Virus record (IMG/VR): IMGVR_UViG_3300034071_002576
Span: 1 to 64,000 of that record
Source of the DNA: a virus
Direction: 5' to 3' (one strand)
DNA length: 64,000 bases
Made by a program: the position numbers and the translations under genes. This document shows positions 1-64,000 of this stretch, piece after piece (the first letter of the stretch is position 1; the number at the start of each line of letters is the position of its first letter). Under the pieces are notes generated by a model, which saw only the letters and a program-made list of their open reading frames with translations, did not search any database and was not told where the DNA came from.

Positions 1-1347
1 ATGCCTCGGGTGCGCCTGCCCGGCGAGGCTCCCGGCCAAATGAGCGTTTTCTCAGCTCCCGAACCTCAATTTAAATACAACATACACACTGCTCCTGAAC
101 CTGAGTTTGGTCCGGGTGCGCGTCCTCTTTCTCTGCGGGAAGCCGACGCCGATACTGCAAACCTGCTTCGGACTCTTGAGCCAGGGACAGCTACGACTCT
201 CGCCCGTCTGGCCGACGATATCGCTTCTGAGTACGGGGTACCAGCCGGGGAAGCTCTTAAAAATATCACCGGTCCGAAGGGCACTGACTACCTCGCCTAT
301 TTGAATACGGCTCGTAAAGGCGAAGGCGGTCAGATGGTTCCCCCCGGCGGCGGCCAAACTATTCCCCCCGGCGGTGGCCAACCCATGCCCGGCAACCGCG
401 GAGGAGAGCTAATTCAATCGCCTGGCGGCGGAGCAGGTCGTCCCGGCCCCCGCGTGGCCGACGACGTCATCGACGTTGACTACCGCCTTATTCGTGAACT
501 GCCTGCTGGACGTCGCGGCGGAGCTCTCGGTCAAGTAAACGTTGATTTAGGTAAAGCGGTACGTGAGTCCGGTCTTACACCCACGCAAATTAAGGCTCTG
601 TTAGCCGGCGGCGGCGCCCTAGGTGTGGGGACACTCCTGGGTGTGATGGGACGCGGCGAGGATACTGAGTCTGTCGCTCCTTTGACAAATGAGCAGGCAT
701 ACCCTCCCCAAGGAGCCGTAACTCCCCCGCCTCGCATGCCGGGCGGAATGCCGCCTTCTATAACCGGACAAGCCGGTAGCGGGCAAGTTTACATCGCCCA
801 AGACGACGGCGATAGTAATTACCGGCAAGCACGTTCTAATGCTCTCCAAGCCGCTAGCCGCGGGGGAGGCGTAATGCCTGGCGCCCCTCGTGCGCCTATT
901 TCAGCCCCTAGTCCTGATCCGAACGCACCAATAGCTGACTATTACCGACAACGGCAGGAGTACGTATCACAGCCTGAGGTTCTCAGGCAAATCATCCGAG
1001 ATGCCTCCGCACTTCCCGGCGTGGCTCCCCAAACTCCCGTTTGGGCGGCTCAAAACCCCGCACTGGCTTATGAAATGCTTCAGCGAGCTAAGGCTCGCCC
1101 TGACTTGTCTCAACAGACACCCCAGCCTGTCACGGTGGAAATTGGTTCTCAACTAGGCGACAACCCAGTCAATAACGCTGCCGGTAACGCAGCCTACGGC
1201 GCCGCTGCCGCAGTAGATCGTTCGGCTGGCGCATCCGATTTAGAAGATGCGACACGTCCTTTAACTCGGCCTAAACTTAATTATGTTCCGCTTGGAGGAC
1301 GTTTTGTTCCTTCGACTGGTTCTATTCCCGCAATCCCCATCGGTTGA
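1..1347 (+). CDS. Pro/Gly-rich putative virion protein, possibly 5'-truncated
   Basis: Open from the first base, so the ATG at position 1 may be internal and the true start may lie outside the window. The 448 visible residues are low in complexity: repeated PPGGGQ blocks at about 112-128, then a small hydrophobic glycine-rich segment at about 196-215 (LLAGGGALGVGTLLGVMG), then a Pro/Ala-rich tail. No enzymatic motif is visible. It is followed after 16 nt by a gene with a good Shine-Dalgarno, in a rightward run that ends in fibre-like proteins, so a structural or internal-virion role is inferred from context only. Confidence 0.6.
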   Translation: MPRVRLPGEAPGQMSVFSAPEPQFKYNIHTAPEPEFGPGARPLSLREADADTANLLRTLEPGTATTLARLADDIASEYGVPAGEALKNITGPKGTDYLAYLNTARKGEGGQMVPPGGGQTIPPGGGQPMPGNRGGELIQSPGGGAGRPGPRVADDVIDVDYRLIRELPAGRRGGALGQVNVDLGKAVRESGLTPTQIKALLAGGGALGVGTLLGVMGRGEDTESVAPLTNEQAYPPQGAVTPPPRMPGGMPPSITGQAGSGQVYIAQDDGDSNYRQARSNALQAASRGGGVMPGAPRAPISAPSPDPNAPIADYYRQRQEYVSQPEVLRQIIRDASALPGVAPQTPVWAAQNPALAYEMLQRAKARPDLSQQTPQPVTVEIGSQLGDNPVNNAAGNAAYGAAAAVDRSAGASDLEDATRPLTRPKLNYVPLGGRFVPSTGSIPAIPIG

Positions 1348-1363
1348 CTTAGGAGACAGTTAA

Positions 1364-1798
1364 ATGGCTGCTACTGACATTTTTACTAATCCTCCGAAAG
1401 TAGGGGGTTATGAGTTTCCTTCTTCGACAAGCTTTAACTACGATGTTTTTCGCCCTGATCTAGGTAATGTTCTCGACCTTAATTCCCTGGGTCTCGGCGG
1501 AGCTTCTGCGCCTAGCCCCGTACAGCCCGGTGCTGAACCCGGCTGGGGTAAACAATTAGAAGATTTCCTAGGCGGTGTAGGCAAATTCGGCGCTGGGTTA
1601 GGCGCAGGCATAGCGGCTGCCCGTGGCGACATGCCGATGGCAGGCCAACTTCTGTCTAATTATTTCCAAGACAAAACTGGAGATACAGACGAAAGTGGTG
1701 AATCTTCCCTGGAGAAAGCTCTCCGCGCTCTTAAGGAGAGTGGCCTTATTTCCTTTAAGCTGAATACGGATGACGAATCCGATAATCTCATGATTTGA
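1364..1798 (+). CDS. hypothetical protein, putative virion component
   Basis: 144 residues, ATG preceded by AGGAGA at a normal distance. A Gly/Ala-rich central segment (about residues 60-90) precedes a charged C-terminal part. I recognise no family. It sits between two presumed structural genes with short gaps, so co-expression with the virion genes is likely. Function unknown. Confidence 0.65.
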   Translation: MAATDIFTNPPKVGGYEFPSSTSFNYDVFRPDLGNVLDLNSLGLGGASAPSPVQPGAEPGWGKQLEDFLGGVGKFGAGLGAGIAAARGDMPMAGQLLSNYFQDKTGDTDESGESSLEKALRALKESGLISFKLNTDDESDNLMI

Positions 1799-1838
1799 GA
1801 CGAAAAATAAATAACACACAACGTACTGAGCTTACCTA

Positions 1839-2393
1839 ATGGCATCGACTTCCACAAACAAGCAGCCCTGTCTTATCGACCGTCCTTTTTTACGGGGCGC
1901 TCGAATTACCAGTGCGACTACCACGTGTAACCCCACCAACCCCAATCTGACTGACCTTATTCAGTTAGTCCGCGTGGGCGACCTCCCTTCGGAGGATGCT
2001 GCTTTGGTTGAAGACATCACCATTGTCAGCAACGAAGGTTATCCCGATAACAGCGGTCGTCGTTCTGTTGACCTGGGGCTCTACGTTTACGCTCCCAACC
2101 AAGCAGCTCCCTCCACGTCGGCTGCCTTAATGGTTGGTCGTGTTGAAGTTGGGCTCAGCGGCTCAACCCGAGGTGTTCCCCAGAGCGTTCAGCTGTTCGC
2201 CTGCAACGCACCGACTCCTCAAGTTGGTGATACAAACCTTCTCGCGCCCATTCAAGTCGGTAAATCCGAGGGTTTGTATCTGGAGAAAGGATACATCCTC
2301 GCTGTAGGTTACATCGGTAATGGAAGCACCGCAGTATCCGGCGGTTTGAGTCCTTCTGGTATCACTATTTGGAGCCAAGGCGGCTTCTACTAA
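1839..2393 (+). CDS. hypothetical virion-type beta-rich protein
   Basis: 184 residues, rich in Ser, Thr, Gly and Val, with alternating hydrophobics that suggest a beta fold and no catalytic motif. It resembles small capsid-decoration or tail proteins only in composition and context. The stop is 3 nt before the next start, so the two genes are probably translationally coupled. Confidence 0.65.
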   Translation: MASTSTNKQPCLIDRPFLRGARITSATTTCNPTNPNLTDLIQLVRVGDLPSEDAALVEDITIVSNEGYPDNSGRRSVDLGLYVYAPNQAAPSTSAALMVGRVEVGLSGSTRGVPQSVQLFACNAPTPQVGDTNLLAPIQVGKSEGLYLEKGYILAVGYIGNGSTAVSGGLSPSGITIWSQGGFY

Positions 2394-2396
2394 ATT

Positions 2397-3929
2397 GTGT
2401 CACGGAGACGCGGGTCAGATAATTTTAACTTGCGGCCGTTTAAGGCAACAAATCCTGCTGAATTACCGAAAACGGTAAAGGGATCCGATAACACAAAGGA
2501 GTTGAATTCTCCTTTACCGTTTAAACGGCGTTTCCGACCTGCGCTTAATACAAAAGATTTCAGCGTAACCAGCGAGTACGATTACGCTTCGCTTTGGGTG
2601 CGTTGGCGCCGTGGCTATGAGCTGAGTATGTATTCTCAGCAGGCTTACGGAGGTTTAACTTATTCTTTTAAGTATTTCGTATCGGGTACTCCTGGACTGG
2701 GTGTCTTTCTACCCGGCATGTGTTTTATGTATCCGACCACACGGACGGATATGCGTATGCACATGGTTGGGATTCGTCCTAGAGATTCGTTTAACTTTCT
2801 TAATTTCGGTTATTCGATCGTTTCTGTCACTGACTATGACGCGGACACCTACGCGGTGCGCTTGAGCTCTAATTTTGGCGCTCCTATTTCTTTCTTCACA
2901 GGCGAAGTTCTGTCTAATAGATTCAGAGCAGACGGTACAGACAAAGAATACGGATTTAATAATTACACAGTAACTGCTGTAGGTATCAACAACGTACCCG
3001 TAAACCCTTCTTACGCTCCTATTTTTAACACCCTGTTTTTATCTCACGGTGAGAACACAAGTTGGGCTGTAGTTGACGAAAATACACTGGCTATACCCGC
3101 TACAGGACCGCCGGCTGTTGGAGAGTACCTAACAACCGAGATGCGCTCACAATGCACTTGCTCTGATTTCTTAGCCAGGGAGAACTTTAATTTATATGAT
3201 GCGTCTATACGTCGCAAGTACCCGCGAACACGTCCACAAAACTTCGATCCCGGTTACTACGATGCCGGTGTCGACGGCTCGCCGCGGTTAGTAGACTCAT
3301 CAGATAATCCAGGTTTTGCTAGAACTTTTGGTTTTATTTACATTAATCAGATATACAATATTCCTAGTTTTTCTGAAGCTACGTATTCCGATCCCAACTT
3401 CTTCTACTACCAACCGAAATGGTGTAAGCATATTTATGCCGCTATGTGGGACATGCAGCGGGCCTACAACCAAGGCGTTGCAACAGGACCGTGGTTACCT
3501 CAGCCGACGGACGAACCTCTTAACGAGTATTACAGAGAGTATTTTGAAAAAGAATTAGCACGCCAAACAACATTTCTCAAACGAGAGAAAGATTTGGTCT
3601 GGTGGCAGCGTTACAGCCCCGCGAAAGATGATATGCCAACACACATGATGTATCCGGATATGTATAACATGATGACTAAGACATTAAATGCAGGAGACTT
3701 AGCTGCGCTGAATACGCTTCAGGGACGCAGTTTTGAGATGTTTACTATTGATGAGTTTAACCCCTTCGATCCTGCATCGTTTGTTGTTAGTACTTACGAC
3801 GGGGGAACGTACGAAAACGGTGTGTTAGTTAATCAACCCACTAATATTTTTGATGGCGGGCAGTACCTGAACGGGGTTATAGTTCCTCCAGCTGGTTTCC
3901 CGTCACTAATAAACGGCGGCGTATATTAA
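2397..3929 (+). CDS. putative virion protein with a SWIM-like zinc motif
   Basis: 510 residues from a GTG start (TTG at 2395 is out of frame). Tyr/Phe/Asn-rich, as is common for phage tail and baseplate proteins. Cysteines and a histidine are arranged CTCSDF (near residue 258) and, about 80 residues later, KWCKHIYA. This matches the CxC...CxH pattern of SWIM-type zinc binding. The C-terminus carries short repeats (DGGTYENGVLVNQPTN and DGGQYLNGVIVPPAG). It abuts the next fibre-like gene with no gap. Structural role inferred from neighbours; the zinc motif is seen, but its function is unknown. Confidence 0.6.
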   Translation: MSRRRGSDNFNLRPFKATNPAELPKTVKGSDNTKELNSPLPFKRRFRPALNTKDFSVTSEYDYASLWVRWRRGYELSMYSQQAYGGLTYSFKYFVSGTPGLGVFLPGMCFMYPTTRTDMRMHMVGIRPRDSFNFLNFGYSIVSVTDYDADTYAVRLSSNFGAPISFFTGEVLSNRFRADGTDKEYGFNNYTVTAVGINNVPVNPSYAPIFNTLFLSHGENTSWAVVDENTLAIPATGPPAVGEYLTTEMRSQCTCSDFLARENFNLYDASIRRKYPRTRPQNFDPGYYDAGVDGSPRLVDSSDNPGFARTFGFIYINQIYNIPSFSEATYSDPNFFYYQPKWCKHIYAAMWDMQRAYNQGVATGPWLPQPTDEPLNEYYREYFEKELARQTTFLKREKDLVWWQRYSPAKDDMPTHMMYPDMYNMMTKTLNAGDLAALNTLQGRSFEMFTIDEFNPFDPASFVVSTYDGGTYENGVLVNQPTNIFDGGQYLNGVIVPPAGFPSLINGGVY

Positions 3930-4559
3930 ATGACCTCGACTCCCGTCATTCTTCTTCTTAAAAGATCCGGCCAGTCATCTGATCGACCTCAGACTAGTGT
4001 TGTTCAAAATGGCGAACTTGCCATCGCCGTGGGCGCAGCCGACCCAGGTCTCTACTTCGAGGATTCTGCCGGAAGTATTCGAAAAATCGGCCCTTCGCAT
4101 TACGGCACGACGGCACCAAACTCAGCTCCTGTCGGGTTAGCGGGTAACTCAGTTGGCGAGCTTTGGGCTGACAGCTCGTCGAGTAGCTATTACCTGAAAG
4201 TCTGGACTGGCGGCGTGTGGCAAAAAGTTGGAGCCGGATTCGCCGATTCTGCAACTACGGCGACTACGGCAACTACGGCAACATTTGCGACCCAAGCCTC
4301 TACGTCTACACTTTCGTCTGGTACTATTCTGGCTTCTGGTGCCATACTGGCTTCTGGTGCCGTTTTTTCTAACACAGCGACGCTAGCTTCCGGAGCCATA
4401 CTGGCTTCTGGTGCCATTCAGAGTTCCACTGTGGTTCTTAGCGGGTTACCGAGTCCGACCGCGAACCCATCTGGAACTCTTATCTACCAAGTTCAATCTT
4501 CCGGCGTGTTTGCCGCCGGACTTTACGTCCGCGCTAGGGACACGTGGCTTCTTGTTTAA
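3930..4559 (+). CDS. short tail-fibre-like repeat protein
   Basis: 209 residues, starting directly after the previous stop. The N-terminal half resembles the conserved head of cyanophage fibre proteins (QNGELAIAVGAADPGLYFED, then GELWADSS and LKVWTGGVWQKVG). The C-terminal half is a Thr/Ala/Ser repeat region with several LASGAI units, expected to form a trimeric beta or collagen-like stalk. The stop overlaps the stop of the convergent Dps-like gene by 4 nt. Probable tail fibre or adhesin subunit. Confidence 0.65.
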   Translation: MTSTPVILLLKRSGQSSDRPQTSVVQNGELAIAVGAADPGLYFEDSAGSIRKIGPSHYGTTAPNSAPVGLAGNSVGELWADSSSSSYYLKVWTGGVWQKVGAGFADSATTATTATTATFATQASTSTLSSGTILASGAILASGAVFSNTATLASGAILASGAIQSSTVVLSGLPSPTANPSGTLIYQVQSSGVFAAGLYVRARDTWLLV

Positions 4560-5095
4560 GGGCGAAGAGTGCTCTTAAGGAACCAAGAAGATTTGAACAT
4601 CGCTCCCACAAGTTCCGCCAGGTAGTTTTCGATGTCCGGAGCGTCGACTTCTTTTGCTACTTTTTGAAGATCTTTGGAGGCCATTCCGCACGCCTCTAAA
4701 TTTTTCAGATATACGGTAAGACCTTCGCGTGTTTCGTATGCTTTAACGTGTTTAAATCCTTTGTACGCGCCCAGTAAACCTCGCTCGCACATAGGCATCA
4801 AGAAGTCCATCGAGCGAATAAATTCGCCGATTTTGTCGAATTGATCGATGTGTGCGTTGTACTGCTTTTTCAGGAACTTGTGGATAGGCAAAAAGAGCGG
4901 ACCCTCGACATTCAGGTGAAGAAGGTGACTCTGAACGTAAAGTTGGTGTAAATAAGACGATAAAGACACCAGTCCAGAAATTAAATCCTGAACTGATGCC
5001 TTGTTCTCCTCGTTCCCCTCCTCCGATTCTTCGAACATCTGCTCGGTAGCTTCCTGCGGAGCAGGCATAGAGTTAAAAGAACCGGAGAACGTCAT
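4556..5095 (-). CDS. Dps-like ferritin-family protein
   Basis: 179 residues. The core resembles Dps/mini-ferritin: a helix containing QSHLLHLNVEGPLFLPIHKF, followed by QYNAHIDQFDKIGEFIR. Spacing of the conserved ferroxidase ligands of Dps is kept for four of five positions: H, H twelve residues later, D fifteen after that, and E four further. The usual Asp four residues after the second His is Lys, so iron oxidation may be weakened. Dps proteins bind DNA and detoxify iron and peroxide. Here the N-terminal extension (about 40 residues) is acidic rather than basic, so DNA binding by that tail is doubtful. It lies 10 nt downstream of an HTH gene on the same strand. Confidence 0.6.
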   Translation of the reverse strand: MTFSGSFNSMPAPQEATEQMFEESEEGNEENKASVQDLISGLVSLSSYLHQLYVQSHLLHLNVEGPLFLPIHKFLKKQYNAHIDQFDKIGEFIRSMDFLMPMCERGLLGAYKGFKHVKAYETREGLTVYLKNLEACGMASKDLQKVAKEVDAPDIENYLAELVGAMFKSSWFLKSTLRP

Positions 5096-5105
5096 TGTTT
5101 ATTTA

Positions 5106-5372
5106 TCAGAAAGAGCAAGCAGCCGCAGTTTCGGGCTCTGCAGTTTCCACTTTAGCTGCGGAGGAAGTCTTCAGGTATTCTTCAAGTGCGTTTTTGTTCA
5201 CGCGATAGAGAGATTTGGCGCCGTTAGGCTGCAGATTTACGAAGATTTGCTTGGGCCAGCCACCGGGCTGGTTGGACTCAGTCAGAGCGATACGCTTGCG
5301 AACGAAACCAGAGCTGCAGTTCAGGAATTCAGCAGTTTCTGCGATTGTCAGGAGATTCTTGTCGTCAGGCAT
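5106..5372 (-). CDS. HTH DNA-binding protein, excisionase/MerR-like
   Basis: 88 residues. Residues 7-30 (LTIAETAEFLNCSSGFVRKR) read as the winged-helix HTH of the helix_turn_helix_17/excisionase class, followed by a wing with YRVNKNALEEYL, the usual ending of this domain. An Ala/Glu/Thr-rich tail follows. It is the first gene of a two-gene leftward unit with the Dps-like gene and may regulate it. Target unknown. Confidence 0.65.
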   Translation of the reverse strand: MPDDKNLLTIAETAEFLNCSSGFVRKRIALTESNQPGGWPKQIFVNLQPNGAKSLYRVNKNALEEYLKTSSAAKVETAEPETAAACSF

Positions 5373-5385
5373 GACGGTATAGAAG

Positions 5386-5553
5386 ATGAGTTACAGAGGG
5401 AACTATAGAGCTTTTTCTGCTCTGCGTGGCGATGTGTGGAGGAGTTTAGGTACTCTTAAGGTTTCTGTTACGGTTGATGACGTGCTTGATTCTTTAGAAT
5501 ATCCTCAGGTTCCATGTATTAATGGCTATCCGCATCGCTGGGGAAATTTTTAA
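5386..5553 (+). CDS. possible small ORF, 55 aa
   Basis: Starts at an ATG 14 nt from the divergent HTH gene and runs 55 codons, overlapping the next gene's start by 32 nt. The translation begins MSYRGNYRAFSALRGDVW. There is no clear Shine-Dalgarno and no recognised family. The interval also holds a TCTTAAGGTT motif seen again near 11783, so it could instead be leader or promoter DNA. Confidence 0.3.
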   Translation: MSYRGNYRAFSALRGDVWRSLGTLKVSVTVDDVLDSLEYPQVPCINGYPHRWGNF

Positions 5554-5770
5554 AAACTATAACGTCCCCAAAAAAGACGTTCAGGGCGGTAAAGAATTCT
5601 CCGTGGCAGCGAAGGAAGGGAATACTGTGCGTTTAGTGCGATTTGGTGATCCGAATATGGAAAACCGTAGCGATAATCCAGATCGCCGGCAAGCTTTTCG
5701 GTCGCGTCACAGCTGCGACGAAAAGAAAAGCAAACTTACTCCTGGGTATTGGTCCTGTAAAGCATGGTAA
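5522..5770 (+). CDS. small conserved phage/virus domain protein, function unknown
   Basis: 82 residues. The second half contains NPDRRQAFRSRHSCDEKK followed by LTPGYWSCKAW. I recognise this as a short module found alone or at the ends of larger proteins in many phages and some algal viruses, typically of the form SFRARHNCD...YWSCKxW. Its biochemical role is not known to me. Conserved Arg, His, Asp and two Cys suggest metal binding or a catalytic site. Confidence 0.65.
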   Translation: MAIRIAGEIFKNYNVPKKDVQGGKEFSVAAKEGNTVRLVRFGDPNMENRSDNPDRRQAFRSRHSCDEKKSKLTPGYWSCKAW

Positions 5771-5880
5771 GCACACTTAGTGTTATTTTTATCTCTAACG
5801 CATAACGAATCGTTTTATTTTCTAGAAGAGTGTGATAAGGAGACGCTAAGAGTTAGACTCTGAGTATCGGCAGCCGGCAC

Positions 5881-6135
5881 ATGGCCTCCAAGCGTGATTC
5901 GGAGCACACAGGGAACTTAGCCTGCGGTTTGACGCTGGAAGACGAGTTTGTACTTACACGCATTCGTACTAAAGCTCACACACTGCATAGTAAGGATCGC
6001 GATAATTATCTCTGGGATAAAGTGTTTAAATTGATCTGTCGAGAAAGAGCCTACAAAACCGTAATGGCTGAAGTCGGAATTGCTGTGGATACAAATATGC
6101 AGTTATTCGACGACGAAGAACTAAAACAAGATTGA
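5881..6135 (+). CDS. hypothetical protein, 84 aa
   Basis: ATG start, with AAGGAG about 40 nt upstream but no close Shine-Dalgarno. Mixed charged, probably helical, with no motif recognised. It lies 110 nt after the YWSCKAW gene and 39 nt before the lytic transglycosylase gene, on the same strand. Confidence 0.5.
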   Translation: MASKRDSEHTGNLACGLTLEDEFVLTRIRTKAHTLHSKDRDNYLWDKVFKLICRERAYKTVMAEVGIAVDTNMQLFDDEELKQD

Positions 6136-6174
6136 TCAGGATTTAAACTACGTTAATAAGCTTATTCTTCGCTG

Positions 6175-7506
6175 ATGTCTTACACGAGCGAACAACTGAA
6201 AGCCATTGCACGGCAAAAAGCTCGTGAATTTGGTGTAAATGAAAATATCTTCTTGCGTTTAATACAAAAGGAGTCAGGCTGGAATCCGCGAGCGCGGAGT
6301 TCTGTTGGCGCGGAAGGACTGGGTCAACTGATGCCTCCCACGGCTAAAGGGCTTGGTGTGTCCAATGCTTACGATCCTGTTCAGAACCTAACAGGAAGTG
6401 CACGTTACTTAGGTCAGCAGCTCAAGCGCTTCGGGTCTTACGAAAAAGCACTAGCGGCGTATAACGCAGGTCCCGGAAACGTGGAACGCTATGGAGGTAT
6501 TCCTCCTTTTAAAGAAACTCAAAATTATGTGAAAACAATCTTAGAGGGAGCGCAGCCGCCGGCTGCTCGGCTGTCCTCACCCTCTGCTCCGCGCCAAGCT
6601 GCTCCTGCTCCGCGCCAAGCCACCCCTGCTCCCGTCGGCGCAGCTTCCCGTATTCAGCTGCCGAAATTTGATTTGCCGGGCGCACTTAAAACTCTGTTGC
6701 TGCGATCCGCCGTTCAAGGAGTCAGTGGTGACGGCGGGACGGCGGAAGCCATGCAGTTGCGCGCTCGGGCTGACGCTTTAGCTGAGGCGGGTTACGAAGA
6801 TGAAGCGGATGTTCTTGAGTCGCAATCCATTAGCAAGCTGGTTCAATCGACTCAACAGGTCGGCCTCGATCCCGCGACACTGGCGAAAAATATTCTCGAA
6901 CTAAGGCAGCAGCAACTTGCGTACAACGCAGAAGCTTCGCGAATCGAGAAAAGCCTTAACGACGTCGCCGTGGGACAGACGGCACAAGCTACTGGTGTTA
7001 ATACGCAAACAGGGGCTAAGCCTTCTCAAGGTTTCGCGCAAACTGGGAGAGGAATCGCGTATCCGAATGCTGTTGTCACCTCTGCCGTCGATGCCACGGG
7101 TGAACCTGGGTTGGATTTTGCGCTCGCGGGAGGTGCTAATGCAGTATTTGCGACGCCTTTCAATGCTCAGGTTCTGAAAGTCGTAAAAGACCCGAATCCT
7201 GCGAATCGCGGAGCTGGTGGCCGTGGTTATGGAAATTATGTGGAATTACGAGGTGTGACACCAGAAGGCAAATCCTTCGACACTCTGATTGCGCACTTTA
7301 ATAAACTCAATCCCAATCTAAAACCTGGCATGCGGTTAGCTGCCGGTACTCCTCTAGGACTTCAAGGCGAAACGGGTCGAGCGACGGGACCTCACATTTC
7401 GATGGACTTTTACGATCCAGGTGCTACAACAAGCAGTCCAGATATCCTGCGGATAAGAGATATTGTTGCTGATAGAATTAAAAAAGGCCAAGCACCTTTC
7501 GGATAA
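6175..7506 (+). CDS. virion-associated lytic transglycosylase (SLT) with degenerate M23 domain
   Basis: 443 residues. Residues 5-125 are a textbook SLT lytic transglycosylase: catalytic Glu in QKESGWNP, then [28 protein letters not shown] and the ETQNYV ending. This domain cleaves the MurNAc-GlcNAc bond in peptidoglycan. A Pro/Ala linker (about 127-160) and a helical region follow. Residues about 305-435 resemble an M23 beta-lytic peptidase ([26 protein letters not shown]), but the HxH zinc motif reads HIS and the first His ligand is missing. This domain probably binds cell wall rather than cuts it. Its length and position suggest a tail-tip enzyme that locally opens the wall at infection. 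TAATG overlap with the next gene. Confidence 0.85.
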
Positions 7507-8039
7507 TGGGTTTATTCGGTCCTAGCGCTGCTGAACGCGCGCAGTCTTCCGTTAATACTGCCCTCGGTATTCAGAAAAAAACCATCAAGGCGCTTCGACG
7601 TCAGAATAAAAAACTTAGGCAGCGAAGCAATAGGCAGCAGGAGACTATTAGTAGTCTCGCCCCTATGGGTTCGCGTGAAGCTACTACACAGCTTTCGCAG
7701 GATTTTTACAAAGCACTGGGAAACATCGGTACGCAATACAGCCGGCAACTCTCTCAGTTTGATCCCAATCTCTTAGCTTCTCAGTCGTCTAAGCGATTTG
7801 CCGGGATGCTGTCTGCGAGTATGAACGATTATACGAATCGTCTAAATCAAGCAAGTCAAGCAGGCAGTGCTCGCTTATACGCAGCTTTATCCGCACCTAT
7901 TACACAGTTCCGTCAGATTTCCGAAGATCCGGCTTTCAATAATCTGCTGAATCAAACCTTCATGGCTTACGCCGCCAATCCCCCCACTGTGACGAGCGAC
8001 GTGGAGTCCATGAAGCCTCTGTACACATACAATGTCTGA
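7506..8039 (+). CDS. putative internal virion or tail protein
   Basis: 177 residues, coupled to the lytic transglycosylase gene by a TAATG overlap. The N-terminus is GLFGPSAAERAQ, then a strongly basic coiled-coil-like stretch (KKTIKALRRQNKKLRQR), then Gln/Ala/Ser-rich helices. No family recognised. Coupling to a virion lysin suggests it is packaged or assembled with it. Confidence 0.6.
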   Translation: MGLFGPSAAERAQSSVNTALGIQKKTIKALRRQNKKLRQRSNRQQETISSLAPMGSREATTQLSQDFYKALGNIGTQYSRQLSQFDPNLLASQSSKRFAGMLSASMNDYTNRLNQASQAGSARLYAALSAPITQFRQISEDPAFNNLLNQTFMAYAANPPTVTSDVESMKPLYTYNV

Positions 8040-8337
8040 GGAAATTCGGCCTTCGGCTCATGAGCGAAAAGTAGGTTTCCACGGGGAAGCTCCTTTCGCT
8101 AAACATGACTATCGATACCGCAGTCGTGATGTTATTCGGATGGCCGGAAAGGTTTGGAGTGAGGGGCCTGCGGAAAGGCGTCGTCGTTTAGAACGGGAAA
8201 GGCTCTCCGGCAAATCTAAGTCTGTGCCAGTCGGTTTAGGTTTCGCGGATCGGGATTCCTACGGCCCTAATGACAGCTTCGAGGCAACCCGCTTTCTCAG
8301 TAATATACGCGCCCCAGAGGACTATAAAAGTCTATAA
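8032..8337 (+). CDS. hypothetical basic protein
   Basis: 101 residues, starting 8 nt inside the preceding gene and ending 41 nt inside the convergent Dam-like gene. Arg-rich centre (AERRRRLERERLSGKSK). No domain recognised. Likely the last gene of the 6175-8337 rightward unit. Confidence 0.55.
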   Translation: MSEEIRPSAHERKVGFHGEAPFAKHDYRYRSRDVIRMAGKVWSEGPAERRRRLERERLSGKSKSVPVGLGFADRDSYGPNDSFEATRFLSNIRAPEDYKSL

Positions 8338-8875
8338 AGTCTTTAATTCTCTTATCAGGGTAGTCTGAGACTGGCATATATAAAATAAATCCGTAGCATC
8401 TTGTGTTGGAAATTTTAGGTAAATCCGGCGTATCTAGGTGAAGAGCCGGTTTTTCTCTAAGAACGCAGAGAGGTAAGTCCAGTCCGATTTTCTGCGTGGT
8501 TATTAAGGCTACCTCCGTAGAGGTTAGAAAAATGATCGCTTCTTCAAATGTGTTCCGTAGATACTGCCGGTAACATTCCTCCAGCCACACACGTTGAGCT
8601 GATTTAACAAACCTTTTTTTGCGGCGAAAAACGCTAGTGTCCGGAGGTTGTTCCTCGTAAGTCAGACGATCCCTCGGGGGGTATAGATAGATATTTTTGG
8701 CTTTCCATGTCTGCTTTAGACCGTTATCTTCGGCGGTGAAGTAACGATCAGCATTCACCAGAGTATTCGCTGACTTACTCGAAGCCGGATCAAGATCTAT
8801 ACGGCCGCCGAAAAAAGCCGAAGTTGTGCCTAAGATTTCCGGCGGAGAAACAAAATCAGTCTCGACTTGCGGCAT
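8297..8875 (-). CDS. Dam-like adenine methyltransferase homologue lacking NPPY
   Basis: 192 residues. The N-terminus follows the phage N6-adenine methyltransferase (Dam, PF05869-type) pattern: SPPEIL, FGGRIDLDPASS, a conserved Asn/Ala pair, then YFTAEDNGLKQTW. The catalytic tetrapeptide that should follow, usually NPPY in the context WLNPPYG, reads YPPR. Enzymes of this family transfer a methyl from SAM to adenine N6 through that Asn and Tyr. Loss of both suggests an inactive or repurposed protein, perhaps a SAM- or DNA-binding decoy. It is the last gene of a leftward run and overlaps the preceding gene by 20 nt. Confidence 0.6.
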   Translation of the reverse strand: MPQVETDFVSPPEILGTTSAFFGGRIDLDPASSKSANTLVNADRYFTAEDNGLKQTWKAKNIYLYPPRDRLTYEEQPPDTSVFRRKKRFVKSAQRVWLEECYRQYLRNTFEEAIIFLTSTEVALITTQKIGLDLPLCVLREKPALHLDTPDLPKISNTRCYGFILYMPVSDYPDKRIKDFIDFYSPLGRVYY

Positions 8876-9278
8876 CGGCTATTCCGTCTATTCGAGAGCT
8901 AGCTTCTTCCAAGTCAATCACGTGGGCACTGAGTCCCTGATTCGACGCCAGCAAAACCAAAGCTTTGTCTTCTTTAGCTCCTACTTTTTGAACCAGTTCA
9001 ATGGTCTTAGCTAGAAACGCAGCTGTTTCGCTGTCGCAAATCTCCTCCGCCAGAGCCATATCCGTTTTTAGGTCGGCTACGCTCATGTAGATGCTTTTAT
9101 CCGGTTTGCTCGGGTTAAAGCACAGCGCGCCGGCTCCCGAAGCTTTTTTAAATTCTTGATACAGGGTCACAATATCGCCTGCAATCATTTTTGCCGCATT
9201 TAAACCTATACGGTTTTTAACTTCGGATTTACCGAACAGATTTTTAGCGAGCGTGTCGAGTTCTTTAGAGTTAGTCAT
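8856..9278 (-). CDS. hypothetical protein, 140 aa
   Basis: The frame is open further upstream, but the ATG at 9278 gives an 8-nt overlap with the upstream gene and avoids a long clash, so I chose it. The protein begins MTNSKELDTLAKNLFGKS and is helical. No motif recognised. It lies in a leftward block of regulators. Confidence 0.6.
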   Translation of the reverse strand: MTNSKELDTLAKNLFGKSEVKNRIGLNAAKMIAGDIVTLYQEFKKASGAGALCFNPSKPDKSIYMSVADLKTDMALAEEICDSETAAFLAKTIELVQKVGAKEDKALVLLASNQGLSAHVIDLEEASSRIDGIADAASRD

Positions 9279-9606
9279 TTTGATAGTTGGTGAAGTTCTG
9301 CCACGCGGATTCCAAGACTTTAGTCGCATCAAAGAGGAATGCGGAGGTATTGGTTTCCGTCGGATCAAGTTTGCAGTAATGAACGCCTTCAACCAGACCA
9401 GCAGTACCGCCGCTCGCAATGCCAGTATGAATAAGTTTATCGATAACCACAGGGGCGACGTTGAGCCTTGAAGCAACAGCTTTCTTACTAACAAACGCCG
9501 TGGTGACCTTGCTCGCTTTTGCATTTGAGATGATTTGAAGACTGGTGTCGATGTTGGTGAGAACTTCTATGAGCTTTTTAAAATCCTTTGTGATGTCAGA
9601 AGTCAT
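9271..9606 (-). CDS. HTH-containing hypothetical protein
   Basis: 111 residues. After a helical N-terminus, residues about 36-62 (VSKKAVASRLNVAPVVIDKL) look like an HTH of the kind found in phage DNA-binding proteins, followed by a loop and LFDATKVLES. Probable regulator. It is translationally linked to the next gene by overlap. Target unknown. Confidence 0.55.
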   Translation of the reverse strand: MTSDITKDFKKLIEVLTNIDTSLQIISNAKASKVTTAFVSKKAVASRLNVAPVVIDKLIHTGIASGGTAGLVEGVHYCKLDPTETNTSAFLFDATKVLESAWQNFTNYQND

Positions 9607-9746
9607 ATGGAATAGTAGGGAGGCCGCCCCATCACCGGGCGCCCGGCAATGCGGTTCGTTTACAAGTCGTAGGAAACGACAAAAACTACGACTACCTCCC
9701 AGGATACTGCGTAAGGGCCGTTCTTACCAGACGCAGCAAGCTGAGT

Positions 9747-10172
9747 CTAGGGAAGTCTCTCCCACTCTGCATTAGATACATCTTCTACAAACCTTAGTTT
9801 GTTGTTAAACCCGCTCTTGACTCTCTGTCGGATGTCCGATGCTTCGAAACGAGATCTGTGGTGATAAGGATTAACACATCCAATCGTGCCGCATGTTCTT
9901 TTTAGAGTGTTATTACCGATATCAGCTTTGAAAAAAGCGTAGTAAACGTTCTCAATCTTTAATCTTTTACCTTCTAACCTCAAGTGCGTAAAAGCTGATT
10001 TCCAGCATGTATAAAGATCCTGATTTTGTAAGGTTAGTTGTGCGAGGACGGCCCGTAATTCCGGTTTGACATCGTCTAGACACGGAAATACGGGCTCTGA
10101 ATCGATTTCTTTTAGGCAGTCTGAGCAAACGGTATCAGTTTTTTTGTGTGATTCTTTTTTGATACAGCTCAT
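9747..10172 (-). CDS. CVNPYH-type zinc protein (HNH-related fold?)
   Basis: 141 residues. An N-terminal CSDC pair and a later CGTIGCVNPYHH motif suggest zinc binding; the latter resembles the second half of some HNH/His-Me finger nucleases. Two more proteins in this window, at 10812 and 28595, share the CxxxxCVNPYH signature. Here no catalytic histidine is obvious, so a DNA-binding role is equally possible. It ends at an amber codon, and the same frame then stays open for 28 more codons to TAA at 9660-9662. It overlaps the upstream gene by 4 nt. Confidence 0.55.
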   Translation of the reverse strand: MSCIKKESHKKTDTVCSDCLKEIDSEPVFPCLDDVKPELRAVLAQLTLQNQDLYTCWKSAFTHLRLEGKRLKIENVYYAFFKADIGNNTLKRTCGTIGCVNPYHHRSRFEASDIRQRVKSGFNNKLRFVEDVSNAEWERLP

Positions 10173-10597
10173 AACAAGCTTTCTAGCTGCGAAACAAAAT
10201 CGTCAGGCTCTTCGATCAAAAGCTCAATCAGTTTTTCTACAGTTTTACGGACGTCTTTCGACGAAGTCTCGGTTGATTTACTTTCGTTAAGCATCAACCA
10301 ATACTTATGAGCATTTAAAAGATACAGATGCGTTTGTTTTGCTCGTAGAGCTTGAGTTTTCCAGCGATCAAACTCAAAACTACTGTTATGCCGACTGCTG
10401 CCTGTCTTTAATTCCAGTTCTCTAATCTCAATCTGTAGTTCGATATCCCGGATTGTGTACTCCGTGGACGAAATTTTAGCTTTGCACTCTTCGATGGACT
10501 CCGGTTGTTTGTTATCTGAGTAGATCCAAGCCGGTAGATTTTCAATAACGTATTTAGTGTCCCAGAGGCTGGGTTTAACGGGCACAGTGACGGTCAT
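10169..10597 (-). CDS. hypothetical coiled-coil protein
   Basis: 142 residues, rich in Glu, Lys, Leu and Ile. A predicted long coiled coil runs at about 35-100 (ECKAKISSTEYTIRDIELQI). No family recognised. Flanked by 4-nt overlaps on both sides, so clearly part of the leftward operon. Confidence 0.6.
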   Translation of the reverse strand: MTVTVPVKPSLWDTKYVIENLPAWIYSDNKQPESIEECKAKISSTEYTIRDIELQIEIRELELKTGSSRHNSSFEFDRWKTQALRAKQTHLYLLNAHKYWLMLNESKSTETSSKDVRKTVEKLIELLIEEPDDFVSQLESLL

Positions 10598-10815
10598 AAA
10601 TCTAAAATCTGCCTAATTAGAGTGTTGAAACGGCCGTTGACGCAGTACAGCACGTGATGTTCAAATGAAGTTTTGATGACCAAATCGTACTTAATAAGTC
10701 GATTTAAATCTCGTAAGATCTTGAGTTTAGAAGCTCCGAGATTGCCGATTAGGTCTGCTGTAGACAACGGTTGGTCTGATGTTAGCAGACCGATTAAGTC
10801 TCCGTAGTGCCTCAC
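10594..10815 (-). CDS. winged-helix-like small protein
   Basis: With the GTG at 10815 the start overlaps the upstream stop as GTGA, the classic coupled arrangement, and gives 73 residues that are essentially one winged helix (LSTADLIGNLGASKLKILRD then LIKYDLVIKT). An ATG at 10926 with a GAGG upstream would add 37 Gln/Pro/Glu-rich residues but overlap the neighbouring gene by 115 nt. I favour the GTG. ArsR/MarR-like topology is inferred; no ligand site is seen. Confidence 0.5.
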   Translation of the reverse strand: MRHYGDLIGLLTSDQPLSTADLIGNLGASKLKILRDLNRLIKYDLVIKTSFEHHVLYCVNGRFNTLIRQILDL

Positions 10816-11471
10816 GCAAGCACAGATTTTTTTATGTTCGTGATCGTTCGAAGAGATAAATTCCGGTTGTATTTGGATTTCAGGAGCTCCTGGATCGTTT
10901 TGTTCCGTATTTTGCGGGCTACCCATGTTTTGACGTCCTCTCTCATTTCAGGTGTGACTTTAGTCGCCGGGCTTGCGGCCAGCATCATGTGATACGGATT
11001 AACACATTCAGCCTCTCCGCATGTAGTCAGAATCTTATCGGCATCAGAAAGGGCGACGCTGTGGAATTTGGCGTAAACAAATCTTCTGGGTCTCATGATG
11101 GTCTTATCCGTAGAATCGACGAGACGCGCGAAAGTGCAGGGCAAGAAAATGTGCTGATCGGGTGTCAAGGCTAGACGGTTTTGCTTGAACCACACGGCGA
11201 CCTTGTCCGATGGGCTGCGGGCGGCGCGCAGCTCCTCTAAGCAGATCGGACAGGCGTAGACCCCGAGAACGGGATGGGACCGCTCTAGGTCGCTTGTCGC
11301 CACGTGGATGGTTTCGTGGCGGCCGCACTTGCAGTCCAGGCTCGAGACGTCACCGCGCTCCGCGACTCGGAATGAGTCCAGGGTGTAGAGCTTTGAGACT
11401 GGGCCTTCGGGGGCTTCGATGGGCGTCTGGACTAGCAAGCCCAGCACTGAGACGAGTATAGGGTTGAACAT
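10812..11471 (-). CDS. CVNPYH-type zinc protein with C-terminal HTH
   Basis: 219 residues from the ATG at 11471; a GTG at 11513 would add 14. Contains CKCGRH, CPICLEEL, then CGEAECVNPYH, and a C-terminal HTH-like tail (TIQELLKSKYNRNLSLRTI). Same architecture as the protein at 28595-29173: a metal-binding CVNPYH core followed by an HTH. The combination suggests sequence-specific DNA binding, possibly a nuclease or an inactive nuclease turned regulator. First gene of the leftward 8297-11471 block. Confidence 0.55.
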   Translation of the reverse strand: MFNPILVSVLGLLVQTPIEAPEGPVSKLYTLDSFRVAERGDVSSLDCKCGRHETIHVATSDLERSHPVLGVYACPICLEELRAARSPSDKVAVWFKQNRLALTPDQHIFLPCTFARLVDSTDKTIMRPRRFVYAKFHSVALSDADKILTTCGEAECVNPYHMMLAASPATKVTPEMREDVKTWVARKIRNKTIQELLKSKYNRNLSLRTITNIKKSVLA

Positions 11472-11831
11472 GGACGTACACCAAGTTGCACGGTGCTCAC
11501 CCAAGGATAGCACGGTGAACCCAGACCCTTCTAATTACTTTTTCTCTTAAGAGGGCTACTTAACGCAACTTGCCTGTCGCACTTGAGTCTCGGTTTAGCG
11601 GCTTAGTTACGTTATTTAATTAGGGTGTCGGTCGCATACGCACACTATTACCTAATTTAATTTTAAATATATTTATAAATCTCCGCAGACACGCAATTCA
11701 CGTTATATCGACCATCCTAAAAACTTTTTTTCGGTCCATTCGAGCACAGATCCAGCGTGGGTTCCGGTGTTTTTGGTAATTCTTAAGGTTCTCTGTTAAT
11801 ATTTGTGCATAACACACCTTAGGTGTTCCCT
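11472..11831 (+). promoter_or_regulatory. intergenic divergent control region
   Basis: About 360 nt between a leftward and a rightward unit. It contains TTAAGAGGGCTACTTAACGC (from 11547); the core GCTACTTAACG is repeated at about 40763 upstream of another leftward gene. It also has an A/T-rich stretch at 11650-11680 (TTTAAATATATTTATAAAT) and a TCTTAAGGTT motif near 11783. I see no tRNA or convincing consensus sigma-70 pair. Divergent promoters are inferred from orientation. Confidence 0.4.
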
Positions 11832-11996
11832 GTGAAGACTCTGACCGACCTGCCTTCTCCTGCGAATGAGAGCCCTGATGCCGAATTCTGGGCTGAGTGC
11901 CGTCGACGTGCTTTAGAGTGGAACATACCCGCCTGGCAGCTTGCTGAGGAGGGTTTTCAACACCCTGCCCTTGACGCGCGCACACGTAGGGGGTAG
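11832..11996 (+). CDS. small hypothetical protein, 54 aa
   Basis: GTG start (another in-frame GTG at 11823). The translation starts MKTLTDLPSPANESPDAEFW and continues ALEWNIPAWQLAEEGF, with balanced, protein-like composition. No obvious Shine-Dalgarno. It lies 32 nt before the double-HTH regulator. Function unknown. Confidence 0.45.
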   Translation: MKTLTDLPSPANESPDAEFWAECRRRALEWNIPAWQLAEEGFQHPALDARTRRG

Positions 11997-12028
11997 GATT
12001 CACATTCACATCAATTTAAGTTTTTAAA

Positions 12029-12373
12029 ATGTCAGAGACTCTGACCCCGGCTCAGCGCGAGTATCGCTTTCAGCAGCTTTATGAGATGTATATGGAGGGC
12101 AAGTCATACCGCGAACTCGCCGTCATTTTCAAAATCAGCGCCGAACGCGTCCGCCAGATTTTACATTCGGGCGTTAACGACACTCAATTAAAAGAACTGC
12201 GTCGTCGAATTGATAACCGGTGTATGAATACCTGGAGGGCAAAAGAAGTTTGTAACTTGCTGGATGCGGGTAACAGCTGCCGCAAGGTTTCTGAGATTTT
12301 AAATATCTCGATCTCAGCAGTTAAACGTGTTTCAGCCCGGCATAAGAAAAATGTTCCTGTACGCTTGGGTTAG
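12029..12373 (+). CDS. double helix-turn-helix regulator, sigma region 4-like
   Basis: 114 residues with two HTH units. Residues about 18-48 (MYMEGKSYRELAVIFKISAE followed by RVRQIL) match the sigma-70 region 4/LuxR-type pattern. Residues about 72-102 (LLDAGNSCRKVSEILNISIS) form a second, Hin/resolvase-like HTH. Likely a phage transcription regulator for the following structural genes. No region 2 is present, so it is not a complete sigma factor. Confidence 0.65.
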   Translation: MSETLTPAQREYRFQQLYEMYMEGKSYRELAVIFKISAERVRQILHSGVNDTQLKELRRRIDNRCMNTWRAKEVCNLLDAGNSCRKVSEILNISISAVKRVSARHKKNVPVRLG

Positions 12374-12438
12374 GTCAGAAACTCAACTTCCTCACGGATA
12401 TGAAGTAGACTCTTAGATTAGGAGGGTTGTTACAACAG

Positions 12439-13308
12439 ATGCCCGCGGAACTTAACAACCCGCCTTGTTTAGTTCACGGGTATCTTCCGCGTGCCCTTCA
12501 CGAAGAGAATTTTTTCGGCATCGTCACCGTTATTGACGAGATTATTTCAACAATCAGTGGCGTCGTGGGAACTACTTCGTTTGCTAGATGCCCTTATGGT
12601 TACGAAGCCAACTTTGGCGGCGTTGTACGTGCGCTGGAAGATCTAAACACTACTATAAGCGGTATCCAGGGCGGCGGAGGCGCAAATATCGCTGCCGGAT
12701 CTGGTATATACACAACTACAAGCGGTGACGTTACTCTTATTAACAGCGCTATTGTTGGCGGTTCTGGTGTTTATATCACTTATAGCGGCAGTTATGTAGA
12801 AGTTAATGCCAGCGTTACCAGTGCTTCCGGCATTGTCTACACCGCAGGTTCTGGTCTTTATCTATCTGACGGCGGCACTCGCTTTAATGCGCTGCGTACC
12901 GGTGGCGGGGTGACGGTATCTGGCAATCCGGCGACGCCTACCGCGAACGGAGATCTTTGGTTTGACACGAATCAGGGTCGTCTATTCGTGTACGCCAGCG
13001 GCAACGGGGTGTCCGATCCTGCGTGGTATCAGACCAATAGTGAAGCCTTCGTCCTTAAAGGGGAGCTTCCGCCGTCTGGGGCTGGCCTTAACGCGCCCCC
13101 TCGGGACGGCGCTGTTTGGTTCAACACTCTTGTCGGCAACCTGTTCGTTTACGACGCTGTGACGTCGGGTTGGTACGAAAGCGGCCCCTCCCGATCGTTT
13201 GCGTACGGATCTACCGCGCCAGCTCCTGCTACTGAAGGCGCTGGATGGTATTCAACGGCAGATAATACACTTAAGGTTTGGAACGGCAGTTCCTGGATTA
13301 CCACTTAG
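12439..13308 (+). CDS. tail-fibre-like protein with three terminal repeats
   Basis: 289 residues from the ATG at 12439, with AGGAGG 13 nt upstream; a TTG at 12427 is too close to that Shine-Dalgarno. The middle is rich in SGIYTTTSG-type beta repeats. The C-terminal half has three related units: GDLWFDTNQGRLFVY, GAVWFNTLVGNLFVY and GAGWYSTADNTLKVW, each ending in an aromatic W/Y segment. Such units are common in phage fibre heads and tips. Expected to be a structural adhesin. Expressed with the following small structural genes. Confidence 0.7.
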   Translation: MPAELNNPPCLVHGYLPRALHEENFFGIVTVIDEIISTISGVVGTTSFARCPYGYEANFGGVVRALEDLNTTISGIQGGGGANIAAGSGIYTTTSGDVTLINSAIVGGSGVYITYSGSYVEVNASVTSASGIVYTAGSGLYLSDGGTRFNALRTGGGVTVSGNPATPTANGDLWFDTNQGRLFVYASGNGVSDPAWYQTNSEAFVLKGELPPSGAGLNAPPRDGAVWFNTLVGNLFVYDAVTSGWYESGPSRSFAYGSTAPAPATEGAGWYSTADNTLKVWNGSSWITT

Positions 13309-13333
13309 ACTCTGATCGCATTTTTAGCTGCCC

Positions 13334-13462
13334 ATGGCTAAACCTAAAGGCGTCCTGAACAAGATTGAGTCCAAGCCCAAGACCACTTCGATCGGGTGTA
13401 GCGTCCTTTCTCGGCCTAAGCGTCGCGGCAAGAAGCGCTATCGCGGTCAGGGTAAGGGCTAA
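13334..13462 (+). CDS. small basic protein, 42 aa
   Basis: Begins MAKPKGVLNKIESKPKTTSI and ends KRRGKKRYRGQGKG; 15 of 42 residues are Lys or Arg. I recognise short basic proteins of this form (KTSIG...RPKxxxKKRYRGQG) beside structural genes in cyanophages. A nucleic-acid-binding or virion role is likely but unproved. Located between two fibre-associated genes. Confidence 0.6.
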   Translation: MAKPKGVLNKIESKPKTTSIGCSVLSRPKRRGKKRYRGQGKG

Positions 13463-13486
13463 ACTGTAATTATCTATAAGGTCGGG

Positions 13487-13876
13487 ATGGCTACGACAAG
13501 TTTTAGAGCTGGCGAATCCATCTCGGCCGGTCAAGCCGTTTATGTGACGGCTTCTGGTTTTTTATATAAAGCTAATGCGAGTAATTACACGCAAGCTTCC
13601 GTTGCCGGCGTGGCCATCGATAACGGCGCGCCTGGTTCTCTTGTGCGTGTGCAGTCTGATGCTGTTTATTCCAGTTTTTCTGGCCTAACACCCGGCGACT
13701 ACCGCTTTTTATCTATCTTAACTTCGGGTCAGCTGGTTTCTTACAGCGGATGGGCGGTTGAGCTAAACAGCACAGCACTGTCTGGTGCATTTCTCACTAA
13801 CGTTGGACGGAGTACGTCAACGACCAGCGTGGGCGTTGAAATCCAACCACCTGTTTTTGTTCGTAATCCTATTTGA
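13487..13876 (+). CDS. short beta-structured virion protein, paralogue of 57152-57655
   Basis: 129 residues. Reads ESISAGQAVYVTASGFLYKA, then GLTPGDYRFL, then VGVEIQPPVFV. The protein at 57152 has the same order (TAGATLLQGAPVYVSGTYAL, QLTPGQYYYL, LQVEIEPPV), so the two are paralogues placed at the head of two separate fibre blocks. Probably a small fibre or decoration subunit. Confidence 0.65.
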   Translation: MATTSFRAGESISAGQAVYVTASGFLYKANASNYTQASVAGVAIDNGAPGSLVRVQSDAVYSSFSGLTPGDYRFLSILTSGQLVSYSGWAVELNSTALSGAFLTNVGRSTSTTSVGVEIQPPVFVRNPI

Positions 13877-13922
13877 TGTCGGCGGTTTTACTGAAATTGT
13901 TTAATTAGTGAGTTGCGTATTT

Positions 13923-13928
13923 TATAAT
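13923..13928 (+). promoter_or_regulatory. TATAAT box upstream of S74 fibre gene
   Basis: Perfect TATAAT 46 nt before the ATG at 13974. No well-spaced consensus -35 is present. The same hexamer occurs just upstream of 20011, 57152 and 57685, all phage late-type genes, which supports a shared -10 element. Confidence 0.45.
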
Positions 13929-13973
13929 GACTTTTAGCGAACTCATTCGGCCCCAAAACGGAGTTTATTGACC

Positions 13974-15251
13974 ATGGGTAAGATTCGTTTAACGGGTGCC
14001 ACTAGCGGATATACCGAAATTCAAGCCGCCAGTGCTGCAGGTAACAACACTATTACTCTGCCCACGACAAACGGAGGTCAGGTAATTGTTAGCGATAGTT
14101 CTGGAAATGTAAATATTGATAGCGGTACTTTTTATGTTGATGCTTCGAATAACCGTGTAGGGATTGGCACTACGAGTCCTAATACGACACTAGAAGTATC
14201 AAGAGCATCAAACAATTTAGGCATAACAGAAGTTCTTCGTATTGGAGGAACTGCAGCAACCACTGGCGATGGCTACAAGCTAACTTTTTATCAAACTGCT
14301 ATAGGAGAATATGGTTACGTAGGATCTTATTACACTGGCGGGGTAAATTGGAATACCGTAGTCAATGGCAGCGCTGGCCTTGAGTTTAGGATTAACAACA
14401 GCGAACGCGCCCGCATTACATCCGATGGGAAGCTTTTAGTTGGCACGTCTACTGGTCCTTCTGACACAACTGTTCTTTTTTCTGGTAACGCGGGTGACGG
14501 TTCTACAGGGGACGGAAGGCTGCATCTAAATCGCGGTTCGACTCCTGGTAACGGGGTTCAGCTTGGAGCGCTTTATTTTTCAAGTAATAACGGAGCCAAC
14601 CAAGGCGCTTCCGTTGTTGCAGTAAGGGATGGCGGCACTTGGACTGCTGGAAGCAGCCATCCAACGCTCTTAAAGTTCTCCACTACCGCCGATGGAGCGA
14701 GCAGTCCGACGGAGCGGATGAGGATTGATAACGCTGGTGGCAGTGCATTTTTTGCCTCTAGCGTTACTGCAGTTGCAGCAAGGAACGCAGCGGCAGCAGG
14801 AACATCAACCTATAACATCGCCGGTCTTCATTCAGCCACAAGCACCACCAACGGAACGCTTTCTTTTGCTGTTTACACAAACGGCAATGTCCAAAACACT
14901 AATAACAGCTACGGCTCGCTTTCTGATGCCAAGCTAAAAGAGAACATCGTTGACGCTACTTCCCAGTGGTCTGACATCAAGGCACTTCAGGTCCGCAAAT
15001 ACAACTTCAAAGAAGAAACCGGCCAAGAGACCCACACCCAAATCGGCCTGATCGCCCAAGAAGCTGAGCTTGTTTCCCCTGGCCTTGTCAGCGAATCCCC
15101 CGACCGCGACGAAGACGGCAACGACCTTGGCACCGTCACCAAGAGCGTCAACTATTCGGTGCTCTACATGAAGGCAGTGAAGGCGCTGCAGGAAGCAATG
15201 GAGCGCATCGAAACCCTTGAGGCCAAAGTTGCAGCCCTTGAAGGCGTGTAG
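13974..15251 (+). CDS. tail fibre with C-terminal S74 intramolecular chaperone
   Basis: 425 residues from the ATG at 13974 (GGAG 10 nt upstream). The body has fibre repeats such as NNRVGIGTTSPNTTLEV and NSERARITSDGKLLVGTST. From about residue 317 the sequence SDAKLKENIV begins an endosialidase-type (peptidase S74) chaperone domain. This domain trimerises the fibre and normally cleaves itself off just before that Ser. It ends in a coiled coil (ALQEAMERIETLEAKVAALE). Sequence blocks are shared with the fibre at 58362 and the inverted fibre at 59747. Likely host-recognition protein. Confidence 0.85.
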   Translation: MGKIRLTGATSGYTEIQAASAAGNNTITLPTTNGGQVIVSDSSGNVNIDSGTFYVDASNNRVGIGTTSPNTTLEVSRASNNLGITEVLRIGGTAATTGDGYKLTFYQTAIGEYGYVGSYYTGGVNWNTVVNGSAGLEFRINNSERARITSDGKLLVGTSTGPSDTTVLFSGNAGDGSTGDGRLHLNRGSTPGNGVQLGALYFSSNNGANQGASVVAVRDGGTWTAGSSHPTLLKFSTTADGASSPTERMRIDNAGGSAFFASSVTAVAARNAAAAGTSTYNIAGLHSATSTTNGTLSFAVYTNGNVQNTNNSYGSLSDAKLKENIVDATSQWSDIKALQVRKYNFKEETGQETHTQIGLIAQEAELVSPGLVSESPDRDEDGNDLGTVTKSVNYSVLYMKAVKALQEAMERIETLEAKVAALEGV

Positions 15252-15260
15252 TCCTACTCT

Positions 15261-15301
15261 CTAGTCAACTTCTAATTTGATTCAAGTTTGAAGTTGGCTA
15301 G
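15261..15301. repeat. inverted repeat between convergent genes
   Basis: CTAG-T-CAACTTC and GAAGTTG-G-CTAG form an 11-bp stem with one mismatch and an 18-nt loop, between the fibre gene and the leftward glycosyltransferase gene. No U tract, so intrinsic termination is uncertain. It occupies the interval between two short sequences that also flank a small gene after the other S74 fibre (59478-59614). Confidence 0.55.
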
Positions 15302-15310
15302 TCACCTTCA

Positions 15311-16237
15311 CTACAACTTCTGAACTAGCTGAACCGTTTGGTGCTGCCAGGCAGTTTTCCATTTATCCCAAAATACTTTACATTCGTCTTGAATTTCTTC
15401 GTATAGATCTTCTTTTTCTATTTGCTTTATGAGATTTAAACAATCTTCCCAGGTGTTTTCGCACACAAAAGGAAGCGTGGACTCTCCGTAAAATACCCCA
15501 TGCCAATAAGAGGGATGTACGTGCCAATAACCCGTATTTTTTAAACACACAGGTATACAACCCGCCTCCAGTGCTTCATAGAGTCTGAACGAATCCATAC
15601 TGTCTTGTCCTGGGGGACAAAGTGCGTACTTACTGTTTTTTAGTAACTCTGCGTATTCTTTTGTACTAAGCCCATCTGCTGCGTTGAAACCGCTGCAAGT
15701 GTGCACTCTATAGGGTTCCAACTCTTTAAATTTCTCTATAACAGTTGCTCGATCTTTGTGCGGGGTTCCTGCGAACGACCACGCCAACTCGCGTTTTTCT
15801 TTTATCTCTAACTTTTTAACTAAACCAATTTTATAACCAAGCCCGAATATCGACACTTTGGGGTGCCCTAATAACATGGGATTTATATAATTTCTCATCA
15901 ACCCCACACAGTGAGGGTCGTGGAGCCACTCGCAAGGCTCTATAAGATTTTCGTCGCTCAATAGAACGATTGCATATTTTTTTCCTTTTTGCCTCAGTCT
16001 ATTTAAAACATCTCTATACGGCACTGAGTGATTACATATCAACACGGTGTTTTCGTCTGTTTTTATTTTATCTTTTTCGAATTCAACTTCTATGTAATCT
16101 TGGACTGGTTTAAATAAAAACCGTAACCAATCTATTTCCCACAGCGAGTGATCTTCCGTCAACCATTGCACTCTGGGTTTAACCATGACTTTTTGTGAGT
16201 CGCTACGAACTTTAGCGGCTATACCAGTGAACCGCAC
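15311..16237 (-). CDS. exostosin-like (GT47-type) glycosyltransferase
   Basis: 308 residues. The C-terminal half contains LKNSKYALCPPGQDSMDSFR followed by LYEALEAGCIPV, the characteristic nucleotide-sugar-binding segment of exostosin-type glycosyltransferases. The middle carries short Asp/His-rich segments. Such enzymes add sugars to glycans or proteins. Lying next to a fibre gene in a more A/T-rich stretch than its flanks, it may glycosylate virion proteins or alter host surface glycans, and looks like a recently gained gene. ATG at 16237 used; ATG at 16186 is an alternative. Neither has a clear Shine-Dalgarno. Confidence 0.7.
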   Translation of the reverse strand: MRFTGIAAKVRSDSQKVMVKPRVQWLTEDHSLWEIDWLRFLFKPVQDYIEVEFEKDKIKTDENTVLICNHSVPYRDVLNRLRQKGKKYAIVLLSDENLIEPCEWLHDPHCVGLMRNYINPMLLGHPKVSIFGLGYKIGLVKKLEIKEKRELAWSFAGTPHKDRATVIEKFKELEPYRVHTCSGFNAADGLSTKEYAELLKNSKYALCPPGQDSMDSFRLYEALEAGCIPVCLKNTGYWHVHPSYWHGVFYGESTLPFVCENTWEDCLNLIKQIEKEDLYEEIQDECKVFWDKWKTAWQHQTVQLVQKL

Positions 16238-16265
16238 TACAATTGAAACAGTTTGGGTGCGTTAG

Positions 16266-16625
16266 ATGGCCTGCGGCAAGCATTGTGTTCTGGAGCTTTA
16301 CCGCGCCTCTGCGCAGAAACTTAACGATGAAGCTTTCATTCGCGATGCCTTGGCTGAAGCTGCCCGCGTGTCTCATGCGACTCTGATCGATATTAGAACT
16401 CACTCTTTTGTGCCTCAGGGCGTCACTGGCTTTGCGTTGCTTGCCGAGTCCCACATCTCCATCCACACGTGGCCAGAACACGGCTACGCCGCCGTTGACG
16501 TTTTTACCTGCGGGGATAAGACTGACCCGGAATTAGCCTGTTCATTTTTAGCTAAGGCTTTCGAGGCGGCGTCTAACCATATTCTTACTCTTGATCGATA
16601 TCTGCCTGATTTAATTCAAGTTTGA
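16266..16625 (+). CDS. speD: S-adenosylmethionine decarboxylase proenzyme
   Basis: 119 residues, the usual length of the short prokaryotic SpeD. The self-cleavage motif LAESHISIHTWPEHGYAAVD is intact: Ser62 becomes the pyruvoyl group, with His67 and Cys82 at the expected catalytic positions. The enzyme makes decarboxylated SAM for spermidine synthesis. speD is a recurrent auxiliary gene in cyanophages. No other polyamine gene is seen here, so the product would feed the host spermidine synthase. It lies between a glycosyltransferase and an HNH endonuclease gene on its own strand segment. Confidence 0.9.
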   Translation: MACGKHCVLELYRASAQKLNDEAFIRDALAEAARVSHATLIDIRTHSFVPQGVTGFALLAESHISIHTWPEHGYAAVDVFTCGDKTDPELACSFLAKAFEAASNHILTLDRYLPDLIQV

Positions 16626-16668
16626 CTCCTTTTAACTAGCTAAACTTTCTTTGAGCCGCACACACTGA

Positions 16669-17064
16669 GTGGGCGAACAAGATTATGTCTTTGAACTCAA
16701 GTGTCTACAACGCAGTAAGGCTCGTAAACGATTCAGGAGAGACATTTTCGACGCTTGGAACTCTTGTGCTTATTGCGGACGTGAGAATCCGGACACTTTA
16801 GATCACGTAGTGCCGAAAGCTCGCGGAGGAACAACCGCTAGGAGTAACCTAATTGCATCATGTGCCTGTTGTAACTTAGCAAAATCTGATTTGCATTGGT
16901 TTACATGGTATCGCGCCCAAGAGTTTTGGACCCTTGAGCGCGAAAGTAAGATTCTTAAGTGGGTTAACGACAGCCACGAAGCCGTCGAATCCGCTAAGAC
17001 TTACACCGAACTGTGTCAAATTCCGTTACTTGAACCTAGTGTCAGTCCTTTGCCAGCCGCGTGA
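16669..17064 (+). CDS. HNH endonuclease
   Basis: 131 residues from a GTG. It shows the full HNH zinc-finger pattern: CAYCG, then LDHVVPKARGGTTARSNLIA, then CACCN and K. The DH pair and the following Asn are the catalytic and metal-binding residues. Related free-standing HNH nucleases in cyanophages act in homing or exclusion between co-infecting phages. Its 3' end overlaps the convergent small membrane-protein gene by 23 nt. Confidence 0.85.
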   Translation: MGEQDYVFELKCLQRSKARKRFRRDIFDAWNSCAYCGRENPDTLDHVVPKARGGTTARSNLIASCACCNLAKSDLHWFTWYRAQEFWTLERESKILKWVNDSHEAVESAKTYTELCQIPLLEPSVSPLPAA

Positions 17065-17218
17065 CGATACCGGCTAAGATCTCTACCACTCGGTAGTACT
17101 TAGCTACTGCTTCGTTATCTTTCTGAGTTGGCGTCAGGTTAACGATCAACAGCGCCACCCCGTGGATGGCGATAAGAATCTCGACCAGACTTTTAACGTT
17201 ACCTAGTAAGTTGTCCAT
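17042..17218 (-). CDS. small single-pass membrane protein, holin-like
   Basis: 58 residues from the ATG at 17218. A hydrophobic helix spans about residues 9-28 (KSLVEILIAIHGVALLIVNL), followed by TPTQKDNEAVAKYYRVVEIL. I recognise this layout (NLTPTxKDxEAV...YRVVEILAGI) as a short protein frequent in phages, often near lysis genes. With the two genes upstream and the endolysin at 18343 it may form the lysis cassette. Holin function is inferred, not shown. Confidence 0.65.
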   Translation of the reverse strand: MDNLLGNVKSLVEILIAIHGVALLIVNLTPTQKDNEAVAKYYRVVEILAGIVTRLAKD

Positions 17219-17246
17219 GTTTCCTGGGACTCTGTACCAAGTTTAC

Positions 17247-17561
17247 TCACTCTTTTATGTAGGTACTGCGGATCCCCATTTCTCCACCTAGTAATTGTTG
17301 AGCTTTTGAACCGTCTGGCGGCAGTTCATAGTACTCACTTTTCTGTTTTTTTGTTTTATCCCATTCTTTATGGAGTAGCTCTATTTGTTTATCTACATCC
17401 GCTAAAGCTGATTCTATTCGCCACAGTACCCAGTCATGTTTGCAATAAATTAATATCATTTTTATAATTTTATTTCTTTTTAAGCTTTTAAATTGTTCTG
17501 TGAGTGCTTTAGTTATTTCGTAGCAGATAGCTAGCCAAAAATTGTAATTAGTTTTTTTCAT
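17247..17561 (-). CDS. hypothetical protein, A/T-rich
   Basis: 104 residues, Lys-rich, with Trp/Cys in the middle (LIYCKHDWVLWRIESALADV) and a helical second half. Noticeably richer in A/T than its neighbours. Overlaps the upstream coiled-coil membrane-protein gene by 14 nt. No family recognised. Confidence 0.55.
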   Translation of the reverse strand: MKKTNYNFWLAICYEITKALTEQFKSLKRNKIIKMILIYCKHDWVLWRIESALADVDKQIELLHKEWDKTKKQKSEYYELPPDGSKAQQLLGGEMGIRSTYIKE

Positions 17562-17817
17562 TGAGCTTGCTCAGTATTAACTGGTCTAACTTATCGTTAA
17601 TATGATTCAAGCGATCTCGAATATCTAATAAGCCCGCATTTAATTCGGATTTCATGGCGTAAATCGCGGGAATTTCGCCAACCTTATTTTCAACATCCTC
17701 TAATCGTTTTTTTATTGAGTTAAATCGATCGTTAATGACGCCCTGTCTCTGTTGATGCGACCATGTCAAGAAACCCAACAGTGTTGCCGCAGCGGCGACT
17801 AGAGCTTCCGGACCCAT
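17548..17817 (-). CDS. short membrane-anchored coiled-coil protein
   Basis: 89 residues: an N-terminal hydrophobic segment (ALVAAAATLLGFLTW) followed by a long amphipathic coiled coil with heptads (FNSIKKRLEDVENKV, LLDIRDRLNHINDKLDQLIL). The topology fits phage holin or spanin-like accessory proteins. It heads a three-gene leftward unit placed back-to-back with the endolysin unit. Confidence 0.6.
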   Translation of the reverse strand: MGPEALVAAAATLLGFLTWSHQQRQGVINDRFNSIKKRLEDVENKVGEIPAIYAMKSELNAGLLDIRDRLNHINDKLDQLILSKLNEKN

Positions 17818-17908
17818 CTGCGTGATTTCACTATTTAAATTTTAAAGGTAGCTGCTCTCGTTACATGCTTAAATTTCTACTAAACTGTGTGTAAACGGCG
17901 GATAGATC

Positions 17909-18346
17909 GTGTCTCAGTTCACTAAGAATCTTGAGCTCAACAATGTAGTTAATAGCGGTCTGACTGATTCTTCTCGACGTACAGGTTCAACTCATTTCGA
18001 TCAACGCCGTATTCTCGACGCGAGCGGCGTGGTTGTTGTTGATTCATCCAGCCGTACTTACGCCGCTGACGGTTCCTACGGCATCTCCGATTACTACCCG
18101 TTAACTGTTAACGCAACCGGTATTCTTCAGGTCGACATTCGGGATCAGAACAGTTGCGGAGATGTGATCATCCTGGATTCCACAGGGACTGAAGTTATGA
18201 CTGCGGCTCCCTCGAAGTTCAGCAGCCGGAATAGCAGTGTCACTCAGCAACGAATTGCTAGCAGCGGCGCTTATTACGCCTATATTCAGCTCAAGGGTCG
18301 CTCTGGTACTGAGTACCGGATCGGTATTGATGTTCAAGTACGGTGA
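17909..18346 (+). CDS. beta-rich putative virion protein
   Basis: 145 residues from a GTG. It looks like a beta-sandwich with the repeats typical of extracellular PPC-type domains (YYPLTVNATGILQVDIRDQ, then AYYAYIQLKGRSGTEYRIGI). No signal peptide. Its stop overlaps the GTG start of the endolysin gene (GTGA), so the two are co-translated. It might be a structural or cell-binding subunit. Confidence 0.6.
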   Translation: MSQFTKNLELNNVVNSGLTDSSRRTGSTHFDQRRILDASGVVVVDSSSRTYAADGSYGISDYYPLTVNATGILQVDIRDQNSCGDVIILDSTGTEVMTAAPSKFSSRNSSVTQQRIASSGAYYAYIQLKGRSGTEYRIGIDVQVR

Positions 18347-19581
18347 GAATCTCAGTCAGAGGTCTAAATTTAATCAAGCGTTTTGAAGGCTGTAAATTAA
18401 CTTCGTATCAGGATATCGGCGGTGTTTGGACGATTGGTTGGGGGACTACAGGTCCTTCCGTAGGCCCCAACTTAACGATTACGCAAGCGCAGGCCGACTC
18501 GTGGTTACAGACTCACGTTAATCAGTTTGCGGCCCAGGTTACTGACCTGTTAAAAGTTTCTGTTAACCAGAATCAATTCGACGCACTTGTAAGTTTTTCT
18601 TACAACATCGGTGTTACGGCTTTTAAAGGTTCTACCCTTTTACGTTTACTCAATAACGGCGCAGATTCCTCTGTTGTCGCATCTGAGTTTCTTCGTTGGA
18701 CGAAAGTAGACGGAAAGATTATCGAAGGCTTAAAAAATCGCCGGGAGGCCGAGCGCGAGCTATTTTTAACCAAGGTTTTGCATCCGCTTTTGTCTGCTTC
18801 TATCCTTGCCCAGCGGGACACCTGGCTTAAGCGCGAGCCGAAACAAGCTTCGGACTTGGCCGCCGAACAAAAGCTTTTCGTTCCTAAGGGCTCTGCGCAC
18901 CGCTGGCAGGCCATCACGATGGTGCCGGGGGAGAAGCACTACAAGCTGGTTTTGGAGGCACAGCCTGACCGCCCGTGGTGGATGTGGCCCAACGATTTCA
19001 AGATCATTAACGATCCCGCCCCCGTTGAGAATGAAACTGTAGTTCACCCAGAGCCGCTGGTTCTCCCTGTCCCTTACTACAGCCAAAGGGATAATCAGAA
19101 AGATCCCATGCGTACCTGCTTTTCTAGCAGTTGTGCGATGCTACTTAAGTTTCTTAAACCTAGTAGTATCTCTGGGGATGATCAGTATATTCAGACTGTT
19201 TTCAAATACGGAGACACTACGGCTGCTCCCGCGCAAATCTCTGCGCTGGCTTCTTACGGTTTGAAGGCCGAGTTTCGGCAAGATTTCGGTTGGAGCGATA
19301 TTGATTCTCAGTTGGTTCGCGGTATTCCTGTACCTATCGGAATTCTTCATCACGGTCCGGTCAGCAAGCCAACTGGGGGCGGACATTGGCTCGTGATTAT
19401 TGGACGTAATGAGGACAACACTCGTTACGTAGTCAATGATCCTTTCGGCGAGCTTGACCTTATTAACGGAGGTTACGTTTCCACCAACGGTAAGGGCCTC
19501 CTGTACTCTAAGAAAAACCTCGGGCCACGATTCCTCGTGGAAGGGCCGGGGACTGGTTGGGCTATCCGAGCTTCCAAATGA
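18343..19581 (+). CDS. two-domain endolysin: GH24 lysozyme plus C39-like peptidase
   Basis: 412 residues. Residues 1-145 are a T4/P21-type lysozyme: IKRFEGCKLTSYQDIGGVWT contains Glu15, Asp24 and Thr30 with the standard E-x8-D-x5-T spacing, then IGWGTT and the FSYNIG motif. After a linker, residues about 243-400 form a C39-type papain-like peptidase: Cys259 in RTCFSSSCAM, His348 in GGHWLVI and Asp366 in NDPFG. The glycosidase would cut the glycan strand, and the peptidase domain perhaps the stem peptide. No signal peptide, so a holin is expected. It starts in a GTGA overlap and ends in an ATGA overlap with its neighbours. Confidence 0.85.
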   Translation: MRISVRGLNLIKRFEGCKLTSYQDIGGVWTIGWGTTGPSVGPNLTITQAQADSWLQTHVNQFAAQVTDLLKVSVNQNQFDALVSFSYNIGVTAFKGSTLLRLLNNGADSSVVASEFLRWTKVDGKIIEGLKNRREAERELFLTKVLHPLLSASILAQRDTWLKREPKQASDLAAEQKLFVPKGSAHRWQAITMVPGEKHYKLVLEAQPDRPWWMWPNDFKIINDPAPVENETVVHPEPLVLPVPYYSQRDNQKDPMRTCFSSSCAMLLKFLKPSSISGDDQYIQTVFKYGDTTAAPAQISALASYGLKAEFRQDFGWSDIDSQLVRGIPVPIGILHHGPVSKPTGGGHWLVIIGRNEDNTRYVVNDPFGELDLINGGYVSTNGKGLLYSKKNLGPRFLVEGPGTGWAIRASK

Positions 19582-19763
19582 ACTCTCTCGATTGGGATAA
19601 CGTCGCACGCTGCGCTGATCAACGCGCTGCGGCCAAAACCTTTAGCTGGGATGAAGAAGACTCTCCGTTAGGAGATTTAACAACCCGAGAAATGGCTCGA
19701 ATGTTAAGCTACAGAGCCGCCCTTATCGCCAACATGCTGGAGTGTTGGTTTCAACCGTTATGA
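19578..19763 (+). CDS. hypothetical protein, 61 aa
   Basis: The ATG lies in an ATGA overlap with the endolysin stop, preferred to a TTG 21 nt upstream. Acidic start (MNSLDWDNVARCADQRAAAK), then a helical segment. The stop overlaps the next start, again as ATGA. No family recognised. Confidence 0.6.
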   Translation: MNSLDWDNVARCADQRAAAKTFSWDEEDSPLGDLTTREMARMLSYRAALIANMLECWFQPL

Positions 19764-19978
19764 CTTTCGAAGGATTTGATTGGCAGGAAGTTTTAGATAA
19801 TTGGGACGTCAAGAAAGAGCAACAGAAAGCGGATTTCCTTGAGTTTTTGTACGATCTATATGAGCCGGGTGACGGGTTGTACACCGGTTTATGGCAGCAG
19901 TTTAAGGATGATATCGCGCGGAGCATGCGCGATACGTTCTTCGAGAAAGAACTGGTGTTCAAGAGGATAGAGCCCTAA
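19760..19978 (+). CDS. hypothetical protein, 72 aa
   Basis: Starts MTFEGFDWQEVLDNWDVKKE in a 4-nt overlap; a longer frame from 19742 is less likely. Charged and aromatic-rich, helical. Function unknown; last gene of the endolysin unit. Confidence 0.6.
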   Translation: MTFEGFDWQEVLDNWDVKKEQQKADFLEFLYDLYEPGDGLYTGLWQQFKDDIARSMRDTFFEKELVFKRIEP

Positions 19979-19984
19979 GCACCT

Positions 19985-19990
19985 TATAAT
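19985..19990 (+). promoter_or_regulatory. TATAAT box upstream of 20011
   Basis: TATAAT ends 21 nt before the ATG of the small HNH-like gene and follows the endolysin unit directly. No clear -35 at 17 nt. It resembles the hexamers at 13923, 57118 and 57659. Confidence 0.4.
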
Positions 19991-20010
19991 TTGTATGTGC
20001 TGAGGTTTGT

Positions 20011-20232
20011 ATGTCCCGCGATTACGACAGGGAATATAGTACTTACCATGCGACCGATGCACAGAAAAAACGCCGTGCTGCTCGCAACAAGGCTCGGCGA
20101 ATGATGGAGAAAAATGGCCGCGTCTCAAAAGGAGACGGCAAAGAAGTTGATCATAAGAACAAAAACCCGTTAGATAATTCACCTGATAATCTTAGAATTA
20201 GGAGTAAGACTGCGAATCGGCGAGATCAGTAA
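20011..20232 (+). CDS. small HNH-like protein
   Basis: 73 residues, very basic N-terminal half (KKRRAARNKARRMMEKNG), then KEVDHKNKNPLDNSPDNLRI and RSKTANRR. The DHKNxNxxDNxxxNLR pattern is the core of small phage HNH proteins that often lie near packaging or structural genes. No zinc-binding CxxC pairs. TAATG junction with the next gene. Confidence 0.65.
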   Translation: MSRDYDREYSTYHATDAQKKRRAARNKARRMMEKNGRVSKGDGKEVDHKNKNPLDNSPDNLRIRSKTANRRDQ

Positions 20233-20729
20233 TGGCGATTGTTCCAGGAACTGGTACAGGCAAGCAGCCCGAGGCCATGCCTCAGATGCAGTTTCCGCCT
20301 GGCTTACTTGGCTACAACCGAGAACCTGACCTGAGTATTCGCCGGGTCACGACGTTGGATACTCCGACCCGTGTGGCAGCTCAGCTTGAGCACGATCGGG
20401 GTGTGTATGTTCGTCCGCCTGTGCAAGCCGTTGAGTATGCGCCAGGCAACATAAAGACCAGTCATTATCCGATGGGCGTAGCTGGGTACAACCCGCGTGT
20501 CGTCGCAGCTCCTGACAGTGCTGACGATATGAGCCAGGCACAGTACATGATGTCTATGGCTCAAAACAAGCCCGAAGAGCGGTTGCGGATGCAGCAGGAA
20601 CTTCTGCTAATGGCCAAGCAGAATTTTCTTAATACGCGTGCTATTTCTACTGATTACGCTCTTAATACACACAATACCGTAAATAATCTTATGTCTTTAG
20701 CTAAGTCTAAAAAGCAAGGTAACGCCTGA
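20232..20729 (+). CDS. hypothetical protein, putative structural
   Basis: 165 residues. Pro/Gly-rich N-terminus with two related stretches (PPGLLGYNREP and YPMGVAGYNPRV), then a Met/Gln-rich helical C-terminus (MSMAQNKPEERLRMQQELLL). No family recognised. Linked by overlaps to both neighbours. Confidence 0.55.
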   Translation: MAIVPGTGTGKQPEAMPQMQFPPGLLGYNREPDLSIRRVTTLDTPTRVAAQLEHDRGVYVRPPVQAVEYAPGNIKTSHYPMGVAGYNPRVVAAPDSADDMSQAQYMMSMAQNKPEERLRMQQELLLMAKQNFLNTRAISTDYALNTHNTVNNLMSLAKSKKQGNA

Positions 20730-20863
20730 TGTATCACACGAACGACTTTCCGATTAGGATGGCCGGGCAGCGCCTGAACCTCGACGCTGTGCGCTTAGCG
20801 GGAACCACTCCTTCTGAGATCACACGTCGGCTTAGGTATCAGGAAGCTTTTCCTAAATCCTGA
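20729..20863 (+). CDS. small hypothetical protein, 44 aa
   Basis: Begins MYHTNDFPIRMAGQRLNLDA at a TGATG junction. Arg-rich and ends in a short helix. Overlap and composition support a real gene; function unknown. Confidence 0.55.
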   Translation: MYHTNDFPIRMAGQRLNLDAVRLAGTTPSEITRRLRYQEAFPKS

Positions 20864-20872
20864 TCACTCCTC

Positions 20873-21595
20873 GTGGATTCAAAATTCAGGGTGGATGTGC
20901 TGAACCAAACAGTGCATCCGCAAACTCTCGTTTGGTTCGCCCTTCATCAAGACTATTCGGAAACTTACGTTTTTACAGAAGATCCGCCGACTGAATCCAG
21001 AGCCGGTGAAGTTATTACTAAGCGGTTGCTCTCCGGTGAACGCGGGCACTACGGTCCGTTAGAGCACCCTTCCATCACATTTAGTTGCGGGTTTTTTCCT
21101 CACTCTGTGATGCAGCAGGCGCGCACACACCGCGTGGCCGTATCCTTCGACGTCCAATCGATGCGCTACACCGGCAATCGAATTTGCCAGGTCGCGGATG
21201 GTCTGCTGGACTTGGAGGATGTTTTCTATCTACGCCCCGTAGGCACCTACTCCGATCGTCAAGGTAAAAAATATACCTATACAGAGGAGCACCGCAGTGA
21301 AGATTTGATCCTTTGTAAAGCTGCCGCTCAGCGGTACTGCCATATGGTTCGGTACCTAGGACTCGCCGAGGAACACGCGCGAGGTATCCTGCCGTTCGAT
21401 TTTCGGCAGCACTTTGTCGTGACGTTCAGCATGCGGTCGTTCCTGCATTTCATGGACCTACGCAGCAAACTCGATGCTCAGGAGGAGATCCGCAATCTGT
21501 GCGACCTGATGTGGCCCCATTTCTCCGCGTGGGCACCCGAGATCGCTGCTTGGTATGAGAAGTCTCGCCTGCACAAAGCGCGTTTAGCTCCCTAA
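20873..21595 (+). CDS. thyX: flavin-dependent thymidylate synthase
   Basis: 240 residues from a GTG. The ThyX signature RHRx7S appears as RTHRVAVSFDVQSMRY. Other family landmarks are HYGPLEHPSITF upstream and FRQHFVVTFSMRSFLHFMDL near the C-terminus. ThyX makes dTMP from dUMP using FAD, NADPH and methylene-THF. Together with the dCMP deaminase at 63018 it would supply thymidylate for phage replication. It ends the rightward 20011-21595 group, followed by a GC-rich hairpin at 21605-21626. Confidence 0.9.
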   Translation: MDSKFRVDVLNQTVHPQTLVWFALHQDYSETYVFTEDPPTESRAGEVITKRLLSGERGHYGPLEHPSITFSCGFFPHSVMQQARTHRVAVSFDVQSMRYTGNRICQVADGLLDLEDVFYLRPVGTYSDRQGKKYTYTEEHRSEDLILCKAAAQRYCHMVRYLGLAEEHARGILPFDFRQHFVVTFSMRSFLHFMDLRSKLDAQEEIRNLCDLMWPHFSAWAPEIAAWYEKSRLHKARLAP

Positions 21596-21649
21596 AGCGA
21601 AAGCCGGGGTTCATGGCCCCAGCTTACTTCGCCTTCGCGCGTTCTTTAA

Positions 21650-22243
21650 TTATAACAGTTTCGTCCAGGGATCTACCGATTCTTGGACGTTTTCTTTTTT
21701 AGGTATTGTCGGTGTCTGCGGTTTAGGCATTGCCGGCATCTGCATGAGGATGCTTTGCATGGTTGCTACCTGCTGTTTGAGAGTCGTATTTTCAGCAACT
21801 AACGCCTCCGCTTGATTGCGTGCCCACGCTGTGGCGTTTGCCGTGAGCTGATCGAGTACATTTTCTGGATGCGGGAACTTGTAGAAAGTCCCCCCTTCCG
21901 TAAGCACCTTCTGCCCGCCTTGGTTTTCGGCCAGCGATTCCAGAAAAGTCTCGATTCGCTCTAGGTCTACGCCTGTTTCAAATGCGAGCTCTTGGGGGAC
22001 AAGCATCCCCATGTTTTTCGCGTAGAGCGCTGTAAATTTTTGAGCTACTCGTAAGCTCTCTGCTCGATCTTCTTTTTCTTTTCGTGTTAGTTCGCTTGCT
22101 GACGCAGCTCCGGCCAACAATCCACCAGCGGCCGCAACCGCCGTGGATAGATGGGCAGGCTGAACCAGGGCGACGGTAAAGGTCAGTACACCGCCGAACA
22201 GCAAGGTTGCGCCGTTAAGCAGACTCGACTGGGAGTTGATCAT
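21650..22243 (-). CDS. membrane-anchored coiled-coil hypothetical protein
   Basis: 197 residues from the ATG at 22243, which still overlaps the primase-helicase gene by 29 nt; a GTG at 22273 is an alternative. The N-terminus has two hydrophobic stretches (LNGATLLFGGVLTFTVALV and AVAAAGGLLAGAASA). A charged helical region follows, ending in a Gln-rich coiled coil and a Pro-rich tail. Function unknown; last gene of the long leftward replication run. Confidence 0.55.
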   Translation of the reverse strand: MINSQSSLLNGATLLFGGVLTFTVALVQPAHLSTAVAAAGGLLAGAASASELTRKEKEDRAESLRVAQKFTALYAKNMGMLVPQELAFETGVDLERIETFLESLAENQGGQKVLTEGGTFYKFPHPENVLDQLTANATAWARNQAEALVAENTTLKQQVATMQSILMQMPAMPKPQTPTIPKKENVQESVDPWTKLL

Positions 22244-24983
22244 GCGCTTCAAAAGCCGGTTTCCAGAGAACACTGTCAGGGTTAGAAGCCCACTCGACCG
22301 GAGACGGTAGGCGGTTTGAACCGGCCGCCGCTCGGTCAGTCGAGGGGTCGTACGGCTTCAATCGTAGTCCGGTGAACACGGCTTTGCCATTCACGAATTT
22401 AGGTCCAACACCTTCAACTTTGAGCACGTTCCTAATAGTTTCCTTGAGTCGATCGACGAAGCGAGGTTTAGCTGAATGCTTGTATCCGTTTGACTTACAG
22501 AAATTGACATAGCTCGCATACAGTTCTGCGTATGCGTTTTTGACGAACATACCTTTTTCCGCTTCGTCGGTGTTCGGCCTGAAAGCACCAGCCCCGATCA
22601 ACGCGTTGCTATTAGGTGCATACATCGTGCACTCCGCCAGCCACGCTACGTAGGGATTGTTAAAGATCAATGCTTCTAGGTTGGTCGCGTTGAGTGAGGG
22701 CACGTGCTTAACGGGGTTGGCTAGCACGTCCCGCATTTCGTCGAAGGGCATGTCGAGAGCCCAAGAGACCACGCCGCTAAGCTCAGGAACTAGGTCGCCT
22801 TCCAGTCGATCCGCGTAAATGTTCAGCAGATCTCGCCGTTGGGAGGGCGGCACTACTTTGTCCATGATGATCGTCAGTCGACGACGCTCCAGACCACTGC
22901 TGATGTCTGAGGAACTGATGTGCTCGTTAGAAGCGATACATACTAATACCTCGGGTTTAAAGTTTATTACTTCTTTGCCATACTTACGCTCTGCTCGTAA
23001 AGTATCTGATGCGGATGTAATCTTTTTAAGAACGTCTAAGCGCTTGTTGAAGTTAGCTTCGTCTGTAAGCAGCAGAAGCTTCTTACCAATCAGGTTATAG
23101 CATTCAAACTTGTTGGTTTCGATTGTTTCCAGGTTGCTGGTGTGCGTGCCGGAGAACCCAGCCAGCGCGATCAGGAGCTGCTGCATTGTCGATTTGCCGG
23201 TTCCGCCCGGACCCACTAGATGCAGAAAACGCTCGCCCGTCGTGTAGCCGGTCAGAAGCGCACGGCAGAATGCCCGGATGATGATTTTCTTGTCCTGCCC
23301 AATGCAGGAATCCAGCCACGCGTGGAAATTCGGGCACTGGGCAGCTTTGTCATACGGGAATGCAAGCTTGCTGCGAAGGTAGAGTTCCTTCTGGCAACCT
23401 TCTTGGAACCCCATCGAATCCCCGTTTAGCACACCGTTTTTAAACGGGATCTTGCCTTTGCTGCTGCTCCAGATGGATACCCGACCGCCGTTAACGGACT
23501 TAAGTAGTTTGCCCTTCAGAATCTGGAAAACTGAGCTAACGGTTGATGCGCTGTAACGCGGCATCACGCCCGCGGTTACGAAAGTATCCAGTGTTTTTAT
23601 AATTCTTCTTTTGATGTGCTGTTCGTCCTGTACGTACCAGATACCCTCATCTAAGTCGTACGTGAAGAACTCGTCCAGAGATGAGTCAAATAGAAATTCA
23701 TTACCGTAGTTATTTACGATGATGTCTGCGACATCGTTCTCGGAAAACTGACGGTTTCCTTGCTGCAGCTGCACCAGCTGAGCCGGAGTTGACGGCGTGG
23801 AAGCCATGGGATCTGGGGGTGTTGATGTTGGTGTTGATGTTGCTGTCGGCTTCGCATCCATCTCTCGAACGAGATCGTCGAAAGTCAGGACGGAGTTGGT
23901 CGGCTTGGGCTTCTTTGATGCAATTTCTGTACGTACTTTTTCCGTACAGGTGGTCTCAAAGATTTCTCGATATGTGCTCTTGAGTCTTTTCCATGCAGCT
24001 AGAGACCCGTCCTCTGATGCCATGACCACGGCCGGCTGCAGAGCGTCTGGATCTGTGATGCTGTTCAGGATCCGATTAAATTTGCCATCCAGCACAGGGT
24101 CGTATTCGTAGATATTCTCGAACACCCGGTGTGCGATTGTCAAGGGGGGTTCGCGTGTTGCAATCCCCTGAGCGTTCAGCCAGTTGCTCCAGCCGATGAT
24201 CTCCTTTAGGGCTATCGCCAAGGCGAAGGAGCGATCCTCCACCTCCTCGCCGTCCAGCATCGACCTGACTGTTCCGCTAACTAAGCGCTCTAGGGCGACC
24301 CCTTCTGAAGACTGCTGAGTGTGCAGGTGCTGCTCCGCGTCTCTCGCGGTCTCTTCCGGCGGAGGAAGCGTGGCGTAGACCGCATAAGCTTCGTCGATTT
24401 TTGAAGCTGGTATGAATCTATCTGTGACTACCAGTAAGCTAGAAGTTCCCTTTCCACCGTAAAATAAATTGACGGCTTGGGTAGCACGTCGATCTGATCC
24501 TGGTATTTGCTGCGCAATATGCCTGGTGAACCACTGGTAGAAGCCAGCATCAATAATTGGCTTCTCTAAACCAAACACCAGTCGGAATCTGGGCCACGTC
24601 TCTGTGTGAGACGGAGATAAATAAGCAAGACTCAGATATTTGTTACATATATCCAGCTCTAGTGCTTGAGCTACGTCCAGTTCTTGTTTTTGTATCTTGT
24701 TGCCGTCTTTATCTTTCCCGTCTGCTTGGTTGTCAATGTCGATGATTATGACACCGGCTTTGATTGCGCCCGTGTTTCCTTCACGTCTTCGTCCATCGAC
24801 CAGATGCCAGGCACATAAACCAGCCTGCTGCGTGGTGACAGCGTCGGCTAGAGCCGCAATGTCCTTCTCTTGGGGAAGCCAATTGTTGTTGAAAGCGGCA
24901 AAGTTCCCTCCTGCCGCAATCTTACCCGTCGCAGGGTTGACGTACTCAGAGACTGCGTAGTTGATCGAGAAGAAAAAGTCCAT
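22215..24983 (-). CDS. primase-helicase (AEP/PrimPol-like N-terminus, D5-type SF3 helicase)
   Basis: 922 residues. Residues about 75-180 resemble archaeo-eukaryotic primases (VIIIDIDN, then YLSPSHTETWPRFRLVFGLE). A linker with Pro/Thr repeats follows (near 395). From about residue 430 come a D5 N-terminal-like segment and an SF3 helicase: Walker A GPGGTGKST (near 590), Walker B-like LLLLTDEANF, sensor-type VCIASNEH and SGLERRRL. SF3 helicases of this type unwind and prime phage DNA as a single polypeptide. It groups with the nuclease, SSB-like and PolA genes on the same strand. Confidence 0.85.
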   Translation of the reverse strand: MDFFFSINYAVSEYVNPATGKIAAGGNFAAFNNNWLPQEKDIAALADAVTTQQAGLCAWHLVDGRRREGNTGAIKAGVIIIDIDNQADGKDKDGNKIQKQELDVAQALELDICNKYLSLAYLSPSHTETWPRFRLVFGLEKPIIDAGFYQWFTRHIAQQIPGSDRRATQAVNLFYGGKGTSSLLVVTDRFIPASKIDEAYAVYATLPPPEETARDAEQHLHTQQSSEGVALERLVSGTVRSMLDGEEVEDRSFALAIALKEIIGWSNWLNAQGIATREPPLTIAHRVFENIYEYDPVLDGKFNRILNSITDPDALQPAVVMASEDGSLAAWKRLKSTYREIFETTCTEKVRTEIASKKPKPTNSVLTFDDLVREMDAKPTATSTPTSTPPDPMASTPSTPAQLVQLQQGNRQFSENDVADIIVNNYGNEFLFDSSLDEFFTYDLDEGIWYVQDEQHIKRRIIKTLDTFVTAGVMPRYSASTVSSVFQILKGKLLKSVNGGRVSIWSSSKGKIPFKNGVLNGDSMGFQEGCQKELYLRSKLAFPYDKAAQCPNFHAWLDSCIGQDKKIIIRAFCRALLTGYTTGERFLHLVGPGGTGKSTMQQLLIALAGFSGTHTSNLETIETNKFECYNLIGKKLLLLTDEANFNKRLDVLKKITSASDTLRAERKYGKEVINFKPEVLVCIASNEHISSSDISSGLERRRLTIIMDKVVPPSQRRDLLNIYADRLEGDLVPELSGVVSWALDMPFDEMRDVLANPVKHVPSLNATNLEALIFNNPYVAWLAECTMYAPNSNALIGAGAFRPNTDEAEKGMFVKNAYAELYASYVNFCKSNGYKHSAKPRFVDRLKETIRNVLKVEGVGPKFVNGKAVFTGLRLKPYDPSTDRAAAGSNRLPSPVEWASNPDSVLWKPAFEAHDQLPVESA

Positions 24984-25056
24984 GGTCTCCTGACGTCAGG
25001 TCATTCTGCCATGAAACCCCTTGCGGCGCAGTGGAAGGCGCCCTTAAGAAGGTGTT

Positions 25057-25833
25057 TCACTTGTTGACAGATTCATAAAATTGCCGCAGGACCTGCAGCC
25101 ATTGTTCGATATGTTTTTCGACTTGAGCCCTGCTGAAAGTGAAAACTTGAACAGGATATTCCGGTAATGGCGTCGACACGATTATCTGAGTTTTGTCTAC
25201 TTTTAGGTCCAGACAAGTTTCAGCTGCCAGTGTGTATGCAGCTAATTGTAGTTGTGTTTTCTTTAACTTAAACACTCCGCTTGTTAAGGCTTTTTTGACA
25301 TTATCTGGAAGGTTATCTTTAGCTTTTGGGAAGTTAGCTGAATAAGGACCTACTGAAGTTTTAAAGTCTCCCAGTATTATTTCTCCGTTTACATCCCTGT
25401 AGATAATGTCGCAACAACCGGCATATCCGTGCCCCGTACTCTCGTTGTAATAATGGATTCTGCCTACACCGTCCTCTCCGACGTACCGAGACCATTGCGG
25501 CTGGTTGTACGGTTTTTCGCTCCAGAGGACAGTTCCTTCGTTCAGCAGATCGTCCAGTTTTTCTGGCATACCCTTCCAGTATGCGAGAACGTCATCTCCA
25601 GGGTGGACGGCAAGCCCCCTGATGTAATTCTCTACCGCGTTGTGAATAAATGAACCTCTTGCAGCTGCGTTTTCTAGCGCACCAGGATTCATTAGATTCC
25701 AGTGCGCTAGTTTTTTCCGCGTTTCCTCGGTTTGCGTGGCCGAGAGGACACTCGTAACAGATGGAAGAGGTTTGGGTACTCCTGCGCAGTTGTAGTGCCG
25801 TAAACCGTTTAGAGTAACTCGTGTTTGGGACAC
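25057..25833 (-). CDS. PD-(D/E)XK nuclease, RecB/Cas4-like
   Basis: 258 residues. The motif order matches RecB-family exonucleases: RGSFIHNAVENYI near residue 60, GYAGCCDIIY with the first Asp, GEIILGDFKTS (the DxK core), and KKTQLQLAAYTLAAE (QxxxY). Related single-domain proteins process DNA ends in phages. Likely a recombination or host-DNA-degradation exonuclease for replication. Intact catalytic residues. Confidence 0.8.
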   Translation of the reverse strand: MSQTRVTLNGLRHYNCAGVPKPLPSVTSVLSATQTEETRKKLAHWNLMNPGALENAAARGSFIHNAVENYIRGLAVHPGDDVLAYWKGMPEKLDDLLNEGTVLWSEKPYNQPQWSRYVGEDGVGRIHYYNESTGHGYAGCCDIIYRDVNGEIILGDFKTSVGPYSANFPKAKDNLPDNVKKALTSGVFKLKKTQLQLAAYTLAAETCLDLKVDKTQIIVSTPLPEYPVQVFTFSRAQVEKHIEQWLQVLRQFYESVNK

Positions 25834-25871
25834 ACTTTCGTGTCGATTAACCTTTAGTTTACTATTTGAAG

Positions 25872-26237
25872 TCAGAACGACATCTGAAATGGTCGAGAGT
25901 CTGTATCTTCATCATCGTCGTCATCTTCTTCGTCGTTTCCCACACTGTCTTCATCTTCGTCGGAATCCAAAAAGAATTCAGATTTTTGGTAGTCGAAGTC
26001 GCGGTTGTGGCTGCTCAGCTCTTCGGCGAGGCAAAGACCTGCGCAATAAGAGTCGGTAATAATCTCCGCGCACTCAGCGGCAGATCTAGCGGTTCCCTCC
26101 GGTGAGACACACTCCTGGAGAAGTTGGTCGGACACCAGTAGGGCTGTGACTTTTTCGAGAAGTGTATTTGTTTTTGTGAGTTGATCCAGAACATCGCGTT
26201 GGAACTTGTCAAATTTTTGCCGCCGAGTCATTGTCAT
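25872..26237 (-). CDS. acidic-tailed hypothetical protein
   Basis: 121 residues from an ATG in an ATGA overlap with the upstream gene. A helical, coiled-coil-like N-terminal half is followed by a run of Asp and Glu (DSVGNDEEDDDDDEDTDSRP) and the ending FQMSF. An acidic tail ending in aromatic residues is reminiscent of SSB proteins, which recruit partners that way. No OB-fold is recognisable, so this is only analogy. Confidence 0.55.
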   Translation of the reverse strand: MTMTRRQKFDKFQRDVLDQLTKTNTLLEKVTALLVSDQLLQECVSPEGTARSAAECAEIITDSYCAGLCLAEELSSHNRDFDYQKSEFFLDSDEDEDSVGNDEEDDDDDEDTDSRPFQMSF

Positions 26238-26776
26238 GTTAAAGAAGGCAGAGGGTCTACACGATCCCAGTCCAGACCAAAGGTTATCTGAGTTCCGTCG
26301 TGCCACTGCTCGGGGCGTTGGAAGACAAACCAGCAGCTGGTGACGGAATCCCGCGTGGAACCAATGGCGCGAAATTTGGGACGCGGATTAAGGACAATCA
26401 TATTGCTGATCTTGTTTGCTAACAGAAAGCTTTTACGTTTGGCTACTGGTTCTATGAACGACAGTCGGTCTAGTACAGCTATGCCTTGTGTTGCAATTTG
26501 GATGCCGTATTCAAGTATATACTCTGTGTAGTCTCCTAAGCCTGTTGTTGCTGCTATGACCCAATCAAACTTTTTCTCTTTCTGACCGACCCACCAGACG
26601 GGATCCATTAAGTTTGTTTCATCCTTGTTTTCAACGACGTTAAAGTTATGACGTCGCAGTTGGTCACTCAGTATCGACAACGGATCAAATGGGACTAAGA
26701 CTGAGCCTGTGATAAAACTGTGTTTTATGAGAGCGTGGGTGACCCCGTTTGGGAGTTGATAAAAAGAATCTGCCAT
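26234..26776 (-). CDS. N6-adenine methyltransferase-like protein without NPPF motif
   Basis: 180 residues. The chain tracks phage SAM-dependent adenine methyltransferases: LPNGVTHALIK, then SVLVPFDP at the SAM-binding position (usually VLEPxxGxG), DWVIAATTG where the catalytic xNPPF should be, then GIAVLDRLSFIEPVAKR, LNPRPKF and SCWFVFQRP. Both the SAM glycine loop and the catalytic tetrapeptide are altered, so methyl transfer is unlikely. It is conserved enough elsewhere to suggest a retained non-catalytic role. It is the second such protein here (see 8297-8875). Confidence 0.55.
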   Translation of the reverse strand: MADSFYQLPNGVTHALIKHSFITGSVLVPFDPLSILSDQLRRHNFNVVENKDETNLMDPVWWVGQKEKKFDWVIAATTGLGDYTEYILEYGIQIATQGIAVLDRLSFIEPVAKRKSFLLANKISNMIVLNPRPKFRAIGSTRDSVTSCWFVFQRPEQWHDGTQITFGLDWDRVDPLPSLT

Positions 26777-26868
26777 TGGTCGGGTTGTAGGACTGTCAGA
26801 GTTTAACCAAAATTTCCGGTCTACCCGGTAAATGCTGCCTATTATGACGTCAGTGCATTCTGTAGATT

Positions 26869-27117
26869 ATGTTAAATCTGGAATGGCTGAACACGGAACA
26901 AGAGTTTTTACATAAGCGAGTTTGCGGAGATTTTGCTAAGCTCGACCGAGAACAAATGAAAGATGTTTTTGAATCGGTGCATAAACAGTATTTAATCAGG
27001 AACAGCTTGTTTTCTCGTTTGGCCTCTTGGTGCGCCCGCAACGGAGTGGTCTTGCCTGCCTTTGAGGAGTTGCTTTCCCCGAAAGAAGTTCAGCATCCGA
27101 CTCCCTTGGAGGAATAA
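26869..27117 (+). CDS. nblA: NblA-like phycobilisome degradation protein
   Basis: 82 residues on the opposite strand to the surrounding replication genes. Residues 4-52 align without gaps to NblA by eye: TEQEF (consensus EQQF), then DREQMKDVFESVHKQYLIRN and LFSRL (consensus S/DRExxxDxFxxxxxQxxxR/E...F). NblA is a small two-helix adaptor that brings phycobilisomes to the Clp protease, freeing amino acids. Phage copies are known in freshwater cyanophages and in uncultured marine ones. The protein is about 20 residues longer than usual at the C-terminus. No close Shine-Dalgarno is seen. Confidence 0.68.
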   Translation: MLNLEWLNTEQEFLHKRVCGDFAKLDREQMKDVFESVHKQYLIRNSLFSRLASWCARNGVVLPAFEELLSPKEVQHPTPLEE

Positions 27118-27141
27118 AAAAAGCGGTCGTGAGACCGCTTT
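27113..27141 (-). terminator. intrinsic terminator, leftward
   Basis: AAAGCGGTC and GACCGCTTT form a perfect 9-bp stem with a 4-nt loop. On the minus strand it is followed by a run of T. It lies 27 nt beyond the stop of the 27168-27983 gene, so it ends that leftward transcript just before it would run antisense into nblA. Confidence 0.85.
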
Positions 27142-27167
27142 GTACCTTGGCTTTCCTTAACGTTAGC

Positions 27168-27983
27168 TCAAAAGTCGATACCTAGAGCTTTTGCTTGTTC
27201 CGCCGTAAGTTCGATTGGTTTTTTCGCCTTCGCACTAGGTGGTTCGTTCTCGACTTTTTCGTCCGCTTCCGCAGACTTCAGAGCCTTTGCTGGCCCTGCG
27301 CTAGCGAATGAACGTTCCGGGGGCGCGCCTCGCTCGGCAGCAAATCGAGCTTTGATTTCAGTATGATCTGCACCCAAGGGCAATTCGACCAAATCTGAGC
27401 CGGGGATGTGGGACTTGAGTGCCGACGCACACAGAGTGCCTCCCTTGTCGACAAGCCAACTGTTAACGTCTTCAATCAATTTGATTTCCTCCTCGTTCGC
27501 CGGCGGTCTGTCGGAGAATTCGAGAGCATTAAAATTGATCTTCGCGCCATCGGCGCCGGTCATTGGATCCCGCTCATTAAAGCTGCGAGTCACGAATTTC
27601 GTCGTGGTGATCACCGACGCGCAGTTGATTCGATTGTTGTAGAGCGTCTGGAAGTAACTGATGAAGTTCTTCTGAGAAGACTTGCCTGAAATCATCGAAG
27701 TCGTTACGCAACGCGGAGGCAACAACCTGTGATTTGGGCTGACTCCGATGTAAGCAATGCGCAGAAATTCTTCTTGGTTGCGCATACCTAGGTTGCCGAA
27801 GTAAGGAGTAAATCCCACCAGGACAAACTCAATAGGGATTCCGTTGTCGTTCCTATCGACAATCGCAGAGTCTGGGTCGACATCAGATTTCCAACGTCGA
27901 GCCTGTAGATCTATTCGAAGTGTGTGCGGCGGTACATTACACAGAATTTCGTCTTGGGAGAATTGACCAGCAATGAAAACCAT
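27168..27983 (-). CDS. hypothetical protein in replication cluster
   Basis: 271 residues. The first 200 look globular (QFSQDEILCNVPPHTLRIDL; VLVGFTPYFGNLGM). The rest is a low-complexity Ala/Lys/Glu tail ending in AEQAKALGIDF. I do not recognise the fold. Its place directly after the SSB-like gene and before a strong terminator suggests an accessory role in replication or recombination. Confidence 0.6.
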   Translation of the reverse strand: MVFIAGQFSQDEILCNVPPHTLRIDLQARRWKSDVDPDSAIVDRNDNGIPIEFVLVGFTPYFGNLGMRNQEEFLRIAYIGVSPNHRLLPPRCVTTSMISGKSSQKNFISYFQTLYNNRINCASVITTTKFVTRSFNERDPMTGADGAKINFNALEFSDRPPANEEEIKLIEDVNSWLVDKGGTLCASALKSHIPGSDLVELPLGADHTEIKARFAAERGAPPERSFASAGPAKALKSAEADEKVENEPPSAKAKKPIELTAEQAKALGIDF

Positions 27984-27996
27984 GGTTAGTACTTAA

Positions 27997-28641
27997 TCAG
28001 AGGGAGAAGTCAATAGAACCGATAGCAGCAGCAGCTACTTTACCTTTTTCAGGGTCGACAGCTTTCTTTGGAGCTTGTTTAGAGGACTTGGGGAGGTAGA
28101 GGATCTTATCTACAGTGTAATTGAGATAATTCCTATCATCCTTTTCACTTGTTGAGACCTTGCCTACTGCGATAGTAGGTGTGCCCGGTGCGAGTTCAGA
28201 AAGCTGTTTAGACAGTTCACCCCAGGCTGTCATCTTGAACCAAGCTGTTTCGTTTTCTTCCGTTTGCCATGCAAGTGAACGATTAGTTACCGTCGTATCT
28301 GAAAGTTCTACTTCATCGGCTTTAGGGCCAAGACCGCCCGTCGCCATGAAAACGTTGATGGCGAGGAGATCTTCGAAGTTATCTTCTGTCACAATCAACA
28401 TGGGTTGCATTTTCAACACACCATCAATTGTTGGTTTAGTAGGTCCGAGTGCGAGAACGGTTTGTCCTACTTCGAGTTTTTTAAGTAGTTTTCCTACATA
28501 GTGACTCGCTTGTTGGAGGAGTTGAAATTTTGTTTCGACTCTTTTGTCATTTGACGGAAGGGATTCGGCTAGAACATTTACGATGCCGTCGTTATCATCC
28601 GCCGCGGCGGTGATTTTCAGGCCCATTAGAAACAGATTCAT
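27997..28641 (-). CDS. single-stranded DNA-binding (OB-fold) protein, SSB-like
   Basis: 214 residues. The C-terminal half carries an SSB-like OB signature: SLAWQTEENETAWFKMTAWG, then ELSKQL, IAVGKVST and LNYTVDKILYLP. This is the order of strands seen in bacterial SSB (ETxWFxVxxWG...xYxVxxIxxL). A Lys/Pro/Ala-rich tail ends in IGSIDFSL, a hydrophobic tip like those SSBs use for partner binding. Expected to coat ssDNA for PolA and the primase-helicase. Overlaps the upstream regulator gene by 47 nt. Confidence 0.6.
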   Translation of the reverse strand: MNLFLMGLKITAAADDNDGIVNVLAESLPSNDKRVETKFQLLQQASHYVGKLLKKLEVGQTVLALGPTKPTIDGVLKMQPMLIVTEDNFEDLLAINVFMATGGLGPKADEVELSDTTVTNRSLAWQTEENETAWFKMTAWGELSKQLSELAPGTPTIAVGKVSTSEKDDRNYLNYTVDKILYLPKSSKQAPKKAVDPEKGKVAAAAIGSIDFSL

Positions 28642-29173
28642 TGCTTAGCTGTCTGTAGATGGTTGATCGGTGGACTTTGAGAGCCGCGGCGATCTGGGTG
28701 ACCCCGACGCCTTGGCCCCGGTAGGCTACTACCAATTTTCTGTCACCGCATGAGATTTTCTCGTTTTTGCCCTGAACGTACGTAAAGTGATACGGATTTA
28801 CACATTGTTTGCAGAAACACTTCGGTTTTGCTGTGACACCGTCTTTGGGTATATCTAAGTATTTGAGAATTATTGTTCGGATGTACTGTCTGGAACCCAG
28901 TACGTAGGTGCACGGAACCCCATTTGTAAATTTTCCTCCCCACTTGCAACATTCACCGTGGGTGAAATTGTTTTCAGCTAAGTCTTTGAAAAGCTGCGCC
29001 AACAGATTTTGTTCGCAGCTTCCATAGCTGAGATTGTACCTCTCTGCTCCTAGAGCTTTCGATATATCGCCCGCCTGTGCCTGCGCGTGTCCGCTGTCTT
29101 TTGCTGTTATCTGTAGCTCTAATTTTTTGTCTTCTTTTACCAGGGACAGTATGTAATTATCTTTAAAGACCAT
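28595..29173 (-). CDS. CVNPYH-type zinc protein with resolvase-like HTH
   Basis: 192 residues from the ATG at 29173 (the frame extends to a TTG at 29191). Contains ECCKWGG, then KCFCKQCVNPYHFTYVQGKN, and a C-terminal HTH (GVGVTQIAAALKVHRSTIYR) of the Hin/resolvase type. Third member of the CVNPYH family in the window (9747, 10812). The zinc-plus-HTH layout suggests a DNA-binding regulator or nuclease. Not assigned to a named family. Confidence 0.55.
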   Translation of the reverse strand: MVFKDNYILSLVKEDKKLELQITAKDSGHAQAQAGDISKALGAERYNLSYGSCEQNLLAQLFKDLAENNFTHGECCKWGGKFTNGVPCTYVLGSRQYIRTIILKYLDIPKDGVTAKPKCFCKQCVNPYHFTYVQGKNEKISCGDRKLVVAYRGQGVGVTQIAAALKVHRSTIYRQLSNESVSNGPENHRRGG

Positions 29174-29193
29174 AAGGCGAGTTTTTAGCAAGC

Positions 29194-30423
29194 TTACTTT
29201 CGCTTGCCGCCACCGCCACCTCCGCCGCCTCCGCCGCCGCCACCTCCGCCGCCGCCACCTCCGCCGCCGCCACCTCCGCCGCCGCCACCTCCGCCGCCGC
29301 CACCTCCGCCGCCGCCGCCACCTCCGCCGCCGCCACCTCCGCCGCCGCCGCCACCTCCGCCGCCTCCGCCGCCGCCTCCGCCACCGCCGCCACCGCCACG
29401 GTTGCCGCCACCGCCACCTCCGCCGCCACCGCTAGGTGCAGGAGAAGGAGCAGGTGCCGGAGCAGGTGCCGGAGCAGGCGCTGGTCTTGCTGCCGGTGCG
29501 GCTGCTGGTGCCGGGCGTGCTGCAGGAGCTTGACGAGCAGGTTCTTGTTGTTTCGGTACATTAAATTCTTTGTTTTGTTGCGCTGCTTTGTTTTGCGGAG
29601 CTTTAGCTGCTGAAGGAGAGGCGAAGAGCGTGGGAGCTTTATTACTTTGTTGTTGGCCTCCGCCAGCGGGTTTGACGGTGAACCCACCGTCTGCAGCTGG
29701 TTTAACCTTGATGCCGAGTTCTTTTTGCGCTGCGGCTGAGGGGGCTATTGCTGATCTCGATGCAGCTTTGATTATCTGATTCTCGGATAAACCCTGCTTC
29801 TGTAAGTATTTAATATCTTGTGTGTTGAATCCCGCTCCACCTCTTTTAGCTAAATCAAATGTTTGGCCTGCGACTTTAACAATATTTGTTTTTTTAGCAG
29901 GAGTCGTTTGCGTTTGCGTTTGCGTTTGAGTTACTTCGGGGGCGGCTTCTTCCGCACCTAAATAATCGTTTAAATAATCATCCAAGTAAGACTGAAAGTC
30001 AAACTCTTCGTAGCCTCCGTCCCCTCCTGCGCCAGTATCTCCGTAGTCTCCAAAACCGCCAGAGTCTCCGAAATCGAAAAAAGATGTGTCAAACTCACCG
30101 CCGGTTAAATCTGAGTATTGTTGACCCTGCAAGCTTTGCAGCAAATCATCAATACCTAGTTGCTTACGTAAATCAGCCATTTTCGCAGCCGTGGCCTCAG
30201 TCGCCGCCGCTTTTTGTTTCGCTATAGCTTCTTCCAGCGCTTTTCGCGCTGATTCGCGTACGGCAAATCCTTCCTGCCTTTCCGTCTCTGACGAGGGACC
30301 TATTCGCCGACTTCCTTGGAGTTTGAATACTCCGGTGTACGCTTTTTCTTGAACTGCCTTAGTTAAGTCCGTCCCTGTTGTTCCTGGCAGTGTTCTGGGC
30401 GCAGATGCTAGTCGCCGAGCCAT
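29194..30423 (-). CDS. polyglycine-tailed putative virion protein
   Basis: 409 residues. The N-terminal 110 are helical, residues about 110-150 are Gly/Asp/Phe-rich, and about 180-225 form a small domain (GQTFDLAKRGGAGFNTQDIK then YLQKQGLSENQII) shared with the next gene upstream. A Pro/Ala tract precedes the tail, where 73 glycines in two runs (9 and 64, broken by Asn-Arg) lead to GKRK. The glycine codons form a nearly pure GCC/ACC/TCC-type microsatellite at 29206-29430. Function unknown; the length of the tract probably varies between isolates. Confidence 0.6.
   Translation of the reverse strand: MARRLASAPRTLPGTTGTDLTKAVQEKAYTGVFKLQGSRRIGPSSETERQEGFAVRESARKALEEAIAKQKAAATEATAAKMADLRKQLGIDDLLQSLQGQQYSDLTGGEFDTSFFDFGDSGGFGDYGDTGAGGDGGYEEFDFQSYLDDYLNDYLGAEEAAPEVTQTQTQTQTTPAKKTNIVKVAGQTFDLAKRGGAGFNTQDIKYLQKQGLSENQIIKAASRSAIAPSAAAQKELGIKVKPAADGGFTVKPAGGGQQQSNKAPTLFASPSAAKAPQNKAAQQNKEFNVPKQQEPARQAPAARPAPAAAPAARPAPAPAPAPAPAPSPAPSGGGGGGGGGNRGGGGGGGGGGGGGGGGGGGGGGGGGGGGGGGGGGGGGGGGGGGGGGGGGGGGGGGGGGGGGGGGKRK
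29206..29430. repeat. GGN-codon microsatellite encoding polyglycine
   Basis: 225 nt built on the plus strand from CCGCCGCCACCT-like units, interrupted only by ACGGTT at 29398-29403. Strong strand bias and extreme local GC in an otherwise roughly 50% GC genome. It should be prone to slippage in steps of 3 or 15 nt. The minus strand is G-rich with many GG runs. Confidence 0.9.
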
Positions 30424-30425
30424 AT

Positions 30426-31277
30426 TTATTTCCTCTTACCGCCTCTTGCTGCTGGACGTGCTGCTGGACGTGCTGCTGGACGTGCAATTGGTGCCGATGC
30501 TGTGCGAGCAATGGTTTTTCGCGCCGTTGTGGTTAATGTCTGCGCCTGGTTTGTTGCAGTTGGTTTGGTGCTGCTGGCTCTGGGCTTCAGTTGATCAATT
30601 AGTTTTTGTGCTGATGTGGAAATCCTCTGACCACCCGCAGCAGCTTTTTTCGAAAGGTTTTTTATTTGCGAAGCAGTCCAACCTTGCTTTTGTAGATACC
30701 GGATGTCGTCTCCGCCTAAAGCCGCACCTCCTTTAGTGCCTAGGTTGTAGTTTTTACCGCCGACGTTTAATGTTGCTCCTTTTTTAGGTCTAGGTTGAGC
30801 GGGGCCGCTCACCGCCGCATTCACCGTATCCTCCGCCGTTCCCTCCGCGGCTTGCTGCGGCATGTATTGACTCAACAGATTCTCCCAATCCGGCATCTCG
30901 AACTGAGGCGTCTCGAATTCAGGCATCTCGAATTGCGGCATTTCAAATTTAGGCATCTCCATCTGAGATCCGTACATGCCTGCGTTCCCTAATGCCGACA
31001 TCAACTGATCGATACCTAAAGCGGATCTCAGCCCCGCGATGTCAGTAGCAGGGGCTTGTTGTGTTGTTGTTACAGGAGTTGTTGATGCGGTTGGTAGCGC
31101 GGGCACAGCTTTAGCGCCTTCGTCTCTTTCTGCCTGCGTCCCACCCCCGAGTCGGCCGCCTCGAGAACCTTTTAGGGAAGCTTGAGCTTGTTTTAGCGCT
31201 TCCGTGGCGGCAGCCAGCGTATCCGCGGGCAGCGCCGCTCCCTCACCTAAAGCTTGCCCCGCAAAGCGCCGCCGCAT
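30426..31277 (-). CDS. paralogue of the polyglycine protein, Arg/Ala/Pro tail
   Basis: 283 residues, 2 nt upstream of its paralogue. Shared parts are a helical start, the stretch LRSALGIDQLMSAL (LRKQLGIDDLLQSL in the paralogue), the GKNYNLGTKGGAALGGDDIR-YLQKQG domain at about 170-215, and the ending GGKRK. It also has a repeat of EMPKFEMPQFEMPEFETPQF type (about 105-130). The tail is a PAARPAAR repeat instead of polyglycine. Tandem duplication with divergent low-complexity tails. Structural or nucleic-acid-associated role inferred. Confidence 0.6.
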   Translation of the reverse strand: MRRRFAGQALGEGAALPADTLAAATEALKQAQASLKGSRGGRLGGGTQAERDEGAKAVPALPTASTTPVTTTQQAPATDIAGLRSALGIDQLMSALGNAGMYGSQMEMPKFEMPQFEMPEFETPQFEMPDWENLLSQYMPQQAAEGTAEDTVNAAVSGPAQPRPKKGATLNVGGKNYNLGTKGGAALGGDDIRYLQKQGWTASQIKNLSKKAAAGGQRISTSAQKLIDQLKPRASSTKPTATNQAQTLTTTARKTIARTASAPIARPAARPAARPAARGGKRK

Positions 31278-31303
31278 CGTACTTTAAGCCGTATGCTTCA
31301 ATG

Positions 31304-31807
31304 TTAACTGGTCTGCTGGGAATCTGTTCGGGTGAAGTATCTACGTAAACTATGCCCTTTTTTTACAACCATATCTAAGGTTTTTACATAGTCTGCTGCA
31401 TCTTCGTATGATTTAAACGACTTAGCTTCCTTGTTATTGTCAGTATATTCTACTACTTTATTATCCTGCATTACTTTTTTTACATAACCGCCCTTTGGCG
31501 CGCAGATCAACCAAGTCTCACGAAACCTTAAATGGGCGAGCTTGGCCACTTCAGCCTCGGTGTATAAAACACATTTTGGTTGCAGTTTACTTTGTGCGGC
31601 AGGTTTCTTTGTCTTTTTTAGATTTACTTGAATTTTGTGTTGCCGCTTCAGAGCTCTGGCTTTGTTGCTCGCTACCAGAGGAGACTCGAAAGATTCCTCT
31701 AACAGAAATATATCTTCTTCTCCTGTGATGAACGCGAAGTATCGGTCTCCCGCCCGGACTGTGAAAATTTCCTTTTCCGGCCCCCGTGGGATTCGTACCA
31801 GTTCCAT
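31304..31807 (-). CDS. hypothetical protein, 167 aa
   Basis: Begins MELVRIPRGPEKEIFTVRAG, mixed beta/alpha, Lys-rich centre (KIQVNLKKTKKPAAQSK). No motif recognised. Located 24 nt after the PolA gene in the same leftward direction, so probably co-transcribed with it. Confidence 0.6.
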   Translation of the reverse strand: MELVRIPRGPEKEIFTVRAGDRYFAFITGEEDIFLLEESFESPLVASNKARALKRQHKIQVNLKKTKKPAAQSKLQPKCVLYTEAEVAKLAHLRFRETWLICAPKGGYVKKVMQDNKVVEYTDNNKEAKSFKSYEDAADYVKTLDMVVKKGHSLRRYFTRTDSQQTS

Positions 31808-31831
31808 TTTGTGTGCCTTGCTGGGGGAACT

Positions 31832-33730
31832 TTACTTCGCCGACCAGTCATCGCCTATGCCCGGTTCCGCTACTAATCTCGTTTTTTCGAACACAGACGC
31901 ACCAGCATTTACCATGATTTCGGCAAGCTTATCTTTCCAGAAATTCTCCAATCCTTCTCGGACTTCTAGTACGCATTCATCGTGTACCACTGCGATTAAA
32001 CGCACATCGTTGTTTAGATGGTCATTAAGCTCGCCGAGCGCTACTTTTAAAATGTCCGCACCTGTCCCCTGGATTAGTGTGTTAGCTGCGATTGTCATTC
32101 GAGCATCGTCGTACGACAGCAACCGACGCCGCCCCAGAGCGGTTCGCGTGTAACACCAGCCGTCTTGGACTAAAGCGCCGCGTTGACGGTGCCATTCCCT
32201 CAGGCGCGGGTACGCACTGTGGAATTTACTGTGCAGTATCTTGCTCTCCGACAGACTTAGCTGTACGCCGAACGAAGCCGCTGCGTATGTTTTGAACTTA
32301 CGGAACCCAATTCCATAAATAAACCCGAAGTTGGCTCCTTTAGCCATCTGCCTCTGTTGCTTTGTGACGTCTGATATATCGCAGTCATTTACTAAGCTTG
32401 CTGTGAGTGTGTGCAAATCTATGTCGGTATTGTACGCTTCTTGCATTTGAGGGATGTTAGCTAACTCCGCGAGTAGGCGTAATTCCATCTGCGAGTAGTC
32501 CGCGATGATCAGTTTGTACCCAGGAGACGCTACAAAGGCTTCCCGAAATAGTTTTGATCGCGGAACCTGCTGAAGATTCACAGCGAACGTTGTTTTTGTT
32601 TTAGTCTTAGCCGTTTTCGGCGCCCCTGCGCACGTAAACCGACCACTGTTGGCGCCCACTTGATTGTAGAAGCTGTGGATCCTGTGAGTTACTGGGTTTA
32701 TGTTCTGAATCAGCTTTTCAGCATGCTCTAGACTTGTTTCAATTTTTACGCGTTCTCGGTACAGCAGAAGCACTGCATCTTTGCTATCAAACTCCGCCAG
32801 CGATATTTGGTTCAGTGTGCTTTTTCCTGTCTCTTCGTTCTGAGGCAACGCGATACCGCACAGGTCAAAAGCCTTTGCCACTTGCGTGGTCGAACCGGGG
32901 TTAAATTCCTTGTTTGCCTTCTTGCCCACGGCTACCGCGCCGTCCACTGTCCGAGGCAGTTTGTTTTCTGCGGGGAGTTTCGCGTCTAATGCTTCTACAA
33001 ATTCTGTTGTTTTTTCGTTTAATTGTGTCTCCAAACTTACCTTAAGTTTATGTAAACGTTCAGTATTAACGTTGAATCCTGTGTAACTCATTTTTGCTAC
33101 GGGGCGTATGCACTTTGATTCAATACTGTAGACTCCTATTAAAGCTTCCTCGTTCAGTTCTTTTAGCTGCTCCGCTGCGATTTTTGGAAGAATATCGACG
33201 TCTGTCGCCGCATACTCGACTTGGTCGAGTGTCAAAGTTTCTGCGCTCCAGTCCGTTTTGCGTTGTTCTTTATCTAGTTCTATTTCTAGTCGACGTTCAG
33301 CGACTGCCTTGAGCGAGCAGGATACGTCGGCGAAATAAGGTTTGTTGGATTTAGGTGAGTATTTTTTCTCTTGAAATCCCGCCCTTAAAACTCTTTCGGC
33401 TATATACGTGTCAAATATTTTATTCTTGTAGTCGATACCTAAAGAGTAGAAAAACTGTAAATCGAAGCCTAAGTTGTGCCCTAGGAGTAGTTCTCGACTC
33501 TCGATTAAAATTTTTAACTCATCTAGAACAGATGTTTTGAAGATATCAATTACGTGAATCGTTCGGTCTTCGACAGCGGGGGAGGCGTCGCAGAGCTGAA
33601 CCAACCGACATTTTGACACCGTGGCCTGAAGCCCTGTTGTTTCTGTATCAGCACATAGTTTGCTGAACTTGTCCAACTCGTTTATCGCCTTTAGTGCTTC
33701 TGCGTCTTCGGTGATGTAATTGATTTTCAT
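31832..33730 (-). CDS. polA: DNA polymerase, family A, with 3'-5' exonuclease
   Basis: 632 residues. Exonuclease domain: ADTETTGL (DxE, residues about 28-34), GHNLGFDLQFF and the YAATDVDILPKI end motif, so proofreading residues are present. Polymerase domain: motif A LIIADYSQMELRLL, motif B RQMAKGANFGFIYG, and motif C VHDECVLEV. It lacks a 5' nuclease domain, as is usual for phage enzymes. This is the replicative polymerase of the module that includes the D5-type primase-helicase. It begins just after a terminator, so it probably has its own promoter or depends on readthrough. Confidence 0.92.
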   Translation of the reverse strand: MKINYITEDAEALKAINELDKFSKLCADTETTGLQATVSKCRLVQLCDASPAVEDRTIHVIDIFKTSVLDELKILIESRELLLGHNLGFDLQFFYSLGIDYKNKIFDTYIAERVLRAGFQEKKYSPKSNKPYFADVSCSLKAVAERRLEIELDKEQRKTDWSAETLTLDQVEYAATDVDILPKIAAEQLKELNEEALIGVYSIESKCIRPVAKMSYTGFNVNTERLHKLKVSLETQLNEKTTEFVEALDAKLPAENKLPRTVDGAVAVGKKANKEFNPGSTTQVAKAFDLCGIALPQNEETGKSTLNQISLAEFDSKDAVLLLYRERVKIETSLEHAEKLIQNINPVTHRIHSFYNQVGANSGRFTCAGAPKTAKTKTKTTFAVNLQQVPRSKLFREAFVASPGYKLIIADYSQMELRLLAELANIPQMQEAYNTDIDLHTLTASLVNDCDISDVTKQQRQMAKGANFGFIYGIGFRKFKTYAAASFGVQLSLSESKILHSKFHSAYPRLREWHRQRGALVQDGWCYTRTALGRRRLLSYDDARMTIAANTLIQGTGADILKVALGELNDHLNNDVRLIAVVHDECVLEVREGLENFWKDKLAEIMVNAGASVFEKTRLVAEPGIGDDWSAK

Positions 33731-33740
33731 GAGAGGAAAA

Positions 33741-33765
33741 GAAAAAACCCCAGCATGCTGGGGTT
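33741..33765 (-). terminator. intrinsic terminator, leftward
   Basis: AACCCCAGCATGCTGGGGTT is a perfect palindrome; on the minus strand TTTTTT follows. It lies between the stop of 33797-34609 and the start of polA, ending the transcript of the upstream gene or attenuating polA. Confidence 0.8.
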
Positions 33766-33796
33766 TGATGATAGGACCTTTTTTGTTTCCTGGTCG

Positions 33797-34609
33797 TCAG
33801 CTGTTGTGACTCGCAAAGACACGGTCGATGTAGTCGTCGATGTCTCCCCATGAATCAACCATGGAGCTTCCTTTTTCTGTCGCGCGGACCTTGTAGTACA
33901 CGCGCTGCATGTACTCCGCCTTTGTGTGTGCGTCGTCCCTCAGGCTGCCAACCGAGACGGCTTTCTCCTGCTCGACCAAGCCGTGATTCCGGCACCAGAT
34001 CAGCCCCTCGCGCATACCGATATACACCGGTGACACGTGGAACGTACGCTTCCGATCCGCACTGCCTGCAGTATCTACAGGTTCCCACTCCCCTACGTTT
34101 AAATTTCGTTCGAACCCTTTGAAAGCCAGACAGGTTTCTCGGACGCTTGTATTACGCCAGAGCATGTTGACGTAATCAGTAGCTGCTTCTCGGAGGGTCA
34201 CCCAATCGCTTGAGCAACTGCGTAGTAACAACGCAGCTCCTGCAGACCAATAGCTGCTGTGGGCGTTGAGCTTTTCGATCAGCTCTTCAGTAGTTGCTCC
34301 TTCCTTAAGAACTTTTGCGTGAGCTCCGTTCCTTACGACAGGTGCTGAGCGTCTGTTGCTTAAGTTACCTTGTCCCTCTCCAGACTTTTGGATAGATATT
34401 TTCCAGGCCAAGGAAGCGAGATCTTGATTCTGTTCTCTGACTGAGAGCTCGAAGAGTCGCTGACTGTCGAGCTTCCTCAAGTCGAAGATCTTGGTCAATT
34501 CAATCTCGATAGGACCTTGACCGTATTCCCCCGTGGCAGCCAGGAGCGCCACCGCTTCGGTCTGTTTGATTGGGGTATTCCCCAGCAAGAATTGGAAAGG
34601 CATGTTCAT
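33797..34609 (-). CDS. hypothetical protein, early region
   Basis: 270 residues from the ATG at 34609 (TTG at 34627 and ATG at 34603 are alternatives). Well-folded composition with Trp and Cys scattered (LAFKGFERNLNVGEWEPVDT), no motif recognised. Ends 32 nt before a strong terminator. Replication or regulation role inferred only from place. Confidence 0.6.
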   Translation of the reverse strand: MNMPFQFLLGNTPIKQTEAVALLAATGEYGQGPIEIELTKIFDLRKLDSQRLFELSVREQNQDLASLAWKISIQKSGEGQGNLSNRRSAPVVRNGAHAKVLKEGATTEELIEKLNAHSSYWSAGAALLLRSCSSDWVTLREAATDYVNMLWRNTSVRETCLAFKGFERNLNVGEWEPVDTAGSADRKRTFHVSPVYIGMREGLIWCRNHGLVEQEKAVSVGSLRDDAHTKAEYMQRVYYKVRATEKGSSMVDSWGDIDDYIDRVFASHNS

Positions 34610-34672
34610 GTGAGTGGAACGTTGCAAGAGTAAGCAAATACAGGTCAGTATACAAGCCCTTTGAGATTTTTT

Positions 34673-35080
34673 TCAGATTTCAGCGCCGAATCCTTCCAGC
34701 CTCGTCACCCAGATACAGATATCATCCGTAATTCTTTCCGCCATTTGCATGACGTCGACATAACTGATGTCAATAGACATTAATAAATCATCCGTGATCG
34801 GTACTCCGAATTCTTCCATAACATACGTAGCTAACGGCATACACACGTCTACACACTCTCCGTCAGCACTGTTTTTATAAATGCAGAACATTTTTTTAAC
34901 GTCTATAAAATCTATGTAAGCTTCTTGGTACCTAACCGATCTGTTTAATGTGTTGGTCGGATGACCAGACATACACTCACATAATCGGTCCCGTATCCAA
35001 GAACATAGTTCTACATCTGTTATGCCGTTTGATTTATATTCGTTGTATACCGATCGTATGATGTACGCTATTTCTTTCAT
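34673..35080 (-). CDS. hypothetical protein, Cys/Asp-rich
   Basis: 135 residues, nine cysteines and many Asp/Ile (IRDRLCECMSG, ADGECVDVCMPLATYVM). No known zinc motif spacing. Overlaps the upstream gene by 4 nt, so part of the VWA-containing operon. Confidence 0.6.
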   Translation of the reverse strand: MKEIAYIIRSVYNEYKSNGITDVELCSWIRDRLCECMSGHPTNTLNRSVRYQEAYIDFIDVKKMFCIYKNSADGECVDVCMPLATYVMEEFGVPITDDLLMSIDISYVDVMQMAERITDDICIWVTRLEGFGAEI

Positions 35081-35301
35081 GTAGGTCTAGCCCTGCTCCA
35101 ACGTGCTTGTCCGTGAATGTGCCCAACGCACACCCACAGTTCGTTGTTGGTGGTGTCGTACCAGATATGTCCCACCCTAGGTCTGGGAGGTTGAGCCGCT
35201 GTGGAAATCAGCTCACCCTGTTCGAGATCGACTTCGGTTTCCTCAGTGCCACAGTACTCCTCTTTAACTCTAGAGATTTCATCAGCAGGGTTGCTTTTCA
35301 T
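35077..35301 (-). CDS. small acidic protein with WxD-type ending
   Basis: 74 residues. Acidic N-terminal half, then PRPRVGHIWYDTTNNELWVC, which resembles the small beta units GxxWYDTxxNxLxV also used in fibre proteins of this phage. Function unknown. 9 nt from the VWA gene. Confidence 0.55.
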   Translation of the reverse strand: MKSNPADEISRVKEEYCGTEETEVDLEQGELISTAAQPPRPRVGHIWYDTTNNELWVCVGHIHGQARWSRARPT

Positions 35302-35310
35302 GGCGTCAAC

Positions 35311-36861
35311 TTAGCGGAGACACTTTTGAATCGCATCCACAGCTTTCTCTGTGTTGTAAACGTTCACGGAATACACCTCATCGCTAAATCCTCGGCACAC
35401 ATCCGGGATGTCCGTGTTTATGCAGACAGTTGACCACTGGGTACCTGTTGCTGCTTTGAACGTGTTTACCTTTCGTTTGAGGGTTTCGTTGATGTCCGAG
35501 TGACCGTCCGTAATCATCAGAATGTCTGCTCGCGAATCTCGACAGCCTTTGTCGACCGCGTGGCTTAGTACGGCATTGAAGCTCGTCCCTCCGCCGAGAA
35601 TCCAGGTTCCTATGAAATCCAGCATCGTCGAGAGGTTGTTGCTCTTAGGGATTAGTTCGACTGTGTGCTCTATGCGCGTATCGAACAAGTTTATGAAAAC
35701 TTTTCGGTTTTCTTTCAGTGCTTCTTCCGCGACCACAAATGCGATGGCCTTGCTCCAGAGCTCAGGTTCTCCGCTCATAGAACCGGAGACATCGATATAC
35801 ATAACAACAGGACCTTTGCCTAGATTTTTTTGCTGAGCTGTGTAGTCTTTTGTGAGTATAGTCTTTTGGGAGAATTTCAGGGCAAATAATGCGCGCCCCT
35901 GGGGGGTTCCTGCCAGCGCGAGCTCTGCTGGAAAAGCTTTGGTGACATCGTTGCTGAAGGTTGCTCCTGTGATTGCCTCGTAGTTTGCCGAAGCGCTCTT
36001 AGCCCTCTTTCGTTGAAGCCACACGCGACGCAGAGCCCCGAGTTTTTTTGTCAGTGCGCGAAGCTGTTTACTGTTCTTGAGCCTGTTAGCTAATTCTTTT
36101 TTCTCCTTGAGGTCGTTTGTTTGCCTGCCTTGACCGGGCTGCAACCCGTGGAGAGTAGACAATGCCTCTTCCGTTTCGTCGCTTTCCTTTATTACTTGAT
36201 CGATAATCTGGCTCGCTTGCGGTTGGAGTCTTTCCGCAGCTTGTTGGATAGCGTCGTTGATTGCCTGATTCAGTGCCTTGCCTGCTCGCCGCGCTTCGTT
36301 TGCTTTTTGAGTGTCTCCCTCTTTCTGGGCTTTTTGAAACTGCTCCCTGAGTTCCTGCAGTTTTTTGTCTGCTGCTGTAAGGAGCTCGACGTCGAATTGA
36401 TTCTCCTCTATCGCTTTCTGAATAACTTCAGATAGTTTGTTGAGGATATTTACGGAGTTGTTCCCAGAGTTGAACTGGTTACCCACGCAACGCGTGAGTA
36501 GCTCTGTCCAGCCAGCAGCTTGGGATAAGTCAGCCATGATTGCATACCATATTCCATTCTCTGGTTTATACCCTTCTGGTATTGCCGCGCTATCGCCGTC
36601 GCAAACCTTTCGGAAATACTGTTCGTAGGCGTCTTCCGTGACGAGCCAGTTGACGTTGTCACCGTTATAGAGTCTGTCAAATAGCTCCTTCCCGAAGCGA
36701 GACAGTTGTTTGATGTTGTGATGGTCGATTAGGTAGGTAACAACAGGACGGCTTTCTCTGATGAAGTCATCCCATAGAAAATCCGCCAGCGCAGAACAAG
36801 CGAGCGTTAGAGGCTCGTTGTTGACGAGACGAACGAATTCTGAGTGCGTGTCAAAGTTCAT
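35311..36861 (-). CDS. von Willebrand A-domain protein, CobT/ViaA-like
   Basis: 516 residues from the ATG at 36861; the frame runs further up, but a small gene overlaps there. Residues about 170-300 are coiled-coil and Lys/Gln/Ala-rich. The VWA domain begins near 355 with a complete MIDAS: YIDVSGSMSG (DxSxS), GGGTSFN (Thr) and MITDGHSD (Asp). Paired with the MoxR-type ATPase upstream, it fits the MoxR/VWA systems (RavA-ViaA, CobS-CobT), in which the ATPase remodels or inserts metal into a target recognised by the VWA protein. Target in phage infection unknown. Confidence 0.8.
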   Translation of the reverse strand: MNFDTHSEFVRLVNNEPLTLACSALADFLWDDFIRESRPVVTYLIDHHNIKQLSRFGKELFDRLYNGDNVNWLVTEDAYEQYFRKVCDGDSAAIPEGYKPENGIWYAIMADLSQAAGWTELLTRCVGNQFNSGNNSVNILNKLSEVIQKAIEENQFDVELLTAADKKLQELREQFQKAQKEGDTQKANEARRAGKALNQAINDAIQQAAERLQPQASQIIDQVIKESDETEEALSTLHGLQPGQGRQTNDLKEKKELANRLKNSKQLRALTKKLGALRRVWLQRKRAKSASANYEAITGATFSNDVTKAFPAELALAGTPQGRALFALKFSQKTILTKDYTAQQKNLGKGPVVMYIDVSGSMSGEPELWSKAIAFVVAEEALKENRKVFINLFDTRIEHTVELIPKSNNLSTMLDFIGTWILGGGTSFNAVLSHAVDKGCRDSRADILMITDGHSDINETLKRKVNTFKAATGTQWSTVCINTDIPDVCRGFSDEVYSVNVYNTEKAVDAIQKCLR

Positions 36862-37081
36862 TTGATGGTTTGCTTGTGTCGGTGCTGGTTTCCGAGAGTT
36901 CATCCGTAATAGCTTTCCGATAACCCCAGGCTGCCGCCGTGGCCGCCAACCTATGGATCGGGTCCTCACAATCCGGATGCCGAGAGTCCTGCAGGATCGA
37001 AACCCACCAGGACTCTACGAGCTCTGCTGAAAGTTCCTTACGTAATCCTTTACTTACTGATGTCACTGATAGCTCGCGCAA
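36851..37081 (-). CDS. small protein related to the 43361-44572 family
   Basis: 76 residues bridging the MoxR and VWA genes, overlapping them by 32 and 11 nt. Contains WWVSILQDSR and HRLAATAAAWGYRKAITDEL. The AAxAAxWGY core recurs in the tandem family at 43361-44572 (AARAAQWGYEQ). Codon overlap with both partners suggests co-translation. Function unknown. Confidence 0.5.
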   Translation of the reverse strand: MRELSVTSVSKGLRKELSAELVESWWVSILQDSRHPDCEDPIHRLAATAAAWGYRKAITDELSETSTDTSKPSNEL

Positions 37082-38237
37082 GGGTATCGCAGTGATTTTG
37101 GAGAGTTTGCTGAAGTTTAACTCCGGAGCTGCGTGTGCTCGCAGACATTCTCAGCTTGGACCCGTCCAACAGTTCTGAGACTTTATCCCTTACTGTTGTC
37201 ATGTCTTTAGCGTATTTACGTAGTTGAACAACAAAATCATTAAGCTCACTCAAACCTTTGACTCGGTAGCGATGGCTGTGTGTGCTGTACTCGGCCATGA
37301 TTCCTGCAGCAGCTCTCTTCGCGTCTGAAAACACTTTGTCCGCTGTGGGGACCTCCTGCTCTAGAACCTCCTTAATGATGTCTTGATCCTCCCCTGATTG
37401 GTAGACAATGTGAATCAAACTACCGTGCATATGTTCAGGGAATAACTCGTCGTCACCTTGGACAACAGCCCATGCTTTGAGAAACTTGAGGATTTGAACG
37501 CGGCGTCTATCGCTGATCGTGATCGCTCGGGTGCCCAGCATCTCCCAGACCGAACTGAACTTATCTAAGAATTCCGCTGATACCGAGATTTGCTCGGCTT
37601 CAGTCTGCAGTTCAGCTAGTTCGTTGAGGGTTAAGTGCTCGCCCACCGCGGGGCGCTTTTCCATACCCAGACCCCATGCGTCCAGCTTCCTCTTAGATAC
37701 GGGTTTTTGCAAGAGGTTAACTGTAGGGCGAAATAAGAAACGATCGGCAAAAGCCTGCAGTGACTCTTCGTCTGGCCAGCTGTTCGTCGCAGCGATGATC
37801 GATTGGATGGGTGTCTCGATATTCTCTTTACCGTTGTTAAACGTCCTCTCGTTCAACAGAGTGAGTAGTGAATTAAGGATCGCAGAGGATCCACGAAACA
37901 ACTCGTCTAAGAATCCGATGTGAGCTGTAGGCAGATAACCTTCTGTGTCGCGGGTGTACTCGTCGGCCAGCAGTTTGGTCACTGCAACAGGACCGAACAC
38001 CTCGGATGGATCCGTCGTGGGGGTGAGCAGGTATCCGAAGTAGTTTGCTCCGCTTATCCCTCCGCAAACGCTCCGCACTAGATCTGACTTACCTGTACCG
38101 GGTAGACCTAAGAGGAACGCGTTTTGCTTGCTCAACAGCGACGCAAGCAATCCGTCAATAACTGGACCGCGTTCCAGATGTGCTGCGCTGAGTGCGCCGC
38201 GGAAGTTTTGAAGCTTGGTGAAGAGTTGATCGTTCAT
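37050..38237 (-). CDS. MoxR-family AAA+ ATPase, RavA/CobS-like
   Basis: 395 residues from the ATG at 38237. AAA+ motifs: Walker A LLGLPGTGKS (near 45), the MoxR-type TTDPSEVFGP loop, Walker B HIGFLDELFRGSSAILNSLL, sensor 1 IIAATNSW, and arginine finger FADRFLFRP. The C-terminal 200 residues are helical. MoxR ATPases work with VWA proteins to mature or remodel complexes; CobS-type forms chelate cobalt in cobalamin synthesis. No chelatase large subunit is present, so a chaperone role is more likely. In an operon with VWA and DUF3150-like genes. Confidence 0.85.
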   Translation of the reverse strand: MNDQLFTKLQNFRGALSAAHLERGPVIDGLLASLLSKQNAFLLGLPGTGKSDLVRSVCGGISGANYFGYLLTPTTDPSEVFGPVAVTKLLADEYTRDTEGYLPTAHIGFLDELFRGSSAILNSLLTLLNERTFNNGKENIETPIQSIIAATNSWPDEESLQAFADRFLFRPTVNLLQKPVSKRKLDAWGLGMEKRPAVGEHLTLNELAELQTEAEQISVSAEFLDKFSSVWEMLGTRAITISDRRRVQILKFLKAWAVVQGDDELFPEHMHGSLIHIVYQSGEDQDIIKEVLEQEVPTADKVFSDAKRAAAGIMAEYSTHSHRYRVKGLSELNDFVVQLRKYAKDMTTVRDKVSELLDGSKLRMSASTRSSGVKLQQTLQNHCDTLARAISDISK

Positions 38238-38458
38238 GGTTTGATTGTGAGTGGTTGGTAGCCGATTGGGTGCGGAAAAGGAATGCAGTGCATGTTCACT
38301 CTGCACTCTGTTACTAAAGACTTTGTTAGTGTCGCTAGCTTTTTAACGGCAGTGTCATACTCGACAAAAGTGACAGCTTCGAAAATGTTTGATGTGTACT
38401 TTTCGATGTCACACAAATAGCCTTTCGACGATTCGATGACATAAACGAGTCGATCCAT
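38234..38458 (-). CDS. hypothetical protein between ATPase and DUF3150-like genes
   Basis: 74 residues, MDRLVYVIESSKGYLCDIEK at the N-terminus. Overlaps the ATPase gene by 4 nt and the preceding stop by 1 nt, so certainly in the operon. No motif recognised. Confidence 0.6.
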   Translation of the reverse strand: MDRLVYVIESSKGYLCDIEKYTSNIFEAVTFVEYDTAVKKLATLTKSLVTECRVNMHCIPFPHPIGYQPLTIKP

Positions 38459-39684
38459 TAAAAGTCAACCTCAGCTTCAGCAGTCTCGGTTTGTTTTGTT
38501 TCGGGTTCCTGGGGGCGAGTGGCGAGTTCGGTCAGAAGCTCATCCAAGTTTTCGCCAGCTTCTCCGATAAGTTCTTTACGCTGGTTGATCAGTTTCTTAA
38601 GCTGTTTGGACCTTTGAGCGTAGATATCGAGTTCTAAGTTTGCGTCCTTCACTAGGAGATTGAGGGCTCCGACATTTTCGGCGGCAGTGATTCGTTCGCA
38701 TAGAGTTTTGTACTGAGAGGAGAGCGCAAGAGATTTTTTGAGTTTCTCCAAACCTTTAGAGGCATCTCTGTCATCGCAAATACTTTCTAACTCGTCACGT
38801 ATAGTTTGCTGAACGTTGATGAAATCCTCCGTTGCTTTTTGCCTGGTGGCGCGATCATCCGCTTGAATTCGCGTACCTGTGCTCAAGAGTTCAGCTGCAA
38901 GGTCAGCCAATTTTTCGAAGCCAGGGACAGAGTCGCTTATCAGCTTCAGCTTTTCTGCCGTCAGCTGCCACGAGCCCCGCTTTTTAGTGGAGCCCGTTTG
39001 CTGTCTGCCGATCTTGTGTGAACCACGAACGTCCAGGTCATCCAGCAGCTCCGCGCTTATCTGAAGAGCTTTATCGGCGGCATTGCCCCTTGCGGCTTCG
39101 AGAACTTGCTGCGTATTGATCTGGTTTTCGTAGGCGAGGAGGGATGCTAGGTCTCCGTCGATTGGTTTGTCGACTTTTTCAAGAGAGATAGGCAGCGGCC
39201 CGAGAACCGACACGCGGATAGGTGCTTGGTATTCCTCCCTCGTGGGGAAGAGCTTCAGGTAAGCTTCGTGTGCTAAACGGAACTCATCATCTTCCCTGAA
39301 CAGAGGGCGCAGGATGTTGTAAGCAGTTTGGTGCCAGGCATCGTATTCCTCTTGCCACAGATCCTTTAGCCTCTCGTTAGCTTCTTTGGCAGCTTTACGG
39401 ATGTCCTTGATCAGAGCATTAGCGCACTGAAAATAGTTAGAAGTGACAAAGTGAGAATCGCCATAGTGAATGCAATAGCTGTCATACAGTTCACGCTGAA
39501 TGACACGAAGTGCATCCAATTCTGCTTTGAGGGAATTCGAAAGATTCGGGCGAAGGCTGACAGTGTTGTTTTGTTCAAGGGTTTCAATCACCGACTGCGG
39601 CAGCTTGAGATCATCGAACTTAATTTGAACCGACTGCCTTACATCGGCAGAGATCGAACAAGCGAGCAAATAATGCGAAGTCAT
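38458..39684 (-). CDS. DUF3150-like protein of the MoxR-VWA module
   Basis: 408 residues, mainly helical with long charged coiled-coil stretches and an acidic Glu/Thr-rich tail ending EAEVDF. Length and linkage to a MoxR/VWA pair match the DUF3150 family, whose function is unknown. Recognition rests on context and architecture more than on a sharp motif. It heads the operon that continues through 35311. The terminator at 39727 lies upstream. Confidence 0.5.
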   Translation of the reverse strand: MTSHYLLACSISADVRQSVQIKFDDLKLPQSVIETLEQNNTVSLRPNLSNSLKAELDALRVIQRELYDSYCIHYGDSHFVTSNYFQCANALIKDIRKAAKEANERLKDLWQEEYDAWHQTAYNILRPLFREDDEFRLAHEAYLKLFPTREEYQAPIRVSVLGPLPISLEKVDKPIDGDLASLLAYENQINTQQVLEAARGNAADKALQISAELLDDLDVRGSHKIGRQQTGSTKKRGSWQLTAEKLKLISDSVPGFEKLADLAAELLSTGTRIQADDRATRQKATEDFINVQQTIRDELESICDDRDASKGLEKLKKSLALSSQYKTLCERITAAENVGALNLLVKDANLELDIYAQRSKQLKKLINQRKELIGEAGENLDELLTELATRPQEPETKQTETAEAEVDF

Positions 39685-39726
39685 TTGTTTTAGTTACAGA
39701 GTGTTGATGTTGCGGCTAAGAAGTAA

Positions 39727-39745
39727 CCCCCTCGCTGGGAGGGGG
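39727..39745 (-). terminator. GC-rich hairpin, probable terminator of 39836-40261
   Basis: CCCCCTC and GAGGGGG form a perfect 7-bp stem with a 5-nt loop between two leftward genes. The U tract is weak on both strands, TTACTTCTT on the minus and CTTTTT a few bases on in the plus, so efficiency is uncertain. Confidence 0.5.
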
Positions 39746-39835
39746 CTCAGCTTTTTAGCTCCAGGAAACCCTAGCCCGATTGACAAGGAAATGCAAGCAG
39801 TTCACACAGGCTGCAGATCTGCTCTGTACTGCCCG

Positions 39836-40261
39836 CTACTTTTTAAGCCGCGTAAACGCGAGGACGATTTTGTCGGTCATTTCGTCGCACTCGCCTGTCA
39901 GCACAAGAGCCTCGGCGGCGTGCTTGAGTTGCATCTTCGCGACCTTCAGCTCCTGCTCCAGCTTGCTGACTTTTGCAGAGAGCTTCTCCAGTTTGTCGTG
40001 CGACGTGGGAACTCGGCTGACGCGCACCACAATGTTCGTGTTGTGCTGCGGGAATCGGAATCGACTTTTGTCACCCGAGAACACTGACAGATCTATACCT
40101 GCACTTTCTGCAGCGGTTACATCCCGGAGCAGGTTGTCTTTTGCAGCTTCGTACGGTGCGCCGAATGATTCGTTCAGGTTTTTCAGTGCCGTGTCGCACT
40201 CATCGTACGCTTCGGCGGCGATGGCGCCGAGCTCCACAAGGTCTTTTGTCTTTAGGGTCAT
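39836..40261 (-). CDS. hypothetical coiled-coil protein
   Basis: 141 residues. Helical throughout, with a clear coiled coil at about 90-120 (HDKLEKLSAKVSKLEQELKV) and a central basic segment. No family recognised. First of the large leftward early run after a 170-nt gap. Confidence 0.6.
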   Translation of the reverse strand: MTLKTKDLVELGAIAAEAYDECDTALKNLNESFGAPYEAAKDNLLRDVTAAESAGIDLSVFSGDKSRFRFPQHNTNIVVRVSRVPTSHDKLEKLSAKVSKLEQELKVAKMQLKHAAEALVLTGECDEMTDKIVLAFTRLKK

Positions 40262-40433
40262 GTTGGTAGTGATGTTGATGTGAGCACCACGTTTGGTTCG
40301 GTCGGTGCCACCGAGAGCATGCTAGCACACTCAGTGCCTTTATGATCCTAGAATCCTCGCTGAGAGAATCGAACTCCGCACATGCCCACAGAGTAAGACC
40401 AGGACAGCCACCAGGCGCGAGGGGGATGGAGGA

Positions 40434-40613
40434 TCAGCGTTTCAGGTAAACGGCGACGCTATTAGGGTTTGCGATCTGGTTCATCTGCATGAAAACGTAC
40501 TTAGCGTCACGTGGGCTGTGAGCCTCTACACAACCGCTGAATTTCCACTCTTTCCGATGAGCTCTGGAGAACACATCAAAGGTCTGGAGTTTGGTTTCAC
40601 CGGGGTTTGGCAT
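40434..40613 (-). CDS. small hypothetical protein, 59 aa
   Basis: ATG at 40613. Starts MPNPGETKLQTFDVFSRAHR and continues KEWKFSGCVEAHSPRDAKYV. Protein-like, with a possible beta-alpha pattern. An isolated gene downstream of the GCTACTTAACG-type element at about 40763. Function unknown. Confidence 0.55.
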   Translation of the reverse strand: MPNPGETKLQTFDVFSRAHRKEWKFSGCVEAHSPRDAKYVFMQMNQIANPNSVAVYLKR

Positions 40614-40794
40614 CAGCTCTCGTTTTGGTCTTTCCGCACTATAGCGACCTTTTTGTATCCGCCGCTACGTCATCTCTTTACTTAGGTTTGTTTCTAGCTC
40701 TTGTACGTTTTTATGCGCTAGTTTGGTTAACTTGCACTTAATAAAAAGTTTTTATTTAATTGAGCTACTTAACGTAATTTGCGCCTCCTATCAT
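40614..40794 (-). promoter_or_regulatory. intergenic control region with shared element
   Basis: About 180 nt, A/T-rich in its second half. It holds GAGCTACTTAACGTAATTTG (from 40762), matching GGGCTACTTAACGCAACTTG (from 11553) at 17 of 20 positions. Both copies lie upstream of a leftward gene. A promoter or operator function is inferred from the repeat and position. Confidence 0.4.
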
Positions 40795-40819
40795 CAAAAA
40801 AGCCCGAGCGAACTCGGGC
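40795..40819 (-). terminator. intrinsic terminator of the YkuD operon
   Basis: GCCCGAG and CTCGGGC form a perfect 7-bp stem with a CGAA loop; TTTTTT follows on the minus strand. It lies 19 nt beyond the stop of the L,D-transpeptidase-like gene and closes the leftward small-gene array. Confidence 0.85.
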
Positions 40820-40837
40820 CTTCTGCTAACCTCACGC

Positions 40838-41587
40838 TTAACTTTCTACGACAAGTTTCGTAATGTTATAGTGCTTGATCCAAGTGACTAGCTTTGTCGT
40901 TGCTTCTGCTGATTGCAGTCCGATACATCCGCTAGTCCCTGATTCTCCATTAAGCTTGCCCCAACTTGGATCCTGATGAAAACCAAGAGCTGATCGCCCC
41001 GTGGCGAATAGAGGAGTTACAGGAATCCAATAACCTTTGCCTAATTCAGGGTCATCGAAAGGAGCGGCCGCCATGCCGAGTCGATCAACCCTGTAAGTTC
41101 CCTTAGGTAAAGGAGATTTATTTCCTGCTGTATTTCGATCGGCTGTTTGTCGGTACGCCCGTCCGGTCAGCGCCGGCAGAGTTTCGAGAACGATATTTTG
41201 ATTGTTGACTAGATCGAGCGACCATATGGGGTCCTTCGTTTCCTTCACCGTCTTATCTGTTTTCTTCAGAATCAAGAACGCCTGCGAACTCGTAGTTATC
41301 CGCGGCGGGTTTGAGCCTGGCTTTAGTTGAATCGTAGGACGTGAGGATCCTGGTTCTTCGGGAACGCCAGGCATCGGACTTGCGTCTAAGGGCAGCACAC
41401 CTTCGGGGACTCCAGTTCCCTGCTGCCCTGGTCCCTGCTCTAACGGAGAGACTTGTGCGTACATCATCTGCTTTAGATGCTCTTCCTGCGCTGCATGATG
41501 CGCCATTAGTTGGGAGCCTTGGTGCAGCGCAACAGCTGCAGCAACGCCGGACACGGTCCCGATGATTGCAAACATTCTGATTTTCAT
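40838..41587 (-). CDS. L,D-transpeptidase-like (YkuD) exported protein
   Basis: 249 residues. An N-terminal hydrophobic segment (MFAIIGTVSGVAAAVAL) indicates export or membrane anchoring, then a Pro/Gly-rich linker. The C-terminal domain shows the YkuD pattern: PLPKGTYRVDRLG, a His in ALGFHQDPSWG, and the catalytic Cys in GTSGCIGL. In canonical enzymes the motif is HxxS/THGCIR; here His and Arg next to the Cys are replaced by Ser and Gly. YkuD enzymes crosslink peptidoglycan through meso-DAP. TAATG overlap with the upstream membrane protein gene. Confidence 0.7.
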   Translation of the reverse strand: MKIRMFAIIGTVSGVAAAVALHQGSQLMAHHAAQEEHLKQMMYAQVSPLEQGPGQQGTGVPEGVLPLDASPMPGVPEEPGSSRPTIQLKPGSNPPRITTSSQAFLILKKTDKTVKETKDPIWSLDLVNNQNIVLETLPALTGRAYRQTADRNTAGNKSPLPKGTYRVDRLGMAAAPFDDPELGKGYWIPVTPLFATGRSALGFHQDPSWGKLNGESGTSGCIGLQSAEATTKLVTWIKHYNITKLVVES

Positions 41588-42009
41588 TAGAGGTTACCTG
41601 GGCCGACTTGAGGAGCCGGCGGGGCGGAAGGGTAGCGCGGAGCGTCGAAGTCACCTGGACCTGTCGCCGCCCTCGGGGGCGTGGGAGGAGCCACAGGGAG
41701 AGGAGCTGATCTCTCGGGCTCTACAGGCTGAGGCTCTGGTTGAGACTCCTCAGGTGTGTTTTCTGGTTCTTTAGGTTTCTCTAGAGCCTCCGTTGATTGT
41801 GTTGAAGGTTGAGTCTCTTGAGACTCGCCCATCTGCTTTAGCCATTCAGCTTTCGCCTTCTCTTCGGGAGAGGGGTCCATCTTGCCTTCTTTATCCGGTG
41901 AAGCACCGGGCATCAAGGCAGACACGACCATGCCCGCTAGGTTAACACCGACAGATGCTACTAGAAACGCAGCAACGCCTACGCCAACCCAAACTATCTT
42001 ACGTAACAT
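41587..42009 (-). CDS. single-pass membrane protein with Pro/Glu-rich tail
   Basis: 140 residues from the ATG at 42009; upstream codons overlap the SH3b gene and are unlikely. A TM helix at about 4-30 (IVWVGVGVAAFLVASVGVNL) is followed by a charged, Pro/Glu/Gln-rich extended region, as in TonB-like or spanin-like proteins that span the periplasm. It sits between two exported cell-wall-related proteins, so a periplasmic scaffold role is plausible. Confidence 0.6.
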   Translation of the reverse strand: MLRKIVWVGVGVAAFLVASVGVNLAGMVVSALMPGASPDKEGKMDPSPEEKAKAEWLKQMGESQETQPSTQSTEALEKPKEPENTPEESQPEPQPVEPERSAPLPVAPPTPPRAATGPGDFDAPRYPSAPPAPQVGPGNL

Positions 42010-42011
42010 GG

Positions 42012-42287
42012 TCAGCGACAGAGGTAATCTGCGCGTTGCCACCCGACTAAGCCGTTGTATTCGACTTTGTACCATCGCATATTGTCTCCTCCCCACACCC
42101 AAGTGAGCACGCGAACGTAGACTTCTGCGGGGATTGATGCAATCACATAGTTGCTGCGGCTCGGGCCGTTGCGTAGGTTGACTGAACTGTTTGGATCTCG
42201 AGTGCACGTCATCGCGTACGATTGTGCATCAGCCGAGGGTGCCCACGTGGTGAACATGAGCGCTGCGATTGCTAGCAGTTTGTTCAT
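42012..42287 (-). CDS. secreted SH3b-domain protein
   Basis: 91 residues. Signal peptide MNKLLAIAALMFTTWAPSADA with a likely cut after ADA. The mature part is one bacterial SH3 domain (SVNLRNGPSRSNYVIASIPA ... WYKVEYNGLVGWQRADYL) with two cysteines near its ends that could form a disulfide. SH3b domains bind peptidoglycan or peptides. Part of a cell-wall cluster with the YkuD-like and Pro-rich membrane proteins. Confidence 0.7.
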   Translation of the reverse strand: MNKLLAIAALMFTTWAPSADAQSYAMTCTRDPNSSVNLRNGPSRSNYVIASIPAEVYVRVLTWVWGGDNMRWYKVEYNGLVGWQRADYLCR

Positions 42288-42311
42288 TGGTTTAGTTATT
42301 TGATTTTGAGT

Positions 42312-42491
42312 TTAGTCTTCGTCAGGGAAGATAAAGTTTTCATGGAGGTTACCCATGGTGCAGTTAACGATTGATTCGATTACTGCCTCCTCTGAAGGAT
42401 TTTCTGTGTGTTTGTGTGCACGGTGGTACCCTCGGCGTACGCCAGCTTCGATTGTCTCTTCGAAAAGTTTGTAGAAACGAGGAGTGAGCAC
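42312..42491 (-). CDS. small hypothetical protein, 59 aa
   Basis: GTG at 42491 chosen because GGGAGG lies 9-10 nt upstream; a TTG further up would start inside the neighbour. Helical, His/Glu-rich (FEETIEAGVRRGYHRAHKHT). No family recognised. Confidence 0.55.
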   Translation of the reverse strand: MLTPRFYKLFEETIEAGVRRGYHRAHKHTENPSEEAVIESIVNCTMGNLHENFIFPDED

Positions 42492-42493
42492 GG

Positions 42494-42703
42494 TCAGCGT
42501 CCCTCCCAAAGTTTGTCAGTAAATTGCCAGATGTAAGCTACGAGAAGTTCGTCAACTTCCAGGCCAGCGTACTCGGCTTCCCTTTTAAACTTGTCGTCGA
42601 ATAGAAGATGAATGAGTTTGGGTGAGATTTGAAGAGCCACCTCATCTCTGAAGGCTACTTTGTACTCGTCTGCAGTTAGTTCAATTGCCGGGAACATGGT
42701 CAT
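42494..42703 (-). CDS. small hypothetical protein, 69 aa
   Basis: Begins MTMFPAIELTADEYKVAFRD; acidic, helical. ATGA overlap with the upstream membrane-peptide gene. Function unknown. Confidence 0.55.
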   Translation of the reverse strand: MTMFPAIELTADEYKVAFRDEVALQISPKLIHLLFDDKFKREAEYAGLEVDELLVAYIWQFTDKLWEGR

Positions 42704-42852
42704 CTGTGTTTGAAAAAAACGTCAGCGTACAGGCAGAGAATCCCTGAGATCGTGAAGATAAGATTCCAGGGAAAGACTGGTGTGCATGCTGTGAGCACAA
42801 AGCATACAGCAGCCAGCACCAGGCAGAGATTAAATTGTGTTCGGTGAGACAT
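42700..42852 (-). CDS. 50-aa membrane protein with lipobox-like LTAC
   Basis: ATG at 42852. Two hydrophobic helices: LCLVLAAVCFVLTAC and NLIFTISGILCLYADVFF. LTAC at residues 20-23 fits a lipoprotein signal, but the second helix is also long enough to span the membrane, so either a lipoprotein or a two-pass protein is possible. Overlaps the next gene by 4 nt (ATGA). Confidence 0.55.
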   Translation of the reverse strand: MSHRTQFNLCLVLAAVCFVLTACTPVFPWNLIFTISGILCLYADVFFKHR

Positions 42853-42858
42853 TTAGTG

Positions 42859-43095
42859 TTACAACCTTCTGTTTTCGATTTGGTCTGCGATGAGCGCGAG
42901 CTGACTGTGGATCAGTGCGACCCTGTGGCGATAACCTCTGTCGTACTCGGTGTTTGTTTTAGATTCTGGTTTAGGTAGCGTTTGAAGCAAGGCTCTCAGA
43001 GCATCGGCTAGCGCTGTTTCCGGCGTAGTCGCATCCTCGAAAGCTACGTAAATAGAATGTGCGGCTTGTTTGACAAGTCGATCGTAGGGAGACAT
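42859..43095 (-). CDS. hypothetical helical protein, 78 aa
   Basis: ATG at 43095 (another at 43113). Helical, His- and Ala-rich (LVKQAAHSIYVAFEDATTPE). Members of small cyanophage gene arrays often look like this. No function known. Confidence 0.5.
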   Translation of the reverse strand: MSPYDRLVKQAAHSIYVAFEDATTPETALADALRALLQTLPKPESKTNTEYDRGYRHRVALIHSQLALIADQIENRRL

Positions 43096-43188
43096 GCTAT
43101 GTGCGGGGTGCATGTTTTTAGTAGTTGGCTTTAGCTGGATTCCTAATAAACAACTTTTATTGAGAATCCTTATGGCTTATGTAGTGTC

Positions 43189-43368
43189 TCACTGGGCTTC
43201 AAGTTCGTTGGCTATGGCAAGTGAGGGACCAAGGGTTTCAAGCCAACACAACATGCACCAGTGCCCTTCGTGGCCTTCGATGTCGCTGCTGATGTAGTGC
43301 CTGTGCGTACCGTGCTTGGGGCAGACAATTTGCTTCTGAGAAATTTTGAGATTCATAAAGTCAGTCAT
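43189..43368 (-). CDS. small zinc-finger-like protein, 59 aa
   Basis: ATG at 43368, 8-nt overlap with the next gene. Contains CPKHGTHRHYISSDIEGHEG followed by HWCMLC, giving C-x2-H and C-x2-C pairs expected to bind one zinc. Possible regulator or structural zinc protein. Confidence 0.55.
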   Translation of the reverse strand: MTDFMNLKISQKQIVCPKHGTHRHYISSDIEGHEGHWCMLCWLETLGPSLAIANELEAQ

Positions 43369-43699
43369 CGAGTTGCTCCAGTGCGCGGCGGATGGTGTCG
43401 AAACGTTGAGACCACTCCGCTTCCGTTGAACCAAGGTCAGCTTCGGCAAGGGCCTGCAGCGCCTGCTCCTTCAAGCTCGGCGGCTTGGGGCGGCGTGCGG
43501 CGCGGAGTGCGTTTGCACCAATATTGGGATAGTCATGCTGTAGCCACTCACAGCACGCCTCCAGCTCCTGATTAGCTCCCCAACGTGCAGCTAATGTTGC
43601 AAACTCGCCTGGGTTGGGTGGTCGCTGAGGCAGCGGCTTGGCCAACTCAATCCAGTCTTCCACCAGCTCCGGCGGTGGGGTAATGGGGTGATCAGTCAT
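43361..43699 (-). CDS. tandem family member 1 (AARWGANQELEACCEW)
   Basis: 112 residues from the ATG at 43699. First of four tandem paralogues sharing ITPPPELVxxW at the start, a central AAxWGAxQELEACCEWL, then LRAARRPKPPSLKEQAL and IRRALEQLDD. I know this as an unannotated family that is often repeated in cyanophages. No enzymatic motif; the two adjacent Cys may bind metal or form disulfides. Confidence 0.65.
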   Translation of the reverse strand: MTDHPITPPPELVEDWIELAKPLPQRPPNPGEFATLAARWGANQELEACCEWLQHDYPNIGANALRAARRPKPPSLKEQALQALAEADLGSTEAEWSQRFDTIRRALEQLDD

Positions 43700-44036
43700 C
43701 GAGTTGCTCCAGTGCGCGGCGAATGGTGTCGCACACGAGATCGCCACCGTGAGACATTCGGAATACGGCTGCAATTCCATCCAACTGCTCTAACGCCTGC
43801 TTCTTCAAGCTCGGCGGTTTAGGCCGGCGTGCGGCGCGGAGTTCGTCGTGCGCCCAGTACGTTTGTTTGCTTTTAACCCACTCACAGCACGCCTCCAGCT
43901 CTTGATCTGCGCCCCATTGGGCGGCGCGGGTGGCAATAAGTTCTGGGCCGGTGCAGCTCGGCTTGGCCTTGATGTACTCGTCCGTCCACTTCTGCACCAG
44001 CTCCAGTGATGGGGTAATGGGATGTTGTTGTGTCAT
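43692..44036 (-). CDS. tandem family member 2
   Basis: 114 residues, overlapping member 1 by 8 nt. Same plan (ITPSLELVQKW; RAAQWGADQELEACCEWV; LRAARRPKPPSLKKQAL; IRRALEQLDD), diverging in the linkers, where an FRMSHGGDLV insert is unique. Duplication followed by drift. Confidence 0.65.
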   Translation of the reverse strand: MTQQHPITPSLELVQKWTDEYIKAKPSCTGPELIATRAAQWGADQELEACCEWVKSKQTYWAHDELRAARRPKPPSLKKQALEQLDGIAAVFRMSHGGDLVCDTIRRALEQLDD

Positions 44037-44055
44037 GGGTGATTAGTGGTAATGG

Positions 44056-44250
44056 CTACTCGGCTTCTGGTTCGTAAGGCTGCGGCACTACGGCGTGCAT
44101 CGCGTCGAGCAACATCTTTTCGTGCTGCTCGTAACCCCATTGGGCAGCGCGGGCGGCTAGCTGCTGCTTCCACGATGTGGATTCATCGTCTATCGCGTCA
44201 TACCACTGCTCAACCAGCTCCGGCGGTGGGGTAATGGGGTGATCAGTCAT
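44056..44250 (-). CDS. tandem family member 3, short form
   Basis: 64 residues: MTDHPITPPPELVEQWYDAI, then ARAAQWGYEQHEKMLLDAMH and an Pro/Glu ending. It lacks the ACCEW segment and the whole RRPKPPSLKEQAL half, so it is a truncated or specialised copy. Its N-terminus is nearly identical to member 1, which suggests recent duplication or gene conversion. Confidence 0.6.
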   Translation of the reverse strand: MTDHPITPPPELVEQWYDAIDDESTSWKQQLAARAAQWGYEQHEKMLLDAMHAVVPQPYEPEAE

Positions 44251-44572
44251 TGAGCTGCTCCAGTGCGCGGCGGATGGTGGCGAGATCTTTCATACCGTCA
44301 GAGAAAAACTCGCCGGTTGATTCAATACGACTTAACCCCATCAGCGCCTGCTCCTTCAAGCTCGGCGGCTTGGGGCGGCGGCTGGCGCGGAGTTCCCTGC
44401 TCTTGATTCCCGACCACTTCGAATCCACCCACTCACAGCACGCCTCTAGCTCTTGGTCTGCACCCCACTGGGCAATAAGGAAGGCAACCGTATTCCAGTC
44501 GGCAGGCAAATGTGCCCACTGCTGCACCAGCTCCGGCGGAGGATTAATCGGGTTGTTGTTGTTGGCAGTCAT
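44243..44572 (-). CDS. tandem family member 4
   Basis: 109 residues. INPPPELVQQW, IAQWGADQELEACCEWV, LRASRRPKPPSLKEQAL and IRRALEQLND. Overlaps the short form by 8 nt. Upstream-most copy of the tandem array. Confidence 0.65.
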   Translation of the reverse strand: MTANNNNPINPPPELVQQWAHLPADWNTVAFLIAQWGADQELEACCEWVDSKWSGIKSRELRASRRPKPPSLKEQALMGLSRIESTGEFFSDGMKDLATIRRALEQLND

Positions 44573-44593
44573 GAGAAAGAGAAGTGTGTAGAG

Positions 44594-44767
44594 CTAATCG
44601 GCGTGCTTCCAAGCTGTTCCTGGCTGGTGTCTACGCAAAAACTCAACTAGCAGATAGTGAGCCTCGCCAGCATCTTCAATGAACTGGCCGAGATAGTGAA
44701 ATCCTTTGCCGTCAATGCGGATTATTTCGGATGTGCCGTCGCCAAGCACGATGTTGTTGTCATTCAT
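44594..44767 (-). CDS. small hypothetical protein, 57 aa
   Basis: ATG at 44767. Starts MNDNNIVLGDGTSEIIRIDG and continues KGFHYLGQFIEDAGEAHYLL; looks like a small alpha/beta fold. Overlaps the upstream zinc-ribbon gene by 8 nt. Function unknown. Confidence 0.55.
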   Translation of the reverse strand: MNDNNIVLGDGTSEIIRIDGKGFHYLGQFIEDAGEAHYLLVEFLRRHQPGTAWKHAD

Positions 44768-45098
44768 TGTTTGAAAGTTTGTCGTCGAGGGCTTTGATTA
44801 CCTTAGTTACACATTCCCACGGATCTGGATAGTCTGCAGACACGGGGATGTGCGTCACGGTATCGCGTAAATGATACAGCAAGCCGAGCCAGGTTTCCTC
44901 ATCGAGAGTGACTGTGATTTTCTGAATGGGTTTGTCGACTAAAAGCCATTCGTACTTAGGGACTGCAGCTCTGCAGTTTTGGCATACAAGCCCCTGCCAA
45001 GAGAAGTGAAAAACTCTAAATTCGCTGTTGCAGTGAGGGCATTGAAGTAGTCTGCCGCGGGATCCGGCCCGCGTGGTTTTAGTGACAGAGGCTTGCAT
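44760..45098 (-). CDS. zinc-ribbon protein, 112 aa
   Basis: ATG at 45098; the frame is open further but runs into the neighbour. Zinc ribbon CPHCNSEFRVFHFSWQGLVC followed by QNC, then PKYEWLLVDK, which matches a small cyanophage zinc-ribbon family by eye. The C-terminal half (KITVTLDEETWLGLLYHLRD) is a separate helical segment. Possible nucleic-acid-binding protein. Confidence 0.6.
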   Translation of the reverse strand: MQASVTKTTRAGSRGRLLQCPHCNSEFRVFHFSWQGLVCQNCRAAVPKYEWLLVDKPIQKITVTLDEETWLGLLYHLRDTVTHIPVSADYPDPWECVTKVIKALDDKLSNNE

Positions 45099-45102
45099 GG
45101 CT

Positions 45103-45297
45103 TTACTTAAAAGGGTTTGTCCAATTGTTGATTTGTGAGTCGCTGATGTGCCGTTGCTTATGCAGGAAATCGATGTAGTCATTAAAGGCACAACATTTGG
45201 CGGTTCGATCTCCTCGCAGCGTGGGGTTGTGGTCTAGCCGATCATGCCACAGATCACGGAAGTTAGAAACCACTTGCTGTTTAGTTAGGGTGTGCAT
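45103..45297 (-). CDS. small hypothetical protein, 64 aa
   Basis: Begins MHTLTKQQVVSNFRDLWHDR. Mixed polar, helical. Known to me only as the kind of short protein seen in cyanophage arrays. Ends 4 nt before the next start. Confidence 0.55.
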   Translation of the reverse strand: MHTLTKQQVVSNFRDLWHDRLDHNPTLRGDRTAKCCAFNDYIDFLHKQRHISDSQINNWTNPFK

Positions 45298-45372
45298 TGT
45301 GTTGTGTGATGTTCAAGTTAAGTTGTACGGCGCCCGCAGTGAGGGAAGCGAGCGCGTATGATAGGTTTCTAA

Positions 45373-45741
45373 TTAGCTGACGGGTTGCGCTACATCCGTG
45401 CGCTCGAATATGTAAGGAGTGTTTGATTCAAATTCGAAGTCAGGTGCATTAACAGGTAAGCCATACCATTTGTAGTTGCGCTGATAAATGCCGGAGCCGC
45501 AAAACTTACGCAGGATTGCGTTGATGCGCGATTTCGTCGTTGCTGTCGGATAACCGCAGTCACTTACAGTGACGCTGTCGGGTGTGATCTGTGCGATGGG
45601 GCTGTTGTGTAGGTATACAGTCGCGCGGTCGATGATCTTGTCACCGTGGGCGAAGTAAGTAACAGCCACCCGTGTGTTGTCGCAGCTCCAATCTTTACGG
45701 GATGCAACTGCAATCAGCATCTGTGCTTCAATCTTCCTCAT
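45373..45741 (-). CDS. conserved small cyanophage protein (MRKIE... type)
   Basis: 122 residues from the ATG at 45741. Opens MRKIEAQMLIAVASRKDWSC and includes TATTKSRINAILRKFC and GIYQRNYKWYGLPV. This matches a recurring cyanophage protein (MRKIExxMxxAIxxxKDW...TTKSRLNAL...YQxNYxWY) of unknown function. The pattern suggests a small beta-rich fold. 14-nt overlap with the upstream gene. Confidence 0.65.
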   Translation of the reverse strand: MRKIEAQMLIAVASRKDWSCDNTRVAVTYFAHGDKIIDRATVYLHNSPIAQITPDSVTVSDCGYPTATTKSRINAILRKFCGSGIYQRNYKWYGLPVNAPDFEFESNTPYIFERTDVAQPVS

Positions 45742-45937
45742 TGGTCTGCTCCTGTTCATTGATAAGTTCTCTGAGTTGGGCGATTGCATCCTGCAGCCGA
45801 TAAGATCGTGCGGCTGATGATGAATCGTCGAGTGCACACTCTAAATTCCATAGCGCATCCTTTGCGTCTTCGATTGTTAGGAACGTATCGGTTGCGTAGT
45901 GCACACCGTATTCGTCAGTTTGAATTAGTGAGATCAT
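45728..45937 (-). CDS. small hypothetical protein, 69 aa
   Basis: ATG at 45937 at a TGATG junction; longer readings run into the neighbour. MISLIQTDEYGVHYATDTFL, then an acidic helix ending EQEQTNEED. Function unknown. Confidence 0.55.
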   Translation of the reverse strand: MISLIQTDEYGVHYATDTFLTIEDAKDALWNLECALDDSSSAARSYRLQDAIAQLRELINEQEQTNEED

Positions 45938-46161
45938 CAGATCATTCCGTGAGAGTCTACGTAAGCTTGGATGTCCGCATCTGATGGTTCCCATCCTTCG
46001 ATGTACTCAAGTGCGGGAATGACTTCGTCTTCGATTTTGTCGACAATGTCAGGCGGAAGTGTGCAGTCATTCTGCACTAATTGCTTGAACCGAGCGAGCG
46101 CGTGGTAAGTGAGGGAGTAACAGTCCAAAGCGTACAGATCGAAAGGGATGTGATTAGGCAT
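45937..46161 (-). CDS. small acidic protein, 74 aa
   Basis: Begins MPNHIPFDLYALDCYSLTYH; acidic and helical (IVDKIEDEVIPALEYIEGWE). No motif. A stem-loop repeat lies just upstream at about 46187-46203. Confidence 0.55.
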   Translation of the reverse strand: MPNHIPFDLYALDCYSLTYHALARFKQLVQNDCTLPPDIVDKIEDEVIPALEYIEGWEPSDADIQAYVDSHGMI

Positions 46162-46186
46162 GATGTTGGTGTAACTGTGTGAGTTG

Positions 46187-46203
46187 GCCCCGCGTTAGCG
46201 GAG
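46187..46203 (-). repeat. stem-loop repeat copy 1 (CCGCTAACGCGG)
   Basis: On the minus strand CTCCGCTAACGCGGGGCC overlaps the stop codon of 46195-46392; CCGC and GCGG flank a TAAC loop. Two more copies follow stops at about 46972-46986 and 47507-47521. Likely an mRNA stability or processing element. Confidence 0.6.
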
Positions 46204-46392
46204 AGAGTTACAGGCTGCTGGTGTGATGTTGACTGCGGTGATGTTGCCTTCAATAGACAACAACACATCGTCAATTCTGTTGATGGTTGCATCGCAATCT
46301 CTGAACTGATCGGGATACTTAGTGGCGAGACTCAGTAGTTCTCCGCGGTAGGTAATGAGTGCGGTGCGGACTGTAGTTGCGGCGATCATCAT
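46195..46392 (-). CDS. small hypothetical protein, 65 aa
   Basis: Begins MMIAATTVRTALITYRGELL. Helical. Its stop codon is the TAA inside the CCGCTAACGCGG stem-loop, so termination of translation and the hairpin coincide. Function unknown. Confidence 0.5.
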   Translation of the reverse strand: MMIAATTVRTALITYRGELLSLATKYPDQFRDCDATINRIDDVLLSIEGNITAVNITPAACNSLR

Positions 46393-46448
46393 GGCTGTTG
46401 TTTGTGTTGTTTGATCTCTTCAATCAAGTCGCTTGTCTGTTGATCGTT

Positions 46449-46616
46449 TCATTGGTCGCGCCAAGCTTTGCAACAACGTGAGCTCACATAATACTCTGCA
46501 GAGTAGTCTGCGAGTTTGTATTCGTGAAGCATAGTGTTAGCTTCCCTGCGAGATTCGAACTCGTCGATGGTCTCCAGGTAGTTGTGATTGATGGAGCGGC
46601 GTTGAATGTAGAACAT
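46449..46616 (-). CDS. conserved small cyanophage protein, 55 aa
   Basis: ATG at 46616. NYLETIDEFESRREANTMLH then EYKLADYSAEYYVSSRCCKA. I recognise the pattern WETVDEFxxxxEAxxxxxEYxxxDxSAxYxVSSRxCKAW from small proteins in cyanophage arrays. Function unknown; the fold is probably a compact alpha/beta unit. Confidence 0.65.
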   Translation of the reverse strand: MFYIQRRSINHNYLETIDEFESRREANTMLHEYKLADYSAEYYVSSRCCKAWRDQ

Positions 46617-46625
46617 GTCTCTGGG

Positions 46626-46943
46626 TTAGTAGCTGATTGAAACTGTTGCGATGCCGTCGATTGGTACACCCAAGCGATAGGCTGCGCCTGCAGATAGATC
46701 AATGCTGTTGCAGTCGCAGCGGTCAGTAATAGGTACAGTGAGCACTCTGCCGCCGTGACGTACGCGAACTTGTGTGCCACACGGTAACCACGGGTGCGCA
46801 GCAGACACGCCCCAATGTTGGTATGTTTGCCCACAGTATGTCTCTCTGGCGTGATACCACTCGTGGTATACAGTTGCAGTCACTGGGCGAGCACTAACTG
46901 GGTTAGTGAGCAGCAAAGGAAACAACAATAGCAATCGTTTCAT
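46626..46943 (-). CDS. secreted RlpA-like double-psi beta-barrel protein
   Basis: 105 residues: signal peptide MKRLLLLFPLLLTNPVSARP, then a compact DPBB domain. Landmarks match RlpA: ATVYHEWYHARETYCGQTYQ, GVSAAHPWLPCGTQVRVRHG, VPITDRCDC with the catalytic-type Asp, and SIDLSAGAAYRLGVPIDGIA. RlpA proteins are lytic transglycosylases acting on denuded peptidoglycan. Four cysteines may form disulfides outside the cytoplasm. No SPOR domain. An exported cell-wall enzyme separate from the endolysin is unusual for an early-type gene array. Confidence 0.75.
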   Translation of the reverse strand: MKRLLLLFPLLLTNPVSARPVTATVYHEWYHARETYCGQTYQHWGVSAAHPWLPCGTQVRVRHGGRVLTVPITDRCDCNSIDLSAGAAYRLGVPIDGIATVSISY

Positions 46944-46971
46944 GTGAAGTTGAAGTGGTTGTGTGCGTCGG

Positions 46972-46986
46972 CCCCGCGTTAGCGGG
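46972..46986 (-). repeat. stem-loop repeat copy 2 (CCCGCTAACGCGGG)
   Basis: Minus strand CCCGC-TAAC-GCGGG followed by GCC, a few bases after the stop of 46993-47196. Same element as at 46187 and 47507. Sits between two genes of one leftward array, so it is not a simple operon end. Confidence 0.65.
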
Positions 46987-46992
46987 AAGGAA

Positions 46993-47196
46993 TTAGTTAA
47001 CGAGATTGACGAATGTGATTGCGTTAATGCACCATCCAGTTTCGTCTGTGATGCTTTCGATTAAGTCATCATCATCGTCGGCGTCCCAATCTCCAGACAT
47101 GACACTGTTTACGATGTCCTGCTGTTCCTCCAGCGTGGGGGAGTAGTCATCGTCTGTTGTGAAGTCGAAGTCAATCGAGAGAACTTTAAATAGCAT
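46993..47196 (-). CDS. conserved small acidic protein, 67 aa
   Basis: ATG at 47196. MLFKVLSIDFDFTTDDDYSP then LEEQQDIVNSVMSGDWDADD and ITDETGWCINAITF. A recurrent cyanophage protein of unknown function; strongly acidic. Longer readings overlap the neighbour. Confidence 0.65.
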   Translation of the reverse strand: MLFKVLSIDFDFTTDDDYSPTLEEQQDIVNSVMSGDWDADDDDDLIESITDETGWCINAITFVNLVN

Positions 47197-47204
47197 TGTT
47201 GTGC

Positions 47205-47489
47205 TCACTGTTCGGGCCATTCGTGACCATCGGGAACTTCCCACAAATCCCCATCTTGATGTAGCCTCCAGATTACACCTCGTTTATCCTTGCATTCGTA
47301 GTTAGTTAGGATTGCATCCCAAGCTTCCCAATACCACTCGTGATCAGGGCCTGCCTGACACACCTGCACATCGTCGAAGCTGATGTTAGCTTGCTTGGCG
47401 CATTCTTCATCTGCACTATTGCAGAACAGTTGCGGGATGTAGACACCATTTGTGTCTAACAGTAAGAGATGAGGTTCGTTCATGTTCAA
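47205..47489 (-). CDS. conserved small cyanophage protein (LLLLDTxGVYIPQxF)
   Basis: 94 residues (ATG at 47483 also possible). LLLLDTNGVYIPQLFCNSAD, then AGPDHEWYWEAWDAILTNYE and LHQDGDLWEVPDGHEWPE. I recognise the pattern LLDTxGxYIPQxF...GPDxExYWExW...LxQDGDLWxxP from cyanophage small-gene arrays. No known activity. Acidic. Confidence 0.7.
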   Translation of the reverse strand: MNMNEPHLLLLDTNGVYIPQLFCNSADEECAKQANISFDDVQVCQAGPDHEWYWEAWDAILTNYECKDKRGVIWRLHQDGDLWEVPDGHEWPEQ

Positions 47490-47506
47490 GAGATAACTAG
47501 ATGAAT

Positions 47507-47521
47507 TGGCCCCGCGTTAGC
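47507..47521 (-). repeat. stem-loop repeat copy 3 (CCCGCTAACGCGGG)
   Basis: Minus strand CCCGC-TAAC-GCGGGGCC, 8 nt after the stop of 47530-47763. With copies 1 and 2 it shows a repeated intercistronic hairpin in the array. Confidence 0.65.
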
Positions 47522-47529
47522 GGGAGAGG

Positions 47530-47763
47530 TTACTTGAAATTGTCCGGTACAGCGTGGGCGAGGGTAGACCAAAAGCTTTCACGTTCGCGCTTCCAGATCT
47601 CGAACCATCCCGCACCGTTACCCGAACAATGCGCATCGGACATACGTTGTCTTGCACATTGTGCGATGTTGTACCTGCGCAGGCTGCAGATACCTGGCGG
47701 CGGAGTGTATGTGTACTCGCAACCGTCAGTGTCTATGTAGGTAGGATCTTGCATTGTGTACAT
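47530..47763 (-). CDS. small hypothetical protein, 77 aa
   Basis: ATG at 47763; a GTG at 47772 overlaps the upstream stop as GTGA. MYTMQD, then DGCEYTYTPPPGICSLRRYN and CARQRMSDAHCSG; three Cys with an N-terminal Tyr-rich part. Function unknown. Confidence 0.5.
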   Translation of the reverse strand: MYTMQDPTYIDTDGCEYTYTPPPGICSLRRYNIAQCARQRMSDAHCSGNGAGWFEIWKRERESFWSTLAHAVPDNFK

Positions 47764-47768
47764 GGTGA

Positions 47769-48080
47769 TCACCAGAAGTTACCTAGACGAAACTCAGAAA
47801 CGAAAGCGTGGGCAATAGACTCTGCGGCTGCGAGTCTCTCAGGTTTGGGGAATGCAGTGTTCCAAGCTGTTGTCATGGAACCGACTTCGCGTTGATAATC
47901 TTTGGCGGCTGGCACTAACAAGTAGCGCTCAACATACGCAATCGCGCGGTCTAGATTGAAAGTACCTTTCTGGTAGAACTTAGACAAAGTTTTGCCCACA
48001 CTGTTGTAGTGAGCCTCTGAGAAGTTGAGCGCGTAAAGTTCCAACTCACGCGCAGCGATTGTGCAGATTGTGGTGGCCAT
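47769..48080 (-). CDS. small hypothetical protein, 103 aa
   Basis: Begins MATTICTIAARELELYALNF; helical, with FNLDRAIAYVERYLLVPAAK in the middle. Recurrent type in cyanophage arrays. Function unknown. Confidence 0.6.
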   Translation of the reverse strand: MATTICTIAARELELYALNFSEAHYNSVGKTLSKFYQKGTFNLDRAIAYVERYLLVPAAKDYQREVGSMTTAWNTAFPKPERLAAAESIAHAFVSEFRLGNFW

Positions 48081-48096
48081 GATGATAGGAGTTTGA

Positions 48097-48267
48097 TCAG
48101 TAGTTGTAGGAAGGGAAGTTAGGCTCAGACTCGATAAGCTCTAGGTATGTGTACACGTTCTGCATACTCCAAGACTTATAGAACTCGTGTTGATTGTTGT
48201 CGCGACGATCACACCAGTTGAGTGAGTCGTAATCAATAGCGATCACGTCGATGTAGTAGTTAGTCAT
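48097..48267 (-). CDS. small hypothetical protein, 56 aa
   Basis: ATG at 48267. MTNYYIDVIAIDYDSLNWCD then YKSWSMQNVYTYLELIESEP; Tyr/Asp-rich. The stop of the upstream gene lies 3 nt away. Function unknown. Confidence 0.55.
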   Translation of the reverse strand: MTNYYIDVIAIDYDSLNWCDRRDNNQHEFYKSWSMQNVYTYLELIESEPNFPSYNY

Positions 48268-48269
48268 GA

Positions 48270-48431
48270 TCAGATCTGCAGGGCGAATGTTTGGAATGCG
48301 TCAAGGAAGTTGTAGAAGTCTTCCTGCTCTATAGGATCAATCTCGCCAGACTCAGCGAGTCGATTAAGTGCAGCGAGAGTAAACTCAACCTCACGGCGAT
48401 TGACGAAGTTAAATAGTGGAATGGATTGCAT
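48270..48431 (-). CDS. small hypothetical protein, 53 aa
   Basis: ATG at 48431. MQSIPLFNFVNRREVEFTLA then LNRLAESGEIDPIEQEDFYN. Acidic helical peptide; no motif. Closely spaced on both sides. Confidence 0.55.
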   Translation of the reverse strand: MQSIPLFNFVNRREVEFTLAALNRLAESGEIDPIEQEDFYNFLDAFQTFALQI

Positions 48432-48433
48432 GA

Positions 48434-48694
48434 TCAATCAAGGTAAAGGCTTACGATACGTTCGTTGTATGCGTCACGATTCTTGTCGTCGTCATACCAA
48501 TCGTCCATAGCTTGCATGTCAGCTTCGAACTGCAATCGTTGCGTGATGTTGTCTTGCTCTTGCTCAAGTGGCCGCATCGTTAGATACAACTCGTTTACAA
48601 GATCCCAATCCTCAGCCTTGCGAGCGTTGAGTTGCCGCGTGGCCAACACGTCGAGCTGATCAGTAAGTTCATCTAGGCGAGCTTGAATGTTCAC
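48434..48694 (-). CDS. hypothetical coiled-coil protein, 86 aa
   Basis: GTG at 48694 in a GTGA overlap with the upstream stop. Heptad-like helix LDELTDQLDVLATRQLNARK, then an acidic DDWYDDDKNRD segment. Function unknown. Confidence 0.6.
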   Translation of the reverse strand: MNIQARLDELTDQLDVLATRQLNARKAEDWDLVNELYLTMRPLEQEQDNITQRLQFEADMQAMDDWYDDDKNRDAYNERIVSLYLD

Positions 48695-48945
48695 TTAATG
48701 CCTCCGTTGTTGATGAAGTCTTTGCACTCGGAAACTGAATCGAACTTAGCCGCAAGGCTGACAAGATCTACATAGCCATCGGCAACTTTAAAGGGAACGT
48801 ACTTACCGACTCTGTAGATTCTGTGTGCAGCTGTGGAGTCGGTGGGCTCACTGATCTCGCCGACAATCTCACCATCAAGGTGTACAAGCTCTCGATACCA
48901 ACTAACAGTGTTAGGGAAGTGTGCAGGAGTGTAGGTGTAATCCAT
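48691..48945 (-). CDS. small hypothetical protein, 84 aa
   Basis: Begins MDYTYTPAHFPNTVSWYREL; beta-rich with VGEISEPTDSTAAHRIYRVG. No family recognised. Confidence 0.55.
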   Translation of the reverse strand: MDYTYTPAHFPNTVSWYRELVHLDGEIVGEISEPTDSTAAHRIYRVGKYVPFKVADGYVDLVSLAAKFDSVSECKDFINNGGIK

Positions 48946-48976
48946 TGGGGATAAGTTGCGATGGTGTTAGTTACAG

Positions 48977-49180
48977 TCAGAAGTTGCGATTAACCCAGTC
49001 CATAAACTCAGTCTTGCCATGATGTTTAAAACCACCGCCATAGCAAAGGCCGCCACGGAAGTTAGTTACGTTGTAACCCTGGCCGGTAACCTTACGATCC
49101 ATGCAATACCAGCGGAAGCCTTGGACATAGAAACCTTGCGCAGTAAGTAACTCGCGGGCCTGTTTAACTGTTGTGATCAT
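48977..49180 (-). CDS. small hypothetical protein, 67 aa
   Basis: MITTVKQARELLTAQGFYVQ then NFRGGLCYGGGFKHHGKTEF. A short HTH-like helix pair at the start and a Gly/aromatic loop. Function unknown. Confidence 0.55.
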   Translation of the reverse strand: MITTVKQARELLTAQGFYVQGFRWYCMDRKVTGQGYNVTNFRGGLCYGGGFKHHGKTEFMDWVNRNF

Positions 49181-49216
49181 GATCAGATAGCAATGGGATT
49201 GGGTTGGTTACAGTTA

Positions 49217-49522
49217 TCAGCAGGAGTAGCGGCCGACGACAACATCGTTGCCGCACAGTTTGATCAACAAACCGCTAAAGCATGAGTCGCTAGTGATACC
49301 GTGCCAACCCTTAAAGACTCCGTCAGGGTTAGTGTTCCGCATGAAGTCAGACAAACTGTGATACTGTCCGCGATACTTAAAGAATGAACAGCTATGATCA
49401 AACTCATTAGCATCCATCCAGTCGTATTCTTGGCGGAGTTTGGCACGCTCAGGCTGCGATAGTTCGCAAGCAAAGAACAGCCGGCGCGGTTGGTTGTTGG
49501 TCTTAATAGTCAGTTCAGTCAT
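49217..49522 (-). CDS. small hypothetical protein, 101 aa
   Basis: First gene of the leftward array after the 1.25-kb noncoding stretch. MTELTIKTNNQPRRLFFACE, then YDWMDANEFDHSCSFFKYRG and SDSCFSGLLIKLCG. Six Cys overall; no motif known. Confidence 0.55.
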   Translation of the reverse strand: MTELTIKTNNQPRRLFFACELSQPERAKLRQEYDWMDANEFDHSCSFFKYRGQYHSLSDFMRNTNPDGVFKGWHGITSDSCFSGLLIKLCGNDVVVGRYSC

Positions 49523-49997
49523 ACTATGTACCTGTTGAAACTGTTAGACATGAGGGAAGAATCCCTCACCAAACTGTAAGCTTGGGGAGAGAATCGTTAC
49601 AGCTTCATGATCAATTGTGATCACATCTGATCCTTAATTGATCCGCCCCGCTGACAAGTTAATGACATTCAGGGATCTCTCAAACAACAACTCTCCGGAG
49701 AAAGTTGAAACATAATGCCTAGCATGTAGTTAGTTACAGCGTACAGAATGATCATTGGCTGATAACTGGCCCCGCCATCCTACGGATCGACGCCGTGGTG
49801 AGGGGTCAATGTCCAATGGCCAGCGTACCTGCATCAGAGACAGATACGCTGGACAAGATCTGTACGTTGTAACTAGCTACAGCCTGACAAGTTAGGTTGT
49901 ATTCAGCTGCAACCTGACAAGGGTTGCTGACATTTAGTGTCACTAGTTGTCTTAGTTACAGACAAGATACCCGCTGACAAGTCGCGATATAGGGGGA
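49523..49997. promoter_or_regulatory. noncoding region with CTGACAAG direct repeats
   Basis: No supported ORF. CTGACAAG occurs at 49651, 49884, 49914 and 49974, the last three spaced 30 and 60 nt apart, with a partial CTGACAT at 49927. GTTACAG/CTACAG also recurs between them. Ordered direct repeats next to the start of a long leftward array suggest a replication origin or a regulator-binding array. A hairpin element also found at 59684 lies at 49820-49852. Confidence 0.45.
49820..49852. repeat. dispersed hairpin element, copy 1
   Basis: CCAGCGTACCTG and CAGATACGCTGG form a stem around a 9-nt loop. The 12-mer CCAGCGTACCTG recurs, on the other strand, in a hairpin at 59684-59722. Both copies are intergenic. 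Confidence 0.5.
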
Positions 49998-50447
49998 GAA
50001 CGTGAGCGGGTAGGGTTCGCCTACCGGATAATGCCCACGTGGCACCGCTTGTGGGGGAACTTCCGCGCCCACTTCATCGCTTAAGTATTGAACAGTTAGC
50101 TAACCGATCGGCTACCCGTGCTAACCCGCACCGGTTTAGCTAACTATTCTGTTGTCGAGGTTCTTTCACCTAGATACCTTTAAGATCCCGCCGCTCACGT
50201 TCGGTCACACTATGCCTGCCCTTGCCTACACTTCGGGGATGTACTCCCTACCATCGGCAGCAGTGCGCGGAGACCGTTCGGCCTGGCGCGGGTTCTCTCG
50301 GGTTGTCTAGGTGCCCTGGCGGCGTGGCTTGCGCCCCGTTCCTCCAGTGACACCAAGATCGCCCATAACCGGTTCGCCTGTCAACCACCTAGGGCTAGTT
50401 CTCAGCCGGTCTGAGGATTGGCACACAATGCCAGGGTCCGCACCTAG
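49998..50447. ncRNA. candidate large structured RNA region
   Basis: No ORF, but several long complementary segments. GAACGTGAGCGG (49998) pairs with CCGCTCACGTTC (50191), 12 bp. Inside it, GGTAGG/CCTACC closes a GTTCG loop (50009-50025), and AGTTAGCTAA pairs with TTAGCTAACT (50094/50136). A second domain has CTAGGTGCCCTGGC (50307) pairing with GCCAGGG-tccg-CACCTAG (50430-50447), 14 bp with one bulge, enclosing GGCG/CGCC (50321) and CTCAG/CTGAG (50401). Strand not determined. The size and nesting recall large phage-linked RNAs such as GOLLD and ROOL, but I see no specific homology. Confidence 0.45.
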
Positions 50448-50732
50448 TTAAAAGACGAAACGCGCGGCGCACGCGCAACTACCACGCCAGCGGCCCGGCC
50501 GTCAAGCGTTCGAAACGACAGATGATAGGACCACCACCCAGTACAGATGAACTATAACTACGTTCACAAAGTTAAATATACAACTTCACATCACTAAATG
50601 ATACTTAGTGCGGCGCTACTCATCACATAGGCCGGCGCTATGTATACACAATTGTCCGCAATCCGCCCTTTTTTTTATATATAGGCTTACACGACGGCGC
50701 CGGCGAGAACCCAAAAATAATCTTGCGGGGAA
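50448..50732. other. noncoding remainder with small hairpins
   Basis: No supported gene. Small hairpins: GCGCG/CGCGC (50461-50476), CGTT/AACG (about 50508), ACATAG/CTATGT around GCCGGCG (50625-50643). A run of eight T follows CCGCCC at about 50669, possibly the 3' end of a rightward transcript, though the preceding stem is weak. Confidence 0.35.
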
Positions 50733-50734
50733 AA

Positions 50735-50752
50735 CGGGGTGAAACCTCCCCG
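50735..50752 (-). terminator. probable terminator of 50776-51102
   Basis: CGGGG and CCCCG close an 8-nt loop, and TTTT follows on the minus strand. Placed 24 nt beyond the stop of the leftward gene. Confidence 0.6.
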
Positions 50753-50775
50753 AATATCAGCATAATAACAGCTTT

Positions 50776-51102
50776 TTACTCGAAGCGAACGAATAATTCG
50801 TCTGGATGTTCGTCAAAAAACTGTAATGTTGCCGGACAGAGCCACCCTTTCATGGAATTTTCGTAGGAATACCAGGCTCCTCCCTGTTCCATTTCAGTTT
50901 TTACGAGTTTTCCGTGCGAATGAGGAAAATTTCTTGCTGAAAAAATAATTCTGTGCGACTCTTTTGCTGGATCACTGAAGTTTTTAATCAAAAAGTCAAT
51001 CATTTCAGGCATTCCGCAAACGAATGGTTCATCTCTGAGCCCTCTGGAGAGATCTGTAAAGGCCCACGTATCGCAATAGCGATAAATTTTGATTGACATC
51101 AT
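50776..51102 (-). CDS. hypothetical protein, DUF6717-like
   Basis: 108 residues from the ATG at 51102 (ATG at 51099 and GTG at 51114 possible). IYRYCDTWAFTDLSRGLRDE then PFVCGMPEMI, SARNFPHSHGKLV and WLCPATLQFFDEHPDELFVR. This arrangement resembles a small uncharacterised family found in phages and cyanobacteria (YxxxTWVFDDxxxGLxxEPFV...GWLCPAL). Monocistronic, with its own terminator. Confidence 0.55.
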   Translation of the reverse strand: MMSIKIYRYCDTWAFTDLSRGLRDEPFVCGMPEMIDFLIKNFSDPAKESHRIIFSARNFPHSHGKLVKTEMEQGGAWYSYENSMKGWLCPATLQFFDEHPDELFVRFE

Positions 51103-51223
51103 GGCGTTTGACACAGGGTACGGTGTTTTTGTGATTGCTTATCGAGTATACAGTATCGCGAGAGGCCGCCTACCCGGCTTTTTTTGTTTTTTGTTTTAGG
51201 ATGTAGCAAGGGTTTTCAGGCGC
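51103..51223. promoter_or_regulatory. divergent intergenic region
   Basis: About 120 nt between divergent genes. On the plus strand GCCG-CCTACC-CGGC followed by seven T (51168-51187) looks like a small terminator or attenuator upstream of 51224. No clear promoter hexamers. Confidence 0.35.
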
Positions 51224-53491
51224 ATGTACTCGTACGGATATAAAGTTCCCGAGGTGCAAAGTCGCGTTGCGCGTCAGAGACAACCTGTAGAACCTGACAA
51301 CGTCATTCCCGACCCCTCCGCGGAAGACGTTATTGCTACAGAAAATACGCTTCCTCCCGCTCCGCCTAATTCGTTGAGTCCTAGAGAATTTTTTGAGTCC
51401 CAGATTCTTCCGCAAGTTAGAAGTGTTATAGGTGACTCTGGCGTTGATGATGCTTATCTGCGCACTATACGCGAAGATACTCGGCAAAGTTTTCTACGCG
51501 ATATAGAGGAATCTGACCGGAGAAATCTTGAGCAACTTCGAGGAACTCCTGTTTCTATACCCATTCAGTTCCCCCAGCCTATTTCTCTAACAGGACTCGG
51601 TTCTGCTCATACGCAACCTGGTATTCCCGGTCTTTTTGCCCAAGTTGAGGCTTCGAACGAGGGGGTGGAAGCGCTACGTAAACAAAGAGTCGCGGATGCT
51701 TTTGGCGATCTTCTTTCAAAATATCCAGAACTTAATCGAGTTTTATATGCGGCACCTGCTACGCAGAATAAAGCTCTGCGTGTTAAGAAGTCAGGTTTTG
51801 AACCTTATTTAGATTATGTAGACAAAACACAAGTATTTTCTTCTCCGGAGTCTCGCGCTGGTGTTTATAACGAAATTATCGGTGAATACGCTTCTTTAGA
51901 AGACAACCCAGATAAGCGTTCTTTGCTTGCTGAGGCACTTAGAGAGACTGAACAAGACTATACGAGTGGCGATCCAGAGCGTCAGAGTAGAGCTCGAAAG
52001 TTTTTACAAAATGTGTTGGACGACCCCGCGACACTCGAACGCATAGAAACGCCTTCGTTTCGTGAAAACCGACCCGTTATTGGCGGCGGTGGCTACGAAC
52101 CTGTAAAGGATAATCCGTTGGTTAAGAGGATTAATCAGCGAGCTAAAGCTTTTAATAATTTATACAGTCAATTAGATCTTCAAGATCGGCTAAATATAAC
52201 TGATGTTTATCCTGGTTTGCGATTTTCCGGGATCAAACAAGGTGATCAAGCCGGTTTTTATTTAGATCCGGACACTAAAGAAGTTTCCGGTGTTGATTTC
52301 AATGATCCCGAGGCTTATGGGGTCAATGTGACTATGAGCGCCCCCGGAAGTATCTCTCTCGAGGAGTTTGATAACTATAACGTAGGTTCTGAGGTCTCTA
52401 AAAATGCTCTGCGTTTCTTAGCCGATTATCCTGTTACGACTCAAACAAGCGTAAGTTTTACCACGCGTGAACCCGGTTACAGCGAAAGCAGCTACGGCGC
52501 TAAGTTGTTGCCGTCCGAGCTTGTCGGTCCTGTAACGTCTTTTGTTTCAGATACAGCTTTCCGAGGACTTCGTCCTGGAACACTCGTTGTTAATAGTCCG
52601 CTTAGCTCTAATGATTTATACGACAAACGAATAGAGACGGGTAAATCGGGAAATGAAAGCAATACTTTACGCCGCTTACAACCTTTCATAGATTCGAATA
52701 GCCCACTACCTAATCTGCGTGGAATAGCTTATACCTCAGCAGGTTTCGGTCCCGTAAGCGAGGACAAGACGCAGCTTTCATATGTAGATGACAAAGGTCA
52801 AGCCATACCGATTCAGTTAGGACGTGCTGAAGTTCCTTTAAAAGGCAGGGTTGCTGTTCGCGATGCTGGAGGTGCTTCTGTTTTTACTCCCGCACTTCCT
52901 GCTTCTTCTACTCCGCGTTACTACGGACTGGATCCTGTTTCGGGAGCAGCGTTAGGTGGAGCCGAAGTATTACGTAATCTTCGGCGCGTTCCTTCTGCTT
53001 TACTCCCCGGTGCCGCTGATTTGATTCCGAGTCCCGAAGCTGTACGTACTGGTTATCAACAAGGTCCTGTAGCTATGGGTAAGCAGATGGCGCAGGAGTT
53101 TGTACAGAGTTTACCTACTGCCGCAGCTGCTGCTGGTGTTCTGTCCACGCCGCTAGCCGCGCCCTTGGCCCCAGGTATCGGTGCTGGCCTCGTGGGAACT
53201 GCCGGAGCACGGGCGTTGAATGAGGTTGTTCGGCAGGAAACTGGCGAAGGTATAGTTCCCAAGCTGCGCCAGGCTATCGGGACTGCACCGCGCACAGGTG
53301 CTGCTAGTCCTTCCCGTGCCAAATCACGTCCTTTAACTGCACAGGTTCGCCCTTTGACTACTGCGCAGCGGGCGGAGGTGACTCGGCAGCAGAACCGGAA
53401 TGAACTTCAGCGTCGTATTGAGTTGGCCCAGCAGCGGTTCAACCCTGGCAAACTTGAGTTTGGCTTGTCTGAGTTGTTGCGCGGTCGTTGA
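51224..53491 (+). CDS. large putative virion protein
   Basis: 755 residues. Extended Pro-rich start, long charged helical part (about 65-300), then beta-rich segments. From about 590 there is a hydrophobic Ala/Gly/Pro-rich stretch (LPTAAAAAGVLSTPLAAPLA) followed by a basic Gln/Arg tail. No catalytic motif. It could be an internal virion or ejection protein, judged by size, the membrane-active-looking segment and the following small structural gene. Not recognised as a tape measure. Confidence 0.55.
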   Translation: MYSYGYKVPEVQSRVARQRQPVEPDNVIPDPSAEDVIATENTLPPAPPNSLSPREFFESQILPQVRSVIGDSGVDDAYLRTIREDTRQSFLRDIEESDRRNLEQLRGTPVSIPIQFPQPISLTGLGSAHTQPGIPGLFAQVEASNEGVEALRKQRVADAFGDLLSKYPELNRVLYAAPATQNKALRVKKSGFEPYLDYVDKTQVFSSPESRAGVYNEIIGEYASLEDNPDKRSLLAEALRETEQDYTSGDPERQSRARKFLQNVLDDPATLERIETPSFRENRPVIGGGGYEPVKDNPLVKRINQRAKAFNNLYSQLDLQDRLNITDVYPGLRFSGIKQGDQAGFYLDPDTKEVSGVDFNDPEAYGVNVTMSAPGSISLEEFDNYNVGSEVSKNALRFLADYPVTTQTSVSFTTREPGYSESSYGAKLLPSELVGPVTSFVSDTAFRGLRPGTLVVNSPLSSNDLYDKRIETGKSGNESNTLRRLQPFIDSNSPLPNLRGIAYTSAGFGPVSEDKTQLSYVDDKGQAIPIQLGRAEVPLKGRVAVRDAGGASVFTPALPASSTPRYYGLDPVSGAALGGAEVLRNLRRVPSALLPGAADLIPSPEAVRTGYQQGPVAMGKQMAQEFVQSLPTAAAAAGVLSTPLAAPLAPGIGAGLVGTAGARALNEVVRQETGEGIVPKLRQAIGTAPRTGAASPSRAKSRPLTAQVRPLTTAQRAEVTRQQNRNELQRRIELAQQRFNPGKLEFGLSELLRGR

Positions 53492-53530
53492 TTGCTTTAG
53501 AATCAATTACGTAGAACACCATCTGTTGAC

Positions 53531-53902
53531 GTGGCGTACGAAAGTAACTTGCAGTATCGCCCGTCTATGGATAAGTCTCGTTATGAGACTATGCCTTACA
53601 ATCCGCGCAGCAACCCTCCGCGGTATGAAAACCTCCCTTATCGGCTGCGCGATGACCAGCGTCGCGACCCCGTGGACGCCAGCGGGCTGATGGAGGAGTT
53701 TATACAGAATATTATGTTGACTCCGCTTGAAGGAGTCGCACAGGGTATTCCCGTTGGCGAGGATCCTAATCTGCCGATGAGTCAATCCCAATTCCGTGAC
53801 TGGGTTAACCGCAGTCGCGATTTGCGCGGTGGGCGCCTAGAAGACTTCCTTAAGCAACACGGGAGCATGCGAAATTTCATCAACCAGACTCGCGGCGTTT
53901 GA
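53531..53902 (+). CDS. hypothetical structural protein
   Basis: 123 residues from a GTG. Tyr/Pro/Arg-rich start with two related units (RYETMPYNPRSNPP and RYENLPYRLRDDQ), then helices ending FLKQHGSMRNFINQ. Likely follows the large virion gene in one transcript. Confidence 0.55.
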   Translation: MAYESNLQYRPSMDKSRYETMPYNPRSNPPRYENLPYRLRDDQRRDPVDASGLMEEFIQNIMLTPLEGVAQGIPVGEDPNLPMSQSQFRDWVNRSRDLRGGRLEDFLKQHGSMRNFINQTRGV

Positions 53903-53926
53903 TTCTTGGGTTGTTCTTGGTATAGT
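53899..53926 (+). promoter_or_regulatory. sigma-70-type promoter for the 53933 RNA
   Basis: TTGATT, 16-nt spacer, TATAGT. Matches to the consensus at 4 of 6 and 5 of 6. The predicted start is near 53933, and no ORF follows before the terminator at 54141. Confidence 0.5.
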
Positions 53927-53932
53927 GTGTGA

Positions 53933-54176
53933 GTTCCCGCTCTGCTTTGGCATCGGGCTGCGGGGGATAACCATGGATTGCGGTTGTCTTAAATAAAGCT
54001 CACCCCTAAGAGTGTGTTTGCCCCAAAACGTGCTTCCGGTTGTACGGAGGGGTTGCGTTTGTTGGCCTTACTGACAAACCCAGCGGGGACGGGACCCGCC
54101 GGTTCAGGAGGCGTCCGATAACGTCTCCCCGACTTTAAGTGACCATATTGTTGACTCCAACAAAATGGTCTTTTAT
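53933..54176 (+). ncRNA. candidate ncRNA with own promoter and terminator
   Basis: No credible ORF. Hairpins in order: CCCGC/GCGGG (about 53938-53964), CTTCCG/CGGAGG (about 54032-54049), GTTTGT/ACAAAC (about 54057-54082), GCGGG/CCCGC (about 54086-54101), GGAGGCGT/ACGTCTCC (about 54107-54128, one G-U pair). It ends in a 12-bp terminator hairpin with one internal mismatch. It lies between virion genes and a tRNA-like element. Not recognised as 6S, tmRNA or RNase P. Confidence 0.5.
54141..54176 (+). terminator. intrinsic terminator
   Basis: GACCATaTTGTTG pairs with CAACAAaATGGTC around ACTC (12 bp, one A-A mismatch), followed by TTTTATTG. Strong rightward terminator. Confidence 0.85.
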
Positions 54177-54239
54177 TGTTGAGTCGATAGAGCCCAAGCC
54201 TCTGTCCGATCCTTGAGGTCGGTTACGCTTGGTCCATCC

Positions 54240-54340
54240 CACCCAGTGCGAGCCAACGGATAGGACGGCCCCTCACTCGGTACCGGACGCGGTGCTTTGA
54301 CGTGAGACCGGCGATGCGGGTTCGAATCCTGCCTGGGTGA
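54240..54340 (+). tRNA. aberrant tRNA-like element
   Basis: The acceptor strands CACCCAG and CTGGGTG pair fully, and the T arm GCGGG-TTCGAAT-CCTGC is canonical, followed by an unpaired A; CCA is not encoded. The element is 101 nt, too long. CTCAC pairs with GTGAG at the place of the anticodon stem but encloses 25 nt rather than 7. Removing 18 of these would leave CTTTGAC, a glutamine (UUG)-like loop. The D arm is poor (GCC/GGC). Functional tRNA, pseudogene or tRNA-like regulatory RNA cannot be told apart. Confidence 0.45.
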
Positions 54341-54369
54341 TTCATATCAGGCACATCCAACTTTATTAC

Positions 54370-55005
54370 ATGAGTTATCTAAATCACAATCTGCCTACAT
54401 TTACCTGCTATATCCGCAACGAATTTCTATATAATCATAAGAAGGGCCACGGTGAAGTGACGCTATGTGACGTCCATTCAGTCGCCTCTTTGGAGAAACG
54501 CGTTCCCTTATTTGAAGTCTTTTTAGAGAACGGTGTTAACTGGACGAGGCGTCCGATACATGCCCTTTGCTGGAAGCCCGACGCGCCTAAGCCTGAGCTT
54601 AATGAATGTATGTGGTGGGACTGTTTCTCTCCGTATATCGACGTACAGGTTCGGTCGCGCCTCTCGAATTTACGCGCCCAGCTGATTACGTTTAAGGGGG
54701 AGAAAAAGGGCGGTATCTACATGTTCACCCTTGACTGGTCGTGGGAGTCTAAATCGACCTTGAATACAAACTTCAGCGAAACCCCGGAGCACAAGTGTGC
54801 GCACTTCTTCCGAATGGATGATGGCAACTTTTACGCGTACCCTAATAACCGAATTATTTGGTACGACGACGCATGGCTTAAGAATCGAATTGAAAAAAAT
54901 CCTGGGTATGAGATTGACTTGACAGAGTACAGCGTAGAGAATTCAAGAATGCTTGAAACGTCTGATCACTTTATGTATGAGACAGTAAACACAGGCGACC
55001 AGTAG
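54370..55005 (+). CDS. conserved hypothetical phage protein
   Basis: 211 residues from the ATG at 54370; a GTG at 54337 would overlap the tRNA-like element. Begins MSYLNHNLPTFTCYIRNEFL then HGEVTLCDVHSVASLEKRVP. I recognise PTFTCYIRNEFLY...GHGE as a widespread phage protein of unknown function. Rich in Trp, Tyr, Phe and His. Possibly involved in takeover or structure. Confidence 0.6.
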   Translation: MSYLNHNLPTFTCYIRNEFLYNHKKGHGEVTLCDVHSVASLEKRVPLFEVFLENGVNWTRRPIHALCWKPDAPKPELNECMWWDCFSPYIDVQVRSRLSNLRAQLITFKGEKKGGIYMFTLDWSWESKSTLNTNFSETPEHKCAHFFRMDDGNFYAYPNNRIIWYDDAWLKNRIEKNPGYEIDLTEYSVENSRMLETSDHFMYETVNTGDQ

Positions 55006-55017
55006 GTTATTGCAACA

Positions 55018-55194
55018 ATGTTTAACAGCAGGGTTTGGCGCGGTTGGGCTAAGGCGTTGGGCGAGAAAGCGTCTCCACGCAAACGCGAGGCTGACCTTGT
55101 GGCGATTATCCGCACGTTTATATTTGTGTCTTACTTAACGACGAACATCTTTATAGTTGCAGGCGTCATTCGGCATTGGAACGACGCCTTGTAA
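55018..55194 (+). CDS. small membrane protein, 58 aa
   Basis: ATG at 55018. A basic N-terminus (KALGEKASPRKREADLVAII) precedes one TM helix (TFIFVSYLTTNIFIVAGVI). Located 12 nt after the previous gene. Could be a holin-like or envelope protein; function unknown. Confidence 0.55.
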   Translation: MFNSRVWRGWAKALGEKASPRKREADLVAIIRTFIFVSYLTTNIFIVAGVIRHWNDAL

Positions 55195-55205
55195 CAATTG
55201 GCAGA

Positions 55206-55823
55206 CTACTTTTTAACGCACCAGAGCTGCCAGCCAGTTTTGAATGCGCTTTCGATCTCGCCGAATGCGGTGAGTGCGCCGTCGATACCACGCTGAACAT
55301 CCTCGTGACCGTAGTCATCGAGAATTAAAGCGCCCCCTGATCGCAGGAGTGGGTAATAAAGTGCGAGGTCGCGGCACACGGCGTTCGAAGTGTGCTCTCC
55401 GTCAATGTACAGGATGTCGATCGGCTGCCTAAGTTCGGCGTTTAGGGCTGGAAATAGGTCCCAAGAACAGCCTTTGCGGATGTCGATCTTGCCTGCGTTC
55501 TTACTTTTGGATGCGTTGGTACGTGCGATGAGCTCGATGCTGTCCAACGTGGGGAATTTTTCCCTGTTTTCGCGGTATTCATCGTTTCCGGTGAACGGAT
55601 CGATGGAAATTAGGCGGCTTGAGGGGTGATCCAGGAAATTATCGGACCACCAACAGGTTGATGCGCCTTCGTAAACGCCGATTTCGACGATCAGACGGGG
55701 TTCGTCGGGTTTGAAGTGCAGTTTTTCGGCTCGGGGCTCGCTAAACAGGAGCTGAGCAGAGCCCAAAAGCTCTCGGTACCATGCGTGTGTGATCTGGTAC
55801 TTTTTATCTAGCTCGAAAAGCAT
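55206..55823 (-). CDS. class I SAM methyltransferase (Methyltransf_24-like)
   Basis: 205 residues. Motif I is LIVEIGVYEGASTCWWSD, the acidic motif II end is LISIDPFTG, followed by DILYIDGEHTSNAV (motif for the catalytic metal/substrate pocket in this group) and GGALILDDYG. Such enzymes often methylate sugars or cephalosporin-like or glycan substrates. Possible role in modifying host or virion glycans together with the GT47-like and FkbM-like genes. Flanked by convergent and divergent genes, so monocistronic. Confidence 0.75.
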   Translation of the reverse strand: MLFELDKKYQITHAWYRELLGSAQLLFSEPRAEKLHFKPDEPRLIVEIGVYEGASTCWWSDNFLDHPSSRLISIDPFTGNDEYRENREKFPTLDSIELIARTNASKSKNAGKIDIRKGCSWDLFPALNAELRQPIDILYIDGEHTSNAVCRDLALYYPLLRSGGALILDDYGHEDVQRGIDGALTAFGEIESAFKTGWQLWCVKK

Positions 55824-55944
55824 GGACCGGGATCTAGAGTCACCATAGTACCAGCGCCGTCTTGTCTCGGCATGCGGAATTTTGAGGCTTGCCTCGTTTC
55901 CTGCGTAAGGTGTGCTACCATAAGCATGGAGTTACCTCCCCCAC

Positions 55945-56259
55945 ATGGCTAACAACATCAAAATCAATCTCGATTCCAAGCACCTTCCTCTAGCCGCCGC
56001 AGCTTGGCAGTCCTGGAAAATCGTTGCTGTTGTTTTTGTTTGCGGGTTTATCGGTGTTGGTGTAACGCTCTCGGCTGTCACAGCGGTTGCTTTGCTGCAC
56101 AACAGTCTCCCTAAGACCGATACGGACCGAGCCCGCCTCGCATACCAGCGTCAGTGTCAGGCTCAGTTTGCGCTGGACAACGACGGCATGCGTGGCGACA
56201 CTGGGTTGCTTCTCTGTCAAGCCCAAGCTGAGCAAGCGTATCCCAAAGAATTCAATTGA
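55945..56259 (+). CDS. small membrane protein
   Basis: 104 residues with one long TM segment (about 27-52, VVFVCGFIGVGVTLSAVTAV) and a polar C-terminal domain with two Cys and many Gln/Ala. Function unknown; could act in lysis or superinfection exclusion. Confidence 0.55.
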   Translation: MANNIKINLDSKHLPLAAAAWQSWKIVAVVFVCGFIGVGVTLSAVTAVALLHNSLPKTDTDRARLAYQRQCQAQFALDNDGMRGDTGLLLCQAQAEQAYPKEFN

Positions 56260-56339
56260 GTCTCACGTTAGACTGTGCGCGTTAGCGCTTGCATCGTTTA
56301 CTTTCTTTTGCTTTACTCATTAAGCACACCCCTGTATCC

Positions 56340-56549
56340 GTGTCACATCAACTTCTGCACGCTTTTTGTCCTGTTTGTTCCACGGGTTTCGTTTTGAAAG
56401 GTTCTCGACTACGTACGTGGCTGAAGGCTAAAGAGAAGAATCCGGCACGTAAGGGTCCCTACTGCACGTATCACTGTTCGTCACGGGCTAACGTCGCTTG
56501 CGCCCCGACCAATCGCAAGGCCGCTGCTCTGGCTTTGACTGTTAGCTGA
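56340..56549 (+). CDS. small zinc-finger-like protein, 69 aa
   Basis: GTG at 56340; the frame is open to a TTG at 56289. CPVCSTGF and, 35 residues later, YCTYHCS give two Cys pairs; the second half is Ala/Lys-rich. The start is uncertain because no Shine-Dalgarno is visible. Possibly DNA-binding. Confidence 0.45.
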   Translation: MSHQLLHAFCPVCSTGFVLKGSRLRTWLKAKEKNPARKGPYCTYHCSSRANVACAPTNRKAAALALTVS

Positions 56550-56604
56550 TTGTTACAAGGCTCGCTTCTCTGGGCATTTTCGCCTAGTCTTAGCGAGCCC
56601 TTTC

Positions 56605-56680
56605 GCGCATCTAGCAATCTGGTGAATGCAGTCGACTCATAATCGACCTTAGGTGAGTTCAATTCTCACGATGCGCACCA
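56605..56680 (+). tRNA. tRNA with CAU anticodon (Met or Ile2)
   Basis: Clean cloverleaf: acceptor GCGCATC/GATGCGC, D stem GCA/TGC, anticodon arm GTCGA-CTCATAA-TCGAC, T arm GTGAG-TTCAATT-CTCAC, and CCA encoded at 56678-56680. The loop CTCATAA fits both elongator Met and Ile2 (CAU read as AUA after lysidine). The GTCGA stem looks more like Ile2, but identity cannot be settled here. Confidence 0.9.
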
Positions 56681-56681
56681 C

Positions 56682-56688
56682 GCCCCTG
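56682..56688 (+). other. possible 5' acceptor strand of a split tRNA-like element
   Basis: GCCCCTG is fully complementary to CAGGGGC at 56859-56865. Between them lies the complete tRNA-Leu. The match could be chance; see the finding on nested tRNA-like sequence. Confidence 0.25.
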
Positions 56689-56737
56689 TGAAGGACACAG
56701 AGGACCCTTTTGTTCTCGTTCTTGCGCAGGTAAAGCT

Positions 56738-56813
56738 GGCCGAGTAGTCCAACGGCAGAGACAAGCGACTTAAAATCGCTCCAGTGTGGGTTCGAATCCC
56801 ACCTCGGCTACCA
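56738..56813 (+). tRNA. tRNA-Leu (UAA), short variable loop
   Basis: Acceptor GGCCGAG/CTCGGCT (first pair G-U), D arm GTC/GAC, anticodon arm AGCGA-CTTAAAA-TCGCT with anticodon TAA, T arm GTGGG-TTCGAAT-CCCAC, discriminator A, and encoded CCA. It decodes TTA. Leu tRNAs normally have a long variable arm; here only CCAGT (5 nt) separates the anticodon and T stems. Charging by host LeuRS is therefore less certain. Confidence 0.85.
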
Positions 56814-56840
56814 ATTACTGTGCGGGCGGCACGGGCTTGC

Positions 56841-56868
56841 GAGTTCGAATCTCGCCAGGGGCACCTCT
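56841..56868 (+). pseudogene. isolated tRNA 3' half (T arm and acceptor)
   Basis: GCGAG-TTCGAAT-CTCGC-CAGGGGC-ACC: a perfect 5-bp T stem and canonical loop, then an acceptor strand without full CCA. No matching D or anticodon arm directly upstream; its partner strand may be GCCCCTG at 56682. Either a tRNA remnant or part of a tRNA-like element. Confidence 0.5.
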
Positions 56869-56883
56869 TCACCTTTTAGTCGG

Positions 56884-57045
56884 ATGACTGACGAACAACT
56901 GAACGATCTCTTTACTGAGTTCTGGGCGGAAAGCTACCCGAATGTTAAGCCGGGTGTGCACGCCATCAGCACGCATCTTGCCTTTGCGCGCCAAGTGCTT
57001 GATGTTTACAAACTCATGCAAGTTTCCGACGCCGTTAGCGAATAA
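56884..57045 (+). CDS. small hypothetical protein, 53 aa
   Basis: ATG at 56884. MTDEQLNDLFTEFWAESYPN then VHAISTHLAFARQVLDVYKL. Acidic start, then a helix. Placed between the tRNAs and the second fibre block. Function unknown. Confidence 0.55.
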   Translation: MTDEQLNDLFTEFWAESYPNVKPGVHAISTHLAFARQVLDVYKLMQVSDAVSE

Positions 57046-57117
57046 GACACAGCACAGAGTTGTGGTATCGGTTACGTGGGATTTTAAGTCTCACGTAACT
57101 GTATTTCAGTAAGCCCT

Positions 57118-57123
57118 TATAAT
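57118..57123 (+). promoter_or_regulatory. TATAAT box before the second fibre block
   Basis: TATAAT ends 29 nt before the GTG at 57152. No good -35. Equivalent hexamers precede 13974, 20011 and 57685. Confidence 0.4.
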
Positions 57124-57151
57124 TGATCTAAGAGTGTTGCTGTAACGGTTC

Positions 57152-57655
57152 GTGACCGATAGAGCTATTTTTAATCGCCGGTACACGAGCTTCACGCCTG
57201 GCGGCCAACAGGTTTGGTTGGTTAACGGCACAAGCGTAACGACAAGCGCATCCACAACTCAGACTTTTACAGCGGGCGCTACCTTACTGCAAGGCGCTCC
57301 TGTGTATGTCAGCGGCACATATGCGTTACCTGCTTCGGCGGCTAGCGGCATTGCAGCTGTGAACTACAACGTGATCGGTTTTGCGACCGAGTCCGTGTCG
57401 AGCGGAAGCGGCGTGGCCGTAGTGCTGGACGATACTGCGATCATCGGATCGGCCAATTTGGTTGGCGAAACGCAGCTCACTCCCGGCCAGTACTACTATT
57501 TAGCTAAGTACACCGGGCAGATCACACAGTACGCCACAGCGTCAGGTACTGTCACAGCCTCGGGTGGTTACGGTGCGTTGGTGAATGTTGGTTTAGCTTT
57601 AAGTACGACGGAACTTCAAGTTGAGATTGAACCTCCCGTCACTCTCACAGCTTGA
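57152..57655 (+). CDS. short beta-structured virion protein, paralogue of 13487-13876
   Basis: 167 residues from a GTG. Shares the order AGxxxxxGxPVYVxxxxxL, QLTPGQYYYLAKYTGQITQY and VEIEPPV with the 129-residue protein at 13487, but has an extra N-terminal segment and an internal ASSGIAAVNYNVIGFAT-type insertion region. Lies first in the second fibre operon. Confidence 0.65.
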   Translation: MTDRAIFNRRYTSFTPGGQQVWLVNGTSVTTSASTTQTFTAGATLLQGAPVYVSGTYALPASAASGIAAVNYNVIGFATESVSSGSGVAVVLDDTAIIGSANLVGETQLTPGQYYYLAKYTGQITQYATASGTVTASGGYGALVNVGLALSTTELQVEIEPPVTLTA

Positions 57656-57658
57656 CTG

Positions 57659-57664
57659 TATAAT
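57659..57664 (+). promoter_or_regulatory. TATAAT box before 57685
   Basis: TATAAT 20 nt upstream of the ATG, just after the preceding stop. A GGGGG run near 57674 serves as Shine-Dalgarno-like sequence. Confidence 0.4.
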
Positions 57665-57684
57665 TAACATACGGGGGTAATGCT

Positions 57685-58362
57685 ATGGCAACACGTCGTC
57701 CACTAGTACTTGTTAACGGCGTTACCTCGGAGCTGCCTGCTGGCGACGTTGTTGTAGATCCCTCGGGGATTGCGCCAGGCTCAGCTAATCAGGTTCTTCA
57801 AACCAATGCTGGCGGCACTGCGACTGAGTGGCGCAGCAACGTTGTTGTACCTGGCACACTCAATACCGCTGGTGTAGCTGTTTTTGCTAGCGGTGTCGGG
57901 ATTTCTGGCGCGGCGCAGTTCGGCGGCACTGCCACTGTGGCTGGGGCGGTTACTCTGCAGGGGGCCGCCACCGTTGCTGGGACGGCCACTCTTCAAGGGG
58001 CTGTAACCGTTTCCGGTGCTGCGACGTTTGGCGGCGCGGTTATAGTTAATACTTCTGGTGCTCTGACGCTGCCTGAGGGTACGACGGCAGAACGGCCTGC
58101 GGTTCCTGCGTCTGGTGATATTCGGTTTAATACCACTCTTACTCAGTTCGAGGGTTATAACGGTACTGCTTGGGGTGCGTTAGGTGGCGGCGGCGGCGCC
58201 GTGGGCTCAGGCACAAACGCAGTTTTTTATGAGAATGATACGACCGTTACAGGTAGCTACACTATAACTACGGGTAAAAACGCAATGACCGCTGGTCCCA
58301 TCACGGTTCTCAGCGGTGTCACCGTTACTGTTCCCTCCGGTTCTAGCTGGACTGTTGTCTAA
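57685..58362 (+). CDS. tail-fibre-like repeat protein
   Basis: 225 residues. PLVLVNGVTSELPAGDVVVD at the start, then repeated units around AGAVTLQGAATVAGTATLQG, followed by a GDIRFNTTLTQFEGYNGTAW unit and a beta-rich tail. Typical of fibre proximal segments. Stop overlaps the start of the S74 fibre gene (TAATG), so the two are co-translated. Confidence 0.7.
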   Translation: MATRRPLVLVNGVTSELPAGDVVVDPSGIAPGSANQVLQTNAGGTATEWRSNVVVPGTLNTAGVAVFASGVGISGAAQFGGTATVAGAVTLQGAATVAGTATLQGAVTVSGAATFGGAVIVNTSGALTLPEGTTAERPAVPASGDIRFNTTLTQFEGYNGTAWGALGGGGGAVGSGTNAVFYENDTTVTGSYTITTGKNAMTAGPITVLSGVTVTVPSGSSWTVV

Positions 58363-59477
58363 TGTCTATCGAAATTAATGGCGCTGGTGTTATCACCGGT
58401 GTAGATAGCCTCAGCACTCCTGCTGTTACTAACGCGGCGGGTTCGGCTTCCGCTCCCAGTATTACGTTTACTGGTGACAGTAATACTGGTATATATTCTC
58501 CGGCAGCGGATACTATTGCTTTTACAGAGGGTGGCGTCGAATCTTTAAGGATTGATTCTTCAGGAAGAGTAGGGATTGGCTCTACTGCGCCTGATGCTCC
58601 ACTACAAGTAAACTCCGCTGCCGTTGGTGGCGCTGTAAATGATGGCATCAAGATTCACATGCCCGCCAGTTTTGGCGGCGGTGGGACGGGGAACAGCTTG
58701 TTATTTACGGCCTTAAATGGATCATTTGCTCAAGTAAACTATTCATCTATTGCAAGTTTAATCGAAACAAACACTGCAGGATCTCATTCTGGTATTCTAA
58801 CCTTCAGAACTGCTTCAGGTGGCACTAATACCGAACGCGCCCGCATCGACAGCTCGGGACGCCTGTTAGTTGGCACGTCTACAGGTGTTGACGGAGCCTT
58901 GGTGCGCATAGAAGGTGGCATTTCTATCAACGGAGTAAACAATACATCTGCTGTTAACTCTGCTGGCCATTACATCTCACCTGTCGTCAACAGTGCTGGT
59001 CAGAATACATGTAAATCAGCGACTAATGATACAAGTGGGTCGGGAGACCTGTGGCAATACTCGCGAATCAATACGGATGGAGTTATCTTCAGATTCCATA
59101 GAGGAACAACATCGGTCGGAACTGTTTCAATCACATCTAGCTCTACTTCTTATAACACATCTTCCGACTACCGTCTAAAGGAAAACGTTGTTCCACTAAC
59201 TGGTGCTGTTGACCGCATCAATCAGCTTCAGGTTCACCGCTTTAACTTCATCACAGAGCCCGACAAGACAGTTGACGGTTTCATTGCTCACGAAGCCCAA
59301 GCCGTTGTCCCCGAGTGCGTTACTGGAACAAAGGATGAAGTTGATGCTGACGGCAACCCCGTCTACCAAGGCATTGACCAGTCCAAGCTAGTGCCTTTGC
59401 TGACGGCTGCATTGCAGGAAGCACTTCAGAAGATCGAAACCCTTGAGCAGCGTCTAAATGATGCTGGCATTGCCTAG
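58362..59477 (+). CDS. tail fibre with S74 chaperone, second copy
   Basis: 371 residues. Body units include GDSNTGIYSPAADTIAFTEG, SSGRVGIGSTAPDAPLQV and TERARIDSSGRLLVGTST. An S74 domain starts near residue 268 with SDYRLKENVV and ends in a coiled coil (ALQKIETLEQRLNDAGIA). The Ser-Asp pair at the cleavage site is present. It shares DNA blocks with the fibre at 13974 and is followed by the same 15-nt sequence TAGTCCTACTCNCTA. Probable alternative or additional receptor-binding protein. Confidence 0.85.
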   Translation: MSIEINGAGVITGVDSLSTPAVTNAAGSASAPSITFTGDSNTGIYSPAADTIAFTEGGVESLRIDSSGRVGIGSTAPDAPLQVNSAAVGGAVNDGIKIHMPASFGGGGTGNSLLFTALNGSFAQVNYSSIASLIETNTAGSHSGILTFRTASGGTNTERARIDSSGRLLVGTSTGVDGALVRIEGGISINGVNNTSAVNSAGHYISPVVNSAGQNTCKSATNDTSGSGDLWQYSRINTDGVIFRFHRGTTSVGTVSITSSSTSYNTSSDYRLKENVVPLTGAVDRINQLQVHRFNFITEPDKTVDGFIAHEAQAVVPECVTGTKDEVDADGNPVYQGIDQSKLVPLLTAALQEALQKIETLEQRLNDAGIA

Positions 59478-59493
59478 TAGTCCTACTCACTAA

Positions 59494-59598
59494 ATGAGCT
59501 ACCCCTCTTACTACTGCCAGCACTGCGGTCAACAAATCGGTTGGGTCGGTCGGTTCTTCCAACTGATCCGCCTTCCATTGCATCGTTGCCTGGCGTAG
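59494..59598 (+). CDS. 34-aa zinc-knuckle-like peptide
   Basis: ATG at 59494. MSYPSYYCQHCGQQIGWVGR ... LHRCLA, with CxxC and a later HRC, so a zinc site is possible. I have the impression this short form recurs next to fibre genes in cyanophages. It is bracketed by two short sequences that also occur in the same order, without a gene between them, after the S74 fibre at 13974. Confidence 0.5.
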   Translation: MSYPSYYCQHCGQQIGWVGRFFQLIRLPLHRCLA

Positions 59599-59621
59599 TA
59601 GTCACCTTCACTACTAATTCC

Positions 59622-59649
59622 AGCTCGGTTTCTCGACCGAGCTTTTTTT
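59622..59649 (+). terminator. intrinsic terminator of the second fibre block
   Basis: AGCTCGGT and ACCGAGCT form a perfect 8-bp stem with a TTCTCG loop, then seven T. Ends the rightward unit that begins near 57118. Confidence 0.9.
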
Positions 59650-59683
59650 ATGTTTGTAAATTTCCCACGTGGGCACGGCTCTG

Positions 59684-59722
59684 TGTCCAGAGCACCTGCG
59701 TAAGGCACAGGTACGCTGGACA
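59684..59722. repeat. dispersed hairpin element, copy 2
   Basis: TGTCCAG and CTGGACA form the outer stem, CCTG and CAGG the inner one. The reverse strand reads CCAGCGTACCTG, identical to 12 nt of the element at 49820. Located between the fibre terminator and the inverted third fibre gene. Confidence 0.5.
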
Positions 59723-59746
59723 GATTAGCGGGCGGGGCTACGCGGC

Positions 59747-61342
59747 TCAGCAAGCCAGCAGCACGCAAGGCACGCAGTAGCTGCCATCGTCGTAGGTGCA
59801 GGTGATGTGGTTGGAAGTCACCTTGGCGATGGTTTTGCTGCGAACGATGTCATCGTCTTGGGGCTTGGCGGTGCCGTCACCAGCAGACATCAGCAGTTGA
59901 CCGCGATGCACTGGAATTCCCGCTGAGATACGGATGATGAAGTCACCCGTCATTGCGCAGTAGAAATCATCGGTGTAGGTGTCATCGTCATCGTCCCAGC
60001 ACTGGAACACGCCGGCCACGTTTGGGTCGCCTTCAACGTCACTCACCTGGGTACGGTTGAGTTGCTCATTATCTTCTTCACCCCATGCACACATCTCGTC
60101 AATGTTTTTCAGCACAGTACCGCGCAAAATTTCAGTGCGTTCCGCTCCACCAGGGAGCTGGGACCAGCGACTTAGGTGAGCACCGTTGTAGCTGACGGTT
60201 GTGCCCGAAACGGAAATAGAACCTTCCGATGTTTGTGCTTGTTGAAAATCAATAAGCGTTCCATCGCTTGCTGGTCTATTTATGAGCTGTCCACCAACGC
60301 TGTTTACCTGCCAAATGCGCTGAGTAGTTGAGTTACTAATATTGCTAAATGCTTGAATGAGTGCCCCGCCAGTGCCTCCTGCTGGGTTGGCGTTGTCAAT
60401 CCGCAAAGCAGCAGAAGTTTCCCCGTTAGCGTCAACGTTTTGCGAAATCCTTAGCGCGTAAGTATTTGCGCCGCTGCTATTACCATTATGGCCTTGGATA
60501 TGTGCTAAACACTGCCCAGATGAGCTGTTATTGTAAACACCAAATAGCAAAGGTTGTTGACCGGAATAGCTGCCAGACGTTCCACCGGGGATGTCAACTA
60601 AACCAGTGGAGGAAATCCTCATCCGCTCCGTCGGGCTGCTCGCTCCGTCGGCGGTAGTGGAGAACACTAAGCGGCCTGGATAATCACCTGATCCAGCATT
60701 TGCATCGGCGGTGCATCGAATCTGTGCGAATGAATTGCCGGACGAGTCGTTAAACTTTATGTAGCCAATGTCCTCGCCCGAGGTGATTGAGGTTGCAGCC
60801 TCTCCACGTTGTATTGAAATAGATCCATGTCCAGTTGGGCCAGTGGTATTTCCTTGAACAACCGCTAAGTCAAACTGGCCATCACCTGCGCTAGGCGCAG
60901 TAGACGTGCCAACTAAGAGGCGTCCCGATGTATCAATACGAGCTCGTTCTGAATCACTCGTCCAAAGGGTTAGAGGTAAGTTGGCCCCCGTTTGGCCTTG
61001 AATACGAAAAGTGCTGCCAATTGAACCAAGTTGGCCAACGCCTGCTCCTGAAGAGTCTCTGATGGCTAGTACGCCTTGGACTGTTAAGGCTTGATCTGGG
61101 CTAGTAGTGCCAATCCCTACTTGCCCTGAAGAGCTAATATAAAGTCGTGCGGAACCCCCCGTGGTGAGCGCAACCTGATCCCCACCAGGACTATAAATAC
61201 CTGTATTCGCGTCGCCAGTTACATAAATAGAAGGGGCGGATGCCGAGCCGGTTTGAATCGCTACGTTGCCGGACGCATCTAGAGCAAGGTTTGTGCTTGC
61301 CGAATCAGGGCTCTTGAGATTGTAGGTATTCAGGGTGCTCAT
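59747..61342 (-). CDS. third fibre-type protein, inverted, with a different C-terminal domain
   Basis: 531 residues. The N-terminal 260 residues use the same unit set as the S74 fibres (GDANTGIYSPGGDQVALTTG, SSSGQVGIGTTSPDQALTVQ, TTADGASSPTERMRI). The C-terminal 150 residues differ: YNGAHLSRWSQLPGG, then LKNIDEMCAWGEEDNEQLN, DFYCAMTGDFIIRISAGIPV and HRGQLLMSAGDGTAKPQDDD. This layout resembles self-cleaving fibre chaperones of the G2 type rather than S74. Lying opposite to the other fibres, it may be an alternative adhesin. Confidence 0.7.
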   Translation of the reverse strand: MSTLNTYNLKSPDSASTNLALDASGNVAIQTGSASAPSIYVTGDANTGIYSPGGDQVALTTGGSARLYISSSGQVGIGTTSPDQALTVQGVLAIRDSSGAGVGQLGSIGSTFRIQGQTGANLPLTLWTSDSERARIDTSGRLLVGTSTAPSAGDGQFDLAVVQGNTTGPTGHGSISIQRGEAATSITSGEDIGYIKFNDSSGNSFAQIRCTADANAGSGDYPGRLVFSTTADGASSPTERMRISSTGLVDIPGGTSGSYSGQQPLLFGVYNNSSSGQCLAHIQGHNGNSSGANTYALRISQNVDANGETSAALRIDNANPAGGTGGALIQAFSNISNSTTQRIWQVNSVGGQLINRPASDGTLIDFQQAQTSEGSISVSGTTVSYNGAHLSRWSQLPGGAERTEILRGTVLKNIDEMCAWGEEDNEQLNRTQVSDVEGDPNVAGVFQCWDDDDDTYTDDFYCAMTGDFIIRISAGIPVHRGQLLMSAGDGTAKPQDDDIVRSKTIAKVTSNHITCTYDDGSYCVPCVLLAC

Positions 61343-61496
61343 GATCTGCGAGCCTTAATCGCAAAGGACTGAGTAGCGGCTAGCGTAGGAACGCAGTCCA
61401 CTGGGCTACTTATAACTTTAGCAACGCTGACGCAATAAATCGCCGCTGTTTTTACGACGGTCTTTGCTAATCTTAGAAAACAGTCACCGCAGCCCC
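61343..61496. promoter_or_regulatory. divergent intergenic region
   Basis: About 150 nt between the inverted fibre and the next rightward gene. GGACTG/CAGTCC could form a hairpin at about 61364-61397. No promoter hexamers stand out. Confidence 0.3.
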
Positions 61497-61817
61497 GTGG
61501 CAACCACTTTTACTTGGCACATTGCTCAACTTGAGCGCAAGACCGACGACGGTTTTGTTTTCACTGCACACTATACAATCGACGCTAAAGACGACACGTA
61601 TAGCTCTGGTGCATACGGCAGTATCGGATTCGAACGTCCGGAAAATCTGATTCCTTATTCTGATTTAACTGAGGAGCTTTGCATTCAGTGGGTGCAGGAA
61701 GCTCTGGGTGCTGAAAAAGTAACTGAGATTGAAGCGGCCCTTCAGACTCAGCTGGACCAGCAGCGCCACCCCACGACTGCCGCCGGTGTTCCTTGGGCGA
61801 GCGCGCCTGTTTCCTGA
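61497..61817 (+). CDS. conserved cyanophage protein (DUF7936-like)
   Basis: 106 residues from the GTG at 61497. ATTFTWHIAQLERKTDDGFV, then YTIDAKDDTYSSGAYGSIGF, LTEELCIQWVQEALGAEKVT and AAGVPW at the end. I recognise this as a small family common beside fibre genes in cyanophages; no activity known. The longer TTG reading from 61464 is less likely. Confidence 0.65.
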   Translation: MATTFTWHIAQLERKTDDGFVFTAHYTIDAKDDTYSSGAYGSIGFERPENLIPYSDLTEELCIQWVQEALGAEKVTEIEAALQTQLDQQRHPTTAAGVPWASAPVS

Positions 61818-61847
61818 CAACCCGGACCGTTGTACTGCTAGTCGGGT

Positions 61848-61922
61848 CTCGGTTCGCCGCGCGACTTGGGTTGCGAAGTCTTGAGATTGCCTTAAAAGCC
61901 GACCTTGCGTCGTCGAACCGAG
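61848..61922. ncRNA. structured leader-like region upstream of AP2 gene
   Basis: CTCGGTTCG (61848-61856) pairs perfectly with CGAACCGAG (61914-61922), enclosing GACTT/AAGTC (61863-61880). The 166-nt gap at 61818-61983 has no ORF. It may be a 5' leader controlling the AP2 gene or a remnant of an intron or structured RNA. No known riboswitch recognised. Confidence 0.4.
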
Positions 61923-61983
61923 CCTTGGGCTAATAGCTTCAACAAGCCATTGACCGGCTCTAGACAAGGGCCGACCTTTCTTC

Positions 61984-62265
61984 GTGTCTAGTTATCTGTT
62001 CAGCAATCGGCCTGACCGCGAGGTTTATTTGAGTCTCGCTAATAGACCTCGCAAGCGAGATGCGACAAGTCAATACCGCGGGGTTTCAAAAAACACAAAC
62101 CCGAACAAACCCTTTCGTGCGGCACTAAAGCACAAAGGGCGGAATTATTACCTTGGGTCTTATAAGACTGAGCTTGAAGCCGCAAAGGCTTACAACAAAG
62201 CCGCACTGCGGATCGTGGGAGAGTACGCTGTGATCAACGATCTGTCAGACGCTACAGATCGCTAA
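61984..62265 (+). CDS. AP2-domain DNA-binding protein
   Basis: 93 residues from a GTG. One AP2/ERF domain: SQYRGVSKNTNPNKPFRAAL, KHKGRNYYLGSYKTELEAAK and AYNKAALRIVGEYAVIND. In phages this domain is usually fused to an HNH homing nuclease; here it stands alone. Expected to bind GC-rich DNA through the three-stranded sheet. Possible regulator, or the remaining half of a homing endonuclease. Confidence 0.8.
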   Translation: MSSYLFSNRPDREVYLSLANRPRKRDATSQYRGVSKNTNPNKPFRAALKHKGRNYYLGSYKTELEAAKAYNKAALRIVGEYAVINDLSDATDR

Positions 62266-62275
62266 AAACAACAAC

Positions 62276-62638
62276 ATGTTTAACGAGCAACGGTGTCCCA
62301 AGTGCAACGAGTACGGGTTTGCGACCCAAGAATCGCGCAAAACACGTGAAGCTACCCGGCGCCGTCGGGTTTGTTCAAGCTGTGACTACCGGCAAACGAC
62401 CTACGAGGTGTCTCAGGTTTGGTATCGCGAGGCTCAGAAAAATCGTGACATTGTCTCGAAACTAGAAGAAGTTATGGGTCTGCATTCCCAAGGAGGAGCA
62501 GACAAAACTAAATCTTTTAAAGCGTTCTGTTCGATGTGTACTTTTATGACCGACCGCGGGTGCTCCTTTGGTTTCCCTGAAGCCGGCGGGGATTTTGCGA
62601 CAGAATGCAGTCAGTACACCCCCTCGGAACATGGCTGA
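62276..62638 (+). CDS. NrdR-like zinc-ribbon protein, no ATP-cone
   Basis: 120 residues. CPKCNEYGFATQESRKTREA then TRRRRVCSSCDYRQTTYEVS match the zinc ribbon and RRRR...C..C..RxTTYE signature of NrdR, the repressor of ribonucleotide reductase genes. The usual ATP-cone is missing; instead a second Cys cluster follows (CSMCTFMTDRGCSFGFPEAG, C). So it may bind NrdR-box-like DNA without nucleotide control. Overlaps the next gene by 8 nt. Confidence 0.65.
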   Translation: MFNEQRCPKCNEYGFATQESRKTREATRRRRVCSSCDYRQTTYEVSQVWYREAQKNRDIVSKLEEVMGLHSQGGADKTKSFKAFCSMCTFMTDRGCSFGFPEAGGDFATECSQYTPSEHG

Positions 62639-62852
62639 CATCGCGAAATGTGCCAGCGGGGAAAATTGTCCTCTGCGCACACGGTGCTACCGTTACCTTG
62701 TTACGCCGGGATCTCGTCAGAGTTACGCGTACTTTCCCGAAATCGGGTCGAAGTGTACTTATTTTATTCCTGACAACAGTGAGTTTGAAGTTTCCGATCG
62801 GAACCCACGTGGGCAAGAAAAAGCCCTCAGCCAATCTGTCGCTGCCGAATAA
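62631..62852 (+). CDS. small Cys-rich protein, 73 aa
   Basis: ATG at 62631. ADIAKCASGENCPLRTRCYR then SRQSYAYFPEIGSKCTYFIP. The spacing C-x6-C-x5-C ... C and the following aromatic residues match a small cyanophage zinc-binding protein by eye (ITxCxGxGCPxxxxCYRY...). Function unknown. Confidence 0.6.
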   Translation: MADIAKCASGENCPLRTRCYRYLVTPGSRQSYAYFPEIGSKCTYFIPDNSEFEVSDRNPRGQEKALSQSVAAE

Positions 62853-62904
62853 GCATGGTGTTGTTATCGGACACGGCGAACGCCGTAATGCGAAAGGTGC
62901 GATC

Positions 62905-63015
62905 ATGCGTTTCTACATTGTCGAGACTACGCACTCGTCCCGTCCTGAAGAGTGGGCTCCTGGGATTACTTATCCCTTGGACGCTGATATCAAAGACAAC
63001 GTTGCATTCGTTTGA
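62905..63015 (+). CDS. small peptide, 36 aa
   Basis: ATG at 62905 in the frame that is open up to the deaminase start; it reads MRFYIVETTHSSRPEEWAPG and ends KDNVAFV. Its stop overlaps a possible TTG start of the deaminase. The composition supports coding, but no Shine-Dalgarno is seen. Confidence 0.45.
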   Translation: MRFYIVETTHSSRPEEWAPGITYPLDADIKDNVAFV

Positions 63016-63017
63016 AC

Positions 63018-63455
63018 GTGTCCTGGGATCATCGCTTTTTAGACCTTGCGAAGAGCCTCGCAGCATGGAGCAAGGATCCATCGACGCCTGTCGGCGCTGT
63101 GGCGGTGCGAGATCGCCGCATCTTAGGAACTGGATACAACGGCTTTCCCCACGGTATTGCCGACCTTCCAGGCCGCCTGTCGAATAGGAACGAGAAGCTT
63201 CTGCGCACTGTGCACGCAGAGGCCAACATCGTTGCTCACGCGGCACGTAATGGAGTCGCTTTGGACGGCGCCACGGTTTATGTCTGGCCTTTTCTACCTT
63301 GCAGCAACTGCTGCACGCTGTTGATTCAAGCCGGAATCGAACGCGTGGTCGCGCCGGATTTTCCGATTCCGGACCGCTGGGCTGAGAGTTTTAAAATGTC
63401 TCAGTCCATGTTTGACGAAGCTAAAGTTGATTTGACCCTTTTAGAGGTGTCTTAA
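63018..63455 (+). CDS. dCMP/cytidine deaminase-family protein
   Basis: 145 residues from the GTG at 63018 (TTG at 63012 possible). SKDPSTPVGAVAVRDRRILG, GYNGFPHG, then the zinc site HAEANIV (His and proton-donor Glu) and PCSNCCTLLIQAGI (PCxxC). This is the dCMP deaminase pattern; it converts dCMP to dUMP, the substrate of the ThyX encoded at 20873. Length is typical. TAATG junction with the next gene. Confidence 0.85.
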   Translation: MSWDHRFLDLAKSLAAWSKDPSTPVGAVAVRDRRILGTGYNGFPHGIADLPGRLSNRNEKLLRTVHAEANIVAHAARNGVALDGATVYVWPFLPCSNCCTLLIQAGIERVVAPDFPIPDRWAESFKMSQSMFDEAKVDLTLLEVS

Positions 63456-63559
63456 TGGAACTCGTTGGAGATCCGCTAAGTCTATTTATAAAATTCTCTA
63501 TTTTATATATTTGCGTTTGCGTTTTGTTACTCTGGGTTGCTTCTAAAATTCTTCCGTAG
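63455..63559 (+). CDS. 34-aa membrane peptide
   Basis: Starts in a TAATG overlap with the deaminase. MELVGDPLSLFIKFSILYIC then VCVLLLWVASKILP: one TM helix over nearly its whole length. Overlaps the 3' end of the convergent FkbM gene by 17 nt. Possibly a small membrane effector. Confidence 0.5.
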   Translation: MELVGDPLSLFIKFSILYICVCVLLLWVASKILP

Positions 63560-64000
63560 ATCCGTGCACTGCGACGTACATATTGTCGTACGGACGGATC
63601 TCGGCCACGTTGTAACCCAAGCCCCGCAGGTGATCGAACAATTGTTTTTTCTGCGGGGCGAACCAATCGTCGTTGTTGGCTTCGAAGATGATCGGCGGGT
63701 AGTCGCTGCGTTTTAGGGTTAGGGCGGCGCCCCGCAGTGCGGCCAGCTCGTTGCCCTCGATGTCCAGCTTGATCAGGCCGACATCTTCGATATGGTAGTT
63801 ATCTAAGTTCATGGCCTCCACCCGCTCCGTGTGCAGCACAGGCTCACGAGGGATTAGCAGGGTTGAGCCGCCTCCATCCTCGGACACGACCGATAGGGTC
63901 ACGGTTTGATGCGCGTGGACCTTATCTGTGATGGCGATGTGCTTGGGGATGATGTTGGTTTTTTCGTTAATGAAGATGTTGCCGCACAGCTGGTAGAACG
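63543..64000 (-). CDS. FkbM-family methyltransferase, truncated at window edge
   Basis: The frame remains open to the right edge, so the N-terminus lies outside. Visible parts are TLSVVSEDGGGSTLLIPREP, then VGLIKLDIEGNELAALRGAA and PPIIFEANNDDWF. These are the FkbM landmarks (DxExNE-type motif and IxFEAN). FkbM enzymes O-methylate sugars on lipopolysaccharide or other glycans. With the GT47-like and Methyltransf_24-like genes it suggests glycan modification by this phage. Confidence 0.8.
   Translation of the reverse strand, partial: FYQLCGNIFINEKTNIIPKHIAITDKVHAHQTVTLSVVSEDGGGSTLLIPREPVLHTERVEAMNLDNYHIEDVGLIKLDIEGNELAALRGAALTLKRSDYPPIIFEANNDDWFAPQKKQLFDHLRGLGYNVAEIRPYDNMYVAVHGSTEEF

Follow-up and report, generated by a model that had tools for sequence, protein, structure and literature searches.

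A phage protein with a length-variable polyglycine tail and a basic tip, encoded in a replication gene cluster

Which described proteins come closest to a phage protein that ends in a long run of glycine? Adhesins of the S16 gp38 type carry several short glycine-rich stretches, with loops between them, in a folded domain of a tail-fibre or hub protein. RGG/GAR-box nucleic-acid-binding proteins intersperse their glycines with Arg or Lys in repeated RGG or KGG motifs, and SSB proteins with a glycine-rich linker have an OB fold and an acidic C-terminal tip. The T4 internal proteins, which are packaged in the head and ejected, begin with a short conserved N-terminus and continue in a variable body, and the N-terminal targeting sequence is common to several proteins of a genome. 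The polyglycine-rich domain of the gp38 adhesin of Salmonella phage S16 and the related "brush" domains of siphoviral tail hubs are described in the portions consulted of PMC13243795. According to the consulted portions of a survey of low-complexity regions (PMC6821194), Gly, Ala and Pro are the residues most enriched in those of phages, which average 33 residues and reach 115, and GGC is the prevalent Gly codon in those of bacteria and archaea. A description of the protein reported here may yet exist; none was found in the literature searched, including the consulted portions of PMC8557907, PMC6821194 and PMC13243795.

The protein is encoded on the minus strand of the window, by which we mean the whole stretch of 64,000 nucleotides that was analysed (positions 1–64000 of an 86,340-base virus record). 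Its 409 residues end in PSPAPS-G9-NR-G64-KRK. A preliminary description, made from the sequence alone, had given 73 glycines in two runs (9 and 64) with Asn-Arg between them and KRK at the end, and the translation agrees exactly, with the runs at residues 332–340 and 343–406. The 225 nt ascribed there to CCN repeats are the correct length, but 6 of them encode Asn-Arg and the other 219 are Gly codons. Similarly, "microsatellite" is right in that the tract is a tandem repeat and loose in that Tandem Repeats Finder gives periods of 15 and 18 nt, not single triplets (array 29206–29427: score 279, period 15, 14.2 copies). The parts of the protein are as follows; the tail region as a whole is 29197–29430.

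29194..30423, minus strand: polyglycine protein, stop codon included, 409 aa
30100..30423, minus strand: residues 1–108, basic N-terminus with predicted helices 46–88 and 91–108 (AlphaFold, composition)
29899..30099, minus strand: residues 109–175, acidic block, net charge −16, 12 of 67 residues aromatic (composition)
29659..29898, minus strand: residues 176–255, 80-aa module, predicted hairpin, three helices, hairpin (modelled alone: pLDDT 81.4, pTM 0.69)
29431..29658, minus strand: residues 256–331, Gln/Pro/Ala-rich linker, net charge +6 (composition)
29404..29430, minus strand: first Gly run, 9 residues (translation)
29398..29403, minus strand: Asn-Arg interruption (translation)
29206..29397, minus strand: second Gly run, 64 residues (translation)
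29197..29205, minus strand: basic tip Lys-Arg-Lys (translation; tip conserved)

The tail glycines are encoded by GGC (45), GGT (15) and GGA (13) and never by GGG, which accounts for 16.3% of the 215 Gly codons in nine neighbouring genes. This avoidance, together with the presence of such tails in 16 other contigs, shows that the tail is not a product of chance. The longest exact self-repeat within the tract is 74 nt, and the usual short sequencing read is longer than this but shorter than 225 nt; the tail itself is therefore safe and the exact count of 64 is not. An assembly artefact, which the preliminary description had named as its refutation, does not explain the tail as a one-off error, given the in-frame tails of the other contigs, and 64 is best read as approximate. 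Long polyglycine in viral contigs is uncommon, yet not unique. IMG/VR, scanned for exact GGN tracts about 31 units long, yielded at least 120 stretches; of the 82 tracts in the 80 loci listed, 42 have a longest open frame that is mainly Pro and 17 one that is mainly Gly, and among the matches listed one of the 17 Gly-reading tracts (L201) comes from the family described here. The repeat also gives rise, as a by-product, to an ORF of 109 aa on the opposite strand of the window (29204–29533, plus strand), 65 residues of which form a polyproline run.

The AlphaFold model of the whole protein has a mean pLDDT of 52.8, the better parts being the helix region 46–108 and residues 180–252. From residue 331 onward the pLDDT is 33–38 and no structure is predicted, in keeping with the flexible tail suggested earlier, low pLDDT being weak evidence in the case of polyglycine. 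The protein is thus modelled as mostly disordered, with one small folded module and a helix, and the net charge of its successive stretches is +6, −2, −16, +8, +6 and +4. The only fold match of note for the module is a protein of Krakvirus (prob 0.99, E 0.095, TM 0.54). A PDB fold search with the module returned 128 matches, none at E ≤0.001 (best 1.6), and a second PDB comparison, in which 231 of 232 chains aligned, singled out a rudivirus protein (Z 2.3, rmsd 4.7 over 54 residues), too weak a match for use. Nothing credible was found for the body in Pfam or PHROGs, and 19 module sequences matched eight Pfam families with one member each (best E 0.0011). A match to phrog_815 (E 3.5e-4, residues 319–405) covers the Pro/Ala/Gly end and was read as composition without a shuffled control. 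The PDB sequence search with a profile gave 96 sequences up to E 1, all of which we likewise read as composition; the best is TFIID subunit 10 (E 7.5e-5, profile positions 199–297), and many of the others among the 60 matches listed are antibody or engineered-linker chains that align in the glycine end.

Where does the gene lie? The cluster runs in the order PolA, gene X, small paralogue, polyglycine protein, HTH/HNH-like gene and SSB-like gene, and also includes a D5-type primase and an exonuclease. The polyglycine gene is co-directional with PolA, exonuclease and primase and has 2-nt gaps on either side; the cluster may be co-expressed in the manner of an operon. Its neighbours are as follows.

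31832..33730, minus strand: DNA polymerase family A with 3'-5' exonuclease domain (strong family match)
31304..31807, minus strand: gene X, 167 aa, conserved neighbour, no assigned function (locus comparison)
30426..31277, minus strand: small paralogue, 283 aa, same module, tail PAARGGKRK without polyglycine (E 2.6e-10)
28595..29191, minus strand: HTH/HNH-like gene, C-terminal HTH-like part and weak HNH/endonuclease match (below Pfam cut-offs)
27997..28641, minus strand: SSB-like gene (weak Pfam match, 21.2 bits against a cut-off of 26)
27168..27983, minus strand: 271-aa conserved neighbour, the survey marker (relatives in IMG/VR)

The identity of the HTH/HNH-like gene is clearer in its homologue in L126 than in the window. 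Its frame, followed back over 28595–29431 (minus strand), reads Arg and Trp through the polyglycine tract, and a frame shift would fuse both genes. The position between DNA polymerase I and the SSB-like gene, away from the tail-fibre matches at 13968–15251, 58362–59477 and 59747–61342, speaks against the adhesive virion tail that had been suggested, and in view of the replication gene cluster a tail fibre or adhesin is not our preferred explanation. The three tail-fibre genes, one of them on the opposite strand, match the same families (phrog_9942, phrog_18345 and phrog_19195), and an ORF adjoining a tail-fibre gene (57685–58362) holds two tandem copies of a 36-nt repeat at 57931–58011.

The virus, correctly taken for a phage in the preliminary description, is by its gene content an uncultured relative of cyanophage S-EIV1, which comes from a high-arctic lake: 26 ORFs of the window match Synechococcus phage S-EIV1 at E ≤1e-3, about 20 when short and antisense ones are left out. 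The polyglycine slot gene has no match in S-EIV1. The top-ranked match of PolA is Pseudanabaena phage PA-SR01 (27% identity), and the host is likely to be cyanobacterial. The highly conserved 271-aa protein, of unassigned function, has 365 relatives in IMG/VR and none by tblastn in named phages, which makes it a good marker for the S-EIV1-like group. A search of genome contigs with this marker found one 3.8-kb contig in a Balneolales MAG (L114, JAURMN010000017.1), which also holds phage genes neighbouring the marker; we take it for a probably mis-binned phage fragment and no proof of a Balneolales host.

The polyglycine gene is also present in close relatives in IMG/VR. From the 365 relatives of the marker the best 80 loci were kept, which with the window make 81; 9 are without a match to the HNH-like gene, 4 are without an ORF upstream of it, and 68 have an ORF in the slot of the polyglycine gene. 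A run of at least 8 glycines is present in 16 of these 68 slot loci (best 80 of 365, plus the window) and in L121, making 17 tails with that of the window counted, that of L025 having been recovered on re-reading of an automatic pick in the wrong frame. All 17 are in frame, none contains Asp or Glu, and all have at least two Lys or Arg in the last three residues. The glycines number from 13 (L060, with another body) and 20 (L032) up to 74 (L028), and GGG supplies 4 of the 769 Gly codons.

The polyglycine varies in length, as the preliminary description had predicted, and it does so fast. The bodies of the window protein, L024 and L027 differ by 3–7 nt in about 990 (98–99% identical) and carry tails of 78, 48 and 55 aa; the tail of L025 has 44 aa. 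Similarly, L034 and L036, whose bodies agree at 269 of 270 residues, have tails of 28 and 41 aa. Assembly error could lie behind some of these differences; the identical tails of two contig pairs with different IMG sample numbers (L035/L036 and L039/L040) speak against it. Pairs of bodies that lie further apart give dN/dS values of 0.09 (L030–L028), 0.10 (L030–L121), 0.13 (L028–L121) and 0.11 (L039–L041); values for the closest bodies (1.94, 0.64, 0.64, 0.30 and 0.91) were left unused because they come from 2–8 nt differences.

Across relatives the body in the slot is exchanged. The N-terminal form M[A/R]RRR..FAG...RGGRLG is retained in many other relatives, and slot proteins carry DUF4214 in L068 (E 8.9e-11) and L043 (E 2.1e-9), GGGSGGSKPS repeats in L054 and L056, Lys/Ala-rich ends in L044 and L084, and up to five module copies, three with E <1e-5, in L042. 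Lineages without the GGN repeat retain a low-complexity basic end (GGGSGGSKPS...KKK or AKAKA...KKK), so that it is the protein, and not the DNA repeat, that is kept. Of 13 virus records, 10 have a single match to the N-terminal profile and 3 have none; hence no set of proteins within a genome shares the slot N-terminus. Besides L025, automatic slot picks were judged wrong by eye where they had taken gene X (L058, L080–L082, L084–L086), a 103–119-aa ORF (L062, L075, L077–L079, L087) or a 90-aa ORF (L064–L066).

Among named phages, the module was found only in one T7-like phage, Krakvirus S39-C11 (uncultured phage MedDCM-OCT-S39-C11, AP013549 13047–14930; two copies, domain E 2.8e-8 and 3.4e-6), in a protein of 627 aa whose gene lies just before the head-tail connector. 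By tblastn against named phages, the L084 slot protein finds Krakvirus alone, the Krakvirus protein matches only itself, and the slot proteins of L068, L042, L065 and L099 find nothing. In L126 (5458–7023), modules 60% identical to those of the Krakvirus protein occupy the replication slot, which adjoins homologues of gene X, PolA, the HNH-like gene, the SSB-like gene and the marker; this slot protein has RGG/KGG repeats and ends in KRKGGNKRRR. The module has likely been exchanged between unrelated phages, to judge from the L126 locus and Krakvirus.

The 283-aa neighbour is a paralogue of the polyglycine protein. Of 14 family loci, seven have gene X, the small copy, the polyglycine copy and the HNH-like gene, and seven have gene X, one copy and the HNH-like gene. 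In the tree, which carries a long-branch warning, eight polyglycine copies group with L032 (100/99), and the single-copy polyglycine genes L039 and L041 fall among the small copies. The N-half of L032 is of the small type (49–57% identity to small copies against 31–35% to big ones) and its module of the big type (61–63% against 25–41%), which by these identities makes L032 a chimera of both paralogues. This chimera and the tree placement indicate that the polyglycine tail has been retained, lost or transferred among the copies. The small paralogue, for which tblastn against named phages was empty, has FEMPxFEMP-type acidic-aromatic repeats at 30892–30967 (minus strand), also present in L032, L039, L041, L044 and L054.

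How general are the basic tip and the RGG-like motifs? At least two Lys or Arg occupy the last three residues in 27 of 28 distinct family proteins, L042 being without a basic tip; among the distinct ORFs of eight neighbouring genes, 13 of 334 have such an end. Because some tails are part of the family profile, this count leans in favour. RGG or KGG occurs in 40 of 50 distinct slot ORFs, some of them erroneous picks, compared with 22 of the 334 controls, and part of the count reflects the conserved N-terminal RGGRLG and the greater chance of RGG in Gly-rich proteins. The marker gene supplies 13 of the 22 control matches. Only one RGG stands among the 78 residues of the window tail, and a run of 64 glycines differs from the usual RGG box.

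We propose, tentatively and with somewhat less than even confidence, that the polyglycine protein is a disordered RGG/KGG-like accessory of phage DNA metabolism whose glycines form a length-tolerant spacer carrying a selected basic tip. Encoded alongside PolA and the SSB-like protein, it would have an accessory role in phage DNA (or RNA) metabolism, with a helix and one small folded module lying amid disordered, charged blocks: a basic N-terminus, an acidic aromatic block and a basic linker. At the C-terminus the glycines would be a flexible spacer of the RGG/KGG kind that holds out the tip (KRK, KKK or GKR), and the tip or RGG-like tails would probably make contact with nucleic acid or with an acidic partner. 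The spacer may change quickly through slippage or through unequal exchange between its repeat units, and selection would purge frame shifts and tip loss, tolerating changes of length and, over longer times, even of composition. A gene order (X, slot, HNH-like gene) that is the same at all 14 family loci checked, the low body dN/dS of the four divergent pairs, the in-frame tails free of acidic residues, the frequent basic tip and RGG/KGG motifs, and the basic ends kept by lineages without the GGN repeat argue for this proposal; the single RGG of the window tail, the weak SSB and HNH labels of the neighbours, the DUF4214-body relatives without basic tails, the head-tail connector beside the module's other known host gene, and the absence of a match to any nucleic-acid-binding family or solved fold argue against it. 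An ampler version, to which we give only a slim chance, sees in the slot protein an evolvable scaffold: a charge-patterned disordered protein, its acidic aromatic block flanked by basic ones, that would gather PolA and the SSB-like protein round phage DNA as a condensate in a replication compartment, with slippage in the glycine spacer tuning spacing or valence and with entire tails or modules swapped between phages, unrelated ones included.

The same variation in length on near-identical bodies would also be expected of a slippage-driven repeat at a tolerant C-terminus, with no function of its own, where the body and perhaps the tip are what matters. Tail compositions that differ among lineages and a small paralogue that lives without polyglycine fit this reading, yet 17 tails that all stay in frame and lack acidic residues, the near-absence of GGG codons, and polyglycine in both paralogue clades and with another body (L060) do not, and we regard it as unlikely, if a serious contender. 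A virion protein (decoration, internal or ejected), its disordered or modular C-terminus displayed or delivered, of which the adhesive idea is one form, is in our judgement rather improbable: the conserved N-terminus with exchangeable bodies, including DUF4214, and the Krakvirus gene before the connector suit it, but the replication-cluster location in the window and relatives, the same location of the L126 modules, the single N-terminal match per record at most and the lack of any structural-protein family match go against it. Finally, the repeat might act as DNA or RNA, through GGN frame-shifting or pausing that yields a fusion with the downstream HNH-like gene, or as a G-quadruplex. In the window the HNH-like frame stays open across the entire tract (29431 to 28595), and it runs into the repeat in L009, L010, L011 and L015–L017; such openness is expected, since pure GGN repeats contain no stop codon in the sense-strand frames. 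With GGG codons avoided, G runs of at most 6 nt and lineages whose other tails are without the repeat, we consider this highly improbable.

Long homopolymeric Gly tracts are easily dismissed as artefacts. Here polyglycine turns up repeatedly and in frame within a conserved cluster, across a large group of uncultured phages whose hosts are probably cyanobacteria, and its natural variants of length and composition are a ready series for asking whether a disordered spacer is selected for its length, its composition or only its tip.

How, then, does the locus compare with known systems? Like S16 gp38 and the brush domains, the protein has long Gly stretches at or near its C-terminus; in these, however, oligo-glycine lies within a folded domain of a tail-fibre or hub protein, whereas our protein is encoded among PolA, gene X, HTH/HNH-like and SSB-like genes and has runs of 9 and 64 with no predicted fold. 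The consulted portions of the low-complexity survey (PMC6821194) hold no case like it. Frequent RGG/KGG in slot proteins and the basic end recall RGG/GAR-box proteins, most strongly in L126 and L060, but the window tail has one RGG only and no RNA- or DNA-binding domain was recognised. SSB proteins differ in that the polyglycine protein has no SSB match in Pfam or PHROGs and its tip is KRK. The slot proteins resemble T4 internal proteins in their conserved N-terminus and variable body and differ in having one slot per genome. The Krakvirus S39-C11 protein shares the module by sequence profile and predicted fold but is longer (627 aa) and without a polyglycine tail. Finally, as at a slippage contingency (on/off) locus, near-identical genomes differ here in repeat length, assembly error being partly possible; variants of such a locus go out of frame, whereas all 17 tails of this family are in frame.

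Follow-up and report, generated by a model that had tools for sequence, protein, structure and literature searches.

A conserved structured noncoding gap in a phage genome and its relatives: a candidate family of large phage RNAs

RESULTS

Gene setting of the noncoding gap

The window, by which we mean the whole 64,000-nucleotide stretch analyzed here, is part of an 86,340-base IMG/VR virus record (IMGVR_UViG_3300034071_002576, positions 1 to 64,000). Between two leftward genes it contains a gap of about 1.25 kb (49523-50775) that is free of open reading frames (ORFs) of at least 60 aa, and a rightward gene starts beyond this gap, at 51224. The left border is formed by the first gene of a leftward operon (49217-49522, minus strand), which encodes a 101-aa protein of phrog_1845, of unknown function. 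The genes around the site are those of a phage, including a leftward primase and a family A DNA polymerase, with tail fibres and lysozyme encoded elsewhere. Coding content is absent over approximately 0.6 to 1 kb: the sole candidate, a small plus-strand ORF in the core domain described below, is not conserved and was rejected, its ATG being replaced by ACG in three relatives (L015, L018, and L050) and its frame being affected by indels of 1 and 10 nt.

A 222-aa protein (54337-55005) shares 82% identity with a protein of Synechococcus phage DSL-LC02, and the best phage match of the window primase is Synechococcus phage S-EIV1 (28.5%); judged from these similarities, the host is likely a cyanobacterium. 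A host search with the 39-bp palindrome described below returned a single Chloroflexi MAG contig, which was discarded as host, the match being probably a chance palindrome. Relative to locus L006 (11437-14006), the window has most of its tail-fibre cassette, which contains two convergent fibre genes, in the opposite orientation (58526-61102), consistent with an invertible cassette.

Relatives carrying the element

Using the 755-aa protein encoded at 51224-53491 as the starting query, we obtained ten IMG/VR loci. The noncoding gap is also conserved (for example, 75% over 1,654 nt in L006). Searching for the imperfect palindrome of 39 bp (49817-49855) gave exact pattern matches in 31 IMG/VR stretches and a core-derived pattern gave 16 matches, while scans with the neighboring 67-aa and 112-aa proteins added zero contigs. 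The order of elements is constant, with the palindrome followed by a variable stretch, the core, a second variable stretch, T8-ATATA, and GGCGAGA. Overall, about 48 IMG/VR contigs, by a hand count over fetched contigs of which some are closely related to one another, contain at least one of the core, the 3' domain, and the promoter-like block, or else a gap that is evidently homologous. The core model (R1) found no match in the group B phages (L003, L007, L013, L020, and L026), yet pieces of their gap align to the element, and this gap may represent a diverged version or only partial homology.

The palindrome, which would form a 39-nt hairpin in RNA, also occurs in L016, L024, L025, L028, L030, L033 to L037, and L039, where the core model found nothing and the full 3' domain was not convincing. 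A second copy of this hairpin, with one mismatch to the pattern, lies at 59684-59722 in the window, just downstream of the leftward tail-fibre gene at 59747-61342, and L006 likewise has a second copy, at 12329-12367.

Neither the window nor the L027 element has DNA similarity to annotated phages, and L013 gave only a 38-nt match at a tRNA end, in four Synechococcus phage records. A literature search from which subscription journals were largely absent found no description of the element.

Conserved secondary structure

A possible large structured RNA had originally been predicted at 49998-50447 from long inverted repeats in this single sequence. That stretch is indeed free of ORFs of at least 60 aa, and the complementarities described for it are present: a 12-bp helix pairs 49998-50009 with 50191-50202 (12/12 bp, spanning 205 nt), an internal helix has its arms at 50090-50103 and 50136-50149, a hairpin lies at 50009-50025, and a 14-bp bulged helix joins CTAGGTGCCCTGG (approximately 50306-50318) to CCAGGGTCCGCACCTAG (approximately 50431-50447). 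The accompanying argument, that such complementarity is unlikely by chance, is not borne out by the one sequence, since folding of 49960-50480 on both strands gave minimum free energy z-scores of only -1.4 on the plus strand (8/100 shuffles as good) and -1.2 on the minus strand.

Comparison among relatives is far more informative and reveals two covarying domains on the minus strand. The core domain (50167-50313) is predicted to form a long unbranched stem of covarying helices, closed by 50167-50173/50307-50313; RNAalifold alignment folding against column shuffles gave z-scores of -7.6 on the minus strand and -5.3 on the plus strand, 96.4% of cells are paired, and both sides have changed in 12/44 pairs. 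The 3' domain (49717-49888) is predicted to consist of a long closing stem (49728-49739/49867-49878) and two arms; here the single-sequence z-scores (49715-49895) are themselves low, at -6.7 and -7.0, those of alignment folding reach approximately -9.5 to -9.9, and both sides have changed in 16/43 pairs. These two counts come from alignments made without a structure model, yet the structures were predicted from those same alignments; with divergent copies included, the counts rise to 22/44 for the core and 26/43 for the 3' domain, in alignments that were fitted to models and hence lean toward the structure.

None of 500 shuffles of either domain equalled the actual data in covariation score, in percentage paired, or in number of both-sided pairs, and the observed value for pair types in the 3' domain was reached by 7/500; this shuffle count should not be read as a probability, since the shuffles do not preserve the relatedness of the sequences. 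When the structures were slid along the alignment, pairing dropped to 25 to 41%; this control does preserve relatedness, though it leans toward a structure that was predicted from the sequences under test. The covariation among relatives lies far beyond chance and refutes a reading of the structure as chance alone, and comparison demonstrates conserved noncoding sequence with base-paired structure in many relatives. The proposal of a large structured RNA, which a lack of covariation would have overturned, is upheld by these two domains, partly through helices other than those first noticed.

Among the smaller elements, the 3' domain contains the 39-nt imperfect-palindrome hairpin (49817-49855, minus strand; found by pattern matches), with a loop consensus of approximately UNYYURAUG; in L050 and L054 its stem letters are replaced and pairing is retained. 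Just 3' of the core, a hairpin domain (50090-50149, minus strand) corresponds to the internal helix of the original prediction; its position is kept in most relatives, and in some of them (e.g., L027, L042, L054, and L002) the stem sequences are unrelated. A small hairpin, GGTAGG/CCTACC (50009-50025, minus strand), shows three compensatory changes in L002, where it reads GACAAG/CTTGTC, and a one-sided change giving G-U on the minus strand in L008.

The anatomy first proposed survives, then, in its internal helix and fails in the 12-bp and 14-bp helices. No more than three phages have the 12-bp helix, namely, the window, L008 (one A-to-G change, giving G-U on the plus strand), and L002 (G-U replacements), and in the remaining relatives the partners pair at chance level only. 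Its right arm falls within the covarying core, and CTAGGTG, one arm of the 14-bp helix, belongs to the core closing helix; both helices compete with the core. The extent was also underestimated: the RNA would run from about 50667 to about 49690, and the strongest domain (49717-49888) lies outside the stretch initially flagged.

A conserved promoter-like block

A promoter-like block lies at 50667-50709 on the minus strand, at the same place in relatives and with a nearly invariant A8; its resemblance to a promoter suggests that role. On the minus strand, the conserved form is TTCTCGCC, 17 to 18 nt, TATWTAAAAAAAAGG, and then ATTGCGGGCAG; in the window, TTCTCGCC at 50702-50709 is separated by an 18-nt spacer from TATATA/A8/GG at 50667-50681. 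The block pattern matches at one place in the window (0.02 expected), and when used alone as a search pattern it retrieved 36 IMG/VR contigs, some not met before. In 18 new loci found in this way, the core model built earlier matched 7 and the 3' model matched 11, every match falling on the block's sense strand; these matches attest to conserved order and orientation and not to the strand itself, because the models were built from that strand. A terminator-like hairpin of the form CGGGG-loop-CCCCG-TTTT (50731-50752, minus strand) follows shortly after the 112-aa DUF6717 gene and overlaps the conserved block upstream of the RNA.

Transcript ends and the relation to the leftward operon

Both ends of the putative transcript were placed by sequence features, the start at the GG near 50667 by the promoter-like block and the end by a terminator-like hairpin with a T-rich tail (49688-49707, minus strand) detected in a pattern scan, which would give a structured noncoding RNA of about 980 nt (49688-50667, minus strand) within the ORF-free gap. 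Several relatives also have a hairpin after the 3' domain; its T-run is weak and not conserved, so that read-through into the operon is possible. The predicted 3' end lies approximately 165 nt ahead of the first gene of the leftward operon, and the distance from the 39-nt hairpin to the leftward gene start is about 290 to 300 nt in many relatives. Between the RNA and the operon there are four GATC sites spaced by 10 to 11 bp (49609-49643), and 2 to 4 GATC at 10-bp spacing occur at the same place in every relative examined; this array is probably a DNA operator outside the RNA and suggests a control region belonging to the operon itself. Immediately ahead of the operon's first gene (49540-49600, minus strand) there is a conserved hairpin pair, GATTCTCTCC-[variable stem]-GAGGGATTC..CCCTC, the stem of which differs in sequence between relatives with pairing kept.

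These observations can be explained by two arrangements. In one, which we consider probable, the RNA is stand-alone, a leftward structured noncoding RNA of about 980 nt made from its own promoter-like block and ending near 49690. In the other, the block would serve as the principal promoter for leftward transcription, and the RNA would act as a structured 5' leader of great length for the operon (replication or early functions), with control over its termination, processing, or translation. Wherever the promoter-like block and the beginning of the leftward operon can both be seen, the element lies between them, and a structured 5' UTR would run on up to the first gene. The cultured Synechococcus phage S-EIV1 bears on the same question: its genome (KJ410740.1; L078, 4438-4537) has a marginal match to the block (E 0.017, the best in the genome) between a leftward gene and a leftward operon, about 400 nt ahead of the latter, where the noncoding stretch is shorter, and neither RNA domain was found in this phage, a combination that fits an operon promoter and counts against a stand-alone RNA. 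Against the leader stand its length, since about 1 kb would be extreme, the terminator-like hairpin after the 3' domain in the window, and the phased GATC array that separates the RNA from the operon. We regard a leader as unlikely, though as the alternative to be taken most seriously, and give the stand-alone RNA roughly twice its weight.

Strand of the RNA

The RNA most likely lies on the minus strand and is read leftward. Both domains fold better on this strand, and among mostly Watson-Crick pairs G-U occurs 56 times on the minus strand versus 27 times on the plus strand; with structures predicted from the plus strand, G-U is still biased to the minus strand (25 versus 13 and 37 versus 19), a bias of about 2:1 that is not overwhelming and derives from cells that are not independent. 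Because the fold, the G-U bias, the 5' block, and the 3' terminator-like hairpin all favor the minus strand, we take the putative transcript to run leftward over about 980 nt.

The opposite arrangement, a plus-strand RNA that would extend from near 49700 to the T8 tract (50669-50676), draws on the fact that most helices can form there too and that T8 could serve as a terminator tract. It is improbable in light of the better folding on the minus strand and the G-U bias to it, and in addition the terminator scan found no hairpin directly before T8, while the spacing of TCTCGCC and TATWTA fits a minus-strand promoter. The minus strand and the promoter are in this sense supported and not proven.

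The palindrome and DNA-level explanations

The gap could also act as DNA, as a replication origin or recombination region in which the inverted repeats serve as cruciforms or protein sites. Such a function would suit the near-divergent junction at which the gap lies and the phased GATC array, as well as a 39-bp imperfect palindrome that recurs in other phages, has a second copy at 59684-59722, and has half-sites that vary like those of a dimer site, CAGRTACKCTGGACA; this half-site pattern cannot settle the question, because the search pattern fixed one position and excluded some pairings. A recombination site is a weakened candidate for the palindrome, as L050 and L054 keep the stem with different letters. 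Long-range helices covarying across about 150 and 170 nt, together with the one-strand bias of the G-U changes, speak against an element acting as DNA; furthermore, no recombinase gene was identified beside the site, the palindrome is single-copy in most relatives, and the GC skew makes no sharp turn there. We rate a DNA element as very improbable.

Chance inverted repeats in a noncoding gap would accord with the ordinary single-sequence folding of the flagged stretch and with the lack of conservation of the 12-bp helix, and are ruled out for practical purposes by all of the comparative results, both alignment folding and covariation.

DISCUSSION

The best reading of the data is that the gap encodes a new family of large structured phage noncoding RNA, either stand-alone or as a long operon leader. 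For the favored stand-alone RNA, transcription would proceed leftward from the promoter-like block (50667-50709) and end near 49690, just before the leftward operon, and the product would fold into the core (50167-50313), the adjacent hairpin (50090-50149), variable linkers, and the 3' domain (49717-49888) with its 39-nt hairpin. In size and setting this product would resemble GOLLD, ROOL, and the ICP1 transcript, and it may function in infection as a structured RNA, perhaps providing a scaffold of RNA alone or of RNA with protein. The fuller proposal, an undescribed phage noncoding RNA family of about 1 kb that is unrelated in sequence to GOLLD, ROOL, and OLE, is expressed from its own conserved promoter in infection, and possibly forms a higher-order RNA or RNA-protein particle, is one toward which we lean by a small measure.

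Large structured RNAs have been described from bacteria and phages in very few cases, and what they do has yet to be explained. Another such family, covarying strongly, equipped with a conserved promoter-like block, and well represented in phages apparently infecting cyanobacteria, would supply independent material on the roles of giant phage RNAs and on how common RNA-only assembly is. The covarying domains are ready constructs for structure work.

An identity with GOLLD, ROOL, or OLE, which the original prediction had put forward for checking, was not supported: Rfam 15 at gathering score returned only tRNAs over the whole window, a search of 49500-51200 at E up to 10 gave nothing convincing, and the GOLLD, ROOL, and OLE models had no match in ten relatives searched with E-value limits of 5 or 0.5. 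These three families, together with self-splicing introns, riboswitches, and all other Rfam families, were ruled out for lack of a model match, even at permissive E-values, in the gap or its relatives. ROOL is shorter than the approximately 980 nt inferred here, and this larger length, like the missing Rfam match, separates the element from ROOL, with which it shares the character of a large structured phage RNA.

GOLLD is often longer than 800 nt, occurs in phages and prophages, often near tRNAs, and has a conserved 3' region with the rest more variable (PMC12286853). Our element would likewise be a large structured phage RNA whose 3' region is conserved and whose remainder varies more. In L003, L013, and L041 a tRNA-Met, encoded on the opposite strand, begins about 105 nt from the T8/A8 tract, and in the window tRNAs are about 6 kb away. 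The element differs from GOLLD in having no Rfam match in the window or its relatives. ROOL is a large structured phage and prophage RNA of unknown function, often near tRNA islands, and GOLLD and ROOL assemble into nanocages, that of GOLLD being homo-oligomeric (PMC12286853). With OLE, described as an RNA of about 600 nt from Gram-positive extremophiles (PMC9723947), the element has in common a large ornate form and extensive covariation, and it differs in host range and in its lack of an Rfam match. The most abundant transcript of the Vibrio phage ICP1 is a noncoding RNA of about 800 nt from an ORF-less space of about 1 kb (gp139-gp140; PMC7567579), a likeness drawn by size and setting. From its sequence and predicted structure, the element appears to be of the GOLLD, ROOL, and ICP1 kind while standing outside the GOLLD, ROOL, and OLE families.
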